Shown here: positions 1 to 64,000 of the stretch, piece by piece
Position numbering within the stretch: position 1 is the first letter of the stretch
Layout of the letters: the number at the start of each line of letters is the position of its first letter
Assembly (NCBI GenBank): GCA_903921325.1
Contig: CAIXPL010000008.1
Span: 1-64,000 of the forward strand
From: an uncultured Pseudomonadota bacterium
GTDB taxonomy: Bacteria; Pseudomonadota; Gammaproteobacteria; Burkholderiales; SG8-39
DNA length: 64,000 bases
Direction: 5' to 3'
The notes under the pieces: generated by a model
The model's database searches: none
Seen by the model: the letters and a program-made list of their open reading frames with translations, nothing else
What the model was told of the DNA's origin: nothing
Program-made: the position numbers and the translations under genes

Positions 1-2200
1 GTATCATTCGAGAACGACGCCGAGGCGATGGTGAGGGTGGGCGGGGTGGTGTCGAGTACATACGCGTGGCTGTACACCGCGCCATCGAGGCCGGCAATGT
101 CAGTCACTTTGACTTTCAGCGTGTTGCTACCGGTCAGCGTGACGCCCGACAGGCTCCAGGCCGTCGAGCCTGCGGTCGCGGTGGCAGCGGTCCAGGTGGC
201 ACCGTTATCCAGCGACACGTTCACCGTATTGCCCGCGACAAGGCTCGCCGATAGCGTGCCGCTGATGGTCTGTGCCGCCGCGCTGGTGATGAAATCGGTG
301 CTGCTCGCCCCCGTATCGTTCGACAGCGACGCCGAGGCGATGGTGAGGGTCGGTGGCGTCGTATCCAGCACATAGGCCTGGCTGTATACCGCGCCGTCGA
401 GGCCGGCAATGTCGGTGACCTTGACTTTCAGCGTGTTGCTGGCGGTCAGCGTGACGCCCGCCAGACTCCACGCGTTCGACCCTGCGCTGGCAGCGGCTGC
501 GGTCCAGGTGACCCCGTTATCGAGCGACACGTTTACCGTATCACCCGCGACCAGGTTCGCCGAAAGGGTACCACTGACGGTCTGAGCGGCCGTCTTGGTG
601 ATGAAGTCGGTGCTGCTCGCGCCGGTATCGTTTGAGAACGTAGCCGAGGCGATCGTGATCGTCGGGGCGCTGGTGTCGAGCACATACACCTGGCTGTACA
701 CGGGCCCGTCACCCGCGGCGTTACTCACTTTGACGTTCAGGGTATTGCTGCCGGTGAGTGTTACCCCGGCGAGGCTCCAGGCGGTCGAACCCGCGGTTGC
801 ACTCGCAGCCGTCCACGTGGCCCCATTATCGAGCGACACATAGACGGTGTCGCCCGCCAGCAAAGTCGAGGAGAGGGTGCCGCTGATGGTCTGCGCGGTC
901 GCCGTCGTAATGAAGTCCGTGCTGCTGGCGCCAGTGTCATTGGAAAAGGAGGCTGTGGCGTTCGTGATTGTCGGCACCGTGGTGACGACATAGGCCTGGC
1001 TGAAGATGGTGCCGTCGAGTCCCGCGATGTCGGTTACCTTGGCCTTGAGCGTGTTGCTGCTGGCGAGCGTCACGCCCGCCACGCTCCAGGCTGACGACCC
1101 TGCCGTGGCCGTTGCCACCGTCCAGGTCGCCCCATTATCGAACGACACGTTGACAGTATCGCCGCTCACCAGATTCGTCGACAGCGTACCGGTAATTGTT
1201 TGTGCACTCGTCGTATCGGCCAGGCTGGCCGAGGCAATGGTGATATTGGGCGGTGTCTGATCGAGCACATAGGCGTGGCTGAACACCGTGCCATCGTTAC
1301 CGGCCGTGTCGGTCACCTTCACCTTCAGCGTGTCGCTCGTGGTGAGGGTCACGCCCGACAGACTCCAGGTGGCAGACCCCGCCGTAGCCGTTGCTGCGGT
1401 CCACGTCGTACCGTTATCCAGCGACACGTACACCGTGTCGCCCGTCACCAGACTCGATGACAGCGTGCCGCTGATCGTCTGCGCGGCGGTCTTGGTGATG
1501 AAGTCGGTGCTGCTCGACCCCGTGTCGTTCGAAAATGAGGCGGTAGCGATTGTGGTCGCGGGCGCCGTAGTATCCAGTACATAGGCGTGGCTGAACACCG
1601 TGCCATCGTTGCCAGCCGTATCGGTCACCTTCACCTTCAGCGTGTCGCTCGCGGTAAGGGTCACGCCCGACAGACTCCAGGTAGCGGACCCCACCGTTGC
1701 CGTTGCTGCGGTCCACGTCGTACCGTTATCCAGCGACACGTACACCGTGTCGCCCGTCACCAGATTCGATGACAGCGTGCCGCTGATCGTCTGCGCCGCC
1801 GTCTTGGTGATGAAGTCGGTGCTGCTGCTACCGGTGTCGTTTGAAAACGCAGCGCTGGCAATGGTGTTGGTCGGCGCTGTCGTATCCAGTACATAGGCGT
1901 GGCTGAACACCGTGCCATCGTTACCAGCGGCGTCCGTCACTTTGACATCCAGCGTATTGCTACCGGTGAGCGTCACGCCCGAAAGACTCCAGGCGGCAGA
2001 CCCCACCGTTGTCGTCGCTGCGGTCCACGTCGTACCGCCATCCAGCGACACATAAACCGTGTCTCCACTCGCCAGACTCGATGACAGCGTGCCACTGATG
2101 GTCTGCGCGGCGGTCTTGGTGATGAAGTCGGTGCTGCTGCTACCGGTATCGTTTGAAAACGCAGCGCTGGCAATGGTGTTCGTGGGTGCGGTGGTATCCA
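1..2200 (-). repeat. Tandem ~312-bp (104-codon) Ig-like repeats inside the adhesin gene
   Basis: Anchor motif gatgaartcggtgctgct recurs at 288, 600, 909 (variant), 1497, 1809, 2121; spacings 312, 309, 588, 312, 312. Protein unit: DTTAPTNTIASAAFSNDTGSSSTDFITKTAAQTISGTLSSNLVTGDTVYVSLDNGTTWTAATATVGSATWSLSGVTLTASDTLKVKVTDTAGNDGTVFSHAYVL. Confidence 0.9.
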
Positions 2201-4157
2201 GGGTCACGCTGAGCGCGGCGCTACGGCCGCTTAACAGATTGCCTGTGGCAGAGGTGACCTGTGCGTACACATTGTAGGTACCGTCTGCCACGCCGCTCGT
2301 GCTGAGCCCGCTGACAGTCCAGGTGCCGTTACTCACCGTTGCAGTGGCCGTCGGGTCGGTGCCGGCGTCATAGGACGTGTTACCGTTCTTGTCCAGAAAC
2401 ACCCTCACCGTACTGGCCGAATCGCTCGCTGCGCTCGTGCCGCTGAATGTGAGACTGGTGTTCTTGGTGATGTTGTCGGTTTGGGAACTGCCAGAGTCAG
2501 ACGCGCTCGCCAGATCAGGGGTCCCCGGCGTGCTGGGCGTGGTATCGACTGTAATGGTTCGGGTGGCCGTGCCCCCGTTACCGTCACTGACCTGAATGGT
2601 GAATGAGTCAGGGCCCGCGTAGCCCGCCGTGGGCGTATAGGTAAGCGTGCCGCCCGGGGTAATGTCGGTAGAGCCTGATGTGGCCGTTGCACCCGTAATT
2701 GACAGTGTGCCGTGAGAAGGCGCGGACGATTGACTCCAGGTTTCTGTCTGACTGGCGTCGATGTCGTTGACATGCACCAATGAGCTGAAACTGACGGCCC
2801 CACCGTTCTCTGTATCCGAGAACGTCGTTGACGCACCGACGAAGGCGGGCGCGGTGTTCGGTGCAGTGATATTACTCAGCAAAAAATTATCGAATGCCCA
2901 GTCTATGCCGGTAGTGCCGTCCGAGTTCAGGGACGTGCTGCTGATCGTGGCAGACGTGATGCCGGTCAGATTTCCCTGTTGAGCGGCGTTGAGACTGGAA
3001 AAATTAAAATGCGCAAGGAAGTTCGACCAAGTCAGGTTAACGTCTACTGTCCCCTTATTTGTCACAATGTGCAGATTCGTCTGATTTGCTCCCGCAACAT
3101 CCACGAGATCAAACGAAGTCAGGGTAAACGTTTTGGAACCCGCCACAGTGACGTTGAGGGAATGGAGATAATCGTTTCCAGGTTGATCGTTAATTGGCGT
3201 GATTATCTTGTTGCTGCCAGTTGGCCCGATAACGACGGTATTGAATTCCTGGGTTTCCGTGGAGAGAGCCAGACCCAGGCGCGTGCCGTAAAAAGCGGCC
3301 GAGGTCCCGACAAAATTGGCCGTATTGCCGTCACTAAGCGCTTCGGTCACTGTCAGACTTAGAACGGACGGAGACGCTACCGCTTGATCGAACGTGTCTG
3401 CCGTAACCGTTCCGGTATCAAAACCAAACGTGTCAATGGTAAGCAGATCCGGATACGCTGCCATGGCTGCAGCGGTCAATGGGGCAACGACGTTGCTCGT
3501 CCCACCCGCCTGATATTCCAGCACCCAGTCACCGCCCTGGCCTGCTGCACCCGTACTGGTGGTCGACGCCGCGACGATCGCGCCGGTATCGCTCGCCAGA
3601 TCGTTGATGAATTGCTGGCCGTCGGCACCCGAGGCGACGTCACAACCGTAAATAGCCAGCGTGCCGCCCGCGTTCAGCGCGTGTCCCAACTCGGCCAACT
3701 CGGCCTGGACGACCGGGGTAGACAGTGAGCCGTCCTGCAGGTTGTCACTACCGAGATACAGTGTCGCTTCGTTGCCATGGCTGAGCACATAGATCGCGTC
3801 ATAGCCTCCATTGCTCTGCGCCCATTTGGCGATTTGCGCCAGGCCGCTCTTGCTGCCGTCGATTTCCTCGATTTCGATGCCGGGCTTGATACCGGCCTCC
3901 AGAATCTTGTAATCGGCCACCGACGTATCAATAAAGACGACTTCCTTCCTGCCGCCGTCCTGACTGGGATCAACCGCCCGCACCTGAACCGGGGCGGGGG
4001 CGTCGGGGATCAGCGCCTTTGCCGCCGCATCAGGCGCGGCATGGGCGGTGGCAACCGCTGCTCCATCGAACATGATGCGCTGCTCGAGCGCCTGCAGCAT
4101 CCCAATGAAAGGGCGACGGCGTGGCTGCAGGAGCGGAATCGGGGTGCTGCGCGTCAT
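1..4157 (-). CDS. Large DUF4347/LEPR-motif repeat adhesin-like protein with Ig-like tandem repeats (partial; C-terminal part beyond left edge)
   Basis: Reverse-strand frame is open from ATG at 4157 to position 3 (absent from ORF track because no stop in window). Starts MTRSTPIPLLQPRRRPFIGMLQALEQRIMFDGAAVATAHA (LEPRIMFDGA-like motif), then DUF4347-like KEVVFIDTSVADYKILEAGIKPGIEIEEIDGSKSGLAQIAKWAQ...YVLSHGNEATLYLGSDNL...YGCDVASGADGQQFI, then repeated Ig-like units. AGGAG upstream of ATG. Confidence 0.88.
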   Translation of the reverse strand, partial: MTRSTPIPLLQPRRRPFIGMLQALEQRIMFDGAAVATAHAAPDAAAKALIPDAPAPVQVRAVDPSQDGGRKEVVFIDTSVADYKILEAGIKPGIEIEEIDGSKSGLAQIAKWAQSNGGYDAIYVLSHGNEATLYLGSDNLQDGSLSTPVVQAELAELGHALNAGGTLAIYGCDVASGADGQQFINDLASDTGAIVAASTTSTGAAGQGGDWVLEYQAGGTSNVVAPLTAAAMAAYPDLLTIDTFGFDTGTVTADTFDQAVASPSVLSLTVTEALSDGNTANFVGTSAAFYGTRLGLALSTETQEFNTVVIGPTGSNKIITPINDQPGNDYLHSLNVTVAGSKTFTLTSFDLVDVAGANQTNLHIVTNKGTVDVNLTWSNFLAHFNFSSLNAAQQGNLTGITSATISSTSLNSDGTTGIDWAFDNFLLSNITAPNTAPAFVGASTTFSDTENGGAVSFSSLVHVNDIDASQTETWSQSSAPSHGTLSITGATATSGSTDITPGGTLTYTPTAGYAGPDSFTIQVSDGNGGTATRTITVDTTPSTPGTPDLASASDSGSSQTDNITKNTSLTFSGTSAASDSASTVRVFLDKNGNTSYDAGTDPTATATVSNGTWTVSGLSTSGVADGTYNVYAQVTSATGNLLSGRSAALSVTLDTTAPTNTIASAAFSNDTGSSSTDFITKTAAQTISGTLSSSLASGDTVYVSLDGGTTWTAATTTVGSAAWSLSGVTLTGSNTLDVKVTDAAGNDGTVFSHAYVLDTTAPTNTIASAAFSNDTGSSSTDFITKTAAQTISGTLSSNLVTGDTVYVSLDNGTTWTAATATVGSATWSLSGVTLTASDTLKVKVTDTAGNDGTVFSHAYVLDTTAPATTIATASFSNDTGSSSTDFITKTAAQTISGTLSSSLVTGDTVYVSLDNGTTWTAATATAGSATWSLSGVTLTTSDTLKVKVTDTAGNDGTVFSHAYVLDQTPPNITIASASLADTTSAQTITGTLSTNLVSGDTVNVSFDNGATWTVATATAGSSAWSVAGVTLASSNTLKAKVTDIAGLDGTIFSQAYVVTTVPTITNATASFSNDTGASSTDFITTATAQTISGTLSSTLLAGDTVYVSLDNGATWTAASATAGSTAWSLAGVTLTGSNTLNVKVSNAAGDGPVYSQVYVLDTSAPTITIASATFSNDTGASSTDFITKTAAQTVSGTLSANLVAGDTVNVSLDNGVTWTAAAASAGSNAWSLAGVTLTASNTLKVKVTDIAGLDGAVYSQAYVLDTTPPTLTIASASLSNDTGASSTDFITSAAAQTISGTLSASLVAGNTVNVSLDNGATWTAATATAGSTAWSLSGVTLTGSNTLKVKVTDIAGLDGAVYSHAYVLDTTPPTLTIASASFSND

Positions 4158-4306
4158 TGCCGAATCTCCTCAAACGACGTCGAATCATAGGTCCATTTGC
4201 TTGATCCCATTATAACTGGACAAGCCTTACACCCGCCCCCAAGCGCCAGGACAGATGCGGGTGCGCGATCCGTTACCAAGGTCCGGGGGGCCGTTGCGAA
4301 CGACGG

Positions 4307-5257
4307 TTACTTGAACTTGTTAACATGCTCGGTGACCCTTCGATCCAAGTCGGTTTGCCATTCTTTTGGCATGACGGCATGGACTGCGCTCAATATCTCG
4401 TCGGCACGGCGAATCTGTTCTGCATCGGCCAACCGTGCCCTGGCGGCGCTTGCCCACAGGTACACTTTTGCAAGGTATTCGGGGGCCAGCGCGCCGGTCT
4501 TGGCATCGACCGGCAGATTACCATACAGGATGGCTGCAGGCAGATAGGCCGGCAGATAGCCCTCGGAGGCCGCCTGCTCCATGATAGGCAGAGCCTGTCG
4601 CGGGTCTGGCGCACCGCCTTTGCCCTCAGCGAGCATGACCGCGTACTCATAACGTGCCTCATTCACGCCCCGCTCAGCGGCCATGCCATACCACTGGCGC
4701 GCCACCGCCAGATTGGGCGCCACATTGGGGTCCGCGCTGAAATAGCGCGCCATTTGCGCCATGGCGGGCGGAGAATTATCCATCGCCACTTTGGCGCACA
4801 GGTCCAAGCCCCGGGGCACGTCCTGGGGCACGCCGTCCCCACGGATCAACATGTCCGCAGCAACACAGTGCGACATACGATGAGGCCCGGCGCCGGCGAT
4901 CAGATACAGCGCCAGTGCCGCAGCCGGGTCTGGAGCCCCCAGTATCCCCTTGCGCAAACAGTCGGCATAAGCATGCTGCCCCCCGGGGATCTTGCGAGCG
5001 GCGGACTTCTGATACCAGCGGCACGCTTGCCTCGCGTCAGGCGCCTCGCCCCAGCCTAGGGCAGCCATGTTCCCCAGGTAAAACTGGGCCAGCCCCGAGG
5101 TGTCCGCGTACGGTTCCAGAATGCTGCGGGCAAGCGCGAAATCGCCCGCCGCCATCGCCACCTCGATACGGGGCAGATCGATGTCCTCGGGCGACTTGCT
5201 TGCGCTCCAGGCGACAGACGTTTGCGCTAAAAGCGCCAGGACAAGTAGCAATCGCAT
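4307..5257 (-). CDS. Secreted Sel1-like/TPR repeat protein
   Basis: 316 aa; N-terminal signal-like MRLLLVLALLAQTSVAWSA; repeats such as ARQACRWYQKSAARKIPGGQHAYADCLRKG and AVARQWYGMAAERGVNEARYEYAVMLAEGKG. Confidence 0.75.
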   Translation of the reverse strand: MRLLLVLALLAQTSVAWSASKSPEDIDLPRIEVAMAAGDFALARSILEPYADTSGLAQFYLGNMAALGWGEAPDARQACRWYQKSAARKIPGGQHAYADCLRKGILGAPDPAAALALYLIAGAGPHRMSHCVAADMLIRGDGVPQDVPRGLDLCAKVAMDNSPPAMAQMARYFSADPNVAPNLAVARQWYGMAAERGVNEARYEYAVMLAEGKGGAPDPRQALPIMEQAASEGYLPAYLPAAILYGNLPVDAKTGALAPEYLAKVYLWASAARARLADAEQIRRADEILSAVHAVMPKEWQTDLDRRVTEHVNKFK

Positions 5258-5304
5258 GGAACTCGCCGCGACAGAACGAAGCCGACATGTCGCTTGATCT
5301 GACC

Positions 5305-6117
5305 TTATTGAGATGAGGGATAAAGGCCGGTAACCGCAATGAAATACGTCAGTGTGATGTAGGGGGGCATGATGGAGAACGGCTGGCCACTCCCGGTATA
5401 TCCAGTCGGCGTGTTGACGGAAAACGAACCCGTTCCAGTGAGCGTGACCGGCACGGTCCCTGCGGTATTGCCGCTGACCGTACCTGATATCGTACCGGCG
5501 GCGAGCGCAACGCTCGGCGTTAACGATGCTGAGTAGAACTTGGTACTGCCAGTCGGCGCACCCAGGGCTGCGCCAGCTACGGGCGCTTCAGTGCCGCCAT
5601 TGGTTGTTACATTCATCGTCAGGCCGCTGCCACTACCCGAGAAAGTTCCCGAAGACAGATTGGCCGTGGCGGTGACGCCGGCGAGGCTCACGCCGACGCC
5701 ATTGAGCACCATCGGATGGGTATGCTGGGGCAGGTCGCCTACGTTCAGCGTGACCTGTGATGCGCCACCGGTGAGACCGTTGCCATTACCCTGCCCAGTG
5801 CTGGTGGCCCCAAGTATCACCCGACCGCGCGTATCGGGCACCTTGAAATTCACATTGGCCGTGCCACCGTAAGTAGTGCCAATCAGGGAATACAGCGCCT
5901 GATTCGCGGAAACGTTGATCGTCTGTCCATTCGCAGGAACGTAGATGTTACTGATGCCCGGCGCAAATTGACCTCCTGACAAAGCGGAGATACACAAAGT
6001 GCCAATGTAAGGTTCAGACGAGCAGGCCTGGGAGATACCGGGAACACCCGCGAGCAGGGCCAGGGCACCCACTCTGATGAGGAACAAAGCATGGTGTACC
6101 TGCGACTTGCTGATCAT
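5305..6117 (-). CDS. Exported phage tail-collar-domain (MdpB-like) protein
   Basis: 270 aa; hydrophobic signal peptide then YIGTLCISALSGGQFAPGISNIYVPANGQTINVSANQALYSLIGTTYGGTANVNFKVPDTRGRVILG...LPQHTHPM, typical of tail collar proteins. Confidence 0.8.
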   Translation of the reverse strand: MISKSQVHHALFLIRVGALALLAGVPGISQACSSEPYIGTLCISALSGGQFAPGISNIYVPANGQTINVSANQALYSLIGTTYGGTANVNFKVPDTRGRVILGATSTGQGNGNGLTGGASQVTLNVGDLPQHTHPMVLNGVGVSLAGVTATANLSSGTFSGSGSGLTMNVTTNGGTEAPVAGAALGAPTGSTKFYSASLTPSVALAAGTISGTVSGNTAGTVPVTLTGTGSFSVNTPTGYTGSGQPFSIMPPYITLTYFIAVTGLYPSSQ

Positions 6118-6236
6118 CTCGGCGTCTCCCGGTCGAAATACAAGGTGTTCAATTAACCCATAGGTCGATTATAGGTTAGCAACAATGACGGCAATTGATC
6201 TCGTTGAAAGATTTTGTGGCCGGCGGCCCGCCCATG

Positions 6237-7709
6237 CTAGATCAGAACGACGTCAAACTGCTCCTGCGTATAGCTCGTCTCGACCATCATTGACACCGGT
6301 TTACCGATGAAATCCTCCAGCATGGCGAGTGACTGCGACTCTTCTTCGAGAAACAGATCAACCACCGACTGCGCCGCCAGGATGCGGAATTCGCGCGGAT
6401 TGAACTGCCGCGCCTCGCGGGTGACCGCGCGCAGAATCTGATAGCAAATGGTGCGCGCAGTCTTCAATTCGCCGCGCCCGCCGCAGGTCGCGCAGGGCTC
6501 GCACAGCACATGCGCAAGACTCTCGCGGGTGCGCTTGCGGGTCATTTCGACCAGACCCAGTTGCGTGAAACCATTCACCGTCATGCGCGTATGGTCGCGT
6601 GCAAGTGCCTTCTTCAGTTCAGCCAGCACGGCAGCCTGATGGTCCTGATTGTCCATGTCGATAAAGTCGAGCACGATGATGCCGCCCAGATTGCGCAGGC
6701 GCAGTTGCCGTGCAATCGCCTGCGCCGCTTCCAGATTGGTTTTGAAGATCGTGTCATCAAAACTGCGCACCCCGACATATCCGCCCGTGTTCACATCCAC
6801 GGTGGTCATCGCCTCGGTCTGATCGATGATCAGATAGCCACCCGATTTCAGGTCCACGCGGCGCGCGAGCGCGCGCTCGATTTCTTCATCGATCTGGTAC
6901 AGATCAAACAGCGGCCGCTCACCGCTGTAATGCTCGATGCGCGCGAGGACCGCGTCGGTGTAGTCCTTGGCAAAGGCCTGCAGCCGGGCAAAGTTCTCGC
7001 GCGAATCAATGATGATGCGGCCGGTGTTCTCATTGGCAATGTCACGCAGCACCCGCTGAGCAAGCGACAAGTCCAGGTGCAAGAGGCTGGGAACCGCCGC
7101 GCTCGTCGCTCGTTGGCGAATGTCCTCCCACAGGCGGCGCAGATAGGCCACATCGCGGCGCAATTCATCATCGGTCGCGGTTTCGGCGACCGTGCGCACG
7201 ATGTAGCCACCAGCGCTTTCGCTCGGAAGGATCGCCTGAAGGCGTTCGCGCAGCGCGCGCCGGCCCTCTTCATCGCCAATGCGCTGCGAGATGCCGATAT
7301 GCGTTTCCTGCGGCAGATACACCAGCAGCCGCCCGGCGATGCTTACCTGAGTCGATAGCCGCGCGCCCTTGGTGCCCATCGGATCTTTGATGACCTGAAC
7401 CAGCAGGGGCTGACCTTCATTGAGGATTTTCTCGATAGGCCTAACGACGGCGGCCTGCTCGCCCACCGCGGCGGCATGGCGATGCTCAAAAATGTCGGCA
7501 ACATGCAGGAACGCCGAACGCTCAAGGCCCACATCCACAAAGGCCGATTGCATGCCCGGGAGCACGCGGATCACCTTGCCCATGTAAATATTGCCAACCA
7601 GACCACGCCCGGCGGCGCGCTCGATATGCAACTCCTGCACCACGCCCGCCTCGATCACCGCAACTCGCGTCTCCTGCGGCGTCCAGTTGATCAGGATGTC
7701 TTCGTTCAC
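6237..7709 (-). CDS. rng: Ribonuclease G
   Basis: VNEDILINWTPQETRVAVIEAGVVQELHIERAAGRGLVGNIYMGKVIRVLPGMQSAFVDVGLERSAFLH; RNase E/G catalytic core and CxxCxGxG motif. GTG start at 7709 chosen; ORF track extends to 7745. Confidence 0.95.
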   Translation of the reverse strand: MNEDILINWTPQETRVAVIEAGVVQELHIERAAGRGLVGNIYMGKVIRVLPGMQSAFVDVGLERSAFLHVADIFEHRHAAAVGEQAAVVRPIEKILNEGQPLLVQVIKDPMGTKGARLSTQVSIAGRLLVYLPQETHIGISQRIGDEEGRRALRERLQAILPSESAGGYIVRTVAETATDDELRRDVAYLRRLWEDIRQRATSAAVPSLLHLDLSLAQRVLRDIANENTGRIIIDSRENFARLQAFAKDYTDAVLARIEHYSGERPLFDLYQIDEEIERALARRVDLKSGGYLIIDQTEAMTTVDVNTGGYVGVRSFDDTIFKTNLEAAQAIARQLRLRNLGGIIVLDFIDMDNQDHQAAVLAELKKALARDHTRMTVNGFTQLGLVEMTRKRTRESLAHVLCEPCATCGGRGELKTARTICYQILRAVTREARQFNPREFRILAAQSVVDLFLEEESQSLAMLEDFIGKPVSMMVETSYTQEQFDVVLI

Positions 7710-7838
7710 CAGCAGTCTCCAATAACCGTCAGTCTGCGCAAGCAAGACATGTTTTGACCAATGCGCCTATTCATCAGAGCAATGCATTTGTACAAGAGTA
7801 ACTTATCCCTGCTGACCATCCGGCCTGCCGGGCGCGCG

Positions 7839-8444
7839 CTACCGCGCGATGGTCGCCACCGACTGCCCAGCAAGTAACGCGAGCGTCTGCGCCAGCGGCA
7901 AGCCCATGATGCCGGAGAAACTTCCCTCGATGCGCTCGATAAAGGCCTGAGCAGCGCCTTGCACCGCATAGCCACCCGCTTTGTCCATCGGCTCACCACT
8001 GGCCACATACGCGTCGATACGGCCTTGCTCCAGCGGCGCAAACCAGACTGTGCTCTGCGATACCCAGGTGCGCAGCCCTTGCTCGGGGTCGGCGCTTTCA
8101 GCCACTGCCACCGCTGTGAGCACCTGATGCGCGGCACCCGAGAGCCGTTGCAACATTGCAATGGCATCGGCGCGGTCAACCGGTTTGCCGAGAATATCGC
8201 CGGCGATGGTCACGGTGGTGTCTGCAGCAAGCACCGGCCGCCAATGGGGCAGCAGACTCGCCGCCTGCGCACCGGCTCGTGCCTTTCCGCAGGCCATGCG
8301 TAACACATAGGCATGCGGGTCTTCGGCAGTGAGTGGCGTCTCATCAATGGCTATCGGCAGCAACTCGAAGCGAACCCCCGCAAGGGCAAGCAATTCACGG
8401 CGCCGCGGACTTTGCGAGGCAAGATAGATCGCTGGCAGGTTCAT
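7839..8444 (-). CDS. maf: Maf family nucleoside triphosphate pyrophosphatase
   Basis: MNLPAIYLASQSPRRRELLALAGVRFELLPIAIDETPL...AADTTVTIAGDILGKP; Maf signature SQSPRRRELL. Confidence 0.93.
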   Translation of the reverse strand: MNLPAIYLASQSPRRRELLALAGVRFELLPIAIDETPLTAEDPHAYVLRMACGKARAGAQAASLLPHWRPVLAADTTVTIAGDILGKPVDRADAIAMLQRLSGAAHQVLTAVAVAESADPEQGLRTWVSQSTVWFAPLEQGRIDAYVASGEPMDKAGGYAVQGAAQAFIERIEGSFSGIMGLPLAQTLALLAGQSVATIAR

Positions 8445-8548
8445 CTAGGTGAGGCCGGATTGATCGGTGTCGGAATTGCTTGGACAAAGACAGAATGATC
8501 GGTCACTGGGTCCCATGCGCGAGACCCGTCAGGTCACGCCATAGTCCG

Positions 8549-9019
8549 TTATTCGCGATGATACGGATGGTTATCGAGTATGGACCGGGCGCGATAGAGC
8601 TGCTCGACCAGAACCACTCGCGCCAGTGCGTGCGGCAAGGTGAGTGCTGACAATTGCAAGGTGAACTCGGCGCGCGCCTTCACGCTCTGGGCAAGTCCAT
8701 CAGGCCCGCCGATGATGAATGCCACGTCACGGCCATCGGCCCGCCAGCTCTGCAACCCTTGTGCGAGCCGTGCCGTGGTCCAGGCACTGCCGTGCTCATC
8801 GAGCACGATGCGCCGTATCCCCGGGCTCAACTGCGCTTCGATGCGCTGGGCCTCGGCCTGCATCATCTGCACCGGCGTGCGCCCACCGCGACGCGGTTCG
8901 GCGGGAAGCTCGACGATGTCAAGGGGCAGGCCGCGCCCCAGACGTTTGAGGTATTCATTCAGGCCCGCCTGCGCCCAGCCGGGCAGACGTTGCCCGATGG
9001 CGATGACCCGCACACGCAC
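8549..9019 (-). CDS. rlmH: 23S rRNA (pseudouridine1915-N3)-methyltransferase RlmH
   Basis: 156 aa from GTG at 9019: VRVRVIAIGQRLPGWAQAGLNEYLKRLG...FIIGGPDGL...ALARVVLVEQLYRARSILDNHPYHRE (RlmH C-terminal signature). Confidence 0.94.
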   Translation of the reverse strand: MRVRVIAIGQRLPGWAQAGLNEYLKRLGRGLPLDIVELPAEPRRGGRTPVQMMQAEAQRIEAQLSPGIRRIVLDEHGSAWTTARLAQGLQSWRADGRDVAFIIGGPDGLAQSVKARAEFTLQLSALTLPHALARVVLVEQLYRARSILDNHPYHRE

Positions 9020-9035
9020 CGGATCGACCTGCTGC

Positions 9036-9608
9036 TCAGTCGCCTGTTGCGCTCGAGCGCTTGCGTGCAGGCGCGCGTTTCGCGGAGGCGGCGCGAGTGG
9101 CAGGCGCTGTGGCGCTTGCGCTCTTCTTGGCCGCCCGCTTGGTCGGTGCCCGTTTGGTCGCCGCTGACTTGGTCGCCGCTGACTTGGTCGCCGCTGACTT
9201 GGTCGCCGCCGACTTGCGCGCGGCCGTCTTTCGTCCGGCGGACTTACGTGCCGGCCCGGTCGCTGGCGTCGGTTTGCCCACCACCTTCGGTTGGCCCCAG
9301 AGTTCTTCGAGGTTGTAGTAGGCACGAATCGCCGGATGCATTACATGCACGATGATGTCGCCCAGATCGACCAGCACCCACTCGCCTTCGCCTTCACCTT
9401 CGAGGCCGTAGACGCGCTCGCCCAAAGAGCGCATCCGGTCATGCACACTGCGCGCCAATGATTTCACCTGTCGGGTGGAATCACCGGTGGCGATGATCAC
9501 CCGGTCGAATTCCGGGGTGATGTGCTTAACGTCGAATGCTTCGATGTCCTTCGCCTTGACGTCTTCGAGCGCATCGATGACGACCTTCTGCTTCTTGCGG
9601 ATATCCAA
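9036..9608 (-). CDS. rsfS: Ribosomal silencing factor RsfS with long Lys/Ala-rich C-terminal tail
   Basis: LDIRKKQKVVIDALEDVKAKDIEAFDVKHITPEFDRVIIATGDSTRQVKSLARSVHD...WVLVDLGDIIVHVMHPAIRAYYNLEELWG (RsfS core) then KSAAT-repeat tail. TTG start at 9608 likely. Confidence 0.92.
   Translation of the reverse strand: MDIRKKQKVVIDALEDVKAKDIEAFDVKHITPEFDRVIIATGDSTRQVKSLARSVHDRMRSLGERVYGLEGEGEGEWVLVDLGDIIVHVMHPAIRAYYNLEELWGQPKVVGKPTPATGPARKSAGRKTAARKSAATKSAATKSAATKSAATKRAPTKRAAKKSASATAPATRAASAKRAPARKRSSATGD
9136..9225. repeat. 15-bp tandem repeat encoding KSAAT-type units of the RsfS tail
   Basis: gacttggtcgccgct (or one-base variant) at 9166-9180, 9181-9195, 9196-9210, flanked by more diverged 15-bp units. 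Confidence 0.9.
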
Positions 9609-9699
9609 GCTTCGGTGACCTCTCGTGGGGAACGGGTGAGGGCGACTATAAGCGCAATGGCTGGCCCACCGCAATGCAATTAGTGCGACGGGCGCTGCG

Positions 9700-10371
9700 T
9701 CAGGTCCGGTAAAGCCCGTTTGCTTCGATGTAGCCGCGCACCGGCTCGGGCAGCAGGTAACGAGTGCTGCGACCGGTCGCGATCATTTCACGCAAGCCGC
9801 TTGCCGAGATATCGAGCGCCGTGATCGGTAAAAAATAGAGGCAACCGCAAGGCTGTTCGTGCAGCCGCCGCGCATCGTCTGCAACCCGAGACAGCCAGAG
9901 CTCACGCACGTTCGTATCGAGCGCAGCGGTTGCATCATGCCCCGGACGCGTGGTGACCACCAGGTGTGTCAGCCCGGCAAAGTCCTGCCAGCGATGCCAC
10001 GAGGCAAAACCGGCAAACGCATCCGCACCCATCAACAGCGCCAGCGGTTGCTGCGGACCGATGTCGGCACGAATCGCCTCCAGGGTGGTGACCGTGTAGC
10101 TGGGTCGGCCACGAGCGTTTACTTCGCGATCATCCAGTGCCAGACGCGCGTTACCTTCGATTGCCAGGCGTGTCATTGCCAGGCGATCCGCCGGGCTGGC
10201 GCGAGGTGCCCCGCGGTGCGGTGGCTGCCCGGCCGGGATCAACCGCAGTTGCGCGATATCGAGCGCTTCACCCACTTCTTCGGCCAGACGCAAATGCCCG
10301 TAATGAATGGGGTCGAAAGTACCGCCCAGAATCCCGATCAATGTGCCGCTCACCGGTGGTTCCAGTAGCAT
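9700..10371 (-). CDS. nadD: Nicotinate-nucleotide adenylyltransferase
   Basis: GILGGTFDPIHYGHLRLAEEVGEALDIAQLRLIPAGQPPHR; nucleotidyltransferase HxGH motif. Confidence 0.94.
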   Translation of the reverse strand: MLLEPPVSGTLIGILGGTFDPIHYGHLRLAEEVGEALDIAQLRLIPAGQPPHRGAPRASPADRLAMTRLAIEGNARLALDDREVNARGRPSYTVTTLEAIRADIGPQQPLALLMGADAFAGFASWHRWQDFAGLTHLVVTTRPGHDATAALDTNVRELWLSRVADDARRLHEQPCGCLYFLPITALDISASGLREMIATGRSTRYLLPEPVRGYIEANGLYRT

Positions 10372-10394
10372 CTGCGGCTGACTGAACGTTTGGA

Positions 10395-10973
10395 GTGCAT
10401 GTGACTTCCCTTGGTGTATGCCTGTTTTGCTCGGCCTCGGTCAAACTGCCCGAGCCCTATTTTGATCTGGCCCGCCGCTTCGGTGATCGGATCGCGGCCG
10501 AAGGCTGGGTACTGGTCTACGGCGGTGGTGGCAATGGTCTCATGGGCGCCGCCGCTCGTTCGGCCGCCACGCGCGGCGGACGCGTCCTCGGCGTCATGCC
10601 GCAAATGCTGGCCGATCGCGAGGGCATTGATCTGTCCTTGGGCGAACATCAGATTGTCGACACGCTGGCTGAGCGCAAAGCGCAAATGGCGCAAGCCGCC
10701 GATATTTTTGTCGGTCTGCCCGGGGGCATCGGGACGCTCGATGAGGTGAGCGAGATGATCACCTGGAATGAACTGGGCATTCATAAGAAACCCATGATTC
10801 TGTTGAATGAGTTCGGTTTCTGGGATCCCCTGCTGGAATTCTTCAGACAGGGCGTGGTCAATGGCGTGCTGCGTGCCGGTTTTGAGCGACACTATGGCGT
10901 GGCTGACACCCTCGACACCTTGTTCGACCAATTGCGCGACCATGCCAGAGGCCGCACGTCGAGCGCAGGCTGA
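10395..10973 (+). CDS. LOG family protein (TIGR00730; cytokinin riboside 5'-monophosphate phosphoribohydrolase-like)
   Basis: VYGGGGNGLMGAAARSA...LPGGIGTLDEVSEMITWNELGIHKKPMILLN; PGGxGTxxE motif. Confidence 0.93.
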   Translation: MHVTSLGVCLFCSASVKLPEPYFDLARRFGDRIAAEGWVLVYGGGGNGLMGAAARSAATRGGRVLGVMPQMLADREGIDLSLGEHQIVDTLAERKAQMAQAADIFVGLPGGIGTLDEVSEMITWNELGIHKKPMILLNEFGFWDPLLEFFRQGVVNGVLRAGFERHYGVADTLDTLFDQLRDHARGRTSSAG

Positions 10974-11102
10974 AACAGAGTCCACCGAGCAGATCGCTTA
11001 GGCACGCGCAGGGTGCGTGTCCAAGTGCCGAGCACCGATTCTGATGCAGGCGCCAAGCGCAACGCGCACCGACATGGCGACGCGTCGGTGAACTCAAGCC
11101 CG

Positions 11103-12359
11103 TTACGTGCGGACCTGGCCATCCCCGATCACAACAAATTTCTGTGACGTAAGCCCTTCCAGGCCAACCGGTCCCCGCGCATGCAGCTTGTCGGTGGAAA
11201 TGCCCACTTCGGCGCCCAGGCCATATTCAAACCCGTCAGCAAATCGCGTCGAGGCATTGACCATCACCGAACTGGAATCGACTTCGCGCAGGAAACGATC
11301 TGCGCGCGCCCGATTCTCGGTGACGATGGCATCGGTGTGTGCCGATCCATAGCGGGCGATATGTTCAATTGCCTGATCGACGCCTTCGACAACGCGTACC
11401 GCCAGAATCGGCGCCAGATACTCGGTTGCCCAGTCGACCTCGCTCGCCGGTGCCATCTGCGGAATCACGGCACGGGCCTTTTCATCGCCGCGCAGTTCAA
11501 CGCCCTTGTCACGGTAGATCGCCGCAAGGGGCGGTAGCACCCGCGCGGCAATCGGCGCGTCGACGAGCAGGGTCTCCATGGTGTTGCAGGTGCCGAACCG
11601 TTGCGTCTTCGCGTTATCGGCAATGCGGATAGCCTTGTCCAGATCGGCATCGCGGTCAATAAAGACATGGCAGACGCCGTCCAGATGTTTGATCATCGGA
11701 ATGCGGGATTCGGCCATGATGCGTTCGATCAGCGATTTGCCACCACGCGGGATGATGATGTCGACAAACTCATTCATCCGCAGCAGTTCGCCTACGGCCG
11801 CGCGGTCGGTGGTGCCGACCAGTTGCACGGCATCGGCAGGCAGACCGGCCACCGCCAGTCCGCGCTGCACACAGTCGGCGATTGCCTTGTTCGACCGTGC
11901 CGCTTCTGACCCGCCACGCAAAATCGCCGCATTGCCGGATTTAAGGCACAGCGCCGACGCATCGGCAGTCACATCGGGCCGCGATTCATAGATGATGCCG
12001 ATCACCCCGAGTGGCACGCGCATGCGGCCCACCCGTATGCCGCTCGGACGATCATTCCAGTCGGTGATCTGACCGATCGGGTCAGGTAGCGCCGCCACCT
12101 GCTCCACCCCCGCTGCCATCTCCTCAAGCCCGCGCGCATCGAGGGTCAGTCGGTCAATGAAAGCGGCATCGGCACCGCTTGAGCGCGCTGATTCCAGATC
12201 AAGTGCATTGGCAGCGAGAATGTCCCCGGCAGATGCGCGCACCTGGGCCGCAATCGCTGCGAGCGCAGCGTTCTTGGTCGCCGTGTCGCTGCGCGCGAGC
12301 ACCCGGGCGGCGACGCGCGCGCGCCGGCCGATATCCCGCATGTGCTCGACGATGTCCAT
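11103..12359 (-). CDS. proA: Gamma-glutamyl phosphate reductase
   Basis: [22 protein letters not shown]...[36 protein letters not shown]...[13 protein letters not shown]...[23 protein letters not shown]. Confidence 0.95.
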
Positions 12360-12400
12360 TGCTGCTCCCGCGTGGTGCCTGACCGAGCGGGGATTTTATG

Positions 12401-13039
12401 TCACTTGTTGGGCTGCGGGGTCATGCGCAGGTAGGGGCGCACCACCTTGTAGCCTTTCGGGAACTTGGTTTTCAGCAGTTCCGGGTCCTGCAGGGCCGGC
12501 AGGATCACCACATCGTCGCCGTCCTTCCAGTTACCCGGAGTGGCCACACTATGGCTGTCGGTGAGTTGCAGCGAATCGATCACCCGCAGGATTTCATCGA
12601 AGTTGCGTCCGGTGCTGGCCGGATAGGTAATGATGAGACGCACCTTCTTGTTCGGATCGATGACAAACAGCGAGCGCACGGTCTGCGTCACGCTGGCATT
12701 CGGATGAATCATGTCGTAGAGCAGGGCGACCTTGCGATCCGGATCAGCGACGATCGGAAAATTCACCGTGGTGACCTGCGTTTCGTTGATATCGGCAATC
12801 CAGCGCTGATGCGACTCGACCGGGTCAACCGAGAGGGCAATCACTTTCACGTTACGTCGTGCGAATTGATCTTTCAGCCGGGCGGTGAGACCCAACTCGG
12901 TCGTGCAGACCGGGGTGAAGTCGGCCGGATGGGAAAACAACACCCCCCAGCTCGATCCCAGCCATTCATGAAAGCGGATGTTCCCCACGCTGGATTCCTG
13001 CTCGAAGTCAGGGGCGATGTCGCCGAGGCGCAGCGTCAT
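12401..13039 (-). CDS. Peroxiredoxin, 1-Cys/Prx6 type
   Basis: MTLRLGDIAPDFEQESSVGNIRFHEWLGSSWGVLFSHPADFTPVCTTELG...KVIALSVDPVESHQRWIADI; PVCTTE peroxidatic motif. Confidence 0.92.
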   Translation of the reverse strand: MTLRLGDIAPDFEQESSVGNIRFHEWLGSSWGVLFSHPADFTPVCTTELGLTARLKDQFARRNVKVIALSVDPVESHQRWIADINETQVTTVNFPIVADPDRKVALLYDMIHPNASVTQTVRSLFVIDPNKKVRLIITYPASTGRNFDEILRVIDSLQLTDSHSVATPGNWKDGDDVVILPALQDPELLKTKFPKGYKVVRPYLRMTPQPNK

Positions 13040-13136
13040 GTAGGTCTCCAAAGTCAGTTGAGAAATGCTTCGAATCGGATTCTAATCCGATGCAAAGGGC
13101 GCACTTGCGACCATTGGTTGTTTTCTCAGAACCAGA

Positions 13137-14141
13137 TCAATCCAGTGCGAGCGCGAGCAAGCTCAGTTCCTGCCAGATGTCACCGTCACCAACGCCCTTG
13201 GCAACCCGCTCGCAATGCGCAGCCCGCCGCAGCGCTGCTGCATGGGACTCTTGTGTAACACGGCGCATAGCGCGAGTAAGTGCTTGCTGACGTGATTGAC
13301 CGTAGACCCGCGCCTCGCGCAGCGCGTCGTTTGCCGAGCGGCCGCTGCGGCTCGCCTCGAGCACCATGCCCAGTGCATGCAGCTCCTCGCCAAGTACCCA
13401 GACGATGCGTGCCGGGGCCTCGCCCTCACCGCGCAAACTATCGATCACACGCAGTGCGCGGGCGTGGTCACCGGCCACCATGGCCTCGGCCAACTGAAAC
13501 ACATCGTGACGTGACACGTCGAGGACCGCATCACGAACCGCAGCAAAGTCGAGCTGCCCGCGCGGATGCAGCAGGCCCAGCTTCTGGATCTCCTGATGCG
13601 CGGCAAGCATATTGCCTTCAACCGCCTCAACCAGGAAGGCGAGCGCCTCGGGGCTGGCACTTTGCCCCTGCTTGTGCAGCCGTCCGGCAATCCATTGCGG
13701 CAGGCGGACCAGATCGACCGGAAAGATATCGACCAGCACGCCACAACCGACAAGGGCCTGGAACCACGCGGCCGACTGATCAGTGCGACCGAGTCGGGGC
13801 AACGACACCAGGGTGACATTCTCGGTGACCAGATGCTCGCAATAGGCAATGATGGCCGCGGCACCGTCGGTACCCGGCTTGCCAGTCGGAATACGCAGTT
13901 CAATCAGCTTGCGATCGGCAAACAGCGACATGCCTGCCGCGGCATGGGCAAGGGCGCTCCAGTCAAAGCCGCGCTCGGCACTGTACACCTCACGCTCGCT
14001 GCAGCCGGCGGCTCTGGCGTGTCGGCGAATCGCATCCTGTGCCTCCAGGGCAAGTAACGGCTCGTCGCCATGCACGATGTAGAGCGGTGCGACGCCCTTG
14101 ACCAGAGCGGCCTCAAGCGCATCGGCACGCACTTGCGCCAT
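13137..14141 (-). CDS. holA: DNA polymerase III subunit delta
   Basis: MAQVRADALEAALVKGVAPLYIVHGDEPLLALEAQDAIRRHARAAG...; holA position next to lptE and leuS. Confidence 0.92.
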   Translation of the reverse strand: MAQVRADALEAALVKGVAPLYIVHGDEPLLALEAQDAIRRHARAAGCSEREVYSAERGFDWSALAHAAAGMSLFADRKLIELRIPTGKPGTDGAAAIIAYCEHLVTENVTLVSLPRLGRTDQSAAWFQALVGCGVLVDIFPVDLVRLPQWIAGRLHKQGQSASPEALAFLVEAVEGNMLAAHQEIQKLGLLHPRGQLDFAAVRDAVLDVSRHDVFQLAEAMVAGDHARALRVIDSLRGEGEAPARIVWVLGEELHALGMVLEASRSGRSANDALREARVYGQSRQQALTRAMRRVTQESHAAALRRAAHCERVAKGVGDGDIWQELSLLALALD

Positions 14142-14150
14142 CGCCAGGCC

Positions 14151-17957
<3,807 letters not shown>

Positions 17958-17961
<4 letters not shown>

Positions 17962-18965
17962 GCAAAAAACTCCAGATCAGTCTGGCCTGCTGCGACTACG
18001 ACCGCACCAAGGCTATTTTCGATGGGCGCGCCGCCATCGACGGGTGCGAAGTCGCCTGCACCGCCATCGAGCCGGAAGAGGCGTTTCACCGCGCCTTCAA
18101 GTTCCAGGAATTCGACGTCTCCGAGCTGTCGCTGTCGTCCTACACGCTACAGGTCTCACGCGGCGACAATCCCTACGTGGCGATACCGGCCTTCGTGTCG
18201 CGGCTGTTTCGCCATTCCGGCATCTATATTCGCAGCGATCGCGGCATACGCACACCGGCCGACCTGAAAGGCAAGACGATCGGACTGCCGGAGTACCAGA
18301 TCACTGCCAATGTGTGGATTCGCGGCGTGTTGCAGGATGATTTTGGCGTCGCCGCCACTGACGTGCACTGGCGCCAGGGCGGGCAGGAAGAGCCGGGTCG
18401 CGATGAACGCACCCCGATCAAGCTGCCCCCCTCGATCGATTTGCAATCCATCCCGCATGACCGCTCGGTGTCGCAGATGCTTGCGAGCGGCGAGCTCGAT
18501 GGCATGATCGGCGCGCGCGCCCCCTCCTGCCTGGGTCTGCCCGGAGCCGATGGATCACCGCAGGTCGTGCGCATGTTTCCTGACTTCAAGAGTGTCGAGC
18601 AGGCCTACTTCGAGCGCACCCGGATTTTCCCGATCATGCATGTGATCGGCATCCGGCGCAGCCTGGTCGAGCAACACCCCTGGCTGGCGGTTAATGTCTA
18701 CAAGGCGTTCCTGCGCGCAAAAGAACAGGCGTGGTATGAACTCGGGCAAATCGGCCACCTGTTCAACAGCCTGCCCTGGGGTGTCAATGAATTCAATGCC
18801 ACCCGCGCACTGATGGGCGACGATTACTGGCCCTACGGGCTCGCTGCCAATCGCCATGTTCTTGAGGCATTTACCCGTTACCATTTCGAGCAGGGCCTGT
18901 CGGTGCGCCGCGTGCGCCCCGAGGAGCTCTTCCACCCCGCCACACTGGACCTGTCCAAAGTCTAG
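17958..18965 (+). CDS. 4,5-dihydroxyphthalate decarboxylase-like (Pht5-type, periplasmic-binding-protein fold) protein
   Basis: MSKKLQISLACCDYDRTKAIFDGRAAIDGCEVACTAIEPEEAFHRAFKFQEFDVSELSLSSY...FPIMHVIGIRRSLVEQHPWLAVNVYKAF; no signal peptide. Confidence 0.78.
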
Positions 18966-18992
18966 TACGGCAAGCACCCGGACGACACGCCG

Positions 18993-19865
18993 ATGAAACC
19001 CGCGCCCTTTACCTACCACAGCCCCAGCTCGGTGAGCGAGGCAGTGCAATTGCTCACCGAGCTTGAGAATGCGCGGGTGCTCGCCGGTGGCCAGTCACTG
19101 GTGCCCATGCTCAACTTTCGTCTGGCCTCGCCCGATCACCTGGTCGATCTGGGCAAGATTGCCGATCTGCGTGGCATCCGCGAGCAAGGCGACGAGGTCG
19201 TGTTCGGTGCCATGACGCGCCAGCGCGACATCGAGTTCTCGTCGCTGATCACAGCCAAATTACCGCTCATGGCCGAAGCGGTGCTGCAACTGGGCCACCG
19301 CCAGACCCGCAATCGGGGCACGATCGGCGGCAGCCTGTGCCATCTTGACCCCTCGGCCGAACTGCCGACCATTTGCATGGCGATGGATGCCCAGCTCGAA
19401 GTGATCAGTCCGTCGGGTTCGCGCACGATCGCCATGGCCGAGTTCGCACAAGGGATGATGACCACCGCCCTGGCTGAAACGGAGATTCTCACGGCGATCC
19501 GGATTCGCCCCTGGACCGGCCGCTATGGCCACGCCTTCATCGAATTTGCGCGCCGGCACGGTGATTTTGCGATCGCCTCGGCTGCCATCCTGCTGGATGT
19601 CGACGGTAACGGCGGCATCACTCGGGCGGTTGTCGCGCTGGGCGGTGTCGGTCCGGTGCCCCTGCGCGTGAGCGCGGCCGAAGCCTGCCTCATTGGCGCC
19701 AAGGCCGGGTCGGAGGCCTTTGCGGCAGCGGCGGCCGAATGCGGCAAGATCGATGCGCTCGAAGACCCCACCTACCCCGCCTGGTATCGCCAGCATCTGG
19801 CCAAGACGCTCTCCGGTCGCGCGCTCAAGCTCGCCCATGAGCGCGCCGTGGCGCAAGCCCATTGA
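18993..19865 (+). CDS. FAD-binding subunit of a molybdenum hydroxylase (CoxM/xanthine dehydrogenase type)
   Basis: MKPAPFTYHSPSSVSEAVQLLTELENARVLAGGQSLVPMLNFRLASPDHLVDL...QTRNRGTIGGSLCHLDPSAELP. Confidence 0.93.
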   Translation: MKPAPFTYHSPSSVSEAVQLLTELENARVLAGGQSLVPMLNFRLASPDHLVDLGKIADLRGIREQGDEVVFGAMTRQRDIEFSSLITAKLPLMAEAVLQLGHRQTRNRGTIGGSLCHLDPSAELPTICMAMDAQLEVISPSGSRTIAMAEFAQGMMTTALAETEILTAIRIRPWTGRYGHAFIEFARRHGDFAIASAAILLDVDGNGGITRAVVALGGVGPVPLRVSAAEACLIGAKAGSEAFAAAAAECGKIDALEDPTYPAWYRQHLAKTLSGRALKLAHERAVAQAH

Positions 19866-19927
19866 GCCGCTGTACAGAACACCTGCCGACCCCCCTCACT
19901 TCATCGCAAAGCGCCAGGATCACCTTC

Positions 19928-20416
19928 ATGGACACCAAACGCATACGCCTCACTGTCAACGGCAAGGACTATGAGCGCGAGGTTGAGAGTCGCGTCAATC
20001 TGGTGGATTTCATCCGTCACGATCTCGGACTGACCGGATCACATGTCGGCTGCGAGCATGGCGTATGCGGGGCCTGCACGGTACTGGTCGATGGCATCAG
20101 CATGCGCGGGTGCCTGATGTTCGCTGCGCAAGCCGACGGTGCCAGGATCGAAACGGTCGAAGGCTTGGCAGTGGATGGCAAATTGAACACCTTGCAGGAA
20201 TCCTTCTGGGATCTGCACGGCCTGCAGTGTGGCTATTGCACGCCGGGCGTGCTGATGTCACTCACCGAAATGCTGCGCGAAGACCTGTCACCGTCTGAGC
20301 AGAAAGTGCGCGAAGTGCTCTCCGGTCATCTGTGCCGCTGCACTGGTTATCAAAACATCGTCGCCGCGGCGCTGGAAGCCGCAAAACGGCTGCGCGAGTC
20401 CGGCGCCAAGGCCTGA
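19928..20416 (+). CDS. 2Fe-2S subunit of a molybdenum hydroxylase (CoxS type)
   Basis: GCEHGVCGACTVLVDGISMRGC ... QCGYCTPGVLMSLTEML...LSGHLCRCTGYQNIV. Confidence 0.95.
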   Translation: MDTKRIRLTVNGKDYEREVESRVNLVDFIRHDLGLTGSHVGCEHGVCGACTVLVDGISMRGCLMFAAQADGARIETVEGLAVDGKLNTLQESFWDLHGLQCGYCTPGVLMSLTEMLREDLSPSEQKVREVLSGHLCRCTGYQNIVAAALEAAKRLRESGAKA

Positions 20417-20439
20417 CGTTTCCGCCGTTCGAGCTCGCC

Positions 20440-22113
20440 ATGGGAAAAACAACCGGCGCGCAAGTTCTGGCGGACATGCTCAAGACCTATGGCGTGTCCC
20501 ATGTGTTCATGGTGCCGGCCGTGTTGCGCCGCACGTTCGCCGAGATGGAACGTCGCACTGACATCGCGCGAATTCACTGTCATGGCGAAAAGGCTGCCGC
20601 CTACATGGCCGATGGCTACGCCCGCACCGCCCGGCGTCCGGGCATTTGCATGGCCCAGGTCGTTGGCGCGCTCAATCTGGCAGCCGGCCTGCGCGACGCG
20701 TGGCTCGCCCACTCACCGGTGATCGCCTTCACCGGCGGGCGCGATGGTCGCACCAATTTCCGCAAGCTGTACCAGGAAGTCGATGACCTGCCAGCCTTCG
20801 CGCCGGTCACCAAGATGAACGCCACAGTGGATTCGGTTGATCGTTTCCCTGACATGGTGCGCCAGGCGTTTCGCGTCGCAACGTCCGGCGCACCCGGCCC
20901 GGTTCACCTGCAATTTCGTGGAAATGAAGGGCAGATCGATCAGGAAGAGGCCGAAATGAGCGCAGATTGCGATCTTCGCTTCGCTCAGGTGCCGCCCTTC
21001 CGCCCCCTTCCCGATGAGGCCGATCTGCGCCAGGTGCTCGGTCTGCTGCTCTCAGCCGAACGCCCGGTGATTGTCGCGGGGGGCGGTGTACGGGCGTCAG
21101 GGGCCGCCGCTGAACTGGTCGCCGTGGCCGTTGCCCTCGGCATCCCAGTGGCCACATCGCTCAATGGCAAGGACAGCATTGTCGCGCAGCACCCGCTCTC
21201 GGTCGGTGTGGTCGGGTCGTACTCGCGAGCCTGTGCCAATCAGGTCGTGCGCGAGGCCGATCTGGTGTGCTTTATCGGCACCGAGGCGGGCGGCATGACC
21301 ACCCATGTCTGGCAGGTGCCCAAAGTCGGGACACCGGTAGTACAGATCGACATCGACCCGGAAATGCTCGGCCGCAACTACCCGCTAAAGGCCGCCGTTT
21401 TGGGCGATGCCAAAGTCACTCTCGCGTGCTTGCTCGCGCTGATACCACCTGGCAGCGCGGCACGGCACGCACCTTGGGTGAGCCATGCGCAGCAGATCTG
21501 CCGGACCTGGCAGGACAGTTTTCGCGACATACTCCATTCCGATGCGGTTCCGATTCGTCCTGAGCGCATTTGCAGCGAATTGTCAGCTAACGTACCAGAT
21601 GATGCGATCATCGTCGTCGATACGGGGCATGCCGGCATGTGGATGGGCGGTCTTTTTGATTTGCGCAATCCGCAGCAGGACTACCTGCGCAGCGGCGGCC
21701 ACCTGGGCTGGGCATTTCCGGCCGGCCTTGGGGCCAAATGTGCGGCGCCGCAGCGTCCTGTCGTGGTTTTCACCGGAGATGCCGGCTTTTGGTACCACAT
21801 TGGCGAATTGGAGACCGCGGTACGCTGGGGCATCAACACGGTAACCGTGGTCAACAACAATGGCGGTGGCAACCAGTCCAAGCGCGGATTTGATCGCGCC
21901 TACGGCGGTGAGCAGACCGCGAAGGCGCGCGAATTGTGGACCTACACCAAGACCAATTTTGCGCGCGTCGCGAGCGAGATCGGTGCACTCGGGCTGCGTG
22001 TCGAGCACCCCTCGGAATTGGGCTCAGCACTACGCACGGCCTATTCAGCCGATCGACCGGTCGTGGTCGATGTGGTGACCGATATCGACGCGATTGCGCC
22101 CAGCGCCGGCTAG
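20440..22113 (+). CDS. Thiamine pyrophosphate-dependent enzyme (acetolactate synthase-like superfamily)
   Basis: MGKTTGAQVLADMLKTYGVSHVFMVPAVLRRTFAEM...HGEKAAAYMADGYARTARRPG...FTGDAGFWYHIGELETAVRWGINTVTVVNNN (TPP motif). Confidence 0.9.
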   Translation: MGKTTGAQVLADMLKTYGVSHVFMVPAVLRRTFAEMERRTDIARIHCHGEKAAAYMADGYARTARRPGICMAQVVGALNLAAGLRDAWLAHSPVIAFTGGRDGRTNFRKLYQEVDDLPAFAPVTKMNATVDSVDRFPDMVRQAFRVATSGAPGPVHLQFRGNEGQIDQEEAEMSADCDLRFAQVPPFRPLPDEADLRQVLGLLLSAERPVIVAGGGVRASGAAAELVAVAVALGIPVATSLNGKDSIVAQHPLSVGVVGSYSRACANQVVREADLVCFIGTEAGGMTTHVWQVPKVGTPVVQIDIDPEMLGRNYPLKAAVLGDAKVTLACLLALIPPGSAARHAPWVSHAQQICRTWQDSFRDILHSDAVPIRPERICSELSANVPDDAIIVVDTGHAGMWMGGLFDLRNPQQDYLRSGGHLGWAFPAGLGAKCAAPQRPVVVFTGDAGFWYHIGELETAVRWGINTVTVVNNNGGGNQSKRGFDRAYGGEQTAKARELWTYTKTNFARVASEIGALGLRVEHPSELGSALRTAYSADRPVVVDVVTDIDAIAPSAG

Positions 22114-22252
22114 CCGACGCGCCGAGTGCAGATCGACAACTGTCAGACTGCCAGGAGGCAGGGCTGCCGATGTTGCTGACTGTGCAGATCGGTGATCTGT
22201 AGATAGCTCGGAAAAATGCGGCCCCCGTGCCCGTCCCGCCCGGAACTTCGGC

Positions 22253-23161
22253 TTAGCGACCGGTATGGATGAATTCAACCAGTTCGCTGCCCAGGCGATC
22301 CTCGCTGGTGCCGATATGGGCATGAATCGAGGCATGGTTATGCCCGGCAAGTCGCAGGAATCGCGGCGTGTGTCCTTTGGCGAGCGCCAGGCGATAGGCG
22401 AGCTCGGTGCAGTACACATCGATCAGCGGATTCTCGTATTCAGCGATGGCAATGAAGGTAGGCACGCTGTCGGCGCCAGCATGCGATACCGGCGAGACGT
22501 CCTCGAATCGGCTGGCATCGGTGCCGTAATAGGCCTCGACCCGTCGCGCATTGGGATTGTCCGCTCGATTGTCGGCACGCATCCGACCCGAGATGACGAT
22601 GTGGCCGGCAATGCCAGGCCCCGCGGCGGGATGCAAACGCTTGTCATAGGCATACGACCCGGTGTGCGCCGCGCCGGCTGAACTGCCGCAGATGTACAGG
22701 CGCGCAGGATCGGCACCGAAGCGCCCGGCGTTGGCCTTGGCCCATTGCACGGCGAGACCGACGTCAATCGAGCCGGTCGGGTAAGTCCACGCGGGCGCCG
22801 GTCGATATTCCACGTTGACGCCGACGATGCCGTGTCGCGCGCAGTAGCGCACGATGTTGCCGTGGATCTGGGGCGTGCGATTTTTCTGCCCGTCGGTGAA
22901 AGCACCACCGTGAAAAAACAACATCATCGGCTGCCCGCTTGCGCCAGGCTGACGCACCACATCCAGCACTTGCCGCGGGTCATCCTGAGCGTAGGCGATG
23001 TCATAGATTTCCTCCAGATCATCGTGGGCCGTGCCTGCATGCAGGGCGCTGAATCCCTCGATCATCATTTTGATGTGACCGGTGGTATTGGTAGCCCATT
23101 TGGGGCCGATCTCGGCCATCAAATCGCGGAGGGACTGCGGAATATCCGGAGCTTGACTCAT
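22253..23161 (-). CDS. Alpha/beta hydrolase (acetyl esterase/kynurenine-formamidase-like)
   Basis: FFHGGAFTDGQKN...YICGSSAGAAHTGSYA...LRLAGHNHASIHAH; Ser-Asp-His hydrolase motifs. Confidence 0.82.
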   Translation of the reverse strand: MSQAPDIPQSLRDLMAEIGPKWATNTTGHIKMMIEGFSALHAGTAHDDLEEIYDIAYAQDDPRQVLDVVRQPGASGQPMMLFFHGGAFTDGQKNRTPQIHGNIVRYCARHGIVGVNVEYRPAPAWTYPTGSIDVGLAVQWAKANAGRFGADPARLYICGSSAGAAHTGSYAYDKRLHPAAGPGIAGHIVISGRMRADNRADNPNARRVEAYYGTDASRFEDVSPVSHAGADSVPTFIAIAEYENPLIDVYCTELAYRLALAKGHTPRFLRLAGHNHASIHAHIGTSEDRLGSELVEFIHTGR

Positions 23162-23348
23162 AGGTTGAACTCTCAGGGTGATCAGTCAGACAAGGTTTGC
23201 ACTATGCCGTCGTGAAAGGAGGAAGCGAAACGAAGTCGAAATCCATGTCGCACGCGCTGTGGAAACGGAACGAAACTGATGCAAACGCTCTGAGGAAACT
23301 ATCGAACGTTGAGCAGTTACCAGGTGAATGTAAAGCGCCAACGCACCG

Positions 23349-24797
23349 CTACTGGAATCGGATGCCTGTGAATTTGAGCTGCGACATTTCCTCAAGCGCG
23401 TAGCGCACGCCCTCGCGACCAAAGCCTGAGCGCTTCACGCCGCCGAACGGGTACATGTCGAGCCGGAACCGGCTCGCCTCGTTCACCCACAGCGAGCCGA
23501 CATCAAATTCCTCAGAAAAGCGCATCGCGCTGGCAAGGCTTGCTGTAAACAGCGCACCTTGCAAACCAAAGGGCGAATCATTGGCCAGCGCAAGCGCTTC
23601 GTCGACCGAGGCCGCCCGCTCGACAATCGCCACCGGACCAAACGCCTCATCGCACCACATCTGCGCACGCCGCGGCACATCGACCACGATGCCGGGGGAC
23701 ACGATGCAATCGCGACGTGTGGGTTCCAGCGCATAGCGGCCGCCCTGGGCGATGGCCTCCGCGATCATGCCCATCACCCGGTCTGCCGCCGCGCTTGAGA
23801 TCATCGGACCGACATCGGTTGTGTCATCGGCCGCCTCGCCGACTCGAAGTACGCGCGCCGCATTGACGAATGCAGCAAGGAAAGCCTCGTACACCGGTGC
23901 CTCGACAATCACGCGTTGCGCCGAGATACATTGCTGGCCGCTTGCTTCAAACGCGGCACTGGCGATGCGCTTGGCCGCATCGGCGATATCGGCATCGGCC
24001 AATACGATATTGGCGGCGTTGGACCCGAGTTCGGCCACAAACTTTTTTGCGCCGGCAGCACGCACCAGTGCATCGCCTGCCAATGTGCCACCGGTGAACG
24101 TAACGGCAGCGACGTTGGGATCAGACACGAGCAAGCGCGCCGGCTCGCGATCGCCTGTCACCACGTTAAAAAGCCCTGCTGGCAGCCCGGCCTGGGCAAA
24201 TAGCGCTGCCACGCGCAAGGCGATGCGGGCACCGGTCGGATGAGGTTTCACAACCACAGCGTTACCGACCGCGAGCGCCGGTCCCACTTTCTGCACCAAC
24301 AGATTGATCGGTGCGTTGAAGGGCGTGACCGCTGCCACGACCCCATAGGGCACGCGCCGCGTGAAGCCGACCCGGCCCGCACCATTGGCGGCCGCATCCA
24401 CCGGCACCGTTTCCCCGCCCAGCACCAGCACCTGGGCCGCGGTCATGCGCAGAAATGCGGCTGAACGCTGCGCCTCGAATTGGGCAGCACGGCGCGGCTT
24501 GCCGATATCGGCAATCAACATTTCAACCAGTTCGGGAACCGCCGCCTCCAATGCGGCCGCTGCTGCATGCAACCAGGCGGCACGCTGGGCCAGGGCGACA
24601 CGACGATGCGCCAGGTAGGCGCGCTGAGCGCTTGCGACTGCTGCCTGCACCTGCCCGGCCGGCGTGTCGAGCATCAGGGCATAGGTCTCGCCACGATTGG
24701 GAGATACCAAGGCAATCTGGGCCCCGCTACTCGATGGCGTGTCCGCCACCCCATCAATAAAGGGCACGAGCACAAGTGGTTGAGCTTGGGTGGGCAC
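23349..24797 (-). CDS. Aldehyde dehydrogenase family protein
   Basis: VTPFNAPINLLVQKVGPALAVGNAVVVKPHP...FVAELGSNAANIVLADADI...ASGQQCISAQRVIVE...FGGVKRSGFGREGVRYALEEMSQLK. Confidence 0.93.
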   Translation of the reverse strand: MPTQAQPLVLVPFIDGVADTPSSSGAQIALVSPNRGETYALMLDTPAGQVQAAVASAQRAYLAHRRVALAQRAAWLHAAAAALEAAVPELVEMLIADIGKPRRAAQFEAQRSAAFLRMTAAQVLVLGGETVPVDAAANGAGRVGFTRRVPYGVVAAVTPFNAPINLLVQKVGPALAVGNAVVVKPHPTGARIALRVAALFAQAGLPAGLFNVVTGDREPARLLVSDPNVAAVTFTGGTLAGDALVRAAGAKKFVAELGSNAANIVLADADIADAAKRIASAAFEASGQQCISAQRVIVEAPVYEAFLAAFVNAARVLRVGEAADDTTDVGPMISSAAADRVMGMIAEAIAQGGRYALEPTRRDCIVSPGIVVDVPRRAQMWCDEAFGPVAIVERAASVDEALALANDSPFGLQGALFTASLASAMRFSEEFDVGSLWVNEASRFRLDMYPFGGVKRSGFGREGVRYALEEMSQLKFTGIRFQ

Positions 24798-24903
24798 GTT
24801 GTTCTGCTCCGTAGTGCCAGATGGACAACGCCTCTGGCGTATTGGGTATGAATGCTCCGTTGGGCATGTCTTACCTGCCCTAAGCGACGGACAAGGCCCA
24901 GGG

Positions 24904-25935
24904 TTATTGAATTTGCATGCCGGCCGCCCTGGCGACCTTGGTCCATTTGTCGATCTCGCTAGCTATCAGAGCACCCAACGCTTGCGGGGTGCCTCCCATG
25001 ACATCGAGCCCCTGACTCGTCAGCCCTTCCTTTACCGACGGCAGGGTCAGGACTTTGCGCAGTTCGACCGACAGACGATCGACGATCGGCGTCGGCACAC
25101 CGGCCGGCGCCACCAAGCCGAACCAGGCCACCATCTCGTAGCCAGGCAGACCCGATTCAGCCATGGTTGGTACATCAGGCATCCACGAGGCTCGCTTGAG
25201 CGATGTCGCCGCGATCAGGCGAACCTTGCCGCCCTTGGCCAGCGGCACTGCATTGGGTGAATTGGGAAACATGAATGCCGTTTGACCGGTCATCACCGCG
25301 GTGAGTCCTTCCGGTGTGCCCTTGAACGGCACGTGCTCGGTTTTCACGCCGATCATCGTGTTGAACATTTCTGCGGCGAGGTGCATTGAAGTGCCTTCAC
25401 CGCCCGATGAGTAGTTGACTGAACCCGCCGGCTGGGCGCGCAGCCAGGCAATGAATTCGCTCAGATTGTTCGCAGGAATCGACGGGGTAATCACCAGCGC
25501 ATTGGGGCTCGACGCCAGCGCAATGATCGGTGTGAAATCACGAATCGGATCGTATCCAAGATTTTTTGTGATAGCCGGATTGATGCCGTGGGTGGCAATG
25601 GAGGCAAGCAGCATCGTGTAGCCATCCGGCGCCGCGCGCGACACATACTCACCGGCCACCCGTCCACCGGCACCCGGGCGGTTCTCAACCACGACTGTTT
25701 GTCCCAGCAAACGCGACAGTCCATCGGCCACCAGGCGCGCGGTAATGTCAGAACTCGAGCCAGGCGAGAGCGACACCACGATGCGCAGGCCGTGGGCAGG
25801 CCAGGTCTGGGCACGAGCAAGCGATGTCAGGCAACCGGCGAGAAGAGCGCTCAGCAGGGCAAGGCTCGTCAATTTTCGCAGCAGGAGATACGGGTTGCTC
25901 GATCTGCGCTGCAGGACGTTGGCCGCACGTGGCAT
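24904..25935 (-). CDS. Bug-family tripartite tricarboxylate transporter substrate-binding protein
   Basis: Signal peptide then LRIVVSLSPGSSSDITARLVADGLSRLLGQTVVVENRPGAGGRVAGEYVSRAAPDGYTMLLAS; ORF track's 5' extension to 26643 rejected. Confidence 0.9.
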   Translation of the reverse strand: MPRAANVLQRRSSNPYLLLRKLTSLALLSALLAGCLTSLARAQTWPAHGLRIVVSLSPGSSSDITARLVADGLSRLLGQTVVVENRPGAGGRVAGEYVSRAAPDGYTMLLASIATHGINPAITKNLGYDPIRDFTPIIALASSPNALVITPSIPANNLSEFIAWLRAQPAGSVNYSSGGEGTSMHLAAEMFNTMIGVKTEHVPFKGTPEGLTAVMTGQTAFMFPNSPNAVPLAKGGKVRLIAATSLKRASWMPDVPTMAESGLPGYEMVAWFGLVAPAGVPTPIVDRLSVELRKVLTLPSVKEGLTSQGLDVMGGTPQALGALIASEIDKWTKVARAAGMQIQ

Positions 25936-26127
25936 GTCGCTCTCAAAATTCACTGTTGAATGTCGATTGTAGCGCCCTCGGGCGGGCACCCGAGGACGGC
26001 ATCGACCTGCCGGCAAATCCGGCAAGCGACGGCCATCTGATTTGTCGCAACGATTTGCCTGACGGCGCTGAGTTAGACTGAAGCCTGTCCCTGCGGTATC
26101 GCACCGCAACCTTGAGGAGATCACACC

Positions 26128-26658
26128 ATGGCCACCGCCCGTCACCCGATGCCACCCGAGGTGGCGAATTTGTCCCTGGATCAAGTGGTCGCGCGCTATG
26201 TTGGGCGGTTTCGCGACAAAAAGCCCGATTGGTATGCTTTCGAGGATGCCAAAATCGAAGGGTTCAAGCGCGCCCAGCACCGCTTCATCGGTGCTGGTGG
26301 CTCGGGCAAGCACACCGATCCTTCGGTAATTCCGGCCAAGGCACATACCTTGTCGATCATGTATGTCGAGCCCGGACAAGGCAACGCCGCGCATACCCAC
26401 GAGGTCGAAGAAACCTTTTTCGTGTTGCAGGGCGCTCTTACCGTGTTCGTCGAGGATGAACACGGTGATCGGCGTGAGGTACGACTGGGCCAGTGGGATT
26501 GCATTACCTGCCCGGCCGGGGTGATCCATGGCTATATCAACGAGAGCCTTGAACCGGTGTATTTTCAGGTGATGATCGGCCGCGGCAAACCTGAGACCAT
26601 GGGCTACGCCGATGAAAATCTGTTCCAGCGGCGTGACGCGCACCTCGCATCAAGCTGA
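26128..26658 (+). CDS. Cupin-domain protein
   Basis: IMYVEPGQGNAAHTHEVEETFFVLQGALTVFVEDEHGDRREVRLGQWDCITCPAGVIHGYIN. Confidence 0.85.
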   Translation: MATARHPMPPEVANLSLDQVVARYVGRFRDKKPDWYAFEDAKIEGFKRAQHRFIGAGGSGKHTDPSVIPAKAHTLSIMYVEPGQGNAAHTHEVEETFFVLQGALTVFVEDEHGDRREVRLGQWDCITCPAGVIHGYINESLEPVYFQVMIGRGKPETMGYADENLFQRRDAHLASS

Positions 26659-26762
26659 GGGGTTTTACCTATCCTTGACTTGAGCATCCCCACCGAATGT
26701 CGACCTGAGCACCCTCACTTGAATCGTATTTCGATGCGCCCGCTTGCGGGCATGGGTAGACC

Positions 26763-29012
26763 ATGCCCGATCTGCTGAAAGACCTCAATCCCGAACAACT
26801 GGCGGCGGTCACGCTGCCCGCGCAACACGCCCTGGTGCTCGCCGGTGCCGGTTCGGGCAAGACCCGCGTGCTCACCACGCGCATCGCCTGGCTGATTCAG
26901 ACGGGCAATGTCGGGCCGCATTCGCTACTGGCGGTGACCTTCACCAACAAGGCTGCGCGCGAAATGCTCACGCGGCTCTCGGCGATGGTGCCGGTGAACT
27001 TGCGCGGGATGTGGATCGGTACGTTTCACGGCCTGTGCAATCGACTGTTGCGTGCCCATCATCGTGATGCGGGTCTGCCACAAACGTTCACCATTCTCGA
27101 TTCGCAGGATCAGCTTGCCGTGGTCAAGCGCGTCATGAAAAGCATGCACGCCGATGAGGATCGTTATCCACCGCGTCAGGTGCAGTACTTCATCAACAGC
27201 CAAAAAGACGAAGGACGCCGCGCCCATCAGGCTGAAGTGCATGATGAATTCAGTCGGCGATATGCCGAGTTCTACGCGGCCTACGACGAGCTGTGCCAGA
27301 AAGAAGGCACCGTTGATTTTGCCGAGCTGCTGTTGCGCTCATACGAGCTGCTGTCGCGCCATCAACCGATCCGTGAGCATTACCAGGCACGCTTTCGCCA
27401 TGTCCTGGTCGATGAGTTCCAGGACACCAACCGGCTGCAATACCGCTGGTTGCAAATGCTGTGTTCGCCGACTACGGCGCTCTTTGCTGTGGGTGATGAT
27501 GACCAGTCGATCTACCGCTTTCGCGGCGCCAATGTGGGCAATATGGCCGACTTTGAGCGCGACTACAAAGTCACCAATCTGATCCGGCTTGAACAGAACT
27601 ACCGTTCGCACGGCAACATTCTCAAAGCGGCCAATACGCTGATTGCGAGCAATCGCAATCGACTGGGAAAGAATCTCTGGACCGATGCCGGTGACGGTGA
27701 ACCGCTGCGCGTGTTCGAGGCACGCAGTGATGGTGAAGAAGCCGCCTGGATGATTGAAGAAGTACAGGCGTTGGTGCGCGATGGTCTCTCGCGCAGCGAT
27801 ATCGCGCTGCTCTATCGGTCCAACGCGCAATCGCGGGTACTGGAACATGCCTTGTTCTCGGCCGGCATTGCTTACCGGGTCTATGGCGGACTGCGCTTTT
27901 TCGAGCGACTGGAAGTCAAGCACGCGCTCGCCTATCTGCGCCTGGCCGCCAATCCGGACGATGATGCAGCACTGCTGCGCGTGGTCAATTTTCCGACGCG
28001 CGGCGTCGGTGCCCGTGCCCTTGAGTTATTGCAGGACACCGCGGCCGCCGCGCGTTGCAGCTTGTGGGCGGCGATACCGAAGGTGGTGGGCAAGGCCGGT
28101 GGCGCCCTGGGTGGCTTTGCCCGTCTGATCGAATCCATGCGTGAGGAGGCGGCCGGGCTGCCGCTGCCCGAAGTCGTCGAACTGGTAGTACAGAAAAGCG
28201 GCCTGATCGCCCACTACAAAACCGAACGCGAAGGCGCCGACCGGGTCGAGAATCTGGAAGAACTGGTCAATGCGGCGGCCGCGTTCGTGCAGGAAGAAGG
28301 GTTGGCGGGAGCACCTGCGTATGCCATGGTTGATTTGCCGATCGATCCCGACAGCGCAGTGAGTGGCGCCGATCCGGTGCTTGATGAGCCACAAGACCCG
28401 CTGGCTGCATTTCTCGCGCATGCCTCGCTCGAATCCGGTGAGAACCAGGCAGGTGAAGGCAGCGAAGCGGTGCAGATGATGACCGCGCATTCGGCCAAGG
28501 GGCTGGAATTCCATGCCGTGTTCATCACAGGACTGGAAGAGGGGCTGTTCCCGCACGAGAACAGTCTGAACGAGGACGAGGGTCTGGAAGAAGAGCGGCG
28601 CCTGATGTATGTGGCGATCACGCGGGCGCGCACGCGGCTGTACCTGTCGTTTGCCCAGTCGCGCATGCTGCATGGGCAGACCCGCTACAACATGGCCTCG
28701 CGTTTCTTTGATGAACTGCCGCGCAGCCTCATGAAATGGCTCACCCCAAGCTTGAAGCGTCAGGACAGTCCGACGGGCAATGACAGTCACTGGTCAGGGT
28801 TGGCGAGTGCGCCAGCGCCACGCCAGGCGAGCGCCAAATCGCAATCGATGCCGTTTCGCATTGGTCAGAATGTCTCGCATCCAAAGTTTGGTGACGGCAT
28901 CATTGTGGATGCTGAAGGCAGCGGCGCCGACGCCCGGGTGAGAATCAATTTTGGCGGTGCGCACGGCCTGAAATGGCTCGCGCTCGAGTACGCGAAGCTC
29001 ACTGCGGCCTGA
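26763..29012 (+). CDS. uvrD: UvrD/Rep-family DNA helicase II
   Basis: LNPEQLAAVTLPAQHALVLAGAGSGKTRVLTTRIAWLI...VLVDEFQDTNRLQYRW...MTAHSAKGLEFHAVFITGLEEGLFPHENS...RLMYVAITRAR. Confidence 0.94.
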   Translation: MPDLLKDLNPEQLAAVTLPAQHALVLAGAGSGKTRVLTTRIAWLIQTGNVGPHSLLAVTFTNKAAREMLTRLSAMVPVNLRGMWIGTFHGLCNRLLRAHHRDAGLPQTFTILDSQDQLAVVKRVMKSMHADEDRYPPRQVQYFINSQKDEGRRAHQAEVHDEFSRRYAEFYAAYDELCQKEGTVDFAELLLRSYELLSRHQPIREHYQARFRHVLVDEFQDTNRLQYRWLQMLCSPTTALFAVGDDDQSIYRFRGANVGNMADFERDYKVTNLIRLEQNYRSHGNILKAANTLIASNRNRLGKNLWTDAGDGEPLRVFEARSDGEEAAWMIEEVQALVRDGLSRSDIALLYRSNAQSRVLEHALFSAGIAYRVYGGLRFFERLEVKHALAYLRLAANPDDDAALLRVVNFPTRGVGARALELLQDTAAAARCSLWAAIPKVVGKAGGALGGFARLIESMREEAAGLPLPEVVELVVQKSGLIAHYKTEREGADRVENLEELVNAAAAFVQEEGLAGAPAYAMVDLPIDPDSAVSGADPVLDEPQDPLAAFLAHASLESGENQAGEGSEAVQMMTAHSAKGLEFHAVFITGLEEGLFPHENSLNEDEGLEEERRLMYVAITRARTRLYLSFAQSRMLHGQTRYNMASRFFDELPRSLMKWLTPSLKRQDSPTGNDSHWSGLASAPAPRQASAKSQSMPFRIGQNVSHPKFGDGIIVDAEGSGADARVRINFGGAHGLKWLALEYAKLTAA

Positions 29013-29082
29013 GCACGACGCGCGAACCGGCGTGCGCGCGACAGCCCTATTGCCGCGCGCCGCCGCTGAGGGCACTCAACAT

Positions 29083-29325
29083 GGCATTGAACAGAGATTC
29101 AGGGCCAAGTTCTGCGCAGAAAACGATGGCAAGTATTGGCTGACGCAAGTTTTCGACGAATGGCAGGAAGACGGCAAGACTCCTGCGGATTTTCTTGGCA
29201 CGTTGGCGCGGCAGGCAGCGAGCCAACCTTATGCGGAATGCAATTTTCTAAAGAAGTCGTTTCTCGACGCCTGCAAGCAGGTAGGGCTTTTTGATTCCCT
29301 CGCAGACAAGGGTGCCGCGACATGA
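29083..29325 (+). CDS. Hypothetical protein or gene fragment
   Basis: IEQRFRAKFCAENDGKYWLTQVFDEWQEDGKTPADFLGTLARQAASQPYAECNFLKKSFLDACKQVGLFDSLADKGAAT looks protein-like, but no clear start and no recognised family. Confidence 0.35.
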   Translation, partial: GIEQRFRAKFCAENDGKYWLTQVFDEWQEDGKTPADFLGTLARQAASQPYAECNFLKKSFLDACKQVGLFDSLADKGAAT

Positions 29326-29444
29326 TTCGGCGTGTTCTGAATGCGCAGAAGGGGCAGACAGTCGACTGCATCGGCCGTGGCCCTGGCGCGCTCTGGCAAA
29401 AGAGGTAATTAGCGTGAAAGAGTGTAATAAAGCGGGTAATAGCG

Positions 29445-31214
29445 GTGCTGGCAACGCTCATCAATCGTAACGCGCTCGAAGCTCTGGCCGGCGGCACTGC
29501 CTTCCAGCGCGGCGAAGAGTATTTCGCCGTCGGTGCCGTCGGGCGACTGCGGGTGCAAGGAAACAGGGTGTTCGCCAAAGTCGAGGGCACCGAGACCTAT
29601 CAGGTAGAACTCCGGAACGAGGATGGGGAACTTGCCGGTGACTGCAGCTGCCCGCGCGCTGGCGACGGTTATTTCTGTAAGCACTGCGTCGCCGTCGGAC
29701 TGGCGTGGCTCAACGAACACGGATCGGCATCGCCGTCCAGCGATGGCCCCGGCAGAAAATCTGCCAAGGCCAAGCGCCGCAATCCATGGAAAGACATCCG
29801 GCAGTATCTGGAAACCCAGACCAGCGAATCCTTGATCGAGGTCTTACTGGACGTCGCACAACGCGACGACCGGCTCTTCCAGTCGCTCCTGCTCAAGGCG
29901 GAACGGACACACGGCGGCGGCAATGCCGAAAAGGCATTCCGACGTGCAATTGACGATGCCGTGCAGACTCGTGGCTTCATCGACTGGCGCGAGGTCGGCA
30001 CCTATGCCGGAGATATCGATCAGGTCGCCGATTCCCTGTCCGAGCTTCTTCAGCCGGATTCGGCAGCCATGCTGGTCGGGCTCGCCGAGCATGCGATCGA
30101 GAAAATCGAGAACGTCATGGAGCAGGTCGATGACTCCAACGGCGAAATCGGTGGCATCGTCCGTCGCCTTGGTGAGTTGCACCTCAAGGCCTGCACCCTT
30201 GCCAAACCAGATCCAGTGGCACTCGCGGAACGACTGTTCCGTTTTGAAGCCTCCTTGCCCTTCGGCTTGAGCAGTTTTGACGCCGCCACCTACCGGGCGC
30301 CCCTTGGCAAGAAAGGCTTGCAGCGCTACCGGGATCTGGCCGAAGCGGAATGGCAGAAAATCAAACCGCGTTCTGACGACAAAGGCTATGACGCCCATCG
30401 CTCGGCGATCACCCGGATCATGGAGCGTCTGGCCGAGGCCAACGGCGATGTTGATGAACTGGTGGCGATCAAGGCCAAGGATCTTTCCTCCAGCTACCGT
30501 TACCTCGGCATCGCTGAAATTCTGGACACGGCGAAGCGCCACGACGAAGCACTGGACTGGGCCGAGCGCGGCCTGAAGGCCTTTCCAGATCGTCCGCATG
30601 ACGGCCTGCGTGACTTCCTCGTTACCGCCTATCTGAAGCGCAAGCGCAACGACGAGGCCTTGCAATTGACTTGGATCCAGTTCGAGGAACGCCCCGGGCT
30701 GGAACCGTACAAGAAATTGCACGAGGTCGCCGGCAAGCTGGGCATCTGGCCGGTTCAGCGCGAACGCGCACTGGCCTTGCTCGGCCAGACGATTACCAAA
30801 GAGGCCACATCGACCAGTCGCTGGAAGCCCAGGCCATCGACGCCCAATTACAGCCTGCGGCTGTCGATTGCCTTGTGGGAAATTGATCTGGATGCTGCCT
30901 GGACAGCCGCTCACCAAGGTATGTGCGATCGCAGCTTGTTGATCACACTGGCCGGGAAGCTCGAAAAGGATCGCGCTGACGATGCGATCAGCTTGTACCG
31001 GCGAGTGATTCCGGCCATCGTCGAGGAGACGAAAAACTCGGCCTATGAGGAAGGTGTGCGGCTGGTCCGCCGGGTCGGTGATCTGATGAAGACGCAGAAA
31101 AAGCTATCGCAGTACGGCGACTACCTGGCCGAGCTGCGATTGCAGTTCAAGCCAAAACGGAATTTCATCAAGTTGCTGGATGACGTTACGCGTTCGATGA
31201 CATTAGCAAAATGA
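29445..31214 (+). CDS. SWIM zinc-finger domain protein
   Basis: GTG start; ELAGDCSCPRAGDGYFCKHCVAVGLAW matches CxCx(n)CxH SWIM finger; long helical repeat C-terminus. Confidence 0.88.
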   Translation: MLATLINRNALEALAGGTAFQRGEEYFAVGAVGRLRVQGNRVFAKVEGTETYQVELRNEDGELAGDCSCPRAGDGYFCKHCVAVGLAWLNEHGSASPSSDGPGRKSAKAKRRNPWKDIRQYLETQTSESLIEVLLDVAQRDDRLFQSLLLKAERTHGGGNAEKAFRRAIDDAVQTRGFIDWREVGTYAGDIDQVADSLSELLQPDSAAMLVGLAEHAIEKIENVMEQVDDSNGEIGGIVRRLGELHLKACTLAKPDPVALAERLFRFEASLPFGLSSFDAATYRAPLGKKGLQRYRDLAEAEWQKIKPRSDDKGYDAHRSAITRIMERLAEANGDVDELVAIKAKDLSSSYRYLGIAEILDTAKRHDEALDWAERGLKAFPDRPHDGLRDFLVTAYLKRKRNDEALQLTWIQFEERPGLEPYKKLHEVAGKLGIWPVQRERALALLGQTITKEATSTSRWKPRPSTPNYSLRLSIALWEIDLDAAWTAAHQGMCDRSLLITLAGKLEKDRADDAISLYRRVIPAIVEETKNSAYEEGVRLVRRVGDLMKTQKKLSQYGDYLAELRLQFKPKRNFIKLLDDVTRSMTLAK

Positions 31215-31370
31215 CCCTTGTGAAACCCGTTCGCAAGCGTTTGATTCCTATGGCGCGTGCTGCGTTGAAACGGTGTGTTTTGCAGGGGGGTGGGCAACGG
31301 GTTATGGCTATGAATATCAAGCAATTTATTGCATCGAAGCCAGCCCATGGGGTCAATTTGAGGTGATGGT

Positions 31371-31700
31371 CTAGGCCGTAACAGGTGCACCGATAGTGCC
31401 GGCTACCTGTCGGTCGGCACGGTACACAGCGAGTCGTGGCGCCTGCAGCAGAGTCGCATCGGGCACGCTCAAGGCATCGAGCACCATCAGATTGGCTGCA
31501 TGTGCGCAGTCAATGCCATAGTCGGGCAAGCGCATGAAGCGTGTCGGCTGCCGCGCTATCGCTCACGCAGGCAAGTGATGGGATGTGCGATACCGCCACC
31601 CGCCCTTGCAGACCCTGAGCGAGCGTCTTGCGCGCCACCTCGGGCAGCGCGAACGCCTCGGCATTGTCCCAGTTGTCCAGATGGTTGAGACACTTCGTGG
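31371..31700 (-). pseudogene. Remnant of a cytosine deaminase-like amidohydrolase
   Basis: Minus strand reads HLDNWDNAEAFALPEVARKTLAQGLQGRVAVSHIPSLACVSDSAAADTLHALA, then changes frame to RLPDYGIDCAHAANLMVLDALSVPDATLLQAPRLAVYRADRQVAGTIGAPVTA-stop; no intact ORF. Confidence 0.7.
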
Positions 31701-31772
31701 CAGTATGTAAGGTGAAAGGCCTGAAGGCAGCAATTGCTATTGACCTCGCCCTACCTGACAGGAGACATGTAA

Positions 31773-32804
31773 ATGCGACCCTTACGATTCGTGGCGCTGC
31801 TCGCCGCGCTGGTTCTCACCGCGGGTGAGGCGCTCGGCGCAGGCATCACTATCACCAAAGACGTCCTCTACGCTACGCATGATGGTGTAGCGCTACTCGG
31901 CGACCTTTACCAACCGGCCGGCAGCGGGTCTCACCCGGCCATGCTTCTCATTCACGGCGGCGCGTGGAAGGTAGGCTCCAAGGCGGCCTACAACGCGAGC
32001 TGGGGACCCTCCTTGGCCGAGCGCGGCTACGTGGTGTTTTCGGTCGACTACCGCCTCTCCAAACCCGGTGAATCCAACTGGCCCAAAGCCCTGCTCGATT
32101 GCAAGGCTGCCTTGCAGTACCTGCGCGGGAACGCAGCCGCGCTGGGCATAGACCCCGAGCGCATTGGCGCAGGCGGTGACTCCGCTGGCGGCGAACTCTC
32201 GGCCATGCTTGCGCTCACACAAGACTGGCCGGCCTTTGCCAGGCGTTACCCCGCTGACGCCCATGCCGACCAGAGCACGAAGCTCAGAGCGGTCGTACCA
32301 GCCTATGGCGTCTACAGCATGGCCAACTGGTGGGTTTGGACCAAGCAGGGATACAAGCCTGATGCGCTGGAATACAACGCGCTCGATGAATTGTTTGGTG
32401 GCCCGCCCACTGTGGCGCCAGCGGCGTATCTGGAAGCCTCGCCGATTGACTATGTGCGGCAAAGTTCAACGGCCCTCAAATCGTTTGCGCTACCCAACGC
32501 GGGCACCGGTATCGGCTGGTTTGTGACCTGGGGCGAATCCGATCCGATCGTTCCTGCCGAAAGCCAGAGTCTGCCTTTCGTGCAGGCGCTCAAGGAAGCC
32601 GGCGCCGCAGTCACTGCCGTACCTGTGCCGAATGTCGGCCACTTCTGGTTTTCACGCTCTGCGCTCAATGGGTCAGCGGTCGTTCCACGCGACTGCACGG
32701 TCGCGCCGGGCAACGTGGTCAACTGCGCCGTGGGTAGCCCCAACGCTTACATCGAGCAGCGCCTGCTTGAGTTCCTCGATCGAAACCTCGGTCAAAAACG
32801 CTGA
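31773..32804 (+). CDS. Secreted alpha/beta hydrolase (esterase/lipase, BD-FAE-like)
   Basis: Signal peptide; LLIHGGAWKVGSKAAYNASWGPSLAERGYVVFSVDYRLS...IGAGGDSAGGELSAMLAL. Confidence 0.85.
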   Translation: MRPLRFVALLAALVLTAGEALGAGITITKDVLYATHDGVALLGDLYQPAGSGSHPAMLLIHGGAWKVGSKAAYNASWGPSLAERGYVVFSVDYRLSKPGESNWPKALLDCKAALQYLRGNAAALGIDPERIGAGGDSAGGELSAMLALTQDWPAFARRYPADAHADQSTKLRAVVPAYGVYSMANWWVWTKQGYKPDALEYNALDELFGGPPTVAPAAYLEASPIDYVRQSSTALKSFALPNAGTGIGWFVTWGESDPIVPAESQSLPFVQALKEAGAAVTAVPVPNVGHFWFSRSALNGSAVVPRDCTVAPGNVVNCAVGSPNAYIEQRLLEFLDRNLGQKR

Positions 32805-32880
32805 CGCCGGGGAACGATGCCTGCCGGTTGGGGCGGGCACCGTCCTCCTGCTGCTTCCCGGGGGGCTCACAAACATCGCC

Positions 32881-33195
32881 ATGATCCTCGCCCGCCTCAA
32901 AAGGAGTCCGCAATGGCCGCACATGGCGGTCATCGTGACCTATGACGAAAACGGCGGCTTCTGGGACCACGTGCCGCCGCCATCCGGGCCTGGCTGGGGT
33001 GACCGCTGGGGGCCTGGTACGCGGATCCCGACGATCATTGTTTCGCCCTTTGCCAGACGGGGCTACGTCGACAAAACGCCCTACGACACGACGTCCATTC
33101 TCAAGTTGATTACGCGACGCTTTGGCCTTGAACCGCTCTCAGGCGTGCGTGCGAACGCGGGGGATATGACGGGGGCCTTCGACTTCGCGCAGTGA
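32881..33195 (+). pseudogene. C-terminal fragment of an acid phosphatase/phospholipase C (AcpA-like) protein
   Basis: RSPQWPHMAVIVTYDENGGFWDHVPPPSGPGWGDRWGPGTRIPTIIVSPFARRGYVDKTPYDTTSILKLITRRFGLEPLSGVRANAGDMTGAFDF-stop; no room for the N-terminal domain, which would overlap the esterase gene. Confidence 0.75.
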
Positions 33196-33427
33196 ATCGG
33201 ATCAGACCCGGACCGATGCCCCCCAGCCAGGCAACCAACCGCTGGCTGGGTCTCTCGCAGGGCATTGAGCAACCTGCGCACCGGCGCCCCGGTGCAGGTA
33301 AACTTGTCCGCACGACGCTCGCTGACCCGCCAGGCGCCGAATGCAACGATTGGCCAGCGGCCTTGCGACAGCAAAGCCGCAGAGAGCCCCATAACCGAGA
33401 CAACAGTCCTCCCTGCAGGAGAACGCG

Positions 33428-34504
33428 ATGTGGCTGAAGAACGTTTGGTATGTAGCCGGCTTTGAGGCAGAGCTTGAGGACAGCGCGGTCATCGCGCGCC
33501 GCTTTCTTGACACCCCGGTCGTGATGTACCGGACATCCTCCGGACAACTGGCGGCACTGGACGATCTGTGTCCTCACCGGTTGATGCCGCTCTCGGCCGG
33601 CAAGCGGGTCGGCGACCAATTGCAGTGCGGCTATCACGGCATGCGCTTCGGGCCAGACGGGGTGTGCACTGAAGCACCTGGGCAGGCGCGCCCCTCGGAC
33701 AAAGCCTGTATCACCAGCTATCCGCTACAGGCACGGCACGGTTTGCTGTGGATCTGGATGGGTAAACCAAACCTCGCCAAGCCCAATCTGATTCCCGATG
33801 TGCACTGGTACCAGGACCCCGCCTGGGTCCCCTCCGATGGCTACCACCTGATCCAGGCTGACCTGCGCCTGCTCAACGACAACCTGCTCGATTTGAGTCA
33901 CGAGTCCTATGTGCATACGCGCACCATTGGTAACGAGGAGGAGGAGTCGATCGCCAATTTCCCACTGGAAGTCACCGTGGAAGGCGACCGCCTGGTGCGA
34001 GCCCATCGCGAGATGCCCAATATCGATCCACCACCCTTCTTTGCGATGATCCTCGATCACAAGGGCAGGATCGATCGCTGGCAGACCGCGATCAATCTCG
34101 CACCCGGCATCAATATGACCGATGTCGGGGTCTATCCGGTCGGCACAGCGAGAAAGGATGCCTTCGTCGGACATGTGCTGCATCTGCTCACCCCGGAGAC
34201 CGATCATTCGACACATTACTTCTGGTCGATGACCCGCAACTATCGTCTGGACAACGCCCCGCTCACTCAGGCGATCCGTGATGCGGTCAATCTCACCTTC
34301 GATGAGGATCGCGAAGTCCTGGAAGTACAACAGGCCCAGATTGCGCGACTGGGTGGCGCCATCCCGCGAGTCGCCTTGCGGCTCGATGAAGCACCGTTAC
34401 GCGCCCGGCGGCTGCTGGCCGCGCTCGTCGAGCGTGAACAGGCTGATCCGGATTATGTGATGGAACCCTTGCCGCTTATCGATGACCGATATTTGCAAGG
34501 TTGA
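33428..34504 (+). CDS. Rieske oxygenase, vanillate O-demethylase (VanA)-like oxygenase component
   Basis: MWLKNVWYVAGFEAEL...CPHRLMPLSAGKRVGDQLQCGYHGMRFGPDG; non-haem motif NLLDLSHESYVH. Confidence 0.9.
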   Translation: MWLKNVWYVAGFEAELEDSAVIARRFLDTPVVMYRTSSGQLAALDDLCPHRLMPLSAGKRVGDQLQCGYHGMRFGPDGVCTEAPGQARPSDKACITSYPLQARHGLLWIWMGKPNLAKPNLIPDVHWYQDPAWVPSDGYHLIQADLRLLNDNLLDLSHESYVHTRTIGNEEEESIANFPLEVTVEGDRLVRAHREMPNIDPPPFFAMILDHKGRIDRWQTAINLAPGINMTDVGVYPVGTARKDAFVGHVLHLLTPETDHSTHYFWSMTRNYRLDNAPLTQAIRDAVNLTFDEDREVLEVQQAQIARLGGAIPRVALRLDEAPLRARRLLAALVEREQADPDYVMEPLPLIDDRYLQG

Positions 34505-34635
34505 CGGTTGCGCGAAAAACCAATGCGTGAATGCAAATAGCTGAATCTCGAACGACTGATCCGACGAATTGATCCGACCAATCGCTTTCTAAACGCTGCA
34601 TGCCAAGCACTGCCCACCCTAGCGGAGACTCCACC

Positions 34636-35808
34636 ATGATCCAACGCATCGCCATCGGCCTGTGCCTCTTTATGCTGGCCCTGCCAGGCGCCCAGGCGCA
34701 GCAACCCATTCGCATCGGCATCATCATGCCCTACTCAGGCCAGTTCGCCGATACCGGCGCCCAGGTCGACGGCGGTATCAAGCTCTACATGAAACAGATG
34801 GGGGATGTGGTTGCCGGACACAAAATTGAAATCATCCGCCGCGATGTCGGCGGGGCCGCACCCGATGTGGCCAAGCGCCTGGCGCAGGAACTGGTCGTGC
34901 GCGACAAGGTCGACATCCTCGCGGGGTTCGTGCTGACACCCAACGCCCTGGCTGCCGCCGATGTCTCAGCAGAAGCAAAGAAGCTGATGGTGATCATGAA
35001 TGCCGGCACTTCGATCATCACCACCCGCTCACCCTATTCCACCCGCACCTCCATCACGCTGCCGCAAGCCGCCGAAACGCTGGCGCAATGGGCCTACGCC
35101 AGCGGTGTGCGCAAGTCCTACACCATGGTGTCTGATTATGGTCCGGGCATCGATGCCGATCAGATGTTCCAGCGGCGCTTCAAAGGGGCCGGTGGCGAGA
35201 TCATTGGTTCGGTACGCTTCCCGGTGGCCAATCCGGACTTTGCCGTCTTTGCGCAACGCGCCAAAGACTTGAATCCGGAATCGATTTTTCTGTTCATGCC
35301 GGCCGGCACACAGCCGGTGGCTTTTGCCAAAGCGATGAACGACGCCGGCCTCAACCCGCAAAAGACCCGCATGCTCGGCACCGGCGATCTCACGTCCGAA
35401 TCAGCCCTGAAAGCGCTGGGCGATCTGTCGCTGGGCATCGTCACCGCCTGGAACTACGACTACCAGCAGACCACGCCGCTCAATACAGCGTTTGTCAAAG
35501 CCTACAACGAGTTGCAAGGCCGCAATCCGGACTTTCTGTCGGTCGGCGGCTATGACGGCATGCACCTGATCTACGAAGCCATCAAGAAGACCAATGGCGA
35601 CACCTCGGGCGATGCCTTGATCGCAGCCGTCAAGGGCATGCGCTGGGAAAGTCCGCGTGGTCCGATCTATATCGATCCCGAAACACGCGACATCGTGCAG
35701 ACGATCTACATCCGGCGCGTGGAAAAATCAGGCTCGGGTCATGCCAACGTCACCATCGACAAGATCGAAGCGGTGAAGGATCCGGTGCTTGCTGCGATGA
35801 AGCACTAG
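34636..35808 (+). CDS. ABC transporter substrate-binding protein, branched-chain amino acid (LivK) family
   Basis: MIQRIAIGLCLFMLALPGAQAQQPIRIGIIMPYSGQFADTGAQVDGGIKLYMKQMGDVVAGHKIEIIRRDVGG. Confidence 0.9.
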   Translation: MIQRIAIGLCLFMLALPGAQAQQPIRIGIIMPYSGQFADTGAQVDGGIKLYMKQMGDVVAGHKIEIIRRDVGGAAPDVAKRLAQELVVRDKVDILAGFVLTPNALAAADVSAEAKKLMVIMNAGTSIITTRSPYSTRTSITLPQAAETLAQWAYASGVRKSYTMVSDYGPGIDADQMFQRRFKGAGGEIIGSVRFPVANPDFAVFAQRAKDLNPESIFLFMPAGTQPVAFAKAMNDAGLNPQKTRMLGTGDLTSESALKALGDLSLGIVTAWNYDYQQTTPLNTAFVKAYNELQGRNPDFLSVGGYDGMHLIYEAIKKTNGDTSGDALIAAVKGMRWESPRGPIYIDPETRDIVQTIYIRRVEKSGSGHANVTIDKIEAVKDPVLAAMKH

Positions 35809-35820
35809 CCGCTTCAGCCC

Positions 35821-35853
35821 TGGCGCGCCCGGCAGCCGTCGCCGGGCGCGCCA
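35821..35853 (+). terminator. Strong hairpin, terminator-like, downstream of the LivK-family gene
   Basis: Perfect 13-bp inverted repeat tggcgcgcccggc-agccgtc-gccgggcgcgcca starting 13 bp after the stop; no obvious T tract. Confidence 0.55.
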
Positions 35854-35927
35854 AGGCTGCGAAGTCGATCACTGTGTCGCCTGCGTGGGACTGCGGGGAG
35901 ACGCGAGGACCAGAGCCCTCGCGCGAT

Positions 35928-36827
35928 CTAGAGCAAACCAGCGCGTTGCAGCACGCCATCGAGTCGCTTTTCGAGTTCGACTGTCGCCGGCACCATGGGC
36001 AACCGGTGCTCGTTGCGATCGATCAAACCAATCCGTTTCATCATGTATTTCATCGGAATCGGATTGGTATCGAAAAAGATTGCCCGCATCAGTTCAAACA
36101 ATTTGAAGTGCAACGCACGCGCGGTCGGCATGTCATTGGCGATGGTCGCCTCGCACATCTGCGCGATCTCGCGCGGCGCCAAATTGGCTGCCGCGTTCAT
36201 CGTGCCCAGGGCACCGACGGCCATCATCGATAGAGTGAACTCTTCCAGCCCGACAAACACGCGGAACTCCGGTCCGAAACGATGCAGCATTTCGGTGACG
36301 AATGCATGGTCATCCACCGCATGCTTGATTCCGACAAAATGCGGAATGGCCTCGGCAATGCGCTCGAGCGTTCCCATCTCGACCTTGAATGCCGAGCGGC
36401 CCGGTATGTGATACATCATCAACGGCACTGTGCTGCGTCGGCCCAGATCAATGAAATACTCGGCCACGCCACGCTGCGGAGCGCGGATGTAATACGGCGT
36501 CACCACCAGCAGGGCATCGGCACCGGCACGCGCAGCAAATTCGGTCAGCTCGACGGTCTCGGCATGTGACTGCGAGCCGGTGGCAGCCACCACTGGAATA
36601 CGCTTTTTCACGGTCGCAACCGCGCAGGCAACCATCTCATTGCGCTCGGCAATGGTGAGCGTCGAGGGCTCAGAGGTCGTGCCATTCACCAGGATGCCGT
36701 GCGTCCCATTGGCAATCTGGTGCTCGATCAAGCGGGAATAGGTGTCCAGGTCGGGCCGACCGTCCTTGAACGGAGTGATCAGGGGTGGAATCGATCCGGT
36801 CAGAAAATTCTTTGGCAGTGTGATCAT
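35928..36827 (-). CDS. DapA-family (dihydrodipicolinate synthase/N-acetylneuraminate lyase-like) lyase/aldolase
   Basis: MITLPKNFLTGSIPPLITPFKDGRPDLDTYSRLIEHQIANGTHGILVNGTTSEPSTLTIAER...YHIPGRSAFKVEM...FVGIKHAVDD (Schiff-base Lys). Confidence 0.9.
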   Translation of the reverse strand: MITLPKNFLTGSIPPLITPFKDGRPDLDTYSRLIEHQIANGTHGILVNGTTSEPSTLTIAERNEMVACAVATVKKRIPVVAATGSQSHAETVELTEFAARAGADALLVVTPYYIRAPQRGVAEYFIDLGRRSTVPLMMYHIPGRSAFKVEMGTLERIAEAIPHFVGIKHAVDDHAFVTEMLHRFGPEFRVFVGLEEFTLSMMAVGALGTMNAAANLAPREIAQMCEATIANDMPTARALHFKLFELMRAIFFDTNPIPMKYMMKRIGLIDRNEHRLPMVPATVELEKRLDGVLQRAGLL

Positions 36828-36988
36828 GTCAGTGCGACCTTGGTGTATGCCCAATCAGGTGAACAAACGAGGAAGTGCTCAGTAGCGAATGCATCCGTGT
36901 GTGGAATCGCAGGAAACGTCGCGTACCCGCCCGCGGCGCCAAACCTCTGTCGACCCGCGGACGTGCGCGTTGCTCGCCGACGCTTGCT

Positions 36989-38116
36989 TCACGCGGCGAT
37001 TTTGCTCCGGTTGGTATCAAAGCCCTGTTCGGTGCCGAGGACCAGCATCGGCTTCTTCAGATCTTCTTGCCACAGCAGCGATTCCATGTAGATGTTGAGT
37101 GGCTGATCCTGCACCGTCAGCTCGTACACATAGTCATCGTACGAGGCGTGGTTATGCACCGCCCAGCCCGGCGCTGACAGCATCAGATCGCCGGCCTTCC
37201 ATTCATAGCGCTGACCGGCCACATTGCTGTAGCCTGAGCCGTGGAAGTAATAATTGATGGCAGCCGAGCTGTGACGATGCGGCCGGTCGACGATTTTTGG
37301 CGGCCGGATGGTCATGGTGGCAAAGAAATTCGGGGTGATGCCGTTGGTGCGCCCCGTGCTCGGGTTGTAGTACATGTACAGACGGCGGCCGACATACTCC
37401 TTACCCAGCGCTTCGAGCTTGTCGAGCTCAGGCTTCACCTTGGCCCAGGCAAAGTGCAGCGGGTGCGAGGTAATCGGCGTGGGATTGATCAGCGACTCGT
37501 AGGGCATCAACAGCCCGCCGTCCTCGGTGATCGGAAACATCCCGTAGGGGCTCTTGCGCCGCGGGTCGGCAGCAGCGGCAGCTTCCTCGGCGTCATGCTC
37601 CACCTTGACCACTTTCGGGTCATCTTCGGGCAGGTAAATCTGCATATGCTGCAGCAACGGCACGTTGGAGTAGGTCAGACGCACCTGCAGGTCGCGGCCA
37701 TCGTTACCATGCACATAGGTGGCAAACGAGGGGTGGTTCCAGACGTCATATTGCGCATGCTGGATGCGCCGTCCGGCCACTTCACAGTAGCCACTGCCGC
37801 GAATGCAGAAATTCACCTCAGTCGCGTTATGGCGAAACGGCAGCGTGCGCTCACCGGGCTTCAACACCGAGAGCTTCACCTGAATACCCGGGGTCATGCC
37901 GGGGGCGTTGGCTTCGGCATAAGGGTGCACCACCAGCGATTCGCGTCGCCCGTTAGCAGGCAGCGCAGAACTGGCGAGCCGTTCGACTTCGGCGTCGATC
38001 TGTTCACGGGTGACCACAATGGGTGGGAAGTAGTTGTTGTCGTCCGATGCGGCCGCACCGGTGCGGTCGATGAACTGACCATCAAGACGCGGAAAATCCT
38101 TGCGAAAGTCATTCAT
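36989..38116 (-). CDS. Bicupin dioxygenase, gentisate 1,2-dioxygenase-like
   Basis: Two cupin motifs: LPFRHNATEVNFCIRGSGYCEVAGRRIQHAQYDVWNHP and RPHRHSSAAINYYFHGSGYSNVAGQRYEWKAGDLMLSAPGWAVHNHAS. Confidence 0.8.
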   Translation of the reverse strand: MNDFRKDFPRLDGQFIDRTGAAASDDNNYFPPIVVTREQIDAEVERLASSALPANGRRESLVVHPYAEANAPGMTPGIQVKLSVLKPGERTLPFRHNATEVNFCIRGSGYCEVAGRRIQHAQYDVWNHPSFATYVHGNDGRDLQVRLTYSNVPLLQHMQIYLPEDDPKVVKVEHDAEEAAAAADPRRKSPYGMFPITEDGGLLMPYESLINPTPITSHPLHFAWAKVKPELDKLEALGKEYVGRRLYMYYNPSTGRTNGITPNFFATMTIRPPKIVDRPHRHSSAAINYYFHGSGYSNVAGQRYEWKAGDLMLSAPGWAVHNHASYDDYVYELTVQDQPLNIYMESLLWQEDLKKPMLVLGTEQGFDTNRSKIAA

Positions 38117-38150
38117 CAGAGTGCTCCTCGAAATGTGCTGCAATCAGTCA

Positions 38151-39134
38151 TTATGGTGCGCGGCGCGACACGCGCGGCTTTTCCTTGCGCGGTTGCGGCA
38201 AGGCGCGCCCCAACCCTTGAGTCTGCGCGCGGCGCACCAATTCGGTAGCGAGCGCCAGATCCGATATGCCCATGCCCATCGACTTGAAAAGCGACAGGTC
38301 TTCAGCGGCCGCGCGGCGCTCACCAGCGGCGATCAGGGACGAGATCAGCCGTACCGAGCCCCAGCCCGCCGGGTCGAACCGGGTCATGAATTCGCGCGAC
38401 AACTGCTGCACGCCCTGCAGGTTATCCACCGCCACCCGCGTAGTACGTGCGAACACATCCTGGGTGAACTCTTCGCGATCCGGCGCGATAGCTCCCACCG
38501 CATTCAGATGTGCACCGCGCTCGAGCATCTGGGCGTTCAAAAACGGCGTACTCGCTCGGGTCACGAGGGTGACGATGCCCGCTCCACGGCAAGCCGCGGC
38601 CGCCGAGTCACATTCCGCGACTTCAATGCCAAACTCGTCGCGCACTTTGGTCGCAAACGTCGCCCGCGATTCGGCTTTGGGGCTGAACACCTGCAAGCGG
38701 GTGATGTCGCGCACCGCCAGCATGGCCCCGACCTGCGAGAGTGCCTGACGACCTGTGCCGATCAAGCCCATGACGGGCACGTGAGGCGCAGCCATCCAGT
38801 CAGCGGCAACACCCGAGATGCCACCGGTGCGCATATTGCCCAGGGCAAACGCCTCGATCACCGCCACCAGCGACCCGTTGTTCGCATCCCACAGCAGCAC
38901 GATTGGCGAGGTGCCCCCCGCCGTATGGGTCCAGGTTTTGGTGCCAACCACATCGCCCAATTTGCCGCCAATCGCATGCAGGTTGTTATGACCAAACTGC
39001 AACAGGGTCTTGGTCATATTGAGCGCTTCGCCTGCGGCCTCAAGCTTGAGCGCCGCCTCCAGCGCGCCGATCGCATCCTTGAGGTCCATCAAGGCGACCA
39101 CGTCCTGCTCGGTGAGCCAGAGCACGTCAGCCAT
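38151..39134 (-). CDS. Ornithine cyclodeaminase / mu-crystallin family protein
   Basis: MADVLWLTEQDVVALMDLKDAIGALEAALK...GGISGVAADWMAAPHVPVMGLIGTGRQALSQVGAMLAVRDITRLQVFSPK. Confidence 0.9.
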   Translation of the reverse strand: MADVLWLTEQDVVALMDLKDAIGALEAALKLEAAGEALNMTKTLLQFGHNNLHAIGGKLGDVVGTKTWTHTAGGTSPIVLLWDANNGSLVAVIEAFALGNMRTGGISGVAADWMAAPHVPVMGLIGTGRQALSQVGAMLAVRDITRLQVFSPKAESRATFATKVRDEFGIEVAECDSAAAACRGAGIVTLVTRASTPFLNAQMLERGAHLNAVGAIAPDREEFTQDVFARTTRVAVDNLQGVQQLSREFMTRFDPAGWGSVRLISSLIAAGERRAAAEDLSLFKSMGMGISDLALATELVRRAQTQGLGRALPQPRKEKPRVSRRAP

Positions 39135-39136
39135 GC

Positions 39137-40117
39137 TTACACCTTCACCGAACTGAGCACTTCCTTGGGGAACAGCTCATCGGGTTCAAGCTTGCGATGA
39201 CACACCCCTTGTTCATAGGCATATTGCAGGAACGCTTCCAGCGTCGGCCGATTGGGTTCCAGACCATAAGGATAGAAATCACCCTTGAACAGTTCACGCA
39301 TCTGCTCGCTGATGTCATACAACCATGGCATCGGTGCGTGCGAGGCGGTGACATCGCACAGCCGCGCCATCGAGCGGTCACGCGCCTCGCTGAACGCCTT
39401 GTACAGATTCATTGCCACCCACGGGTGGGCACGGAAGACGTCGCCCTTCATCACCAGCACATGCATGATCGGGTAGATTCCCGTTTTGCGATAGTAGGCC
39501 TCTTCATGCGACCGATAGTCGGGAATCAGGCGACGGATACCACGGCCCAGCGACGCGGGCGGACGCGCGGTCAGCGCTGCATCGAGTTCACCGGATAGCA
39601 GCATCGAATCGAGTGACCGGTCGGGCGCGTTGCGATAGCGCACATCCGCAGGCAACTTGAGTACGACTTTTTCCACGCGTCCGGGCGTGTTGACCCCGGC
39701 CTGCACCCAGTCCACGCTTGATAGCGGCACGCCGTACTCATGGACCAGCATGCCGCGCGAATAGATCGAGGCAGTCTGTGCCCATTCGGGGATACCAATG
39801 CGCGCACCTTTCAATTCCGTGGGTGAACGCAGCGGGCTGTTCTCAGCAACATAGATCGATGAATGGCGAAATGCGCGCGAGATGAACACCGGCAATGCCA
39901 GCACGCTCTGATCGCCCTGCGAGCGCAGCGACACATACTTGCCCATCGAGAGCTCGGCGATATCGAATTCGCGAAACTTGGCAAAGCGATAGAAAATTTC
40001 TTCGATCGGCAAGGTCATCGAAAGCAAGCGCACGCCCTCGACCGGGATACGACCACTGGTCACATCATGCGTGTGGTCATATTCATCCAGAGCAATCGAC
40101 AGATCGAGCAGGCTCAT
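39137..40117 (-). CDS. 4,5-dihydroxyphthalate decarboxylase-like (Pht5-type) protein, second paralogue
   Basis: MSLLDLSIALDEYDHTHDVTSGRIPVEGVRLLSMTLPIEEIFYRFAKFREFDIAELSMGKYVSL...GIYPIMHVLVMKGDVFRAHPWVAMNLYKAFSEA; same architecture as 17958-18965; no signal peptide. Confidence 0.78.
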   Translation of the reverse strand: MSLLDLSIALDEYDHTHDVTSGRIPVEGVRLLSMTLPIEEIFYRFAKFREFDIAELSMGKYVSLRSQGDQSVLALPVFISRAFRHSSIYVAENSPLRSPTELKGARIGIPEWAQTASIYSRGMLVHEYGVPLSSVDWVQAGVNTPGRVEKVVLKLPADVRYRNAPDRSLDSMLLSGELDAALTARPPASLGRGIRRLIPDYRSHEEAYYRKTGIYPIMHVLVMKGDVFRAHPWVAMNLYKAFSEARDRSMARLCDVTASHAPMPWLYDISEQMRELFKGDFYPYGLEPNRPTLEAFLQYAYEQGVCHRKLEPDELFPKEVLSSVKV

Positions 40118-40136
40118 CGTATTCCCAAGGCAGTTA

Positions 40137-41033
40137 TCAAGACTCGTAGGGCACATCGCCCAGCACGGTACAGCGGCGCATCAGCCGGCGTTCCGACGCA
40201 TCAAAATCGCTGCGCGCATGGACGGCGCAGCGGTTGTCCCACATCAGCAAATCACCGGGCCGCCAGACATGCTCATAGATCCAGGCGGGGTTTTCCAGAT
40301 GATCAAAGAGTTCATTCAAAATCCGATCCGACTCAGCGCGGTCGATGCCGACAATATGCTCGGTCATTAGCCGGTTCACATAGAGCGCCTTGCGGCCGGT
40401 TTCCGGATGGGTGCGGAAAATCGGGTGCACGTGCTGCGGCGCCTCGGGCCGGGCTTCACCGCGATGAGTGGGGTTGCCTTCATAGTCATAGACATTGAGC
40501 GCGCGCATGCCGGCAAGGCGGGTCTTGAGCGCCTGCGGGAGCGCGTCGTAGGCGGCGTACATATTGCCAAACAGCGTGTTGCCCCCGCGCGAAGGCACTT
40601 CAATCGCATAGAGCATGGAGGCCATCGCCGGACGCTCGATGTAGCACTGATCGGAATGGAACATCATCTCGCCATCGGGCAGCGCGCCGATCAGCTGGCC
40701 ATTCTCGCGAATATTCGAGATGAACATCACCCCGGGATGGCTCTTCGAGGTGCCGTCGTGGCGATTGAGCAGTCGCATCGAGGGTTCGCCAAAGCATTGC
40801 GCGAAGCGCACCTGATCTTCTTCGCCGATCGTCTGATCACGAAACAGCACGATGCAGTTCTCATGCCAGATAGCGCGCAGCGCGGCGGCGCTCTCGTCAC
40901 TGATGGGCTTGCTCAGATCGATATCGAGAATCTCGGCACCAATCAGCGGCGCGAGCGGACGCGTCCGATAGCCACCGCCACCCAGGGGTGCGCCAGGTCG
41001 CACCTGTACGGGCACGCTCGCTCCTGTCTCCAT
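40137..41033 (-). CDS. TauD/TfdA-family 2-oxoglutarate-dependent dioxygenase
   Basis: GAEILDIDLSKPISDESAAALRAIWHENCIVLFRDQTI...MMFHSDQCYIERPAMASMLYAIEVPSRGGNTLFGNMYAAYDALP...WDNRCAVHARSDFD. Confidence 0.92.
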   Translation of the reverse strand: METGASVPVQVRPGAPLGGGGYRTRPLAPLIGAEILDIDLSKPISDESAAALRAIWHENCIVLFRDQTIGEEDQVRFAQCFGEPSMRLLNRHDGTSKSHPGVMFISNIRENGQLIGALPDGEMMFHSDQCYIERPAMASMLYAIEVPSRGGNTLFGNMYAAYDALPQALKTRLAGMRALNVYDYEGNPTHRGEARPEAPQHVHPIFRTHPETGRKALYVNRLMTEHIVGIDRAESDRILNELFDHLENPAWIYEHVWRPGDLLMWDNRCAVHARSDFDASERRLMRRCTVLGDVPYES

Positions 41034-41188
41034 CTCGCTCTCTCCTTGCTGGACCACTGCTTGGGCCGGGATAATGCCTGGCTGCCCATCCGGGTAAATC
41101 AAGCCGACTGCATCGGCCCTGACACGTCGGTCCTCGGCGCGCAGTCGAGGTGCACCGATCCGGCCAATCGTGCGTCGGCCCGATTCGT

Positions 41189-41500
41189 TCAGATCTGGAT
41201 GAATACCTTGCCGGCTTCGATCTTCACCGGGTAGCTGGCAATGTCCACTTTGCACGGGAGCGCCTTCGCCTTACCGGTGCGGATGTCAAACGTGCCTTGG
41301 TGCAGCGGGCATTCGATCTCGCAGTCATCGACGATGAAACCATCGCCAAGACTGGCCTGACCGTGCGAGCAGGTGTCATGGGTGGCAAAAATCTCACCGC
41401 CCAGGTTGTACAGACACACCGGATGGCTGCCTCCGTCAACGACCAGGGTGCCGCCTTCGGGCACGTCATTGACATCGGCAACTGATTGCCAATTGCTCAT
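41189..41500 (-). CDS. Rieske-type ferredoxin (BphF/NaphAb-like)
   Basis: MSNWQSVADVNDVPEGGTLVVDGGSHPVCLYNLGGEIFATHDTCSHGQASLGDGFIVDDCEIECPLHQGTFDIRTGKAKALPC. Confidence 0.93.
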   Translation of the reverse strand: MSNWQSVADVNDVPEGGTLVVDGGSHPVCLYNLGGEIFATHDTCSHGQASLGDGFIVDDCEIECPLHQGTFDIRTGKAKALPCKVDIASYPVKIEAGKVFIQI

Positions 41501-41763
41501 CGCAAAAATCTCCACAGTTGCGGCGTGCCCTGAGTGGGCGCAGCCTGGCCGCCATTCTTGCGGCAGGACTTGCGAATATACCGCGCCGAGGCCCGGTTTG
41601 TATGGCGCGCTGACGGCCAGGACGGCACGCACGGGCGATCTGCGGCACAATTTCCGACGCGGCCAGCGCAGCCGCACCCCGATCCTGGTCGGCTGACGCG
41701 CATTCGCGTCGCTGCCACAACGGGGGCCGACCGCAAGCGCCTTGACCGAGACCGACAACCGCC

Positions 41764-42990
41764 ATGCCCCTGTCACAACAAGACAACATTCTATTGACCC
41801 GCGTCACCGGCGACGCTCCGATGGGGCGGATGCTGCGCGAGTGGTACTGGATTCCGGCCTGCACCAGCGCGCAACTGATCGCCGATGGCGCGCCTCTGCG
41901 GGTGCAATTGTTTGGCGAGCGCTATATCGCCTTTCGTGTCACCGACGGTCGTGTGGGCTTCTTCAACGAAGCCTGCCCGCATCGACGCGCCTCACTGGCA
42001 CTGGCGCGCAACGAGGACAATGGGCTGCGCTGTGTGTACCACGGCTGGAAATTCTCAGTCGACGGGCGCACCGTCGAGGTGCCCACCGAGGCGCGCGATG
42101 CGGCCGCCTTTTGTGCGCGGGTGCCGTTGCGGCACTATCCGGTACGCGAGGCCGGAGGCGTGATCTGGGTCTGGCTCGGCAAGGGCATCGAGCCACCGGC
42201 ATTTCAGGATTTTGCCTTTCTCGATCTGCCCGAAGCGCATCGCATGCCGCACTATCAGAAGGTGCATGCCAACTGGGTGCAGGGTCTGGAGACCACCATG
42301 GACTCCTCACACGCCAGTCTGCTCCATCGCAGTCAGCTCGCCCGATTCGGAATTCCCCTGGAGATGAGCACCTACACGGCACCGATCTTCGAGGTCGAGG
42401 CAACGCATTACGGGTTTCGTTATGCCGCCATTCGCGAGAAAACAGACGGTGCGCGATTTGTGCGGATCAGCCAGTTCGTGCTGCCCTGGTACAGCCTGAT
42501 TTCGATCCCGAATTACGATGCGATTCTGTTCTTCTCGGTGCCGATCGATGACGAGCACACCGCCTATTGGACCATCCCGCACCGGGCCGACCAGCCACCA
42601 CCGGCCACTGCCTGGACCGGGTTCACCGACTCGGGCAACTGGCCGCCAGCGGTGCCTGGCGACCCGGAGAACAACTGGGGCCAGAACCGTGCGCTGATGA
42701 ATCAGGGCCACTTCACGGGCTTTCCGCAGCACCTCACCACCGAGGATTTCGCCATGATGGAGAGCCAGGGCGCGATTGTCGATCGGGAAGAGGAATTTTT
42801 GAACTCGGCCGACCGCGCGGTGTTGCAGATCCGTCAGTCCTTACTGAAATCGGTGCGCCGCTTCATGGTGAGCGAGACTGCCGAGCCGCGGCCGGCCGGA
42901 TTTAGTTACCGCCAAGTGAAACCCGAGCAATTCAATATTGCGGGCAACGAGGACTGGCGCACACGCAGCAGGGTAAAAGTGGTGAGCTAG
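41764..42990 (+). CDS. Rieske oxygenase alpha subunit, phthalate/phenoxybenzoate dioxygenase-like
   Basis: MLREWYWIPACTSAQLIADGAPLRVQLFGERYIAFRVTDGRVGFFNEACPHRRASLALARNEDNGLRCVYHGWKFSVDG...GLETTMDSSHASLLH. Confidence 0.92.
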   Translation: MPLSQQDNILLTRVTGDAPMGRMLREWYWIPACTSAQLIADGAPLRVQLFGERYIAFRVTDGRVGFFNEACPHRRASLALARNEDNGLRCVYHGWKFSVDGRTVEVPTEARDAAAFCARVPLRHYPVREAGGVIWVWLGKGIEPPAFQDFAFLDLPEAHRMPHYQKVHANWVQGLETTMDSSHASLLHRSQLARFGIPLEMSTYTAPIFEVEATHYGFRYAAIREKTDGARFVRISQFVLPWYSLISIPNYDAILFFSVPIDDEHTAYWTIPHRADQPPPATAWTGFTDSGNWPPAVPGDPENNWGQNRALMNQGHFTGFPQHLTTEDFAMMESQGAIVDREEEFLNSADRAVLQIRQSLLKSVRRFMVSETAEPRPAGFSYRQVKPEQFNIAGNEDWRTRSRVKVVS

Positions 42991-43084
42991 CGCACGGGTA
43001 GCGCGCGGTAGGCACTACGCCAGCTTTGCAGCAAAAAACGCAAGTCGCCCGGCAAATGATGCTCGTACTGCGCGCTCCCAACGT

Positions 43085-44071
43085 TCAGTCGACCGTGATG
43101 TGCCGCTCGCGCGCAATGCCACGCCACTTGTCAATGTCGGCACGGTAGAAGGCGTGTGCCTCGGTTGCGTTCATGGTGGTTGGCACCGCACCCTCGCGTT
43201 CCAGCGTTTCGCGAATTTCAGGCATCGTCACGACGGCACGGAATTCGGTATTAAGCCGATCAAGGGTTTCACGCGGAATGCCCGCGGGGGCAAAGACGCC
43301 CCACCAGATATCGACCTGGTAGCCCGGCACATTGGTACTTGCCGTGGGCAGTTCAGGGGAAAATCGCGCGCGTTCAAGTGACGTGACAGCCAAGGTGCGC
43401 AGCTTGTCTGCCTTCACCTGGGCGAGTGTTGCCGGAAAGCTCGCGATCATGGTGTCGATACGCCCGGCCACCAGATCCTGCACCGCCGGCGCCGAGCCCT
43501 TGTAGGGCACATGCGTCATGTCCAGCTTGGCCATGGTGGTAAACAACTCACCGGCTAGGTGGTGCAGCGACCCGATACCCGCCGAACCATAGTTAAGCGT
43601 GCCCGGACGCTGCCGGGCAGCATCCATCAACTGCGCCAGTGTGCGGTAGGGCGACGCACTGTTCACCACCACCACCATCGGCCCGGTGGCCAGCATCGCC
43701 ACCGTGGTCACACCCTTCTCGGGGTCAAACGGAAGCGCTTTTTGCACTGCCGCGCCGGTCGACAGATCGGACGCAGTCAGCATCAGCGTGGCCCCGTCGG
43801 GAGCAGCGCGACTGAGATAGTCTGCCCCCAGCATCCCACCGGCACCGGGCTTGTTGTCGATCACCACTGGCACACCAAGGCGGGTCGACACACGCGGGCC
43901 GATCACCCGCGCGAACAGATCGGTGCTGCCGCCAGGTGAAAACGGCACGACCAATTGAATCTGGTGTGGTGCAGCAACCATCTGCGCATGCACCGGGACA
44001 CTGCAAACGAGAAGGCTGCAAAGGGCAGCGAGTGTCGCCCAGTTAAGCGCTGGCACATACGTAGATCTCAT
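43085..44071 (-). CDS. Bug-family tripartite tricarboxylate transporter substrate-binding protein
   Basis: Signal peptide; IQLVVPFSPGGSTDLFARVIGPRVSTRLGVPVVIDNKPGAGGMLGADYLSRAAPDGATLMLTA. Confidence 0.92.
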   Translation of the reverse strand: MRSTYVPALNWATLAALCSLLVCSVPVHAQMVAAPHQIQLVVPFSPGGSTDLFARVIGPRVSTRLGVPVVIDNKPGAGGMLGADYLSRAAPDGATLMLTASDLSTGAAVQKALPFDPEKGVTTVAMLATGPMVVVVNSASPYRTLAQLMDAARQRPGTLNYGSAGIGSLHHLAGELFTTMAKLDMTHVPYKGSAPAVQDLVAGRIDTMIASFPATLAQVKADKLRTLAVTSLERARFSPELPTASTNVPGYQVDIWWGVFAPAGIPRETLDRLNTEFRAVVTMPEIRETLEREGAVPTTMNATEAHAFYRADIDKWRGIARERHITVD

Positions 44072-44257
44072 CGGGACTCTCCTGATAATGCCGTTCGATG
44101 CCATTCGATCCGACGCGAAGCTGTCAAGCATGACACAAGATCACAATCCGGTTGCCTAACCGCCACCAGCAGCGCGTCATATCTCGTGCAGAAGGCGAGC
44201 GAGCGCCGATAGTGACTGTGTATCATCGTTCCATCATAGTTCAGACAAACACAGAGC

Positions 44258-46594
44258 ATGGATTCCTTTGGCATCGGCGCGTCGGTCGTACGGCGCGAAG
44301 ACCTGCGGCTCATCACCGGCACCGGCTGCTATGCCGATGACGTTCAGATCGATGGCGCCCTGCACGCGGCCTTTGTGCGATCGACCCACGCGCATGCGCG
44401 TATCGGCTCGATTGATGTTGCGGCGGCCAAGTCGCTACCCGGCGTAGTCGCAGTGTTTACCGGCAGTGAACTCGCGGCCAGCGGAGTTGCTCCCATCCCC
44501 ACGCTCATTGTCGAGCGCGGCGGCGGCATCCACAACCGCGACGGCAGCGCGTTTGCTGAACCGATCTGGAACGCGCTCGCGACCGACCGCGTCCGCCATG
44601 TGGGCGAGCCTGTTGCGCTGGTCATCGGCCGAACTGCGGCCGACGCGCAGGATGGTGTCGAAGCGGTCAGCGTTGACTACGACACCCTGCCGCACGTGGT
44701 CGATGCGGTAGCGGCACTTGCACCCGGTGCACCGCAGCTGCACGCGTCGGCTGAGCACAATCGCGCCTATGACTGGGAAACTGGCGACCCCGCGGCCACC
44801 GCTCGCGCGATCGCTGAGGCAGCCCATGTGTCAAAGGTGCGTCTGTCAGACAACCGGCTGGTCACCTGCTTCATGGAGCCGCGCGCCGCGCTTGCGCAGT
44901 GGGATGCGACCGCAGGCCGCCTCACCGTGCATGCCGGCACCCAGAGCGTGCATCAGCTGGCCGGTTTGCTTGCGCGCATCCTGGGTCTGGAAGCGCGGCA
45001 GGTGCGCTGCATTACCGGCGATGTCGGTGGGGGCTTTGGCAGCAAGCTGCAGCCTTATCCGGAATACATCGCCATCGCCTGGGCCGCACGGCAACTGGGT
45101 GCTACCGTGCGCTGGACCAGCACGCGCTCAGAAGGGTTCATCTCCGATGCCCAGTCGCGCGATCAGGCGCTGGAAGGCGAACTCGCCCTCGACGCGCATG
45201 GTCGCATTCTTGCGTTGCGCGTGCGCTCGGTGACCAATCTGGGCGCCTATGTCACGTCCGGCATTCCCATGTCGACGCTGCTGAACATGGAGCGCATGAT
45301 ATCGAGCCTGTACGCGATACCGGCCATTCACCTTGGTGTTCAGGGCGCACTCACCAACACGGTCCCGATCAACGTCTATCGCGGAGTAGGTCGTATCGAG
45401 TGCGTCTATACCGTCGAGCGACTCATCGAGCAGGCCGCTCGCGACCTGGGGCTCGATGCACTGAAACTGCGCCGTGACAATATGGTGCCAGCTGGCGCGT
45501 TTCCCTACCGCACCGCCACCGGCGCGCTGTATGACTCGGGCGACTATGTCGCGCGACTGGATGAAGCGATCGCGCTGGCCGACCTGCCGGGTCTGGCCGT
45601 GCGCAAGTCGCAAAGCGAGAGGCGCGGCAAGTTGCGTGGCCTTGGCATCGGGCCCTATATCGAGGGCACAGGTGGCATGCCCCAGGAATATGCTCAGGTA
45701 ACGGTTTTGCCCGAGGGACGGGTGGACGTGCCCCTGGGCAGCCAATCGCAGGGGCAAGGCCATGAGACCGTATTCGCCCAGGTCGTGGCCGAGCGGCTGG
45801 GCATTCCCTACGACACCGTGCACATCATCACCGGTGACACCGACCGCGTTGCGCGCGGCAATGGCACCTTCGCGTCGCGCTCGATGGTGAAGGCAGGCGG
45901 TGCGGCGGTCGAGGTGTGCGACCGGGTGATAGAGCTGGGGCGGCAGATGGCTGCGCACCTGCTCGAAGTGGCGCAGAGTGATATCGACTATGTCGCCGGG
46001 CGCTATCAGGTGAGTGGCACTGATCGTGGACTTGACTTATTCGCAGTTGCCCGCGCGGTGCAGGCCGGGCACGTTCCGGCCACGTTTGGCACGGCGCTCA
46101 GTGCTCAGCACATGCACGTAAATCCGCGCTACGCCTTTGCCAACGGCTGCGAGGTGTGTGAGATCGAAGTCGATCCGGACACTGGGGTCGTTGCGGTGCT
46201 TGCCTTGCGCGTGGTCGATGACTCGGGCCGCGCCGTAAGCCCGATGATCGTGCATGGACAAATGCATGGGGCGATTGTGCAGGGTCTGGGCCAGGCACTG
46301 TGCGAGCGCACCGTGTATGACCCGGCCAGCGGCCAGTTGCTCAGCGGCTCGTTCATGGACTACACGCTATTGCGCGCCGACGAGCTGCCATCCATCGAAG
46401 TCGTCAGCCGCGACGTGCCAAGCCCCACCAATGCCCTGGGCGTGAAAGGCGCCGGTGAGGGCGGCACCGTGGGTGCGCCCGGTGCGCTGATCCATGCCAT
46501 TCTCGATGCGCTCGCCCCGCTCGGCGTCAGGCACATCGATATGCCGGCGACCCCAGAGCGCGTGTGGCGAGCGATCCACGGTCGGCAGGAATAG
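44258..46594 (+). CDS. Molybdopterin-binding large subunit of a molybdenum hydroxylase (CoxL/XdhA family)
   Basis: MDSFGIGASVVRREDLRLITGTGCYADDVQIDGALHAAFVRSTHAHARI...GDVGGGFGSKLQPYPEYIAIAWAARQLG...VYRGVGRIE...KGAGEGGTVGAPGALIHAILDAL. Confidence 0.93.
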   Translation: MDSFGIGASVVRREDLRLITGTGCYADDVQIDGALHAAFVRSTHAHARIGSIDVAAAKSLPGVVAVFTGSELAASGVAPIPTLIVERGGGIHNRDGSAFAEPIWNALATDRVRHVGEPVALVIGRTAADAQDGVEAVSVDYDTLPHVVDAVAALAPGAPQLHASAEHNRAYDWETGDPAATARAIAEAAHVSKVRLSDNRLVTCFMEPRAALAQWDATAGRLTVHAGTQSVHQLAGLLARILGLEARQVRCITGDVGGGFGSKLQPYPEYIAIAWAARQLGATVRWTSTRSEGFISDAQSRDQALEGELALDAHGRILALRVRSVTNLGAYVTSGIPMSTLLNMERMISSLYAIPAIHLGVQGALTNTVPINVYRGVGRIECVYTVERLIEQAARDLGLDALKLRRDNMVPAGAFPYRTATGALYDSGDYVARLDEAIALADLPGLAVRKSQSERRGKLRGLGIGPYIEGTGGMPQEYAQVTVLPEGRVDVPLGSQSQGQGHETVFAQVVAERLGIPYDTVHIITGDTDRVARGNGTFASRSMVKAGGAAVEVCDRVIELGRQMAAHLLEVAQSDIDYVAGRYQVSGTDRGLDLFAVARAVQAGHVPATFGTALSAQHMHVNPRYAFANGCEVCEIEVDPDTGVVAVLALRVVDDSGRAVSPMIVHGQMHGAIVQGLGQALCERTVYDPASGQLLSGSFMDYTLLRADELPSIEVVSRDVPSPTNALGVKGAGEGGTVGAPGALIHAILDALAPLGVRHIDMPATPERVWRAIHGRQE

Positions 46595-46756
46595 GCGTCT
46601 GCTTGCCTAGAGCAACGTCTGATCAGCGCATTTCAATCGCAGCAGTACTGTCGCAGCGGTCAACAGGCCGGATTTGACGGCAAGCAGGTTTTTCATGCGA
46701 TCGACACCGACCTGCGTTGCGATTCCGTCCTAGAATGGACAGTTCATGCACCTGCC

Positions 46757-48088
46757 GTGCCTCATCTGCTCATGTCCGCTCCCGATCCCGCTCACCTGGT
46801 ACAAGACGACCGAGTGCATCGTGACGCCTATACCGATGCGGCGGTGTTCGCCCTTGAGCAGGAGCGCATTTTTCGCCGTGCGTGGCTCTATGTCGGCCAT
46901 GAAAGTCAGGTGCCCAATCCGGGCGACTATGTCAGTGTGTCGCTGGGTCCCGATACCGTCCTGCTGACCCGCCAGGCCGATCACTCCCTCGCACTGCTGC
47001 ATAACCGTTGCCCGCATCGCGGCGCCTGTCTGGTCAATTCGAACTCCGGTCATGTCGCGCGCTGGCGCTGCCCCTATCACGCCTGGACATTTGCGCTCGA
47101 TGGCCACCTGTTGACCGTGCCGATGGCCGATGGCTATGACGCAGCATTCAATCCGACTGACCCTGCATTACAGATCGCCCGCGTGCCGCGGGTGGAGAGC
47201 TACCGTGGCTTCATTTTTGCCTCGCACGCTGCCAACGGACCCGGTCTGACTGAGTTTCTGGGTTCGCTTGCCAGTGCCCTGGACAATATGGTCGATCGCG
47301 CACCGAATGGCACACTGACCCAGACAGGTGGCGTCCTGCGCATGGAATACCGTGGCAACTGGAAATTGTTCATGGAGAACGCCACCGACCTGGTGCACCC
47401 CAGCGTCGTGCATGAAAGTTCGGTGGCCGCTGCCCGTGCCCATCGCGAGGCGCTGGCCGCCGATCCAAGTACGTCACAGACGTTGCAAATGTTGCTCTCC
47501 AACGGGCTGGCGATGCCGCAATGGGCCGGCGTTCCGCTGCACGCCGATCCGCATGGGCATGTTTATATGGGCGGGTTCTACAAGGACGGAGTGATCGCGC
47601 CGGTGCGCTCAGACCCGGTGTTCGACCGCTATCGGGCGAGCCTCGCAGACCGTCACGGTGAAGAACGTACGGCACAGATCCTCGCAGTCGACCGCTTCAA
47701 CAACCTGATCTGGCCCAATCTGTCAGTCAACGCCCGGTTCGGTGTGTTACGCCAGATTCAACCGGTGGCGGTCGATCGCACGAGGGTGACGAGCACCTGC
47801 TTTCGGTTTGATGGTGCGCCAGACGAAATGTTTGATCTCACCTTGCAGTTTCTGAACACCGCCAGTTCGGCCTCCTCCATGGTGGCCTCCGACGATCTGG
47901 AAATCTTCGAGCGCTGCCAGCGCGGCATGGCCGATGGCAGCCTGCCGTGGCTCGACATCCGTCGCGGCCGCCAGACTGATCAGCAGCAGACCGACGGTTC
48001 GATCACTGCGCCGGGTACAAGTGAACTTGCCATTCGCAACCAGTTCAGCGCCTGGTTGAGCCATATGTCAGGCGCGAGCGAACTATGA
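46757..48088 (+). CDS. Aromatic ring-hydroxylating dioxygenase alpha subunit (benzoate/biphenyl type)
   Basis: AVFALEQERIFRRAWLYVGHESQVPNPGDYVSVSLGPDTVLLTRQADHSLALLHNRCPHRGACLVNSNSGHVARWRCPYHAWTFALDG; NATDLVHPSVVH. Confidence 0.92.
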   Translation: MPHLLMSAPDPAHLVQDDRVHRDAYTDAAVFALEQERIFRRAWLYVGHESQVPNPGDYVSVSLGPDTVLLTRQADHSLALLHNRCPHRGACLVNSNSGHVARWRCPYHAWTFALDGHLLTVPMADGYDAAFNPTDPALQIARVPRVESYRGFIFASHAANGPGLTEFLGSLASALDNMVDRAPNGTLTQTGGVLRMEYRGNWKLFMENATDLVHPSVVHESSVAAARAHREALAADPSTSQTLQMLLSNGLAMPQWAGVPLHADPHGHVYMGGFYKDGVIAPVRSDPVFDRYRASLADRHGEERTAQILAVDRFNNLIWPNLSVNARFGVLRQIQPVAVDRTRVTSTCFRFDGAPDEMFDLTLQFLNTASSASSMVASDDLEIFERCQRGMADGSLPWLDIRRGRQTDQQQTDGSITAPGTSELAIRNQFSAWLSHMSGASEL

Positions 48089-48612
48089 CTCGGGATAATC
48101 GCCTCGATAGCGACGACGAGCGGGCGCTGGTTCGCTTCGTCTACCACGAGGCGCGCCTGCTCGATGAGCGCCGTTTCGATGAGTGGCTTGGTTTATTCGC
48201 CGCCGATGGCCTGTATTGGGTGCCCTCGCAGCCAGCGCAGGCCTCGAGCACCGAGACACTGTCGCTCTTTTGCGAACGCAAGCCCCTGCTCGCGGTGCGC
48301 ATCGAGCGCCTTGCGCATCCGAACCTTTTTTCCGATCAACCCGTCACCCGCACCCATCACCAGATCGGGGCCGTGCTTCCCGAGCGATCGAGCCTGGCTC
48401 GGGTCGACTTTGAGGTCCACGCCTCGCTCATCGTCTGTGAATACCGCGCCGGGGACATGCGCTGGTTTGCCGGCCGAACCGATTATCATCTGCGGCGGTG
48501 CGCCCCATCGAGTGCGCTGACCGACGGCCCGGATTGCTTTGAGATTGTGCAAAAGCGGGTTGATTTGATCAACTGCGATGCGCCGCATCGTATTCTTTCC
48601 GTGCCATTTTAA
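48085..48612 (+). CDS. Aromatic ring-hydroxylating dioxygenase beta subunit
   Basis: FVYHEARLLDERRFDEWLGLFAADGLYWVPSQPAQ...HHQIGAVLPERSSLARVDFEVHASLIVCEYRAGDMRWFAGRTDYHLRR; 4-bp overlap with alpha subunit. Confidence 0.88.
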   Translation: MTRDNRLDSDDERALVRFVYHEARLLDERRFDEWLGLFAADGLYWVPSQPAQASSTETLSLFCERKPLLAVRIERLAHPNLFSDQPVTRTHHQIGAVLPERSSLARVDFEVHASLIVCEYRAGDMRWFAGRTDYHLRRCAPSSALTDGPDCFEIVQKRVDLINCDAPHRILSVPF

Positions 48613-48657
48613 TTGCCCCTCACTCACCCGCCTCACTCTTTGACCTCGGAGAACACG

Positions 48658-49722
48658 ATGACTCATCGCAGCCAGGGCGCACTGCGCGCCTGCGAACACC
48701 CGCTCGTTGGCAAAGACCGCACCTTGGACGCCAGCGCGCCGCTGACCGGCACACTCGGTCAGCGGGCGGCATTGGCCATCGGCGGCATCGCCGCTGCGGT
48801 TGCGCTTGTCGCCGCACCGTTTGTCACCCAGGCCCAGGAAGTGTCCTTGCGCGCGTCGGTCTTTGTGCCCTCCAACACCGTATTCGGTGAGCCGTGCGCG
48901 CGCTTCGTCGACCATGTCAATCAAACCTACAAAGGTATCGTGCAGATCCGTCTGGTTGGTCCCGATGCGGTGCCCTCGCTCGAACAGGGCAACGCAGTGC
49001 GTTCGGGCGTGGTCGATCTGGCCTGCATTCCGCCGGCGTACTACACCAATGTGATGCCTGAAGCTGACGCCGCCATTCTGTCAACGCTCAACTTCACCCA
49101 GCAGCGTGCCTCCGGTGGCTGGGAAGCCCTCAACAAACTGGCCCACCAGAAACAGAATGTGCAAATGGTGGCCGGCTACGGCGATGGCGTGCAGTTTCAT
49201 ATCTTCACCAACAAACCGGTGACATCGATCGCCGACATGAAGACCCTCAAACTGCGCACCACCCCGAACTACACCTCGTTTTTCGTGAGCCTTGGTTCAA
49301 GCCCGGTCAACATGCCCCCGGGCGAAGTGCAGACCGCCCTTGAACGCGGCGTGGTCGATGGCTATGGCTGGCCGATCGCCGGTATTTTTGACCTGGGTTG
49401 GGCGCAGCACACCAAGTACCGGATCGATCCGGGCTTCTACAACGTGATCGTCTACGTACTGGCCAACTACACCAAGTGGAATGCACTCACCGCGGCGCAG
49501 CGTGATGCGCTCACCAAGGCTGGTGAATGGCTGGAAGCCGAGAACACCCGCTGGGCCACCTTCAAGAGTGCTGCAGAGCGCAAGCGCCAGCTCGATGCCG
49601 GCATCAAGGTGATTGATCTGGGCGATGGCTATCGCAAGCAGGCCTACGACGCCTACTGGACCGATATCAGCAAGCGCGCTCCGGACGCAATCAAGATGCT
49701 GCGCCCCCTGCTCGACAAGTAA
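48658..49722 (+). CDS. TRAP transporter DctP-family solute-binding protein
   Basis: FVPSNTVFGEPCARFVDHVNQTYKGIVQIRLVGPDAVPSLEQGNAVRSGVVDLACIPPAYYTNVMPEADAAILS...VDGYGWPIAGIFDLGW. Confidence 0.85.
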   Translation: MTHRSQGALRACEHPLVGKDRTLDASAPLTGTLGQRAALAIGGIAAAVALVAAPFVTQAQEVSLRASVFVPSNTVFGEPCARFVDHVNQTYKGIVQIRLVGPDAVPSLEQGNAVRSGVVDLACIPPAYYTNVMPEADAAILSTLNFTQQRASGGWEALNKLAHQKQNVQMVAGYGDGVQFHIFTNKPVTSIADMKTLKLRTTPNYTSFFVSLGSSPVNMPPGEVQTALERGVVDGYGWPIAGIFDLGWAQHTKYRIDPGFYNVIVYVLANYTKWNALTAAQRDALTKAGEWLEAENTRWATFKSAAERKRQLDAGIKVIDLGDGYRKQAYDAYWTDISKRAPDAIKMLRPLLDK

Positions 49723-49753
49723 GCTTCGCCGCACGCATTTGACCGGCGCGTTC

Positions 49754-52126
49754 ATGGCCGAGGATTCACGCGACCATGGCTTGCACGCGCTGAGGTCAGC
49801 GCGCGGATCACCTCGCGTAGCGGCGCGCCGGCTCATTGCCGGGCGCGGCCGCTATGGTGACGATCTGCGTTTTGCCGGACTGTGCCATGCAGCCTTTGTG
49901 CGCAGCCCGTATGCGCACGCGCGGATCGAACGGATCGATCTGCATCAGGCGCTCGGCTCACCGGGGGTGATCGCCGCCTTCGACGCGGCAAGCCTGGCAT
50001 CGACCTGCCGACCCTGGACCACGCGGCTGGCGACCTTCCCGCAGCACCGTTCGCCAGCCCAGGGGCCACTGGCCGCTGAGCGGGTACTCTGGCAAGGCCA
50101 GCCGGTGGCGTTGGTGATCGCAAGCACGCGCGCATTGGCCGAGGACGCGGCAGCGCTGATCGTGGTGGACTACGAACCGCTGCCTGCGGCGGCAGCCTTT
50201 CCGGCGGTACTTGAACCGGGCTCAGCGCAGGTCCATGACGCATGGCCTGGCAATCTCGCGTTTGAACACCGGATTGGCGCAGGCGATGTCGGCGCAGCCC
50301 GGGCGCGGGCCCATCGAGTGGTGAAACGCCGCTTTGTGTTCTCGCGCAACACCGGTGTGACGCTCGAAGCCCGCACGCTGATCGCAGATTTTGATCCCTC
50401 GTTGCGACGACTCACCGTGCACGCCTCAACCCAGGTGCCGCACCAGATGCGCTCGATTCTTGCAAGCCAACTGGACCTGCCCGAACATGACGTGCGCGTC
50501 ATTGCGCCTGACGTTGGCGGTGGATTCGGCGTCAAGTTGCATTGCTATGACGATGAGATGGCACTGTGCGCTGCTGCCGTACAGCTTGCCCGACCGCTCA
50601 AATTCGTTGCCGATCGACTGGAATCTCTCGCCAGCGATATTCACGGTCGTGGCCATGTGGTGGACGCCTCGATCGCGGTGGATCGCGACGGCCGCATACT
50701 CGGCCTGGATATTGACGATCAAATGGAGGCCGGGGCGCATTCGGTATACCCGCGCTCAAGCATCCTCGAAGGTTTGCAGTCGGCGGGGTTTGTCGCAGTT
50801 GCCTATGACCCGCAGGCGTTTGCCTCACGTCTGCGCGTGGCCTGGCAGAACAAGATTGGTACCGCGTCCTATCGCGGTGTCGGCCAACCGGTCGCCTGTG
50901 GGGTGACCGAGTTTCTTATTGATGCGGCAGCCCGCGAACTCGACGTTGATCCGGCCGAGATGCGCCGGCGCAATTTCCGTACTGCGGCCCGTGGTGGTTC
51001 GCGCACCCCGGCGGGGTTTGACGCCGGTGACCTCTCCCATGAGCGCTGCCTGAATCGCTTACTCGAGCTGATGGATTATCGAGGGTTGCGCGCCCGACAG
51101 CAGGCGGCTCGCGCGCAAGGACGCCATTTGGGAATCGGCTTTGCCAGCTTCGTTGAGCAAAACTCCCCTGGACCTGCGTTCTATGGCGCCGCCGGTGTCG
51201 CAATTTCAGCAATGGACGGCTGCATCCTGCGCCTTGACCCCGGTGGCGGGGTCAGTTGCATCACCAGCAATGTCGATCAGGGCCAGGGCGTGGAGAGCAC
51301 TCTGGCCCAATTGGTTGCCGACGCGCTGACCCTGCCTGCGCACGCGGTGCGGGTGATACAAGGCGATACGCTCACTACCCCGATCGGCGGTGGCATATTC
51401 GCATCGCGCGGGCTAACCGTTGCAGGCGAGGCAGCGCTGCTGGCAGCCGAGCGCTTGCGTGCTGGGTGGATGGCGACACTGGCTGCCGTGTGGCAGTGCC
51501 CTGTGGAACAGATCGAATTGCAAGCAGGCCTCTTGCGCTCGTCCGATGGCAGCCATTCGATGAGCCTTGCAGAGCTCGCCGATCTGCTCAATTTCCGTCA
51601 ACATCTGTTGCCCGCAGGCAGCGAACCAGCCACGCTCGCAAGCGCACAAGTGGTCCTGCCGCAGCCGTTTTTGCTCGCCAATGGATCGCAGGCGAGCCTC
51701 ATCGAACTCGATCCGGACACCGGATTTGTGCAACTGCTGGGCCACTGGCTGGTAGAGGATTGCGGCCGGGTGATCAATCCGCTGCTGGCCGACGAACAAT
51801 TGCGCGGCGGTGTCATCCAGGGCATCGGTGCGGCGCTGTATGAAGAGTGTCGCTACGATGACGAGGGTCAGTTGCTGACCGGAACCCTGGCCGATTATCT
51901 GGTGCCGATGGCGCAGGAGATGCCCGACATTGTGATCGAGCATATCGAAACGCCGGTAACGACCAGCCGCCTTGGTGCCAAAGGCGTGGGCGAAGCCGGC
52001 ACCATCGGTGCCGCAGCCGCAGTGGGTAACGCGATCAATGATGCGCTGGCCAGCCTCGGCGGAGAAGTCACCGCCCAGCCCTACACGCCTGAGCGCATCC
52101 TGCGCGCACTCGCGCGGGTCGCCTGA
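49754..52126 (+). CDS. Molybdopterin-binding large subunit of a molybdenum hydroxylase (CoxL/XdhA family), second paralogue
   Basis: ARRLIAGRGRYGDDLRFAGLCHAAFVRSPYAHARIERIDLHQAL...PDVGGGFGVKLHCYDDEMALCAAAVQLARPLKFVADRLE...SYRGVGQPV...KGVGEAGTIGAAAAVGNAINDAL. Confidence 0.93.
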   Translation: MAEDSRDHGLHALRSARGSPRVAARRLIAGRGRYGDDLRFAGLCHAAFVRSPYAHARIERIDLHQALGSPGVIAAFDAASLASTCRPWTTRLATFPQHRSPAQGPLAAERVLWQGQPVALVIASTRALAEDAAALIVVDYEPLPAAAAFPAVLEPGSAQVHDAWPGNLAFEHRIGAGDVGAARARAHRVVKRRFVFSRNTGVTLEARTLIADFDPSLRRLTVHASTQVPHQMRSILASQLDLPEHDVRVIAPDVGGGFGVKLHCYDDEMALCAAAVQLARPLKFVADRLESLASDIHGRGHVVDASIAVDRDGRILGLDIDDQMEAGAHSVYPRSSILEGLQSAGFVAVAYDPQAFASRLRVAWQNKIGTASYRGVGQPVACGVTEFLIDAAARELDVDPAEMRRRNFRTAARGGSRTPAGFDAGDLSHERCLNRLLELMDYRGLRARQQAARAQGRHLGIGFASFVEQNSPGPAFYGAAGVAISAMDGCILRLDPGGGVSCITSNVDQGQGVESTLAQLVADALTLPAHAVRVIQGDTLTTPIGGGIFASRGLTVAGEAALLAAERLRAGWMATLAAVWQCPVEQIELQAGLLRSSDGSHSMSLAELADLLNFRQHLLPAGSEPATLASAQVVLPQPFLLANGSQASLIELDPDTGFVQLLGHWLVEDCGRVINPLLADEQLRGGVIQGIGAALYEECRYDDEGQLLTGTLADYLVPMAQEMPDIVIEHIETPVTTSRLGAKGVGEAGTIGAAAAVGNAINDALASLGGEVTAQPYTPERILRALARVA

Positions 52127-52228
52127 ACGATGTCTTGCGCACTTGCCCAGGGGGCCTGCACCATGCTGCGCACACTTGCCGGGATCATCTGAATGATGCT
52201 CTGTCCATTTGCCGGGGTCGCCTGAGCC
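52097..52228 (+). repeat. Four degenerate 33-bp in-frame repeats spanning the coxL stop and ending exactly at the next start codon
   Basis: atcctgcgcgcactcgcgcgggtcgcctgaacg / atgtcttgcgcacttgcccagggggcctgcacc / atgctgcgcacacttgccgggatcatctgaatg / atgctctgtccatttgccggggtcgcctgagcc, then ATG of the next gene at 52229. Confidence 0.85.
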
Positions 52229-53389
52229 ATGCGTATCACCGCGGTGCACGAAACAACCTTGCCGATCGCCTCGGCCATGCGCAATGCCTCGATTGCCTTC
52301 GATGCCATGACCGGTAGCGCCCTCGCAATCGAGACCGATATGCGGCTGGCTGGCGCGCCGGTCGTCGGATATTCCTTTGACTCGATTGGCCGCTACGGCA
52401 AGGGCGGATTGTTGCGCGAGCGCTTTCTCCCGCGCCTGCTGGCGGCCGATGCACGCGAGCTGCAAGACGCCGATGGTGTGCTGGATCCAGCGGCCGCAGT
52501 GCGCATCTGCATGCGCAATGAAAAGGCCGGTGGACACGGTGAGCGACCCGGAGCCGTTGCACTCATCGAAGCGGCACTGTGGGACGCCCGTGCCAAGGCG
52601 CTTGAGCAACCGTTGTGGCGGGTACTTTCGGGTATTGCGTCAGGGCAGCCGGCCGCCTCGGCCAGCATCGCTACCTATGCCTCATGCGGCCATTTCCGCC
52701 CCGGCGAATCGCTCGATGAACTGCAGGCCGAGGTAACCCGCGCACTCGATGCCGGCTACACCCTGGTAAAAATCAAGCTTGGTGGCGATCTGAACGAGGA
52801 TCTGCGACGCGTATCGGCCGGACTTGCGGTGACCGGTCCGCTGCGGCTCGCGGGCGACGTCAACGGAGTGCTCGACGGCGCCTCAGGCGAAACCTGGGTA
52901 CGTGAGATCAGCGCGCAGCCGCTTGCCTTCATCGAAGAGCCAGCCAGCCCTCTTGATTATCTGGCACTTGCGCGTTTTTGCGCCACATCGAAGTGCGCAG
53001 TCGGCACCGGCGAGAACCTGTTCTCCTTTGATGACGTGCGCAATCTGTTACGTCATGGCGGCATGCACCCTGAGCGGGATCTGATTCAGATCGACCCCTT
53101 GCTTTCCTATGGCATCGAGGAGTTTATACGGATCCTTGCACTGGCTGGCTCGATGGGTTGGTCGCCGCGTCAGTTCTTTCCCCATGCCGGGCATTTGTAC
53201 GCCGCCCATCTGGTTGCCGGTCTCGGGCTGGGCAGCGCGGAAGCTGCCCCCGATGCGAGCCTTCCCTGGGGTGGCTACTGGGATGAGGTGCGGGTGCGCG
53301 ACGGCCATATCACCTTGCCCGACTGGCCCGGCGTCGGCTTCGAAGGCAAGCGCAATCTGATCACTCCACTACAATGGTGGCGAACCTAG
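52229..53389 (+). CDS. Mandelate racemase/muconate lactonizing enzyme (enolase superfamily) protein
   Basis: AALWDARAKALEQPLWRVLSG...GYTLVKIKLGG...RLAGDVNGVLDG...PLAFIEEPASPLDYLALARF...TGENLFSFDDVRNLLRHGGMHPERDLIQIDPLLSYGIEEF. Confidence 0.92.
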   Translation: MRITAVHETTLPIASAMRNASIAFDAMTGSALAIETDMRLAGAPVVGYSFDSIGRYGKGGLLRERFLPRLLAADARELQDADGVLDPAAAVRICMRNEKAGGHGERPGAVALIEAALWDARAKALEQPLWRVLSGIASGQPAASASIATYASCGHFRPGESLDELQAEVTRALDAGYTLVKIKLGGDLNEDLRRVSAGLAVTGPLRLAGDVNGVLDGASGETWVREISAQPLAFIEEPASPLDYLALARFCATSKCAVGTGENLFSFDDVRNLLRHGGMHPERDLIQIDPLLSYGIEEFIRILALAGSMGWSPRQFFPHAGHLYAAHLVAGLGLGSAEAAPDASLPWGGYWDEVRVRDGHITLPDWPGVGFEGKRNLITPLQWWRT

Positions 53390-53401
53390 GAGGTCTGTGC
53401 C

Positions 53402-53800
53402 ATGGCAAAACTGCGTCACATTGCCCTGTCGGTGCCCGATATCGAGGCTGCCGCCAAGTTCTATATCGACACCTTCGGAATGCAACGGGTCAACCTGGCG
53501 ATCACGCCTTATGGGGATGGTCTGTCGTTGTCCGACGGCACGGTAAATCTCACCTTGCTCAAATTCCATACCGAAGATGCCGCTGGCGATGAGCGTGGCA
53601 AGGACTTTGTCGGCCTGCACCACATGGGATTTGTTGTCGATGACCTGGAAGCAAGCAGCGCTCAGATCGAGACCAATGGCGGACACTTTCATCGCGAACT
53701 GAAAGGCGGTGGCGGGGTGGATTTCGAGCGCAAGTTCCGCGACCCCAATGGCATCGTGTTCGACATTTCGCACAAAGGCTGGGTGGGTTCGAAAGAGTAG
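53402..53800 (+). CDS. VOC-superfamily (glyoxalase/extradiol dioxygenase-like) protein
   Basis: MAKLRHIALSVPDIEAAAKFYIDTFGMQRVNLAITPYGDGLSLSDG...GLHHMGFVVDDLEASSAQIETNGG...FRDPNGIVFDISHKGW. Confidence 0.92.
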   Translation: MAKLRHIALSVPDIEAAAKFYIDTFGMQRVNLAITPYGDGLSLSDGTVNLTLLKFHTEDAAGDERGKDFVGLHHMGFVVDDLEASSAQIETNGGHFHRELKGGGGVDFERKFRDPNGIVFDISHKGWVGSKE

Positions 53801-53919
53801 GTTGAAGGAGTAGGATTCGCGCTCGGCGATGTAAGTCGCCAAGCTTCACAAGGCGGCAGGTACCGGGCGCTCACTCGCCCTGTGCGTACTGCCCCAAAAA
53901 ATCATCAGGGGACAAGCAC

Positions 53920-55029
53920 ATGCCGTCAATGAATTGCGCGTCGAAGCACACCTCCAGTCGCAGGGCGAAGCACACGTCGAATGGGGTGTCGACAGGCACG
54001 GCGAATCACCCATTCGATCAGGCCTTGAGTCGTGCCTTGAAGCGCGCAGCGCATGGGTATGGTCGCGCCGTAGTCGCTCTGCTCGGAAGCCTTCTTGCGT
54101 GCCTGGCACACGGCCAGGGCAGCACCTGGCCCAACCGTCCAGTCACCCTGATTGTGCCGTTTGCTGCGGGCGGACCGACCGACATCGTGGCGCGCGCATT
54201 GGGTGCGGTGATGACCAAGCCACTTGGCCAAAGTGTCGTGATCGAGAACAAGCTCGGTGCCGGTGGCACCGTCGCATCGAACTTCGTGGCCAGGAGCAAT
54301 CCGGATGGCTACACCTTGTTGCTGCATCACAATGGCATGGCCACCGCAGTGGCGCTGTATCGCAAGCTCGACTACAACCCGCTCACCGATTTTGAATACA
54401 TCGGTCAGGTGGCCGATGTGCCGATGACTCTGCTCGGACGCAAGGATCTGCCGGTCAATACCTTGAGCGAATTGACCACCTGGGTACGCGACAATCACGA
54501 CAAGGTGAATCTGGCCAATGCCGGCCTGGGCGCGGTGTCGCATTTGTGCGGCATGCTGGTGCAACAGGCGCTGGGTACTGAGCTCACCACCATCCCGTTC
54601 CAGGGCACCGCACCGGCAATGAACGCCCTGCTTGGCGGTCAGGTCGACATCCTGTGCGATCAGACGACGCAGACGATTCCGCAGATCCGATCAAACAAGG
54701 TCAAATTCTTTGGCGTGACCACAGCCGAGCGCATCACCGCAATGCCGGAAGCCCCCACGCTGGCCGAGCAGGGGTTCAAGGGATTTGACGTCAAGGTCTG
54801 GCACGGTCTCTACGCGCCGCTTGGCACGCCCAAAATCGCCTTGGACAAACTGAATGCGGCCCTGCGCGCTGCGTTACGCGATCCGACCATGGTGGCGCGC
54901 ATGACCGATCTGGGTGCGCAGATTGTGCCCGAGGCAAAACAGACGCCGGCAGCGTTGCATGACTGGCTCAAGCTCGAAATCGAAAAATGGACACCGGTCA
55001 TCCGCAAAGCCGGGGTTTACGCCGATTGA
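53920..55029 (+). CDS. Bug-family tripartite tricarboxylate transporter substrate-binding protein (start uncertain)
   Basis: VTLIVPFAAGGPTDIVARALGAVMTKPLGQSVVIENKLGAGGTVASNFVARSNPDGYTLLLHHNG; unusually long n-region before the hydrophobic core. Confidence 0.9.
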   Translation: MPSMNCASKHTSSRRAKHTSNGVSTGTANHPFDQALSRALKRAAHGYGRAVVALLGSLLACLAHGQGSTWPNRPVTLIVPFAAGGPTDIVARALGAVMTKPLGQSVVIENKLGAGGTVASNFVARSNPDGYTLLLHHNGMATAVALYRKLDYNPLTDFEYIGQVADVPMTLLGRKDLPVNTLSELTTWVRDNHDKVNLANAGLGAVSHLCGMLVQQALGTELTTIPFQGTAPAMNALLGGQVDILCDQTTQTIPQIRSNKVKFFGVTTAERITAMPEAPTLAEQGFKGFDVKVWHGLYAPLGTPKIALDKLNAALRAALRDPTMVARMTDLGAQIVPEAKQTPAALHDWLKLEIEKWTPVIRKAGVYAD

Positions 55030-56345
55030 GCGGCCGATAGTCCGGCGCGATAACCGCTCACCGCGCACCAGCTGAGAAACCCGCCGTAGGTGCGGCCAAA
55101 AATGCCGCCGGCATCCACCCCGGCGCAATACAGACCGGGGATGACCTTACCTTCTCCTTGCGCGGGCAACACCCGGCACAGGGAATCGATCGCCACGCCC
55201 CCGCAGGTGGCGGTGACCCCGGCGACACAGCGTAAGGCATAGTAGGGCGCGCGATCCAGAACGAGCGGCTGCGCGCTGCGCGGTGGCTGCAAGGCAGCGC
55301 TCGTGCCCTGGCGTATTGCCGCGTGGTAGGCGGCGAGCTCGGCACGCAGGCCGTGCGGGTCGACGCCGTCCACGCCCAGGCACTCGATCAACTCATCCAG
55401 CGTCTGCGCAATCACCACCGGGGCGCCGACTGCCTGGGCCGCTTCCAGCCAGTCGAGGCGGTGCGCAATCCCGATATCCACCCCGTCGCCAAGCCGAATG
55501 CGTTCGTCGAACAGGAGCCAGTAGCGATCGATGGCGGATCGGGTCGCCGCTTGCGGATTACTCTCCTCAAGAAAACTGATCGCCTCATCGGTGAAACGGC
55601 GTCCGGTGCGATCGACCAGCACACCGAGGCGGGCAAAGTAGGGCGTGAGCGGCTGCCACAGCGACTGATCAAGCGGGCAATCGGCCATGGTATGCCCGTA
55701 ATAGGCAGCCATGTCTCCGGCAAGCGCAGCGCCCAGTGAGCGCGCCATGCGCAAGCCGGAACCACTTGCCCCATCGAGTGAGCGGCGGCGCAAGTACTGT
55801 GCACCGGGTCCCATGAATTCGGCCAGCAGCGCGGGATTTGCGGCAAATCCCCCGGTGGCGAGGATCACCCGGCGGGCACGCACGCCCTGCGGATCGATGC
55901 GGTAGGCACCCTCTTCCGGTGACACATTCATGACCGGATTGCCCGATTCGATCCTCACCCCGGCGCCGTGCACGCACGCTATCAGTCGATCGACGAATTC
56001 GCCGCGTGCCCCCGCCGCCCCCAGGGCCATCGGCCGCACCACGCGGGCGTTGCCCAGAGGCTCCAGGGGGCCGACCGGCAAACCGTGACTTTCAAGAAAA
56101 TCGATGACTTGCGGGTAGGTCTCGACAAACAGGCGTTGCAGCGCCGGGTCACCATCGGGAATATACGCATGCAGCGCGTCCGTGCTCTCGGTGGCGATGA
56201 ACATGCCGGCGGCGATGCGCGCATTGCCGCCAGGCCGCGCGCCCCCTTCAAACATGACCACGCGGGCACCCGATTGGGCCGCCGCCAGCGCCGCGACCAA
56301 GCCCGCAAAGCCGGCACCCACAACGGCCACATCAAAATTATCCAT
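55017..56345 (-). CDS. FAD-dependent oxidoreductase (fumarate reductase/succinate dehydrogenase flavoprotein-like)
   Basis: MDNFDVAVVGAGFAGLVAALAAAQSGARVVMFEGGARPGGNARIAAGMF (FAD GxGxxG) ... RVILATGGFAANPALLAEFM ... PGLYCAGVDAGGIFGRTYGGFLSW. Confidence 0.9.
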   Translation of the reverse strand: MDNFDVAVVGAGFAGLVAALAAAQSGARVVMFEGGARPGGNARIAAGMFIATESTDALHAYIPDGDPALQRLFVETYPQVIDFLESHGLPVGPLEPLGNARVVRPMALGAAGARGEFVDRLIACVHGAGVRIESGNPVMNVSPEEGAYRIDPQGVRARRVILATGGFAANPALLAEFMGPGAQYLRRRSLDGASGSGLRMARSLGAALAGDMAAYYGHTMADCPLDQSLWQPLTPYFARLGVLVDRTGRRFTDEAISFLEESNPQAATRSAIDRYWLLFDERIRLGDGVDIGIAHRLDWLEAAQAVGAPVVIAQTLDELIECLGVDGVDPHGLRAELAAYHAAIRQGTSAALQPPRSAQPLVLDRAPYYALRCVAGVTATCGGVAIDSLCRVLPAQGEGKVIPGLYCAGVDAGGIFGRTYGGFLSWCAVSGYRAGLSAAQSA

Positions 56346-56436
56346 CGTCGTGTGCGCCCCCTCGCCAGTGTCGCGTCGTTACTGTGAGCTTAACTTAAAC
56401 GAGCGGCACGGCATGGGGTGCCGGCGTCAGGTTCTT

Positions 56437-56468
56437 GCTCGCCCCGCGTTCGATTACGCGGGGCGAGC
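56437..56468 (-). terminator. Perfect 12-bp hairpin, terminator-like, downstream of the ferritin-like gene
   Basis: gctcgccccgcg-ttcgatta-cgcggggcgagc between the minus-strand genes ending at 56512 and starting at 56345. Confidence 0.5.
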
Positions 56469-56511
56469 AGCATGCTTTGCGGCACGCGAGCCCAGCTTCA
56501 CTCCGGTCGCA

Positions 56512-57381
56512 TCAGGCGGCGCGTCCCCAGCGTCCGGCGCGCGGTGAGTCACCGGGCACGCGGCGCCACGGTGGACCTTGCATCACCAACCGGGCGCCGA
56601 CTGCGAGGGGCACGCCGATCCAGGGTCGCACGCGCGGCGAAAGGCCAAGCGGAGTAAGCAGCATGCGCGCCGCCTGATCGTAGGAGCACGCTTGTTGCAG
56701 TTGGCGAGACGCAGCCAGAATCCATTCGTCAGCGTGTTCGGGATCGGCGCCGATGGCCGGCGCACGCTGCCGCACGACATGGCGCATCGCGCAATCGGCA
56801 TCCTCGGACTGCACTTCGCGCACGCGGGCAAGCAAGGCTTGCGCGATACTCCAGCGGCTCAAATGCTCGACGTTCTGATAGCGCCTGAAAAAGCGCAAAA
56901 AGTATTTGAAATGACGGACCTCATCGTCGTGTATGCGCCGGACGATCTCGCGCAGCACCGGCTCATGGGCCAGATCAAGCAGGGTCTGGTACAGCGTGGC
57001 AGTCCCCGTCTCGATCACGCAACGCGCCACCATCTCCAAGGCGGGCGTGGGGCGCAATGCGTCCATGCGGCACAGCAGGGAATACTCGGCGAGAAACCCC
57101 TTGAACGTGAGGTCCCAGTCAAACCCGGGCCAGGCGTACTCAACCCAGGTGCGCAGCGCCCGCCCGTGCTGCAATTCCTCAGGCTCCCAGTGCTCGCGCA
57201 GCCAGGTCTCCACTTCACTGTCGGCGGCAAAATAGCGCACCAGATTGGCCGTATACAAATCGGATGCCGATTCAACCAGCGACGCCGCAGCGATCATGCC
57301 GACCAGGCGCTCATCGGCAGTGCCCTCTGCCGCGGGGACCGCGGCGAAATTCAGATCGTCCAAAGTCCAGGGCAAACTCAT
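56512..57381 (-). CDS. Ferritin-like di-iron carboxylate protein of unknown function
   Basis: Helical protein with spaced ligands: AASLVESASDLY, HWEPEELQHGRAL (ExxH), CVIETGTATLYQ, RIHDDEVRHFKYF (ExxH). Confidence 0.75.
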   Translation of the reverse strand: MSLPWTLDDLNFAAVPAAEGTADERLVGMIAAASLVESASDLYTANLVRYFAADSEVETWLREHWEPEELQHGRALRTWVEYAWPGFDWDLTFKGFLAEYSLLCRMDALRPTPALEMVARCVIETGTATLYQTLLDLAHEPVLREIVRRIHDDEVRHFKYFLRFFRRYQNVEHLSRWSIAQALLARVREVQSEDADCAMRHVVRQRAPAIGADPEHADEWILAASRQLQQACSYDQAARMLLTPLGLSPRVRPWIGVPLAVGARLVMQGPPWRRVPGDSPRAGRWGRAA

Positions 57382-57656
57382 AGCGGAATACTCCAATGCA
57401 TTCGGGCACCACAATGCGCCCTTTCTTTCGTCCAGGTACTGAAAAGTTGAGGGGTTGGATCAAACCCGGTGCGAATTGGCTGGCCGTCAGCACCTCGGGG
57501 TGACTCGCAATTGCGACCCGGAGCGGACATACAGCGCCTCGCAATTCGGGCCGCTTTCCGGCTTCATGCGATGAAGAATTACTATGCTAGAGTCATGCGA
57601 CAAATTGATGACCACGGTCCCCAAGGCTGGCGGCACCCTGGCGCCCGGGCAAACCC

Positions 57657-60600
57657 ATGAAATCATTGCGCACCACTGGTCTCGCTCTGCTCGCGCTACT
57701 GGCGGTGATTCTGGCCGTCGCGTACCTCGCCGTGCCCAGCCTGGGCCGGCACTTACTGGCGCAGACACTCAGTGAGGCGTTGCAGCAACCGGTGCGCGTC
57801 GAGGCCCTGGCGCTCAACCCCTTCAAACTTGAAGCGAAGATCAGCGGATTTGCCCTGGGCGGCACGCAGACCGAGGCGCCTTGGTTCACCTTCGATGACC
57901 TCACGGTCGATCTCGCCGCGCGCTCGGTGGTGTATCGGGCACCGGTGCTCGATGCGCTGCGACTGACACGTCCGCACCTAACGCTTGCACGTCTGCGCGA
58001 CGGTCGCTACAACATCTCACCCCTGATCGAGTTCCTGCAGAGCAAGCCGGACACCAAGCAGGGCCCCGCGCGATTTGCACTGTTCAACATCGAGTTGATT
58101 GGGGGCACCGTCGACTTCGATGATCAGCTGGTCAGTGAACGGCATCGTCTGAGCGACATCGAAATCGGCCTGCCTTTCATCTCCACCTTGCCTGAGGATC
58201 ACGAGGTACATGTTGAGCCGCACCTGAGCGCGCTATTTAACGGCAAACCGATCCGATCCGGGGCCTCGTCACAGCCGCTGATCGAAGCCACCCCCACCAG
58301 CCTGCATCTGGAGCTCTCGCAGGTTGACCTGCCGCGCTACATGGCCTATCTGCCCGGCCAGTGGGGCGCACGGCTGGCGCATGGTTCCCTCAGTAGCGCA
58401 CTCGATATGCATTTCTCGCGTGACAATCGAGTCAATTCACTTGAACTGTCAGGCTCGATCGACCTGCGGGGTCTTCAGCTCGTAGAGAGTGCCGGCGCGA
58501 GCCTGACGGGCTTCGATCATCTGGTCATCGACATCGCACACATCCGCTGGCCAGCCCGCGAGGTCGCAATCCGCCGCATTGAGCTCACCCATCCGACAAT
58601 CGATGTACGACGTGGTGCCGACGGTCAGATCAATCTGGCGCAATTGGGACGCTTTCAGGCAGCACGAGCTGCAGCACGCGACGCGCTTGCACAGACGGCG
58701 AACACGACGCACGACGATTCCCACTCGCCGCCAGCAGCAGCCGCACCGGATAAGTCCCTTGGGCAGTCAACCACCACGCCCGCAACCGCGTCCTCATCCG
58801 CCGCGGCAGCCGAGCCTGCAATGAAGCTGACGATCGATGACATTCAGGTGCATGGCGCACAGGTGCAGGTAAATGATCTGGCCACCAATCCGGCATTCAG
58901 GCTGCGAATCGATCCATTCGAGTTGCATATCGAAAAGGCGAGCTATCCGCAACAGGAGCCAGCCACCCGGATCACCTTGCAGGCAAAATCTGCCAATGGC
59001 CTTGAGCTGAAACTGGCAACCGAGCTGGCCTTGTCTGCTGTCCCGACACTCAAGGGGTCGATCGCACTCACCAATGTGCATCCGGCTGATTTCGCCACCT
59101 ACTTTCGCGACCAGGTGCCATACGACCTGTCCCCCCAGACCCGCGTGGATCTGTCGTCAAACTTTGATCTGGCGCTCGATCGTGCGCCAAGCGGCATCCT
59201 GAGCCAGCTGCATGCGCAGGCGTCCGATGCCAGCCTGCTCCTGCGCGAATCCGCTCGGCGGCCGATCCCGATCGGTCAGATCACGATCGATGACGCGCAG
59301 ATTGATTTGAACCACCACCGGCTGGATGTTGGACGCATCGCTGCGGCCGACGCCCAGCTCATCTTCACCCGCGTGGCAGACGGATCGATGCGCCTGGGCG
59401 CACCGCCACCGAGTGATGGGAATGCGACTACGCGCGCTGGTGATCCAGTCGATGGCAGCACGTCAGCGCAACCACGCGGTGATGCACCCAGGGGCACCGC
59501 ATCAACGCCACCGCCCGGTGACGCAGCCGCTGGCGCCGCACCGCCAAAACAGTCCGACGGCCCGGAATGGAGCTGGCAGATCGCTGCCCTCACTCTGGAT
59601 CGTTATGACCTGCGCTGGAACGATGAAACAACCGTACCGGCTGTTGCACTGCATGCCGCCCCGCTCGCGCTCAATCTCAAGAACGTGTCAAACAAAACCG
59701 GGAACCTCGCGCAAGTGTCACTCGCGCTGGGTCTGAACTCGCGCGGGCTGGTCAGTGTGCAAGGCGATTTCGGGTTCAATCCGATGGCGGGCACGCTGAC
59801 CTATCGTGCCGAGAAGATCGACCTCACCGCACTACAAGGCTATCTCGCCCGCGTCACTCGGCTAGGCCTGTCCCATGGCGAGCTCGCCTCCAATGGCACC
59901 GTGCGTCTGCTGCGAGATTCTGAAGGCAGCCCGGCACCGGGGTTTTCGGGAGACCTGGCGCTGAGTGACATTGCCTGCACTGCGCCGGGTAGCCAGACGG
60001 AGCTGCTCAACTGGGCAATGCTGCGGGTAAAGGATATCGATTTTGCGAGTGCGCCCCGGCATGTCGCGATCGGTAGCGTCGAATTAGCTGATTTCGCCGC
60101 CCGCATCGAGCTCGACAGCCAAGGCAAACTCAACCTGCAAGCACTTGCGGGCGCGCCAGCCAGCGCCGAGGACGCTCACCCGGTGAGTGCGCCTGCGTCG
60201 ACTGAAGCGAGCGTGCCCGTCACCACCGGTTCACCGAGCGTCACTGCCCCGGCGGTGACGATCGGGCATATTGCGTTCAGCGGTGGACAGGTCGATTTCA
60301 GCGATCAGTTCATCAAGCCCAGCTATCGAGCGCATTTGAACGAAGTCAGTGGCGAAATCGGCACCATCACTGAACAGCTTGCCGGCGATGTCCAGTTGCA
60401 TGCCCGCCTCGATGACTCGGCGCCCGTTGAGTTGACCGGCAAGATCAATCCGATCGCCCGCCCGATCGAGCTGGATCTGCAGGCTCGCGCCACCGATATT
60501 CAATTGCCTGCGCTGACGCCTTACGCCGGGCGCTATGTCGGCTATGGCATTGAAAAGGGCAGTTTGTCGGTCGATCTGAGTTATCACATTGCCGACGGTC

Positions 60601-61352
60601 GTTTGGCCGCACGCAACAAGCTGCGCCTGGATCAACTCACCTTCGGTAACCGCGTGGATAGCCCCGATGCGATCAAACTGCCGATCCTGCTGGCGGTGAG
60701 TCTGCTCAAGGACAAGAATGGTCTGATTGATATCGACCTTCCGATCAGCGGAACGTTGAATGACCCCAAGTTCTCGGTTGGGGACATCATCTTGAAGACC
60801 CTGGTCCAGTTGCTCGAGCGGGCGGTCACCTCACCGTTTCGTCTACTGGCCTCGGCCTTTGGCAACTCGGGAGAGGAACTGGGCTATGTCGAGTTTGCAC
60901 CGGGTCAAAGCGAGCTGGACCCAGTGGCCATTGAACGCCTGACCTCGCTCGCCCGTGCCCTGAATGAGCGCAAAGGACTGTCCCTGGAAATCACCGGTCG
61001 CGCCGATCCGAATTCAGACGGTGTCGCTGCGTCAGGCAAGGCGGCGAGCGGTCGGTCTGCGATGAGCAACGCCCTTGCGCCCATTGCAACACTGGCATCT
61101 GCGCTCATTTCAGCACCGCCTGCGGCCCCTGTGGCCCCGCCTGCAGCATCGGCAACCGTTCAGGCACCCGAACCACTCAGCCCCGATGCTTTGCGCGCGC
61201 TGGCCAACAGGCGAGCGGCGGCAGCGCGCGCCTGGCTGACCGGGCCAGGGGCGATTGATCCGAACCGGGTGTTCATCGTCGCCCCGGTGCTCAATGCGGT
61301 TGGCATCACCGATCAGGGCAAACCGAACCGGGTTGACTTCTCGCTGCGTTGA
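57657..61352 (+). CDS. DUF748 (AsmA-like) family protein
   Basis: 1231 aa; N-terminal TM helix; EALQQPVRVEALALNPFKLEAKISGFALGGTQTEAPWFTFDDLTVDLAARSVVYRAPVLDALRLTRPHLTLARLRDGRYNISPLIEFL; C-terminal OmpA-like FAPGQSELDPVAIERLTSLARALNERKGLSLEITGRADPNSD. Confidence 0.85.
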   Translation: MKSLRTTGLALLALLAVILAVAYLAVPSLGRHLLAQTLSEALQQPVRVEALALNPFKLEAKISGFALGGTQTEAPWFTFDDLTVDLAARSVVYRAPVLDALRLTRPHLTLARLRDGRYNISPLIEFLQSKPDTKQGPARFALFNIELIGGTVDFDDQLVSERHRLSDIEIGLPFISTLPEDHEVHVEPHLSALFNGKPIRSGASSQPLIEATPTSLHLELSQVDLPRYMAYLPGQWGARLAHGSLSSALDMHFSRDNRVNSLELSGSIDLRGLQLVESAGASLTGFDHLVIDIAHIRWPAREVAIRRIELTHPTIDVRRGADGQINLAQLGRFQAARAAARDALAQTANTTHDDSHSPPAAAAPDKSLGQSTTTPATASSSAAAAEPAMKLTIDDIQVHGAQVQVNDLATNPAFRLRIDPFELHIEKASYPQQEPATRITLQAKSANGLELKLATELALSAVPTLKGSIALTNVHPADFATYFRDQVPYDLSPQTRVDLSSNFDLALDRAPSGILSQLHAQASDASLLLRESARRPIPIGQITIDDAQIDLNHHRLDVGRIAAADAQLIFTRVADGSMRLGAPPPSDGNATTRAGDPVDGSTSAQPRGDAPRGTASTPPPGDAAAGAAPPKQSDGPEWSWQIAALTLDRYDLRWNDETTVPAVALHAAPLALNLKNVSNKTGNLAQVSLALGLNSRGLVSVQGDFGFNPMAGTLTYRAEKIDLTALQGYLARVTRLGLSHGELASNGTVRLLRDSEGSPAPGFSGDLALSDIACTAPGSQTELLNWAMLRVKDIDFASAPRHVAIGSVELADFAARIELDSQGKLNLQALAGAPASAEDAHPVSAPASTEASVPVTTGSPSVTAPAVTIGHIAFSGGQVDFSDQFIKPSYRAHLNEVSGEIGTITEQLAGDVQLHARLDDSAPVELTGKINPIARPIELDLQARATDIQLPALTPYAGRYVGYGIEKGSLSVDLSYHIADGRLAARNKLRLDQLTFGNRVDSPDAIKLPILLAVSLLKDKNGLIDIDLPISGTLNDPKFSVGDIILKTLVQLLERAVTSPFRLLASAFGNSGEELGYVEFAPGQSELDPVAIERLTSLARALNERKGLSLEITGRADPNSDGVAASGKAASGRSAMSNALAPIATLASALISAPPAAPVAPPAASATVQAPEPLSPDALRALANRRAAAARAWLTGPGAIDPNRVFIVAPVLNAVGITDQGKPNRVDFSLR

Positions 61353-61458
61353 ACCCGCGAGCGTGCTTACGCTGATGACTGACGGGGCGATCCCGCAGGC
61401 CCCTGTGCCGATGTATGATTCCTGACCCCTGCCGACAGGGACCCCGAGGAGATACCCC

Positions 61459-61920
61459 ATGGCCAAAACAACCCTTACGGTTGACGGTCGCGCGCATACC
61501 GTTGCTGCGACACCCGATACCCCGCTGCTGTATGTCTTGCGCGAAGAGCTGGCGCTCAACGGACCAAAATTCGGTTGCGGTCTGGCCCAGTGCGGTACCT
61601 GTACGGTACTGATCGACGGGCGCGCTGTGCGCTCCTGCGTGACGCCAGTTGCAGCAGTGAACGGGGCCGTGCGCACGCTGGAGGGTTTGAGCGCCGGGGG
61701 CAAACCCCATCCGGTGCAGGATGCTTTTATCGCCGAGGAAGCCGCGCAATGCGGCTACTGTGCCAACGGCTGGATCATGAACAGCGTGGCACTCCTTGAG
61801 AAACACCCCAAACCGAGCGAAGCGCAGATCCGCGATCAGTTAAGCGGCCTGAAGTGTCGCTGTGGTACGCATATGGCCATCCTGCGCGCGGTGCGCCGCG
61901 CTGCCGCCGCAACCGCCTGA
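61459..61920 (+). CDS. 2Fe-2S subunit, isoquinoline 1-oxidoreductase alpha (IorA)-like
   Basis: LNGPKFGCGLAQCGTCTVLIDGRAVRSC...EAAQCGYCANGWIMNSVALL...LKCRCGTHMAILRAVRRA. Confidence 0.94.
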   Translation: MAKTTLTVDGRAHTVAATPDTPLLYVLREELALNGPKFGCGLAQCGTCTVLIDGRAVRSCVTPVAAVNGAVRTLEGLSAGGKPHPVQDAFIAEEAAQCGYCANGWIMNSVALLEKHPKPSEAQIRDQLSGLKCRCGTHMAILRAVRRAAAATA

Positions 61921-61937
61921 CCCGAGGAGACACTCAC

Positions 61938-64000
61938 ATGCAAATCAATCGCAGAGACTTCCTCAAATCCTCAGGCTCCCTGGTGGTCGGAGTCAGTGCC
62001 TCCGGCGCGCTGCAAAGCCTCATTGCGGGCGAAGCGCTCGCCGAGTCGGTGAGCTACCCCAACCCCTCGCCCGAACTGCTCGACACCTGGATCTCGGTGG
62101 CGCGAGACGGCCAGGTCACCGCCTTCTTCGGCAAAGTCGACATGGGCCTTGGCCTGGAGACGGCCATTGCGCAGATCGTGGCCGAAGAGCTCGACATGCC
62201 CGTTGAGCGAGTCAACATCGTGGCCGGGGACACGCTGCTCACCGCCAACCAGGGCGGCGCCAGCGCGTCGAGCGGCATTCGTGCGGGCGCCATTCCGCTG
62301 CGCAATGCGGCTGCCGAGGCTCGTCGTGTGCTGGCCTCCGCCGGGGCTGAGCGTCTTGGCGTGCCGTTCGAGGCTGTTGCCACAGAGAAGGGTGAGGTAT
62401 TTGTCAAAGCGGAACCAGCGCGCCGGATCGGCTACGCCAGCATCGTCGATGGCAAGCCGCTGGGCACCAAGGTGACCTGGAACAAGGAAATGGGTACACC
62501 TCTGAATGTCACCGGCGCGGGCAAGCCGAAAGCGGTGGCTGATTACAAAGTGGTCGGCCAATCGGTTGCGCGGCGCGACATTCCGGGCAAGATGCTCGGC
62601 ACGACTGACTATCTGACCAATGTACGTCTGCCCGGCATGCTGCATGCCCGGCTGTTACGCCCCGCGGTCGCTGCGGCGGTGCCGGTGTCCTATGACGCGG
62701 CGTCAATTGCCAGCATTCCAGGCGCGCGGGTTGTGCACAAGAAGGACATGCTGGCTGTGGTCGCCGAGCGCGAATGGGATGCGGTGCGAGCTGCGCGCCT
62801 GCTCAAGGTGCAATGGACAGAGCCCGCGATGAACTGGCCGGGTAGCGAAGGCATCCATGATCATATCCGCAGCGCGCCTGCGGTTGCCTCCAATGGCGAG
62901 AGCGCGTTTGCCGGCAAGCGGGTCTACGATGAAACCCCGACCTACCGGGCGCTGGCAGGCGCGGCCAAAGTGATGACAGCCGATTACGAGGCGCCCTTTC
63001 AATCACACGCGCGGATCGGTCCATCGGTCGGCGTGGCCGATGTGCGCGATGGCAGTGCGGTCATTTATGTCGATTCGCAAAAGCCCCACTTTGTGCGCAT
63101 GGGCATTGCCAAGCTGCTCGGTCTGCCGCAGGACAAGGTCCGAGTGATCTGGAAAACGGGCGCCGGGTCCTATGGTCGCAGCGACGCCGACGAGGCTCCC
63201 TACGAAGCCGCCGTCCTGTCACAGGAACTCGGCCGCCCGGTGCGCGTGCAGTGGATGCGCCATGAGGGTACCGGCTGGGACCCCAAGGCGCCGGCTGCCG
63301 TGATCAGCATGAAAGCGGGGTTGGATGCCGCAGGCGCAGTCGGCGCCTGGTACTTTCGCGCCAAAGGGTTTTCGGGATGGGATGTGAAATTCGCGGCCGA
63401 CAGCCCCGAGCAGACACTGGTGGGCATGCAACTGGGCATGGCCAAGACCGATATGCACAATTTTGATGTGCCGACCGAGACCTACCAGTTTCCGAACACC
63501 GTGCGCTTCTGGCAGACCGTCGCGCCGCTGCAAGTGCAGGCATCGCCGATGCGCTGCGCCCATATGCGTGCGCCGCAGGAGATGCAAAGCCGCTTCGCGC
63601 AGGAATGTTTTGTCGATGAAGTGGCAATCGCCACCGGGCGTGATCCGCTGGCATTCCGCCTCGCCTCGATCAAGGAACCGCGCGAGATGGCCGTGCTCAA
63701 AGCGGTCACCGAGAAGGCCGGCTGGAGTGCGGCGGACCACTCACCGCGCAAGGCCAAGGGCGACATTCTGTTTGGTCGGGGTCTGGCCTTGTACAACGGC
63801 TATGGCTCGTATGCCGCGCTGGTGGTCGAGGTGGAAGTCAATCGCAAGACCGGTCGGGTGTGGGCACGCAAAGTGACTGTGGCACAGGATAGTGGCCTCA
63901 TCATCAACCCGGGATCGCTCAAGACCGTGATGGAAGGCAATGTGGTGCAGGGTCTGTCACGCGCCATGGTTGAAGAGGTGGCCTTCAATCAGTCCACGGT
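61938..64000 (+). CDS. Molybdopterin-binding subunit, isoquinoline 1-oxidoreductase beta (IorB)-like (partial, runs off right edge)
   Basis: Open frame from ATG 61938 to the edge: MQINRRDFLKSSGSLVVGVSASGALQSLIAG (Tat-like) ... VTAFFGKVDMGLGLETAIAQIVAEELDMPVERVNIVAGDT ... QASPMRCAHMRAPQEMQSRFAQECFVDEVA. Confidence 0.93.
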   Translation, partial: MQINRRDFLKSSGSLVVGVSASGALQSLIAGEALAESVSYPNPSPELLDTWISVARDGQVTAFFGKVDMGLGLETAIAQIVAEELDMPVERVNIVAGDTLLTANQGGASASSGIRAGAIPLRNAAAEARRVLASAGAERLGVPFEAVATEKGEVFVKAEPARRIGYASIVDGKPLGTKVTWNKEMGTPLNVTGAGKPKAVADYKVVGQSVARRDIPGKMLGTTDYLTNVRLPGMLHARLLRPAVAAAVPVSYDAASIASIPGARVVHKKDMLAVVAEREWDAVRAARLLKVQWTEPAMNWPGSEGIHDHIRSAPAVASNGESAFAGKRVYDETPTYRALAGAAKVMTADYEAPFQSHARIGPSVGVADVRDGSAVIYVDSQKPHFVRMGIAKLLGLPQDKVRVIWKTGAGSYGRSDADEAPYEAAVLSQELGRPVRVQWMRHEGTGWDPKAPAAVISMKAGLDAAGAVGAWYFRAKGFSGWDVKFAADSPEQTLVGMQLGMAKTDMHNFDVPTETYQFPNTVRFWQTVAPLQVQASPMRCAHMRAPQEMQSRFAQECFVDEVAIATGRDPLAFRLASIKEPREMAVLKAVTEKAGWSAADHSPRKAKGDILFGRGLALYNGYGSYAALVVEVEVNRKTGRVWARKVTVAQDSGLIINPGSLKTVMEGNVVQGLSRAMVEEVAFNQST

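Follow-up and report, generated by a model that had tools for sequence, protein, structure and literature searches.

The locus examined here raises the question of what becomes of a tight operon junction when the stop and start codons that form it are multiplied, and whether a ribosome leaving the first gene could still be handed over to the second. It lies in a window of 64,000 nucleotides from an uncultured Pseudomonadota bacterium (contig CAIXPL010000008.1, positions 1 to 64,000), between a coxL-like gene and a gene of the enolase superfamily (Table 1). An NCBIfam run on four proteins, including these two, returned no equivalog at cut-off, and the name coxL therefore denotes the superfamily only. 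The neighbouring genes encode both Rieske-type ring-hydroxylating oxygenase subunits, a TRAP solute receptor, a glyoxalase-fold protein and a tricarboxylate-type solute receptor.

Between the two genes, four 33-bp units start at 52097, 52130, 52163 and 52196, as the sequence-only reading had described, and its estimate by eye of 18-24 identities in 33 is borne out by the pairwise counts (21, 24, 22, 18, 21 and 22 of 33). The blocks flanking the array match the units at just 6-15 of 33. This is the top four-copy site of 33-bp period in the window (z about 10), and its score of 12.4 lies far above the maximum of 5.9 obtained in 1,000 shuffles of the local sequence. Since the units are constant in length and arranged head to tail beyond chance, they form a tandem-repeat (minisatellite) array, which Tandem Repeats Finder missed because the units are too diverged. 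The four stop/start junctions read, in order, TGA-ACG-ATG, TGC-ACC-ATG, TGA-ATG-ATG and TGA-GCC-ATG, all as noted earlier, and the proposed change of TGA to TGC in unit 2 agrees with the relatives, in which TGA terminates coxL at the equivalent place. The start codon at 52229 also stands; its placement where a fifth unit would begin does not. The register 52100-52231 has the most identities (131 of 198, versus 128 of 198 for the register starting three bases earlier), and its unit consists of the last eight coxL codons, TGA, one codon and ATG, so that the real ATG closes the fourth copy instead of opening a fifth. A DNA search of the genus's three genomes with the units found clear similarity only as far as the coxL stop, and the units do not constitute a dispersed intergenic repeat family.

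Table 1. Coordinates of the genes, repeat units and mini-ORFs at the junction (positions in the window)
Feature	Position	Strand	Details
coxL-like gene, molybdopterin-binding large subunit (xanthine dehydrogenase / aldehyde oxidase superfamily)	49754..52126	+	Pfam Ald_Xan_dh_C, MoCoBD_1, MoCoBD_2
Four-unit 33-bp array	52097..52228 as first reported; best register 52100-52231	+	identity counts, shuffles
Unit 1	52100..52132	+	coxL C-terminus + TGA + ACG + ATG
Unit 2	52133..52165	+	stop changed to TGC, then ACC + ATG
Unit 3	52166..52198	+	TGA + ATG + ATG
Unit 4	52199..52231	+	TGA + GCC + ATG; ATG is the true start of the downstream gene
Putative relay mini-ORF 1, MSCALAQGACTMLRTLAGII-stop	52130..52192	+	begins 3 nt past the coxL stop
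Putative relay mini-ORF 2, MMLCPFAGVA-stop	52193..52225 (ATG 52193 or 52196)	+	stop 3 nt 5' of 52229
Enolase-superfamily gene (mandelate racemase / muconate lactonizing type), 386 aa	52229..53389	+	Pfam MR_MLE_C

The 33-bp period is mirrored on the opposite strand as an 11-residue pattern, which had earlier been mentioned as another way to read the array. A 398-aa antisense ORF is indeed present (51413-52609). GC-rich genes, however, usually have antisense shadow ORFs, and this one has a codon score of 19 over 399 codons, whereas the two sense genes that share this DNA score 65 and 32.5. That an antisense gene passes through the array, with its 11-residue repeats as a real feature, is hardly credible.

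The junctions of relatives, whose alignment had been proposed beforehand, bear on the origin of the array. In two sister species, the other two of the genus (enzyme 72% identical), the genes are separated by a 42-nt spacer with no 33-bp array. Among relatives at 51-56% identity, three loci (L007/L035, L036 and L037) have an ATGA gene overlap, L009 has the genes 4 nt apart with a TGA-AACG-ATG that resembles unit 1, and L047 has 29 nt between them. Tightness is thus mixed across the relatives, all of these junctions are tight or shorter, and an unrelated spacer of the same length was not seen. The duplication of a junction, one of the two origins offered by the sequence-only reading, is well supported by these data, and it is very probable that a once-tight gene junction was the starting point. 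The simplest history would be that this junction was stretched by three extra copies in this lineage. Jukes-Cantor distances among the units (0.29-0.70) are below the four-fold-site divergence from the sister (0.89-1.12), and the array is therefore probably younger than the split from the sister, assuming comparable neutral rates.

The sister spacer was also considered as a remnant of the same array and rejected as such (longest shared stretch 8 nt, P 0.09). This spacer (L005, L006 and L034) shows a weak period of its own, 14 bp long, in which CCTGA recurs (P 0.018 over all periods), which suggests that the coxL/enolase junction may have been duplicated independently there, with another unit.

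The array holds an unbroken path of starts and stops. When only ATG starts and stop-to-start steps of -4 to +3 nt are allowed, this path leads from the coxL stop at 52124 (TGA 52124-52126) to ATG 52130, stop 52190, ATG 52193 or 52196, stop 52223 and ATG 52229. Unit 2 is without its stop, yet the reading frame continues and closes in unit 3. The steps along the chain are 0-3 nt, within the near-start distance of coupling by termination-reinitiation (PMC6728339, PMC10666635; reviewed in PMC12548453), whereas the direct distance from the coxL stop to the real start, 102 nt, is by itself outside it. In reporter tests, coupling was largely lost at gaps of about 20-38 nt (PMC10666635), and a gap of 102 nt would accordingly need stepping stones or independent initiation.

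We lean, with some reserve, towards the view that the array arose when a translationally coupled junction was duplicated in tandem, leaving a retained termination-reinitiation relay from coxL to the enolase gene. The copied unit would run from the last eight coxL codons through the stop and one codon to the start of the enolase gene, and three extra copies would have widened the gap between the genes from about 3 nt to its present size. As 33 bp is a multiple of three, every copied ATG would share its reading frame with the stop in the copy that follows. On finishing coxL, a ribosome would restart 3 nt on, read the mini-ORF and stop, and this restart would be repeated 0-3 nt after each mini-ORF stop until the real start at 52229 is reached. 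The proposal builds on the array, the tighter junctions in relatives, the intact chain and the genome-wide duplications with a favoured phase described below, all of which are observed. The arrangement shares with known termination-reinitiation coupling a stop and a start within a few nucleotides of each other, and the ATGA overlap, the commonest form of that coupling, is what related junctions in this material had ancestrally. In the known form, however, one stop and one start join two genes, while here the junction is multiplied and coupling would proceed via mini-ORFs over 102 nt.

The mini-ORFs might instead be small functional peptides, and they are indeed open and ATG-initiated. Nevertheless, they repeat the coxL C-terminus in diverged form, they are missing in the sister species, and the coding signal in the coxL frame is small (1.9 over the spacer); a peptide function is very improbable. 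Elsewhere, repeats of this kind in spacers can have regulatory roles, and the units could on that ground form an RNA structure or a protein-binding array controlling the downstream gene. Against this, folding is weaker than in shuffles (z +1.3) and does not place the array among structured RNAs, no Rfam match lies above threshold, no promoter-like site was found in the array, and the units are not dispersed in the genus's three genomes. An RNA element, promoter or terminator within the array thus finds no support, and a regulatory array of this kind is about as improbable as a functional peptide.

A path of this kind occurs in 1.4% of shuffled spacers of the same composition. In simulations of neutral decay of such an array the chain is kept in 8-30%, so the coxL locus alone is no proof of constraint, and selection on the stops and starts inside the coxL array is not significant on its own. 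Neutral debris consequently stays a serious rival to the relay, and we rate this rival as a minority possibility of real weight. According to this explanation, short stretches at gene ends are often duplicated in the genome, the mini-ORF chain is a by-product passed on by inheritance, and translation of the enzyme begins at the start codon of its own gene. Retention of the chain is not improbable in those simulations, an open mini-ORF arises automatically from any duplication in relay phase, and a gene-end duplication would do no harm, since the upstream stop survives in the first copy and the downstream start in the last. The start at 52229 also has an anti-Shine-Dalgarno pairing of -5.7 kcal/mol versus a genome median of -3.8, an above-median match that makes independent initiation of the enolase-superfamily gene possible. 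The best such pairing in the array (-9.4 kcal/mol) belongs to an AGGGGG 8 nt 5' of the unit 2 ATG.

The genome as a whole provides evidence on both sides. A survey with a home-made gene-calling script covered 1.64 Mb (37%) of the genome G000, on contigs C8, C13, C16, C37 and C19. Tandem repeats were found at 75 of 1,096 gene ends (6.8%), 24 of them straddling the stop, in comparison with 12 of 992 gene interiors (1.2%; shuffles 2) and 5 of 271 gene ends of the sister (1.8%), where none straddles the stop. This excess at gene ends is what neutral debris would lead one to expect. In many of the G000 gene-end arrays, whose units measure 8-76 bp, the stop codon is repeated within the spacer.

A search for further tandem arrays of the stop-N3-start type had been suggested from the sequence. 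In its exact form it gave little, as the two other TGA-N3-ATG pairs spaced by exactly 33 bp in the genome have unrelated sequence between them. In a broader form, applied to same-strand junctions whose genes lie 8 nt or more apart, nine tandem-duplicated stop/start junctions were counted in the 1.64 Mb, versus 0 of 392 in five comparison genomes (P 0.014). At most of the nine, the new mini-ORF has a head like the downstream gene (gene B) and a tail like the upstream gene (gene A), as in MSIGSMPRLLAGRAMPGTRARPLQ-stop at C37:234369, which lies between a gene ending in YERPLQ and a gene starting with MTMSLMPPLM. The mini-ORF opened by the copied ATG ends on the start of gene B with a 4-nt overlap at C37:234369, C19:5950, C37:272736 and C13:68578; at C8:97615 it meets that start from a different ATG, and at C16:342081 the start is reached after one further step. 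In both sisters the orthologous junction to C37:234369 shows an exact ATGA overlap, according to match coordinates. The pair at C16:342081, CcmA/CcmB-like by resemblance, fits an ancestral overlap provided that the final residues are of equal length, and the C19:5950 pair is 8 nt apart in the sisters.

The length of the copied unit determines whether a duplication can keep the hand-over: an ATGA junction needs a unit of 2 mod 3 and a TGA-N3-ATG junction one of 0 mod 3. Eight of the nine duplicated junctions are in this relay phase, C16:342081 being taken by its 38-bp unit, a unit length with which the new mini-ORF would end on the gene B start (P 0.001 at a chance of 1/3; 0.02 at 1/2, if in-frame fusions go unseen). 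The phase hypothesis was formed on part of the same sample, and this first test is therefore not independent. With a slightly wider net that accepts only junctions whose copied start is intact, all nine junctions caught are in phase by unit, and eight of them by raw lag. Where ATGA stands on either side, the phases are 17:7:4, an excess of the relay phase (P 0.007); of the 22 such junctions without arrays, 12 are in relay phase (P 0.03). This bias speaks against neutral debris, as it is absent from the other spacer arrays, where unit lengths of 2 mod 3 are not in excess (23:13:14 for 0, 1 and 2 mod 3). There is also counter-evidence to relay selection. Three tight junctions have in-frame (fusion) duplications, and when these are counted as coupling-preserving, the count becomes 11 of 12 versus 2/3 expected (P 0.054). 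Exact relays of the form ATGA, mini-ORF, ATGA number 12 of 424 versus 1 of 185 in the comparison genomes, which is not a significant excess (P 0.12).

At 17 further relay junctions, the mini-ORF tails are more similar to the end of the upstream gene at the same junction than to upstream gene ends at other junctions (P below 0.0001), while their heads do not stand out in the same comparison (P 0.33). The likeness of the tails suggests that several of these junctions are probably decayed duplications.

The ladder of termination-reinitiation sites proposed in the sequence-only reading has thus an intact anatomy, and the genome-wide set favours the relay phase; that ribosomes use it we infer from this pattern, and such use is plausible, the balance lying near the middle. 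Selection would then have kept the chain. More tentatively, and short of an even balance, duplicated coupled junctions may repeatedly yield chimeric relay mini-ORFs throughout this lineage, with selection retaining the unit lengths that preserve the relay. If so, coupling would survive, or be tuned, over spacers of 60-110 nt that are beyond the reach of direct coupling, and decayed versions would resemble small, unannotated ORFs bounded by ATGA on either side. Some small ORFs of that form may consequently be duplicated junctions and not genes, which serves as a warning.

The relay would provide a simple mutational route to stretch a coupled operon junction without breaking the ribosome hand-over. 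It makes a sharp prediction, checkable in any genome, on unit length (2 mod 3 for ATGA, 0 mod 3 for TGA-N3-ATG), and natural ladders with differing numbers of units could address the debate on whether a ribosome that has terminated scans over long distances or requires a start close by. A literature search by words, mostly outside subscription journals, found no description of such junction duplications. The repeats of archaeal Borg elements, in the parts of the source consulted (PMC9879509), similarly often start inside a gene end and run into the spacer, and are lineage-specific and recent. They are near-perfect and A-rich, whereas the units described here are diverged, GC-rich and contain the next start codon, and those parts describe no stop/start relay. 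A synthetic short upstream ORF ending beside a gene start can raise translation of that gene (PMC13255528), but it was engineered to carry a strong ribosome-binding site internally and does not lie between two natural operon genes.

Other repeats were observed along the way. In the same cluster, a 13-14 bp repeat (GGTTCGAAAGAGTA / GGTTGAAGGAGTA) spans the stop of the glyoxalase-fold gene at 53786-53819 of the window, and 312-bp tandem repeats, 76-88% alike, occupy positions 1-2201, probably as a repetitive protein gene. Among the most recent-looking gene-end arrays is that at G000:C16:398214-398500, in which a 71-bp unit starting inside a gene end repeats the TGA of that gene in three copies about 94% alike.
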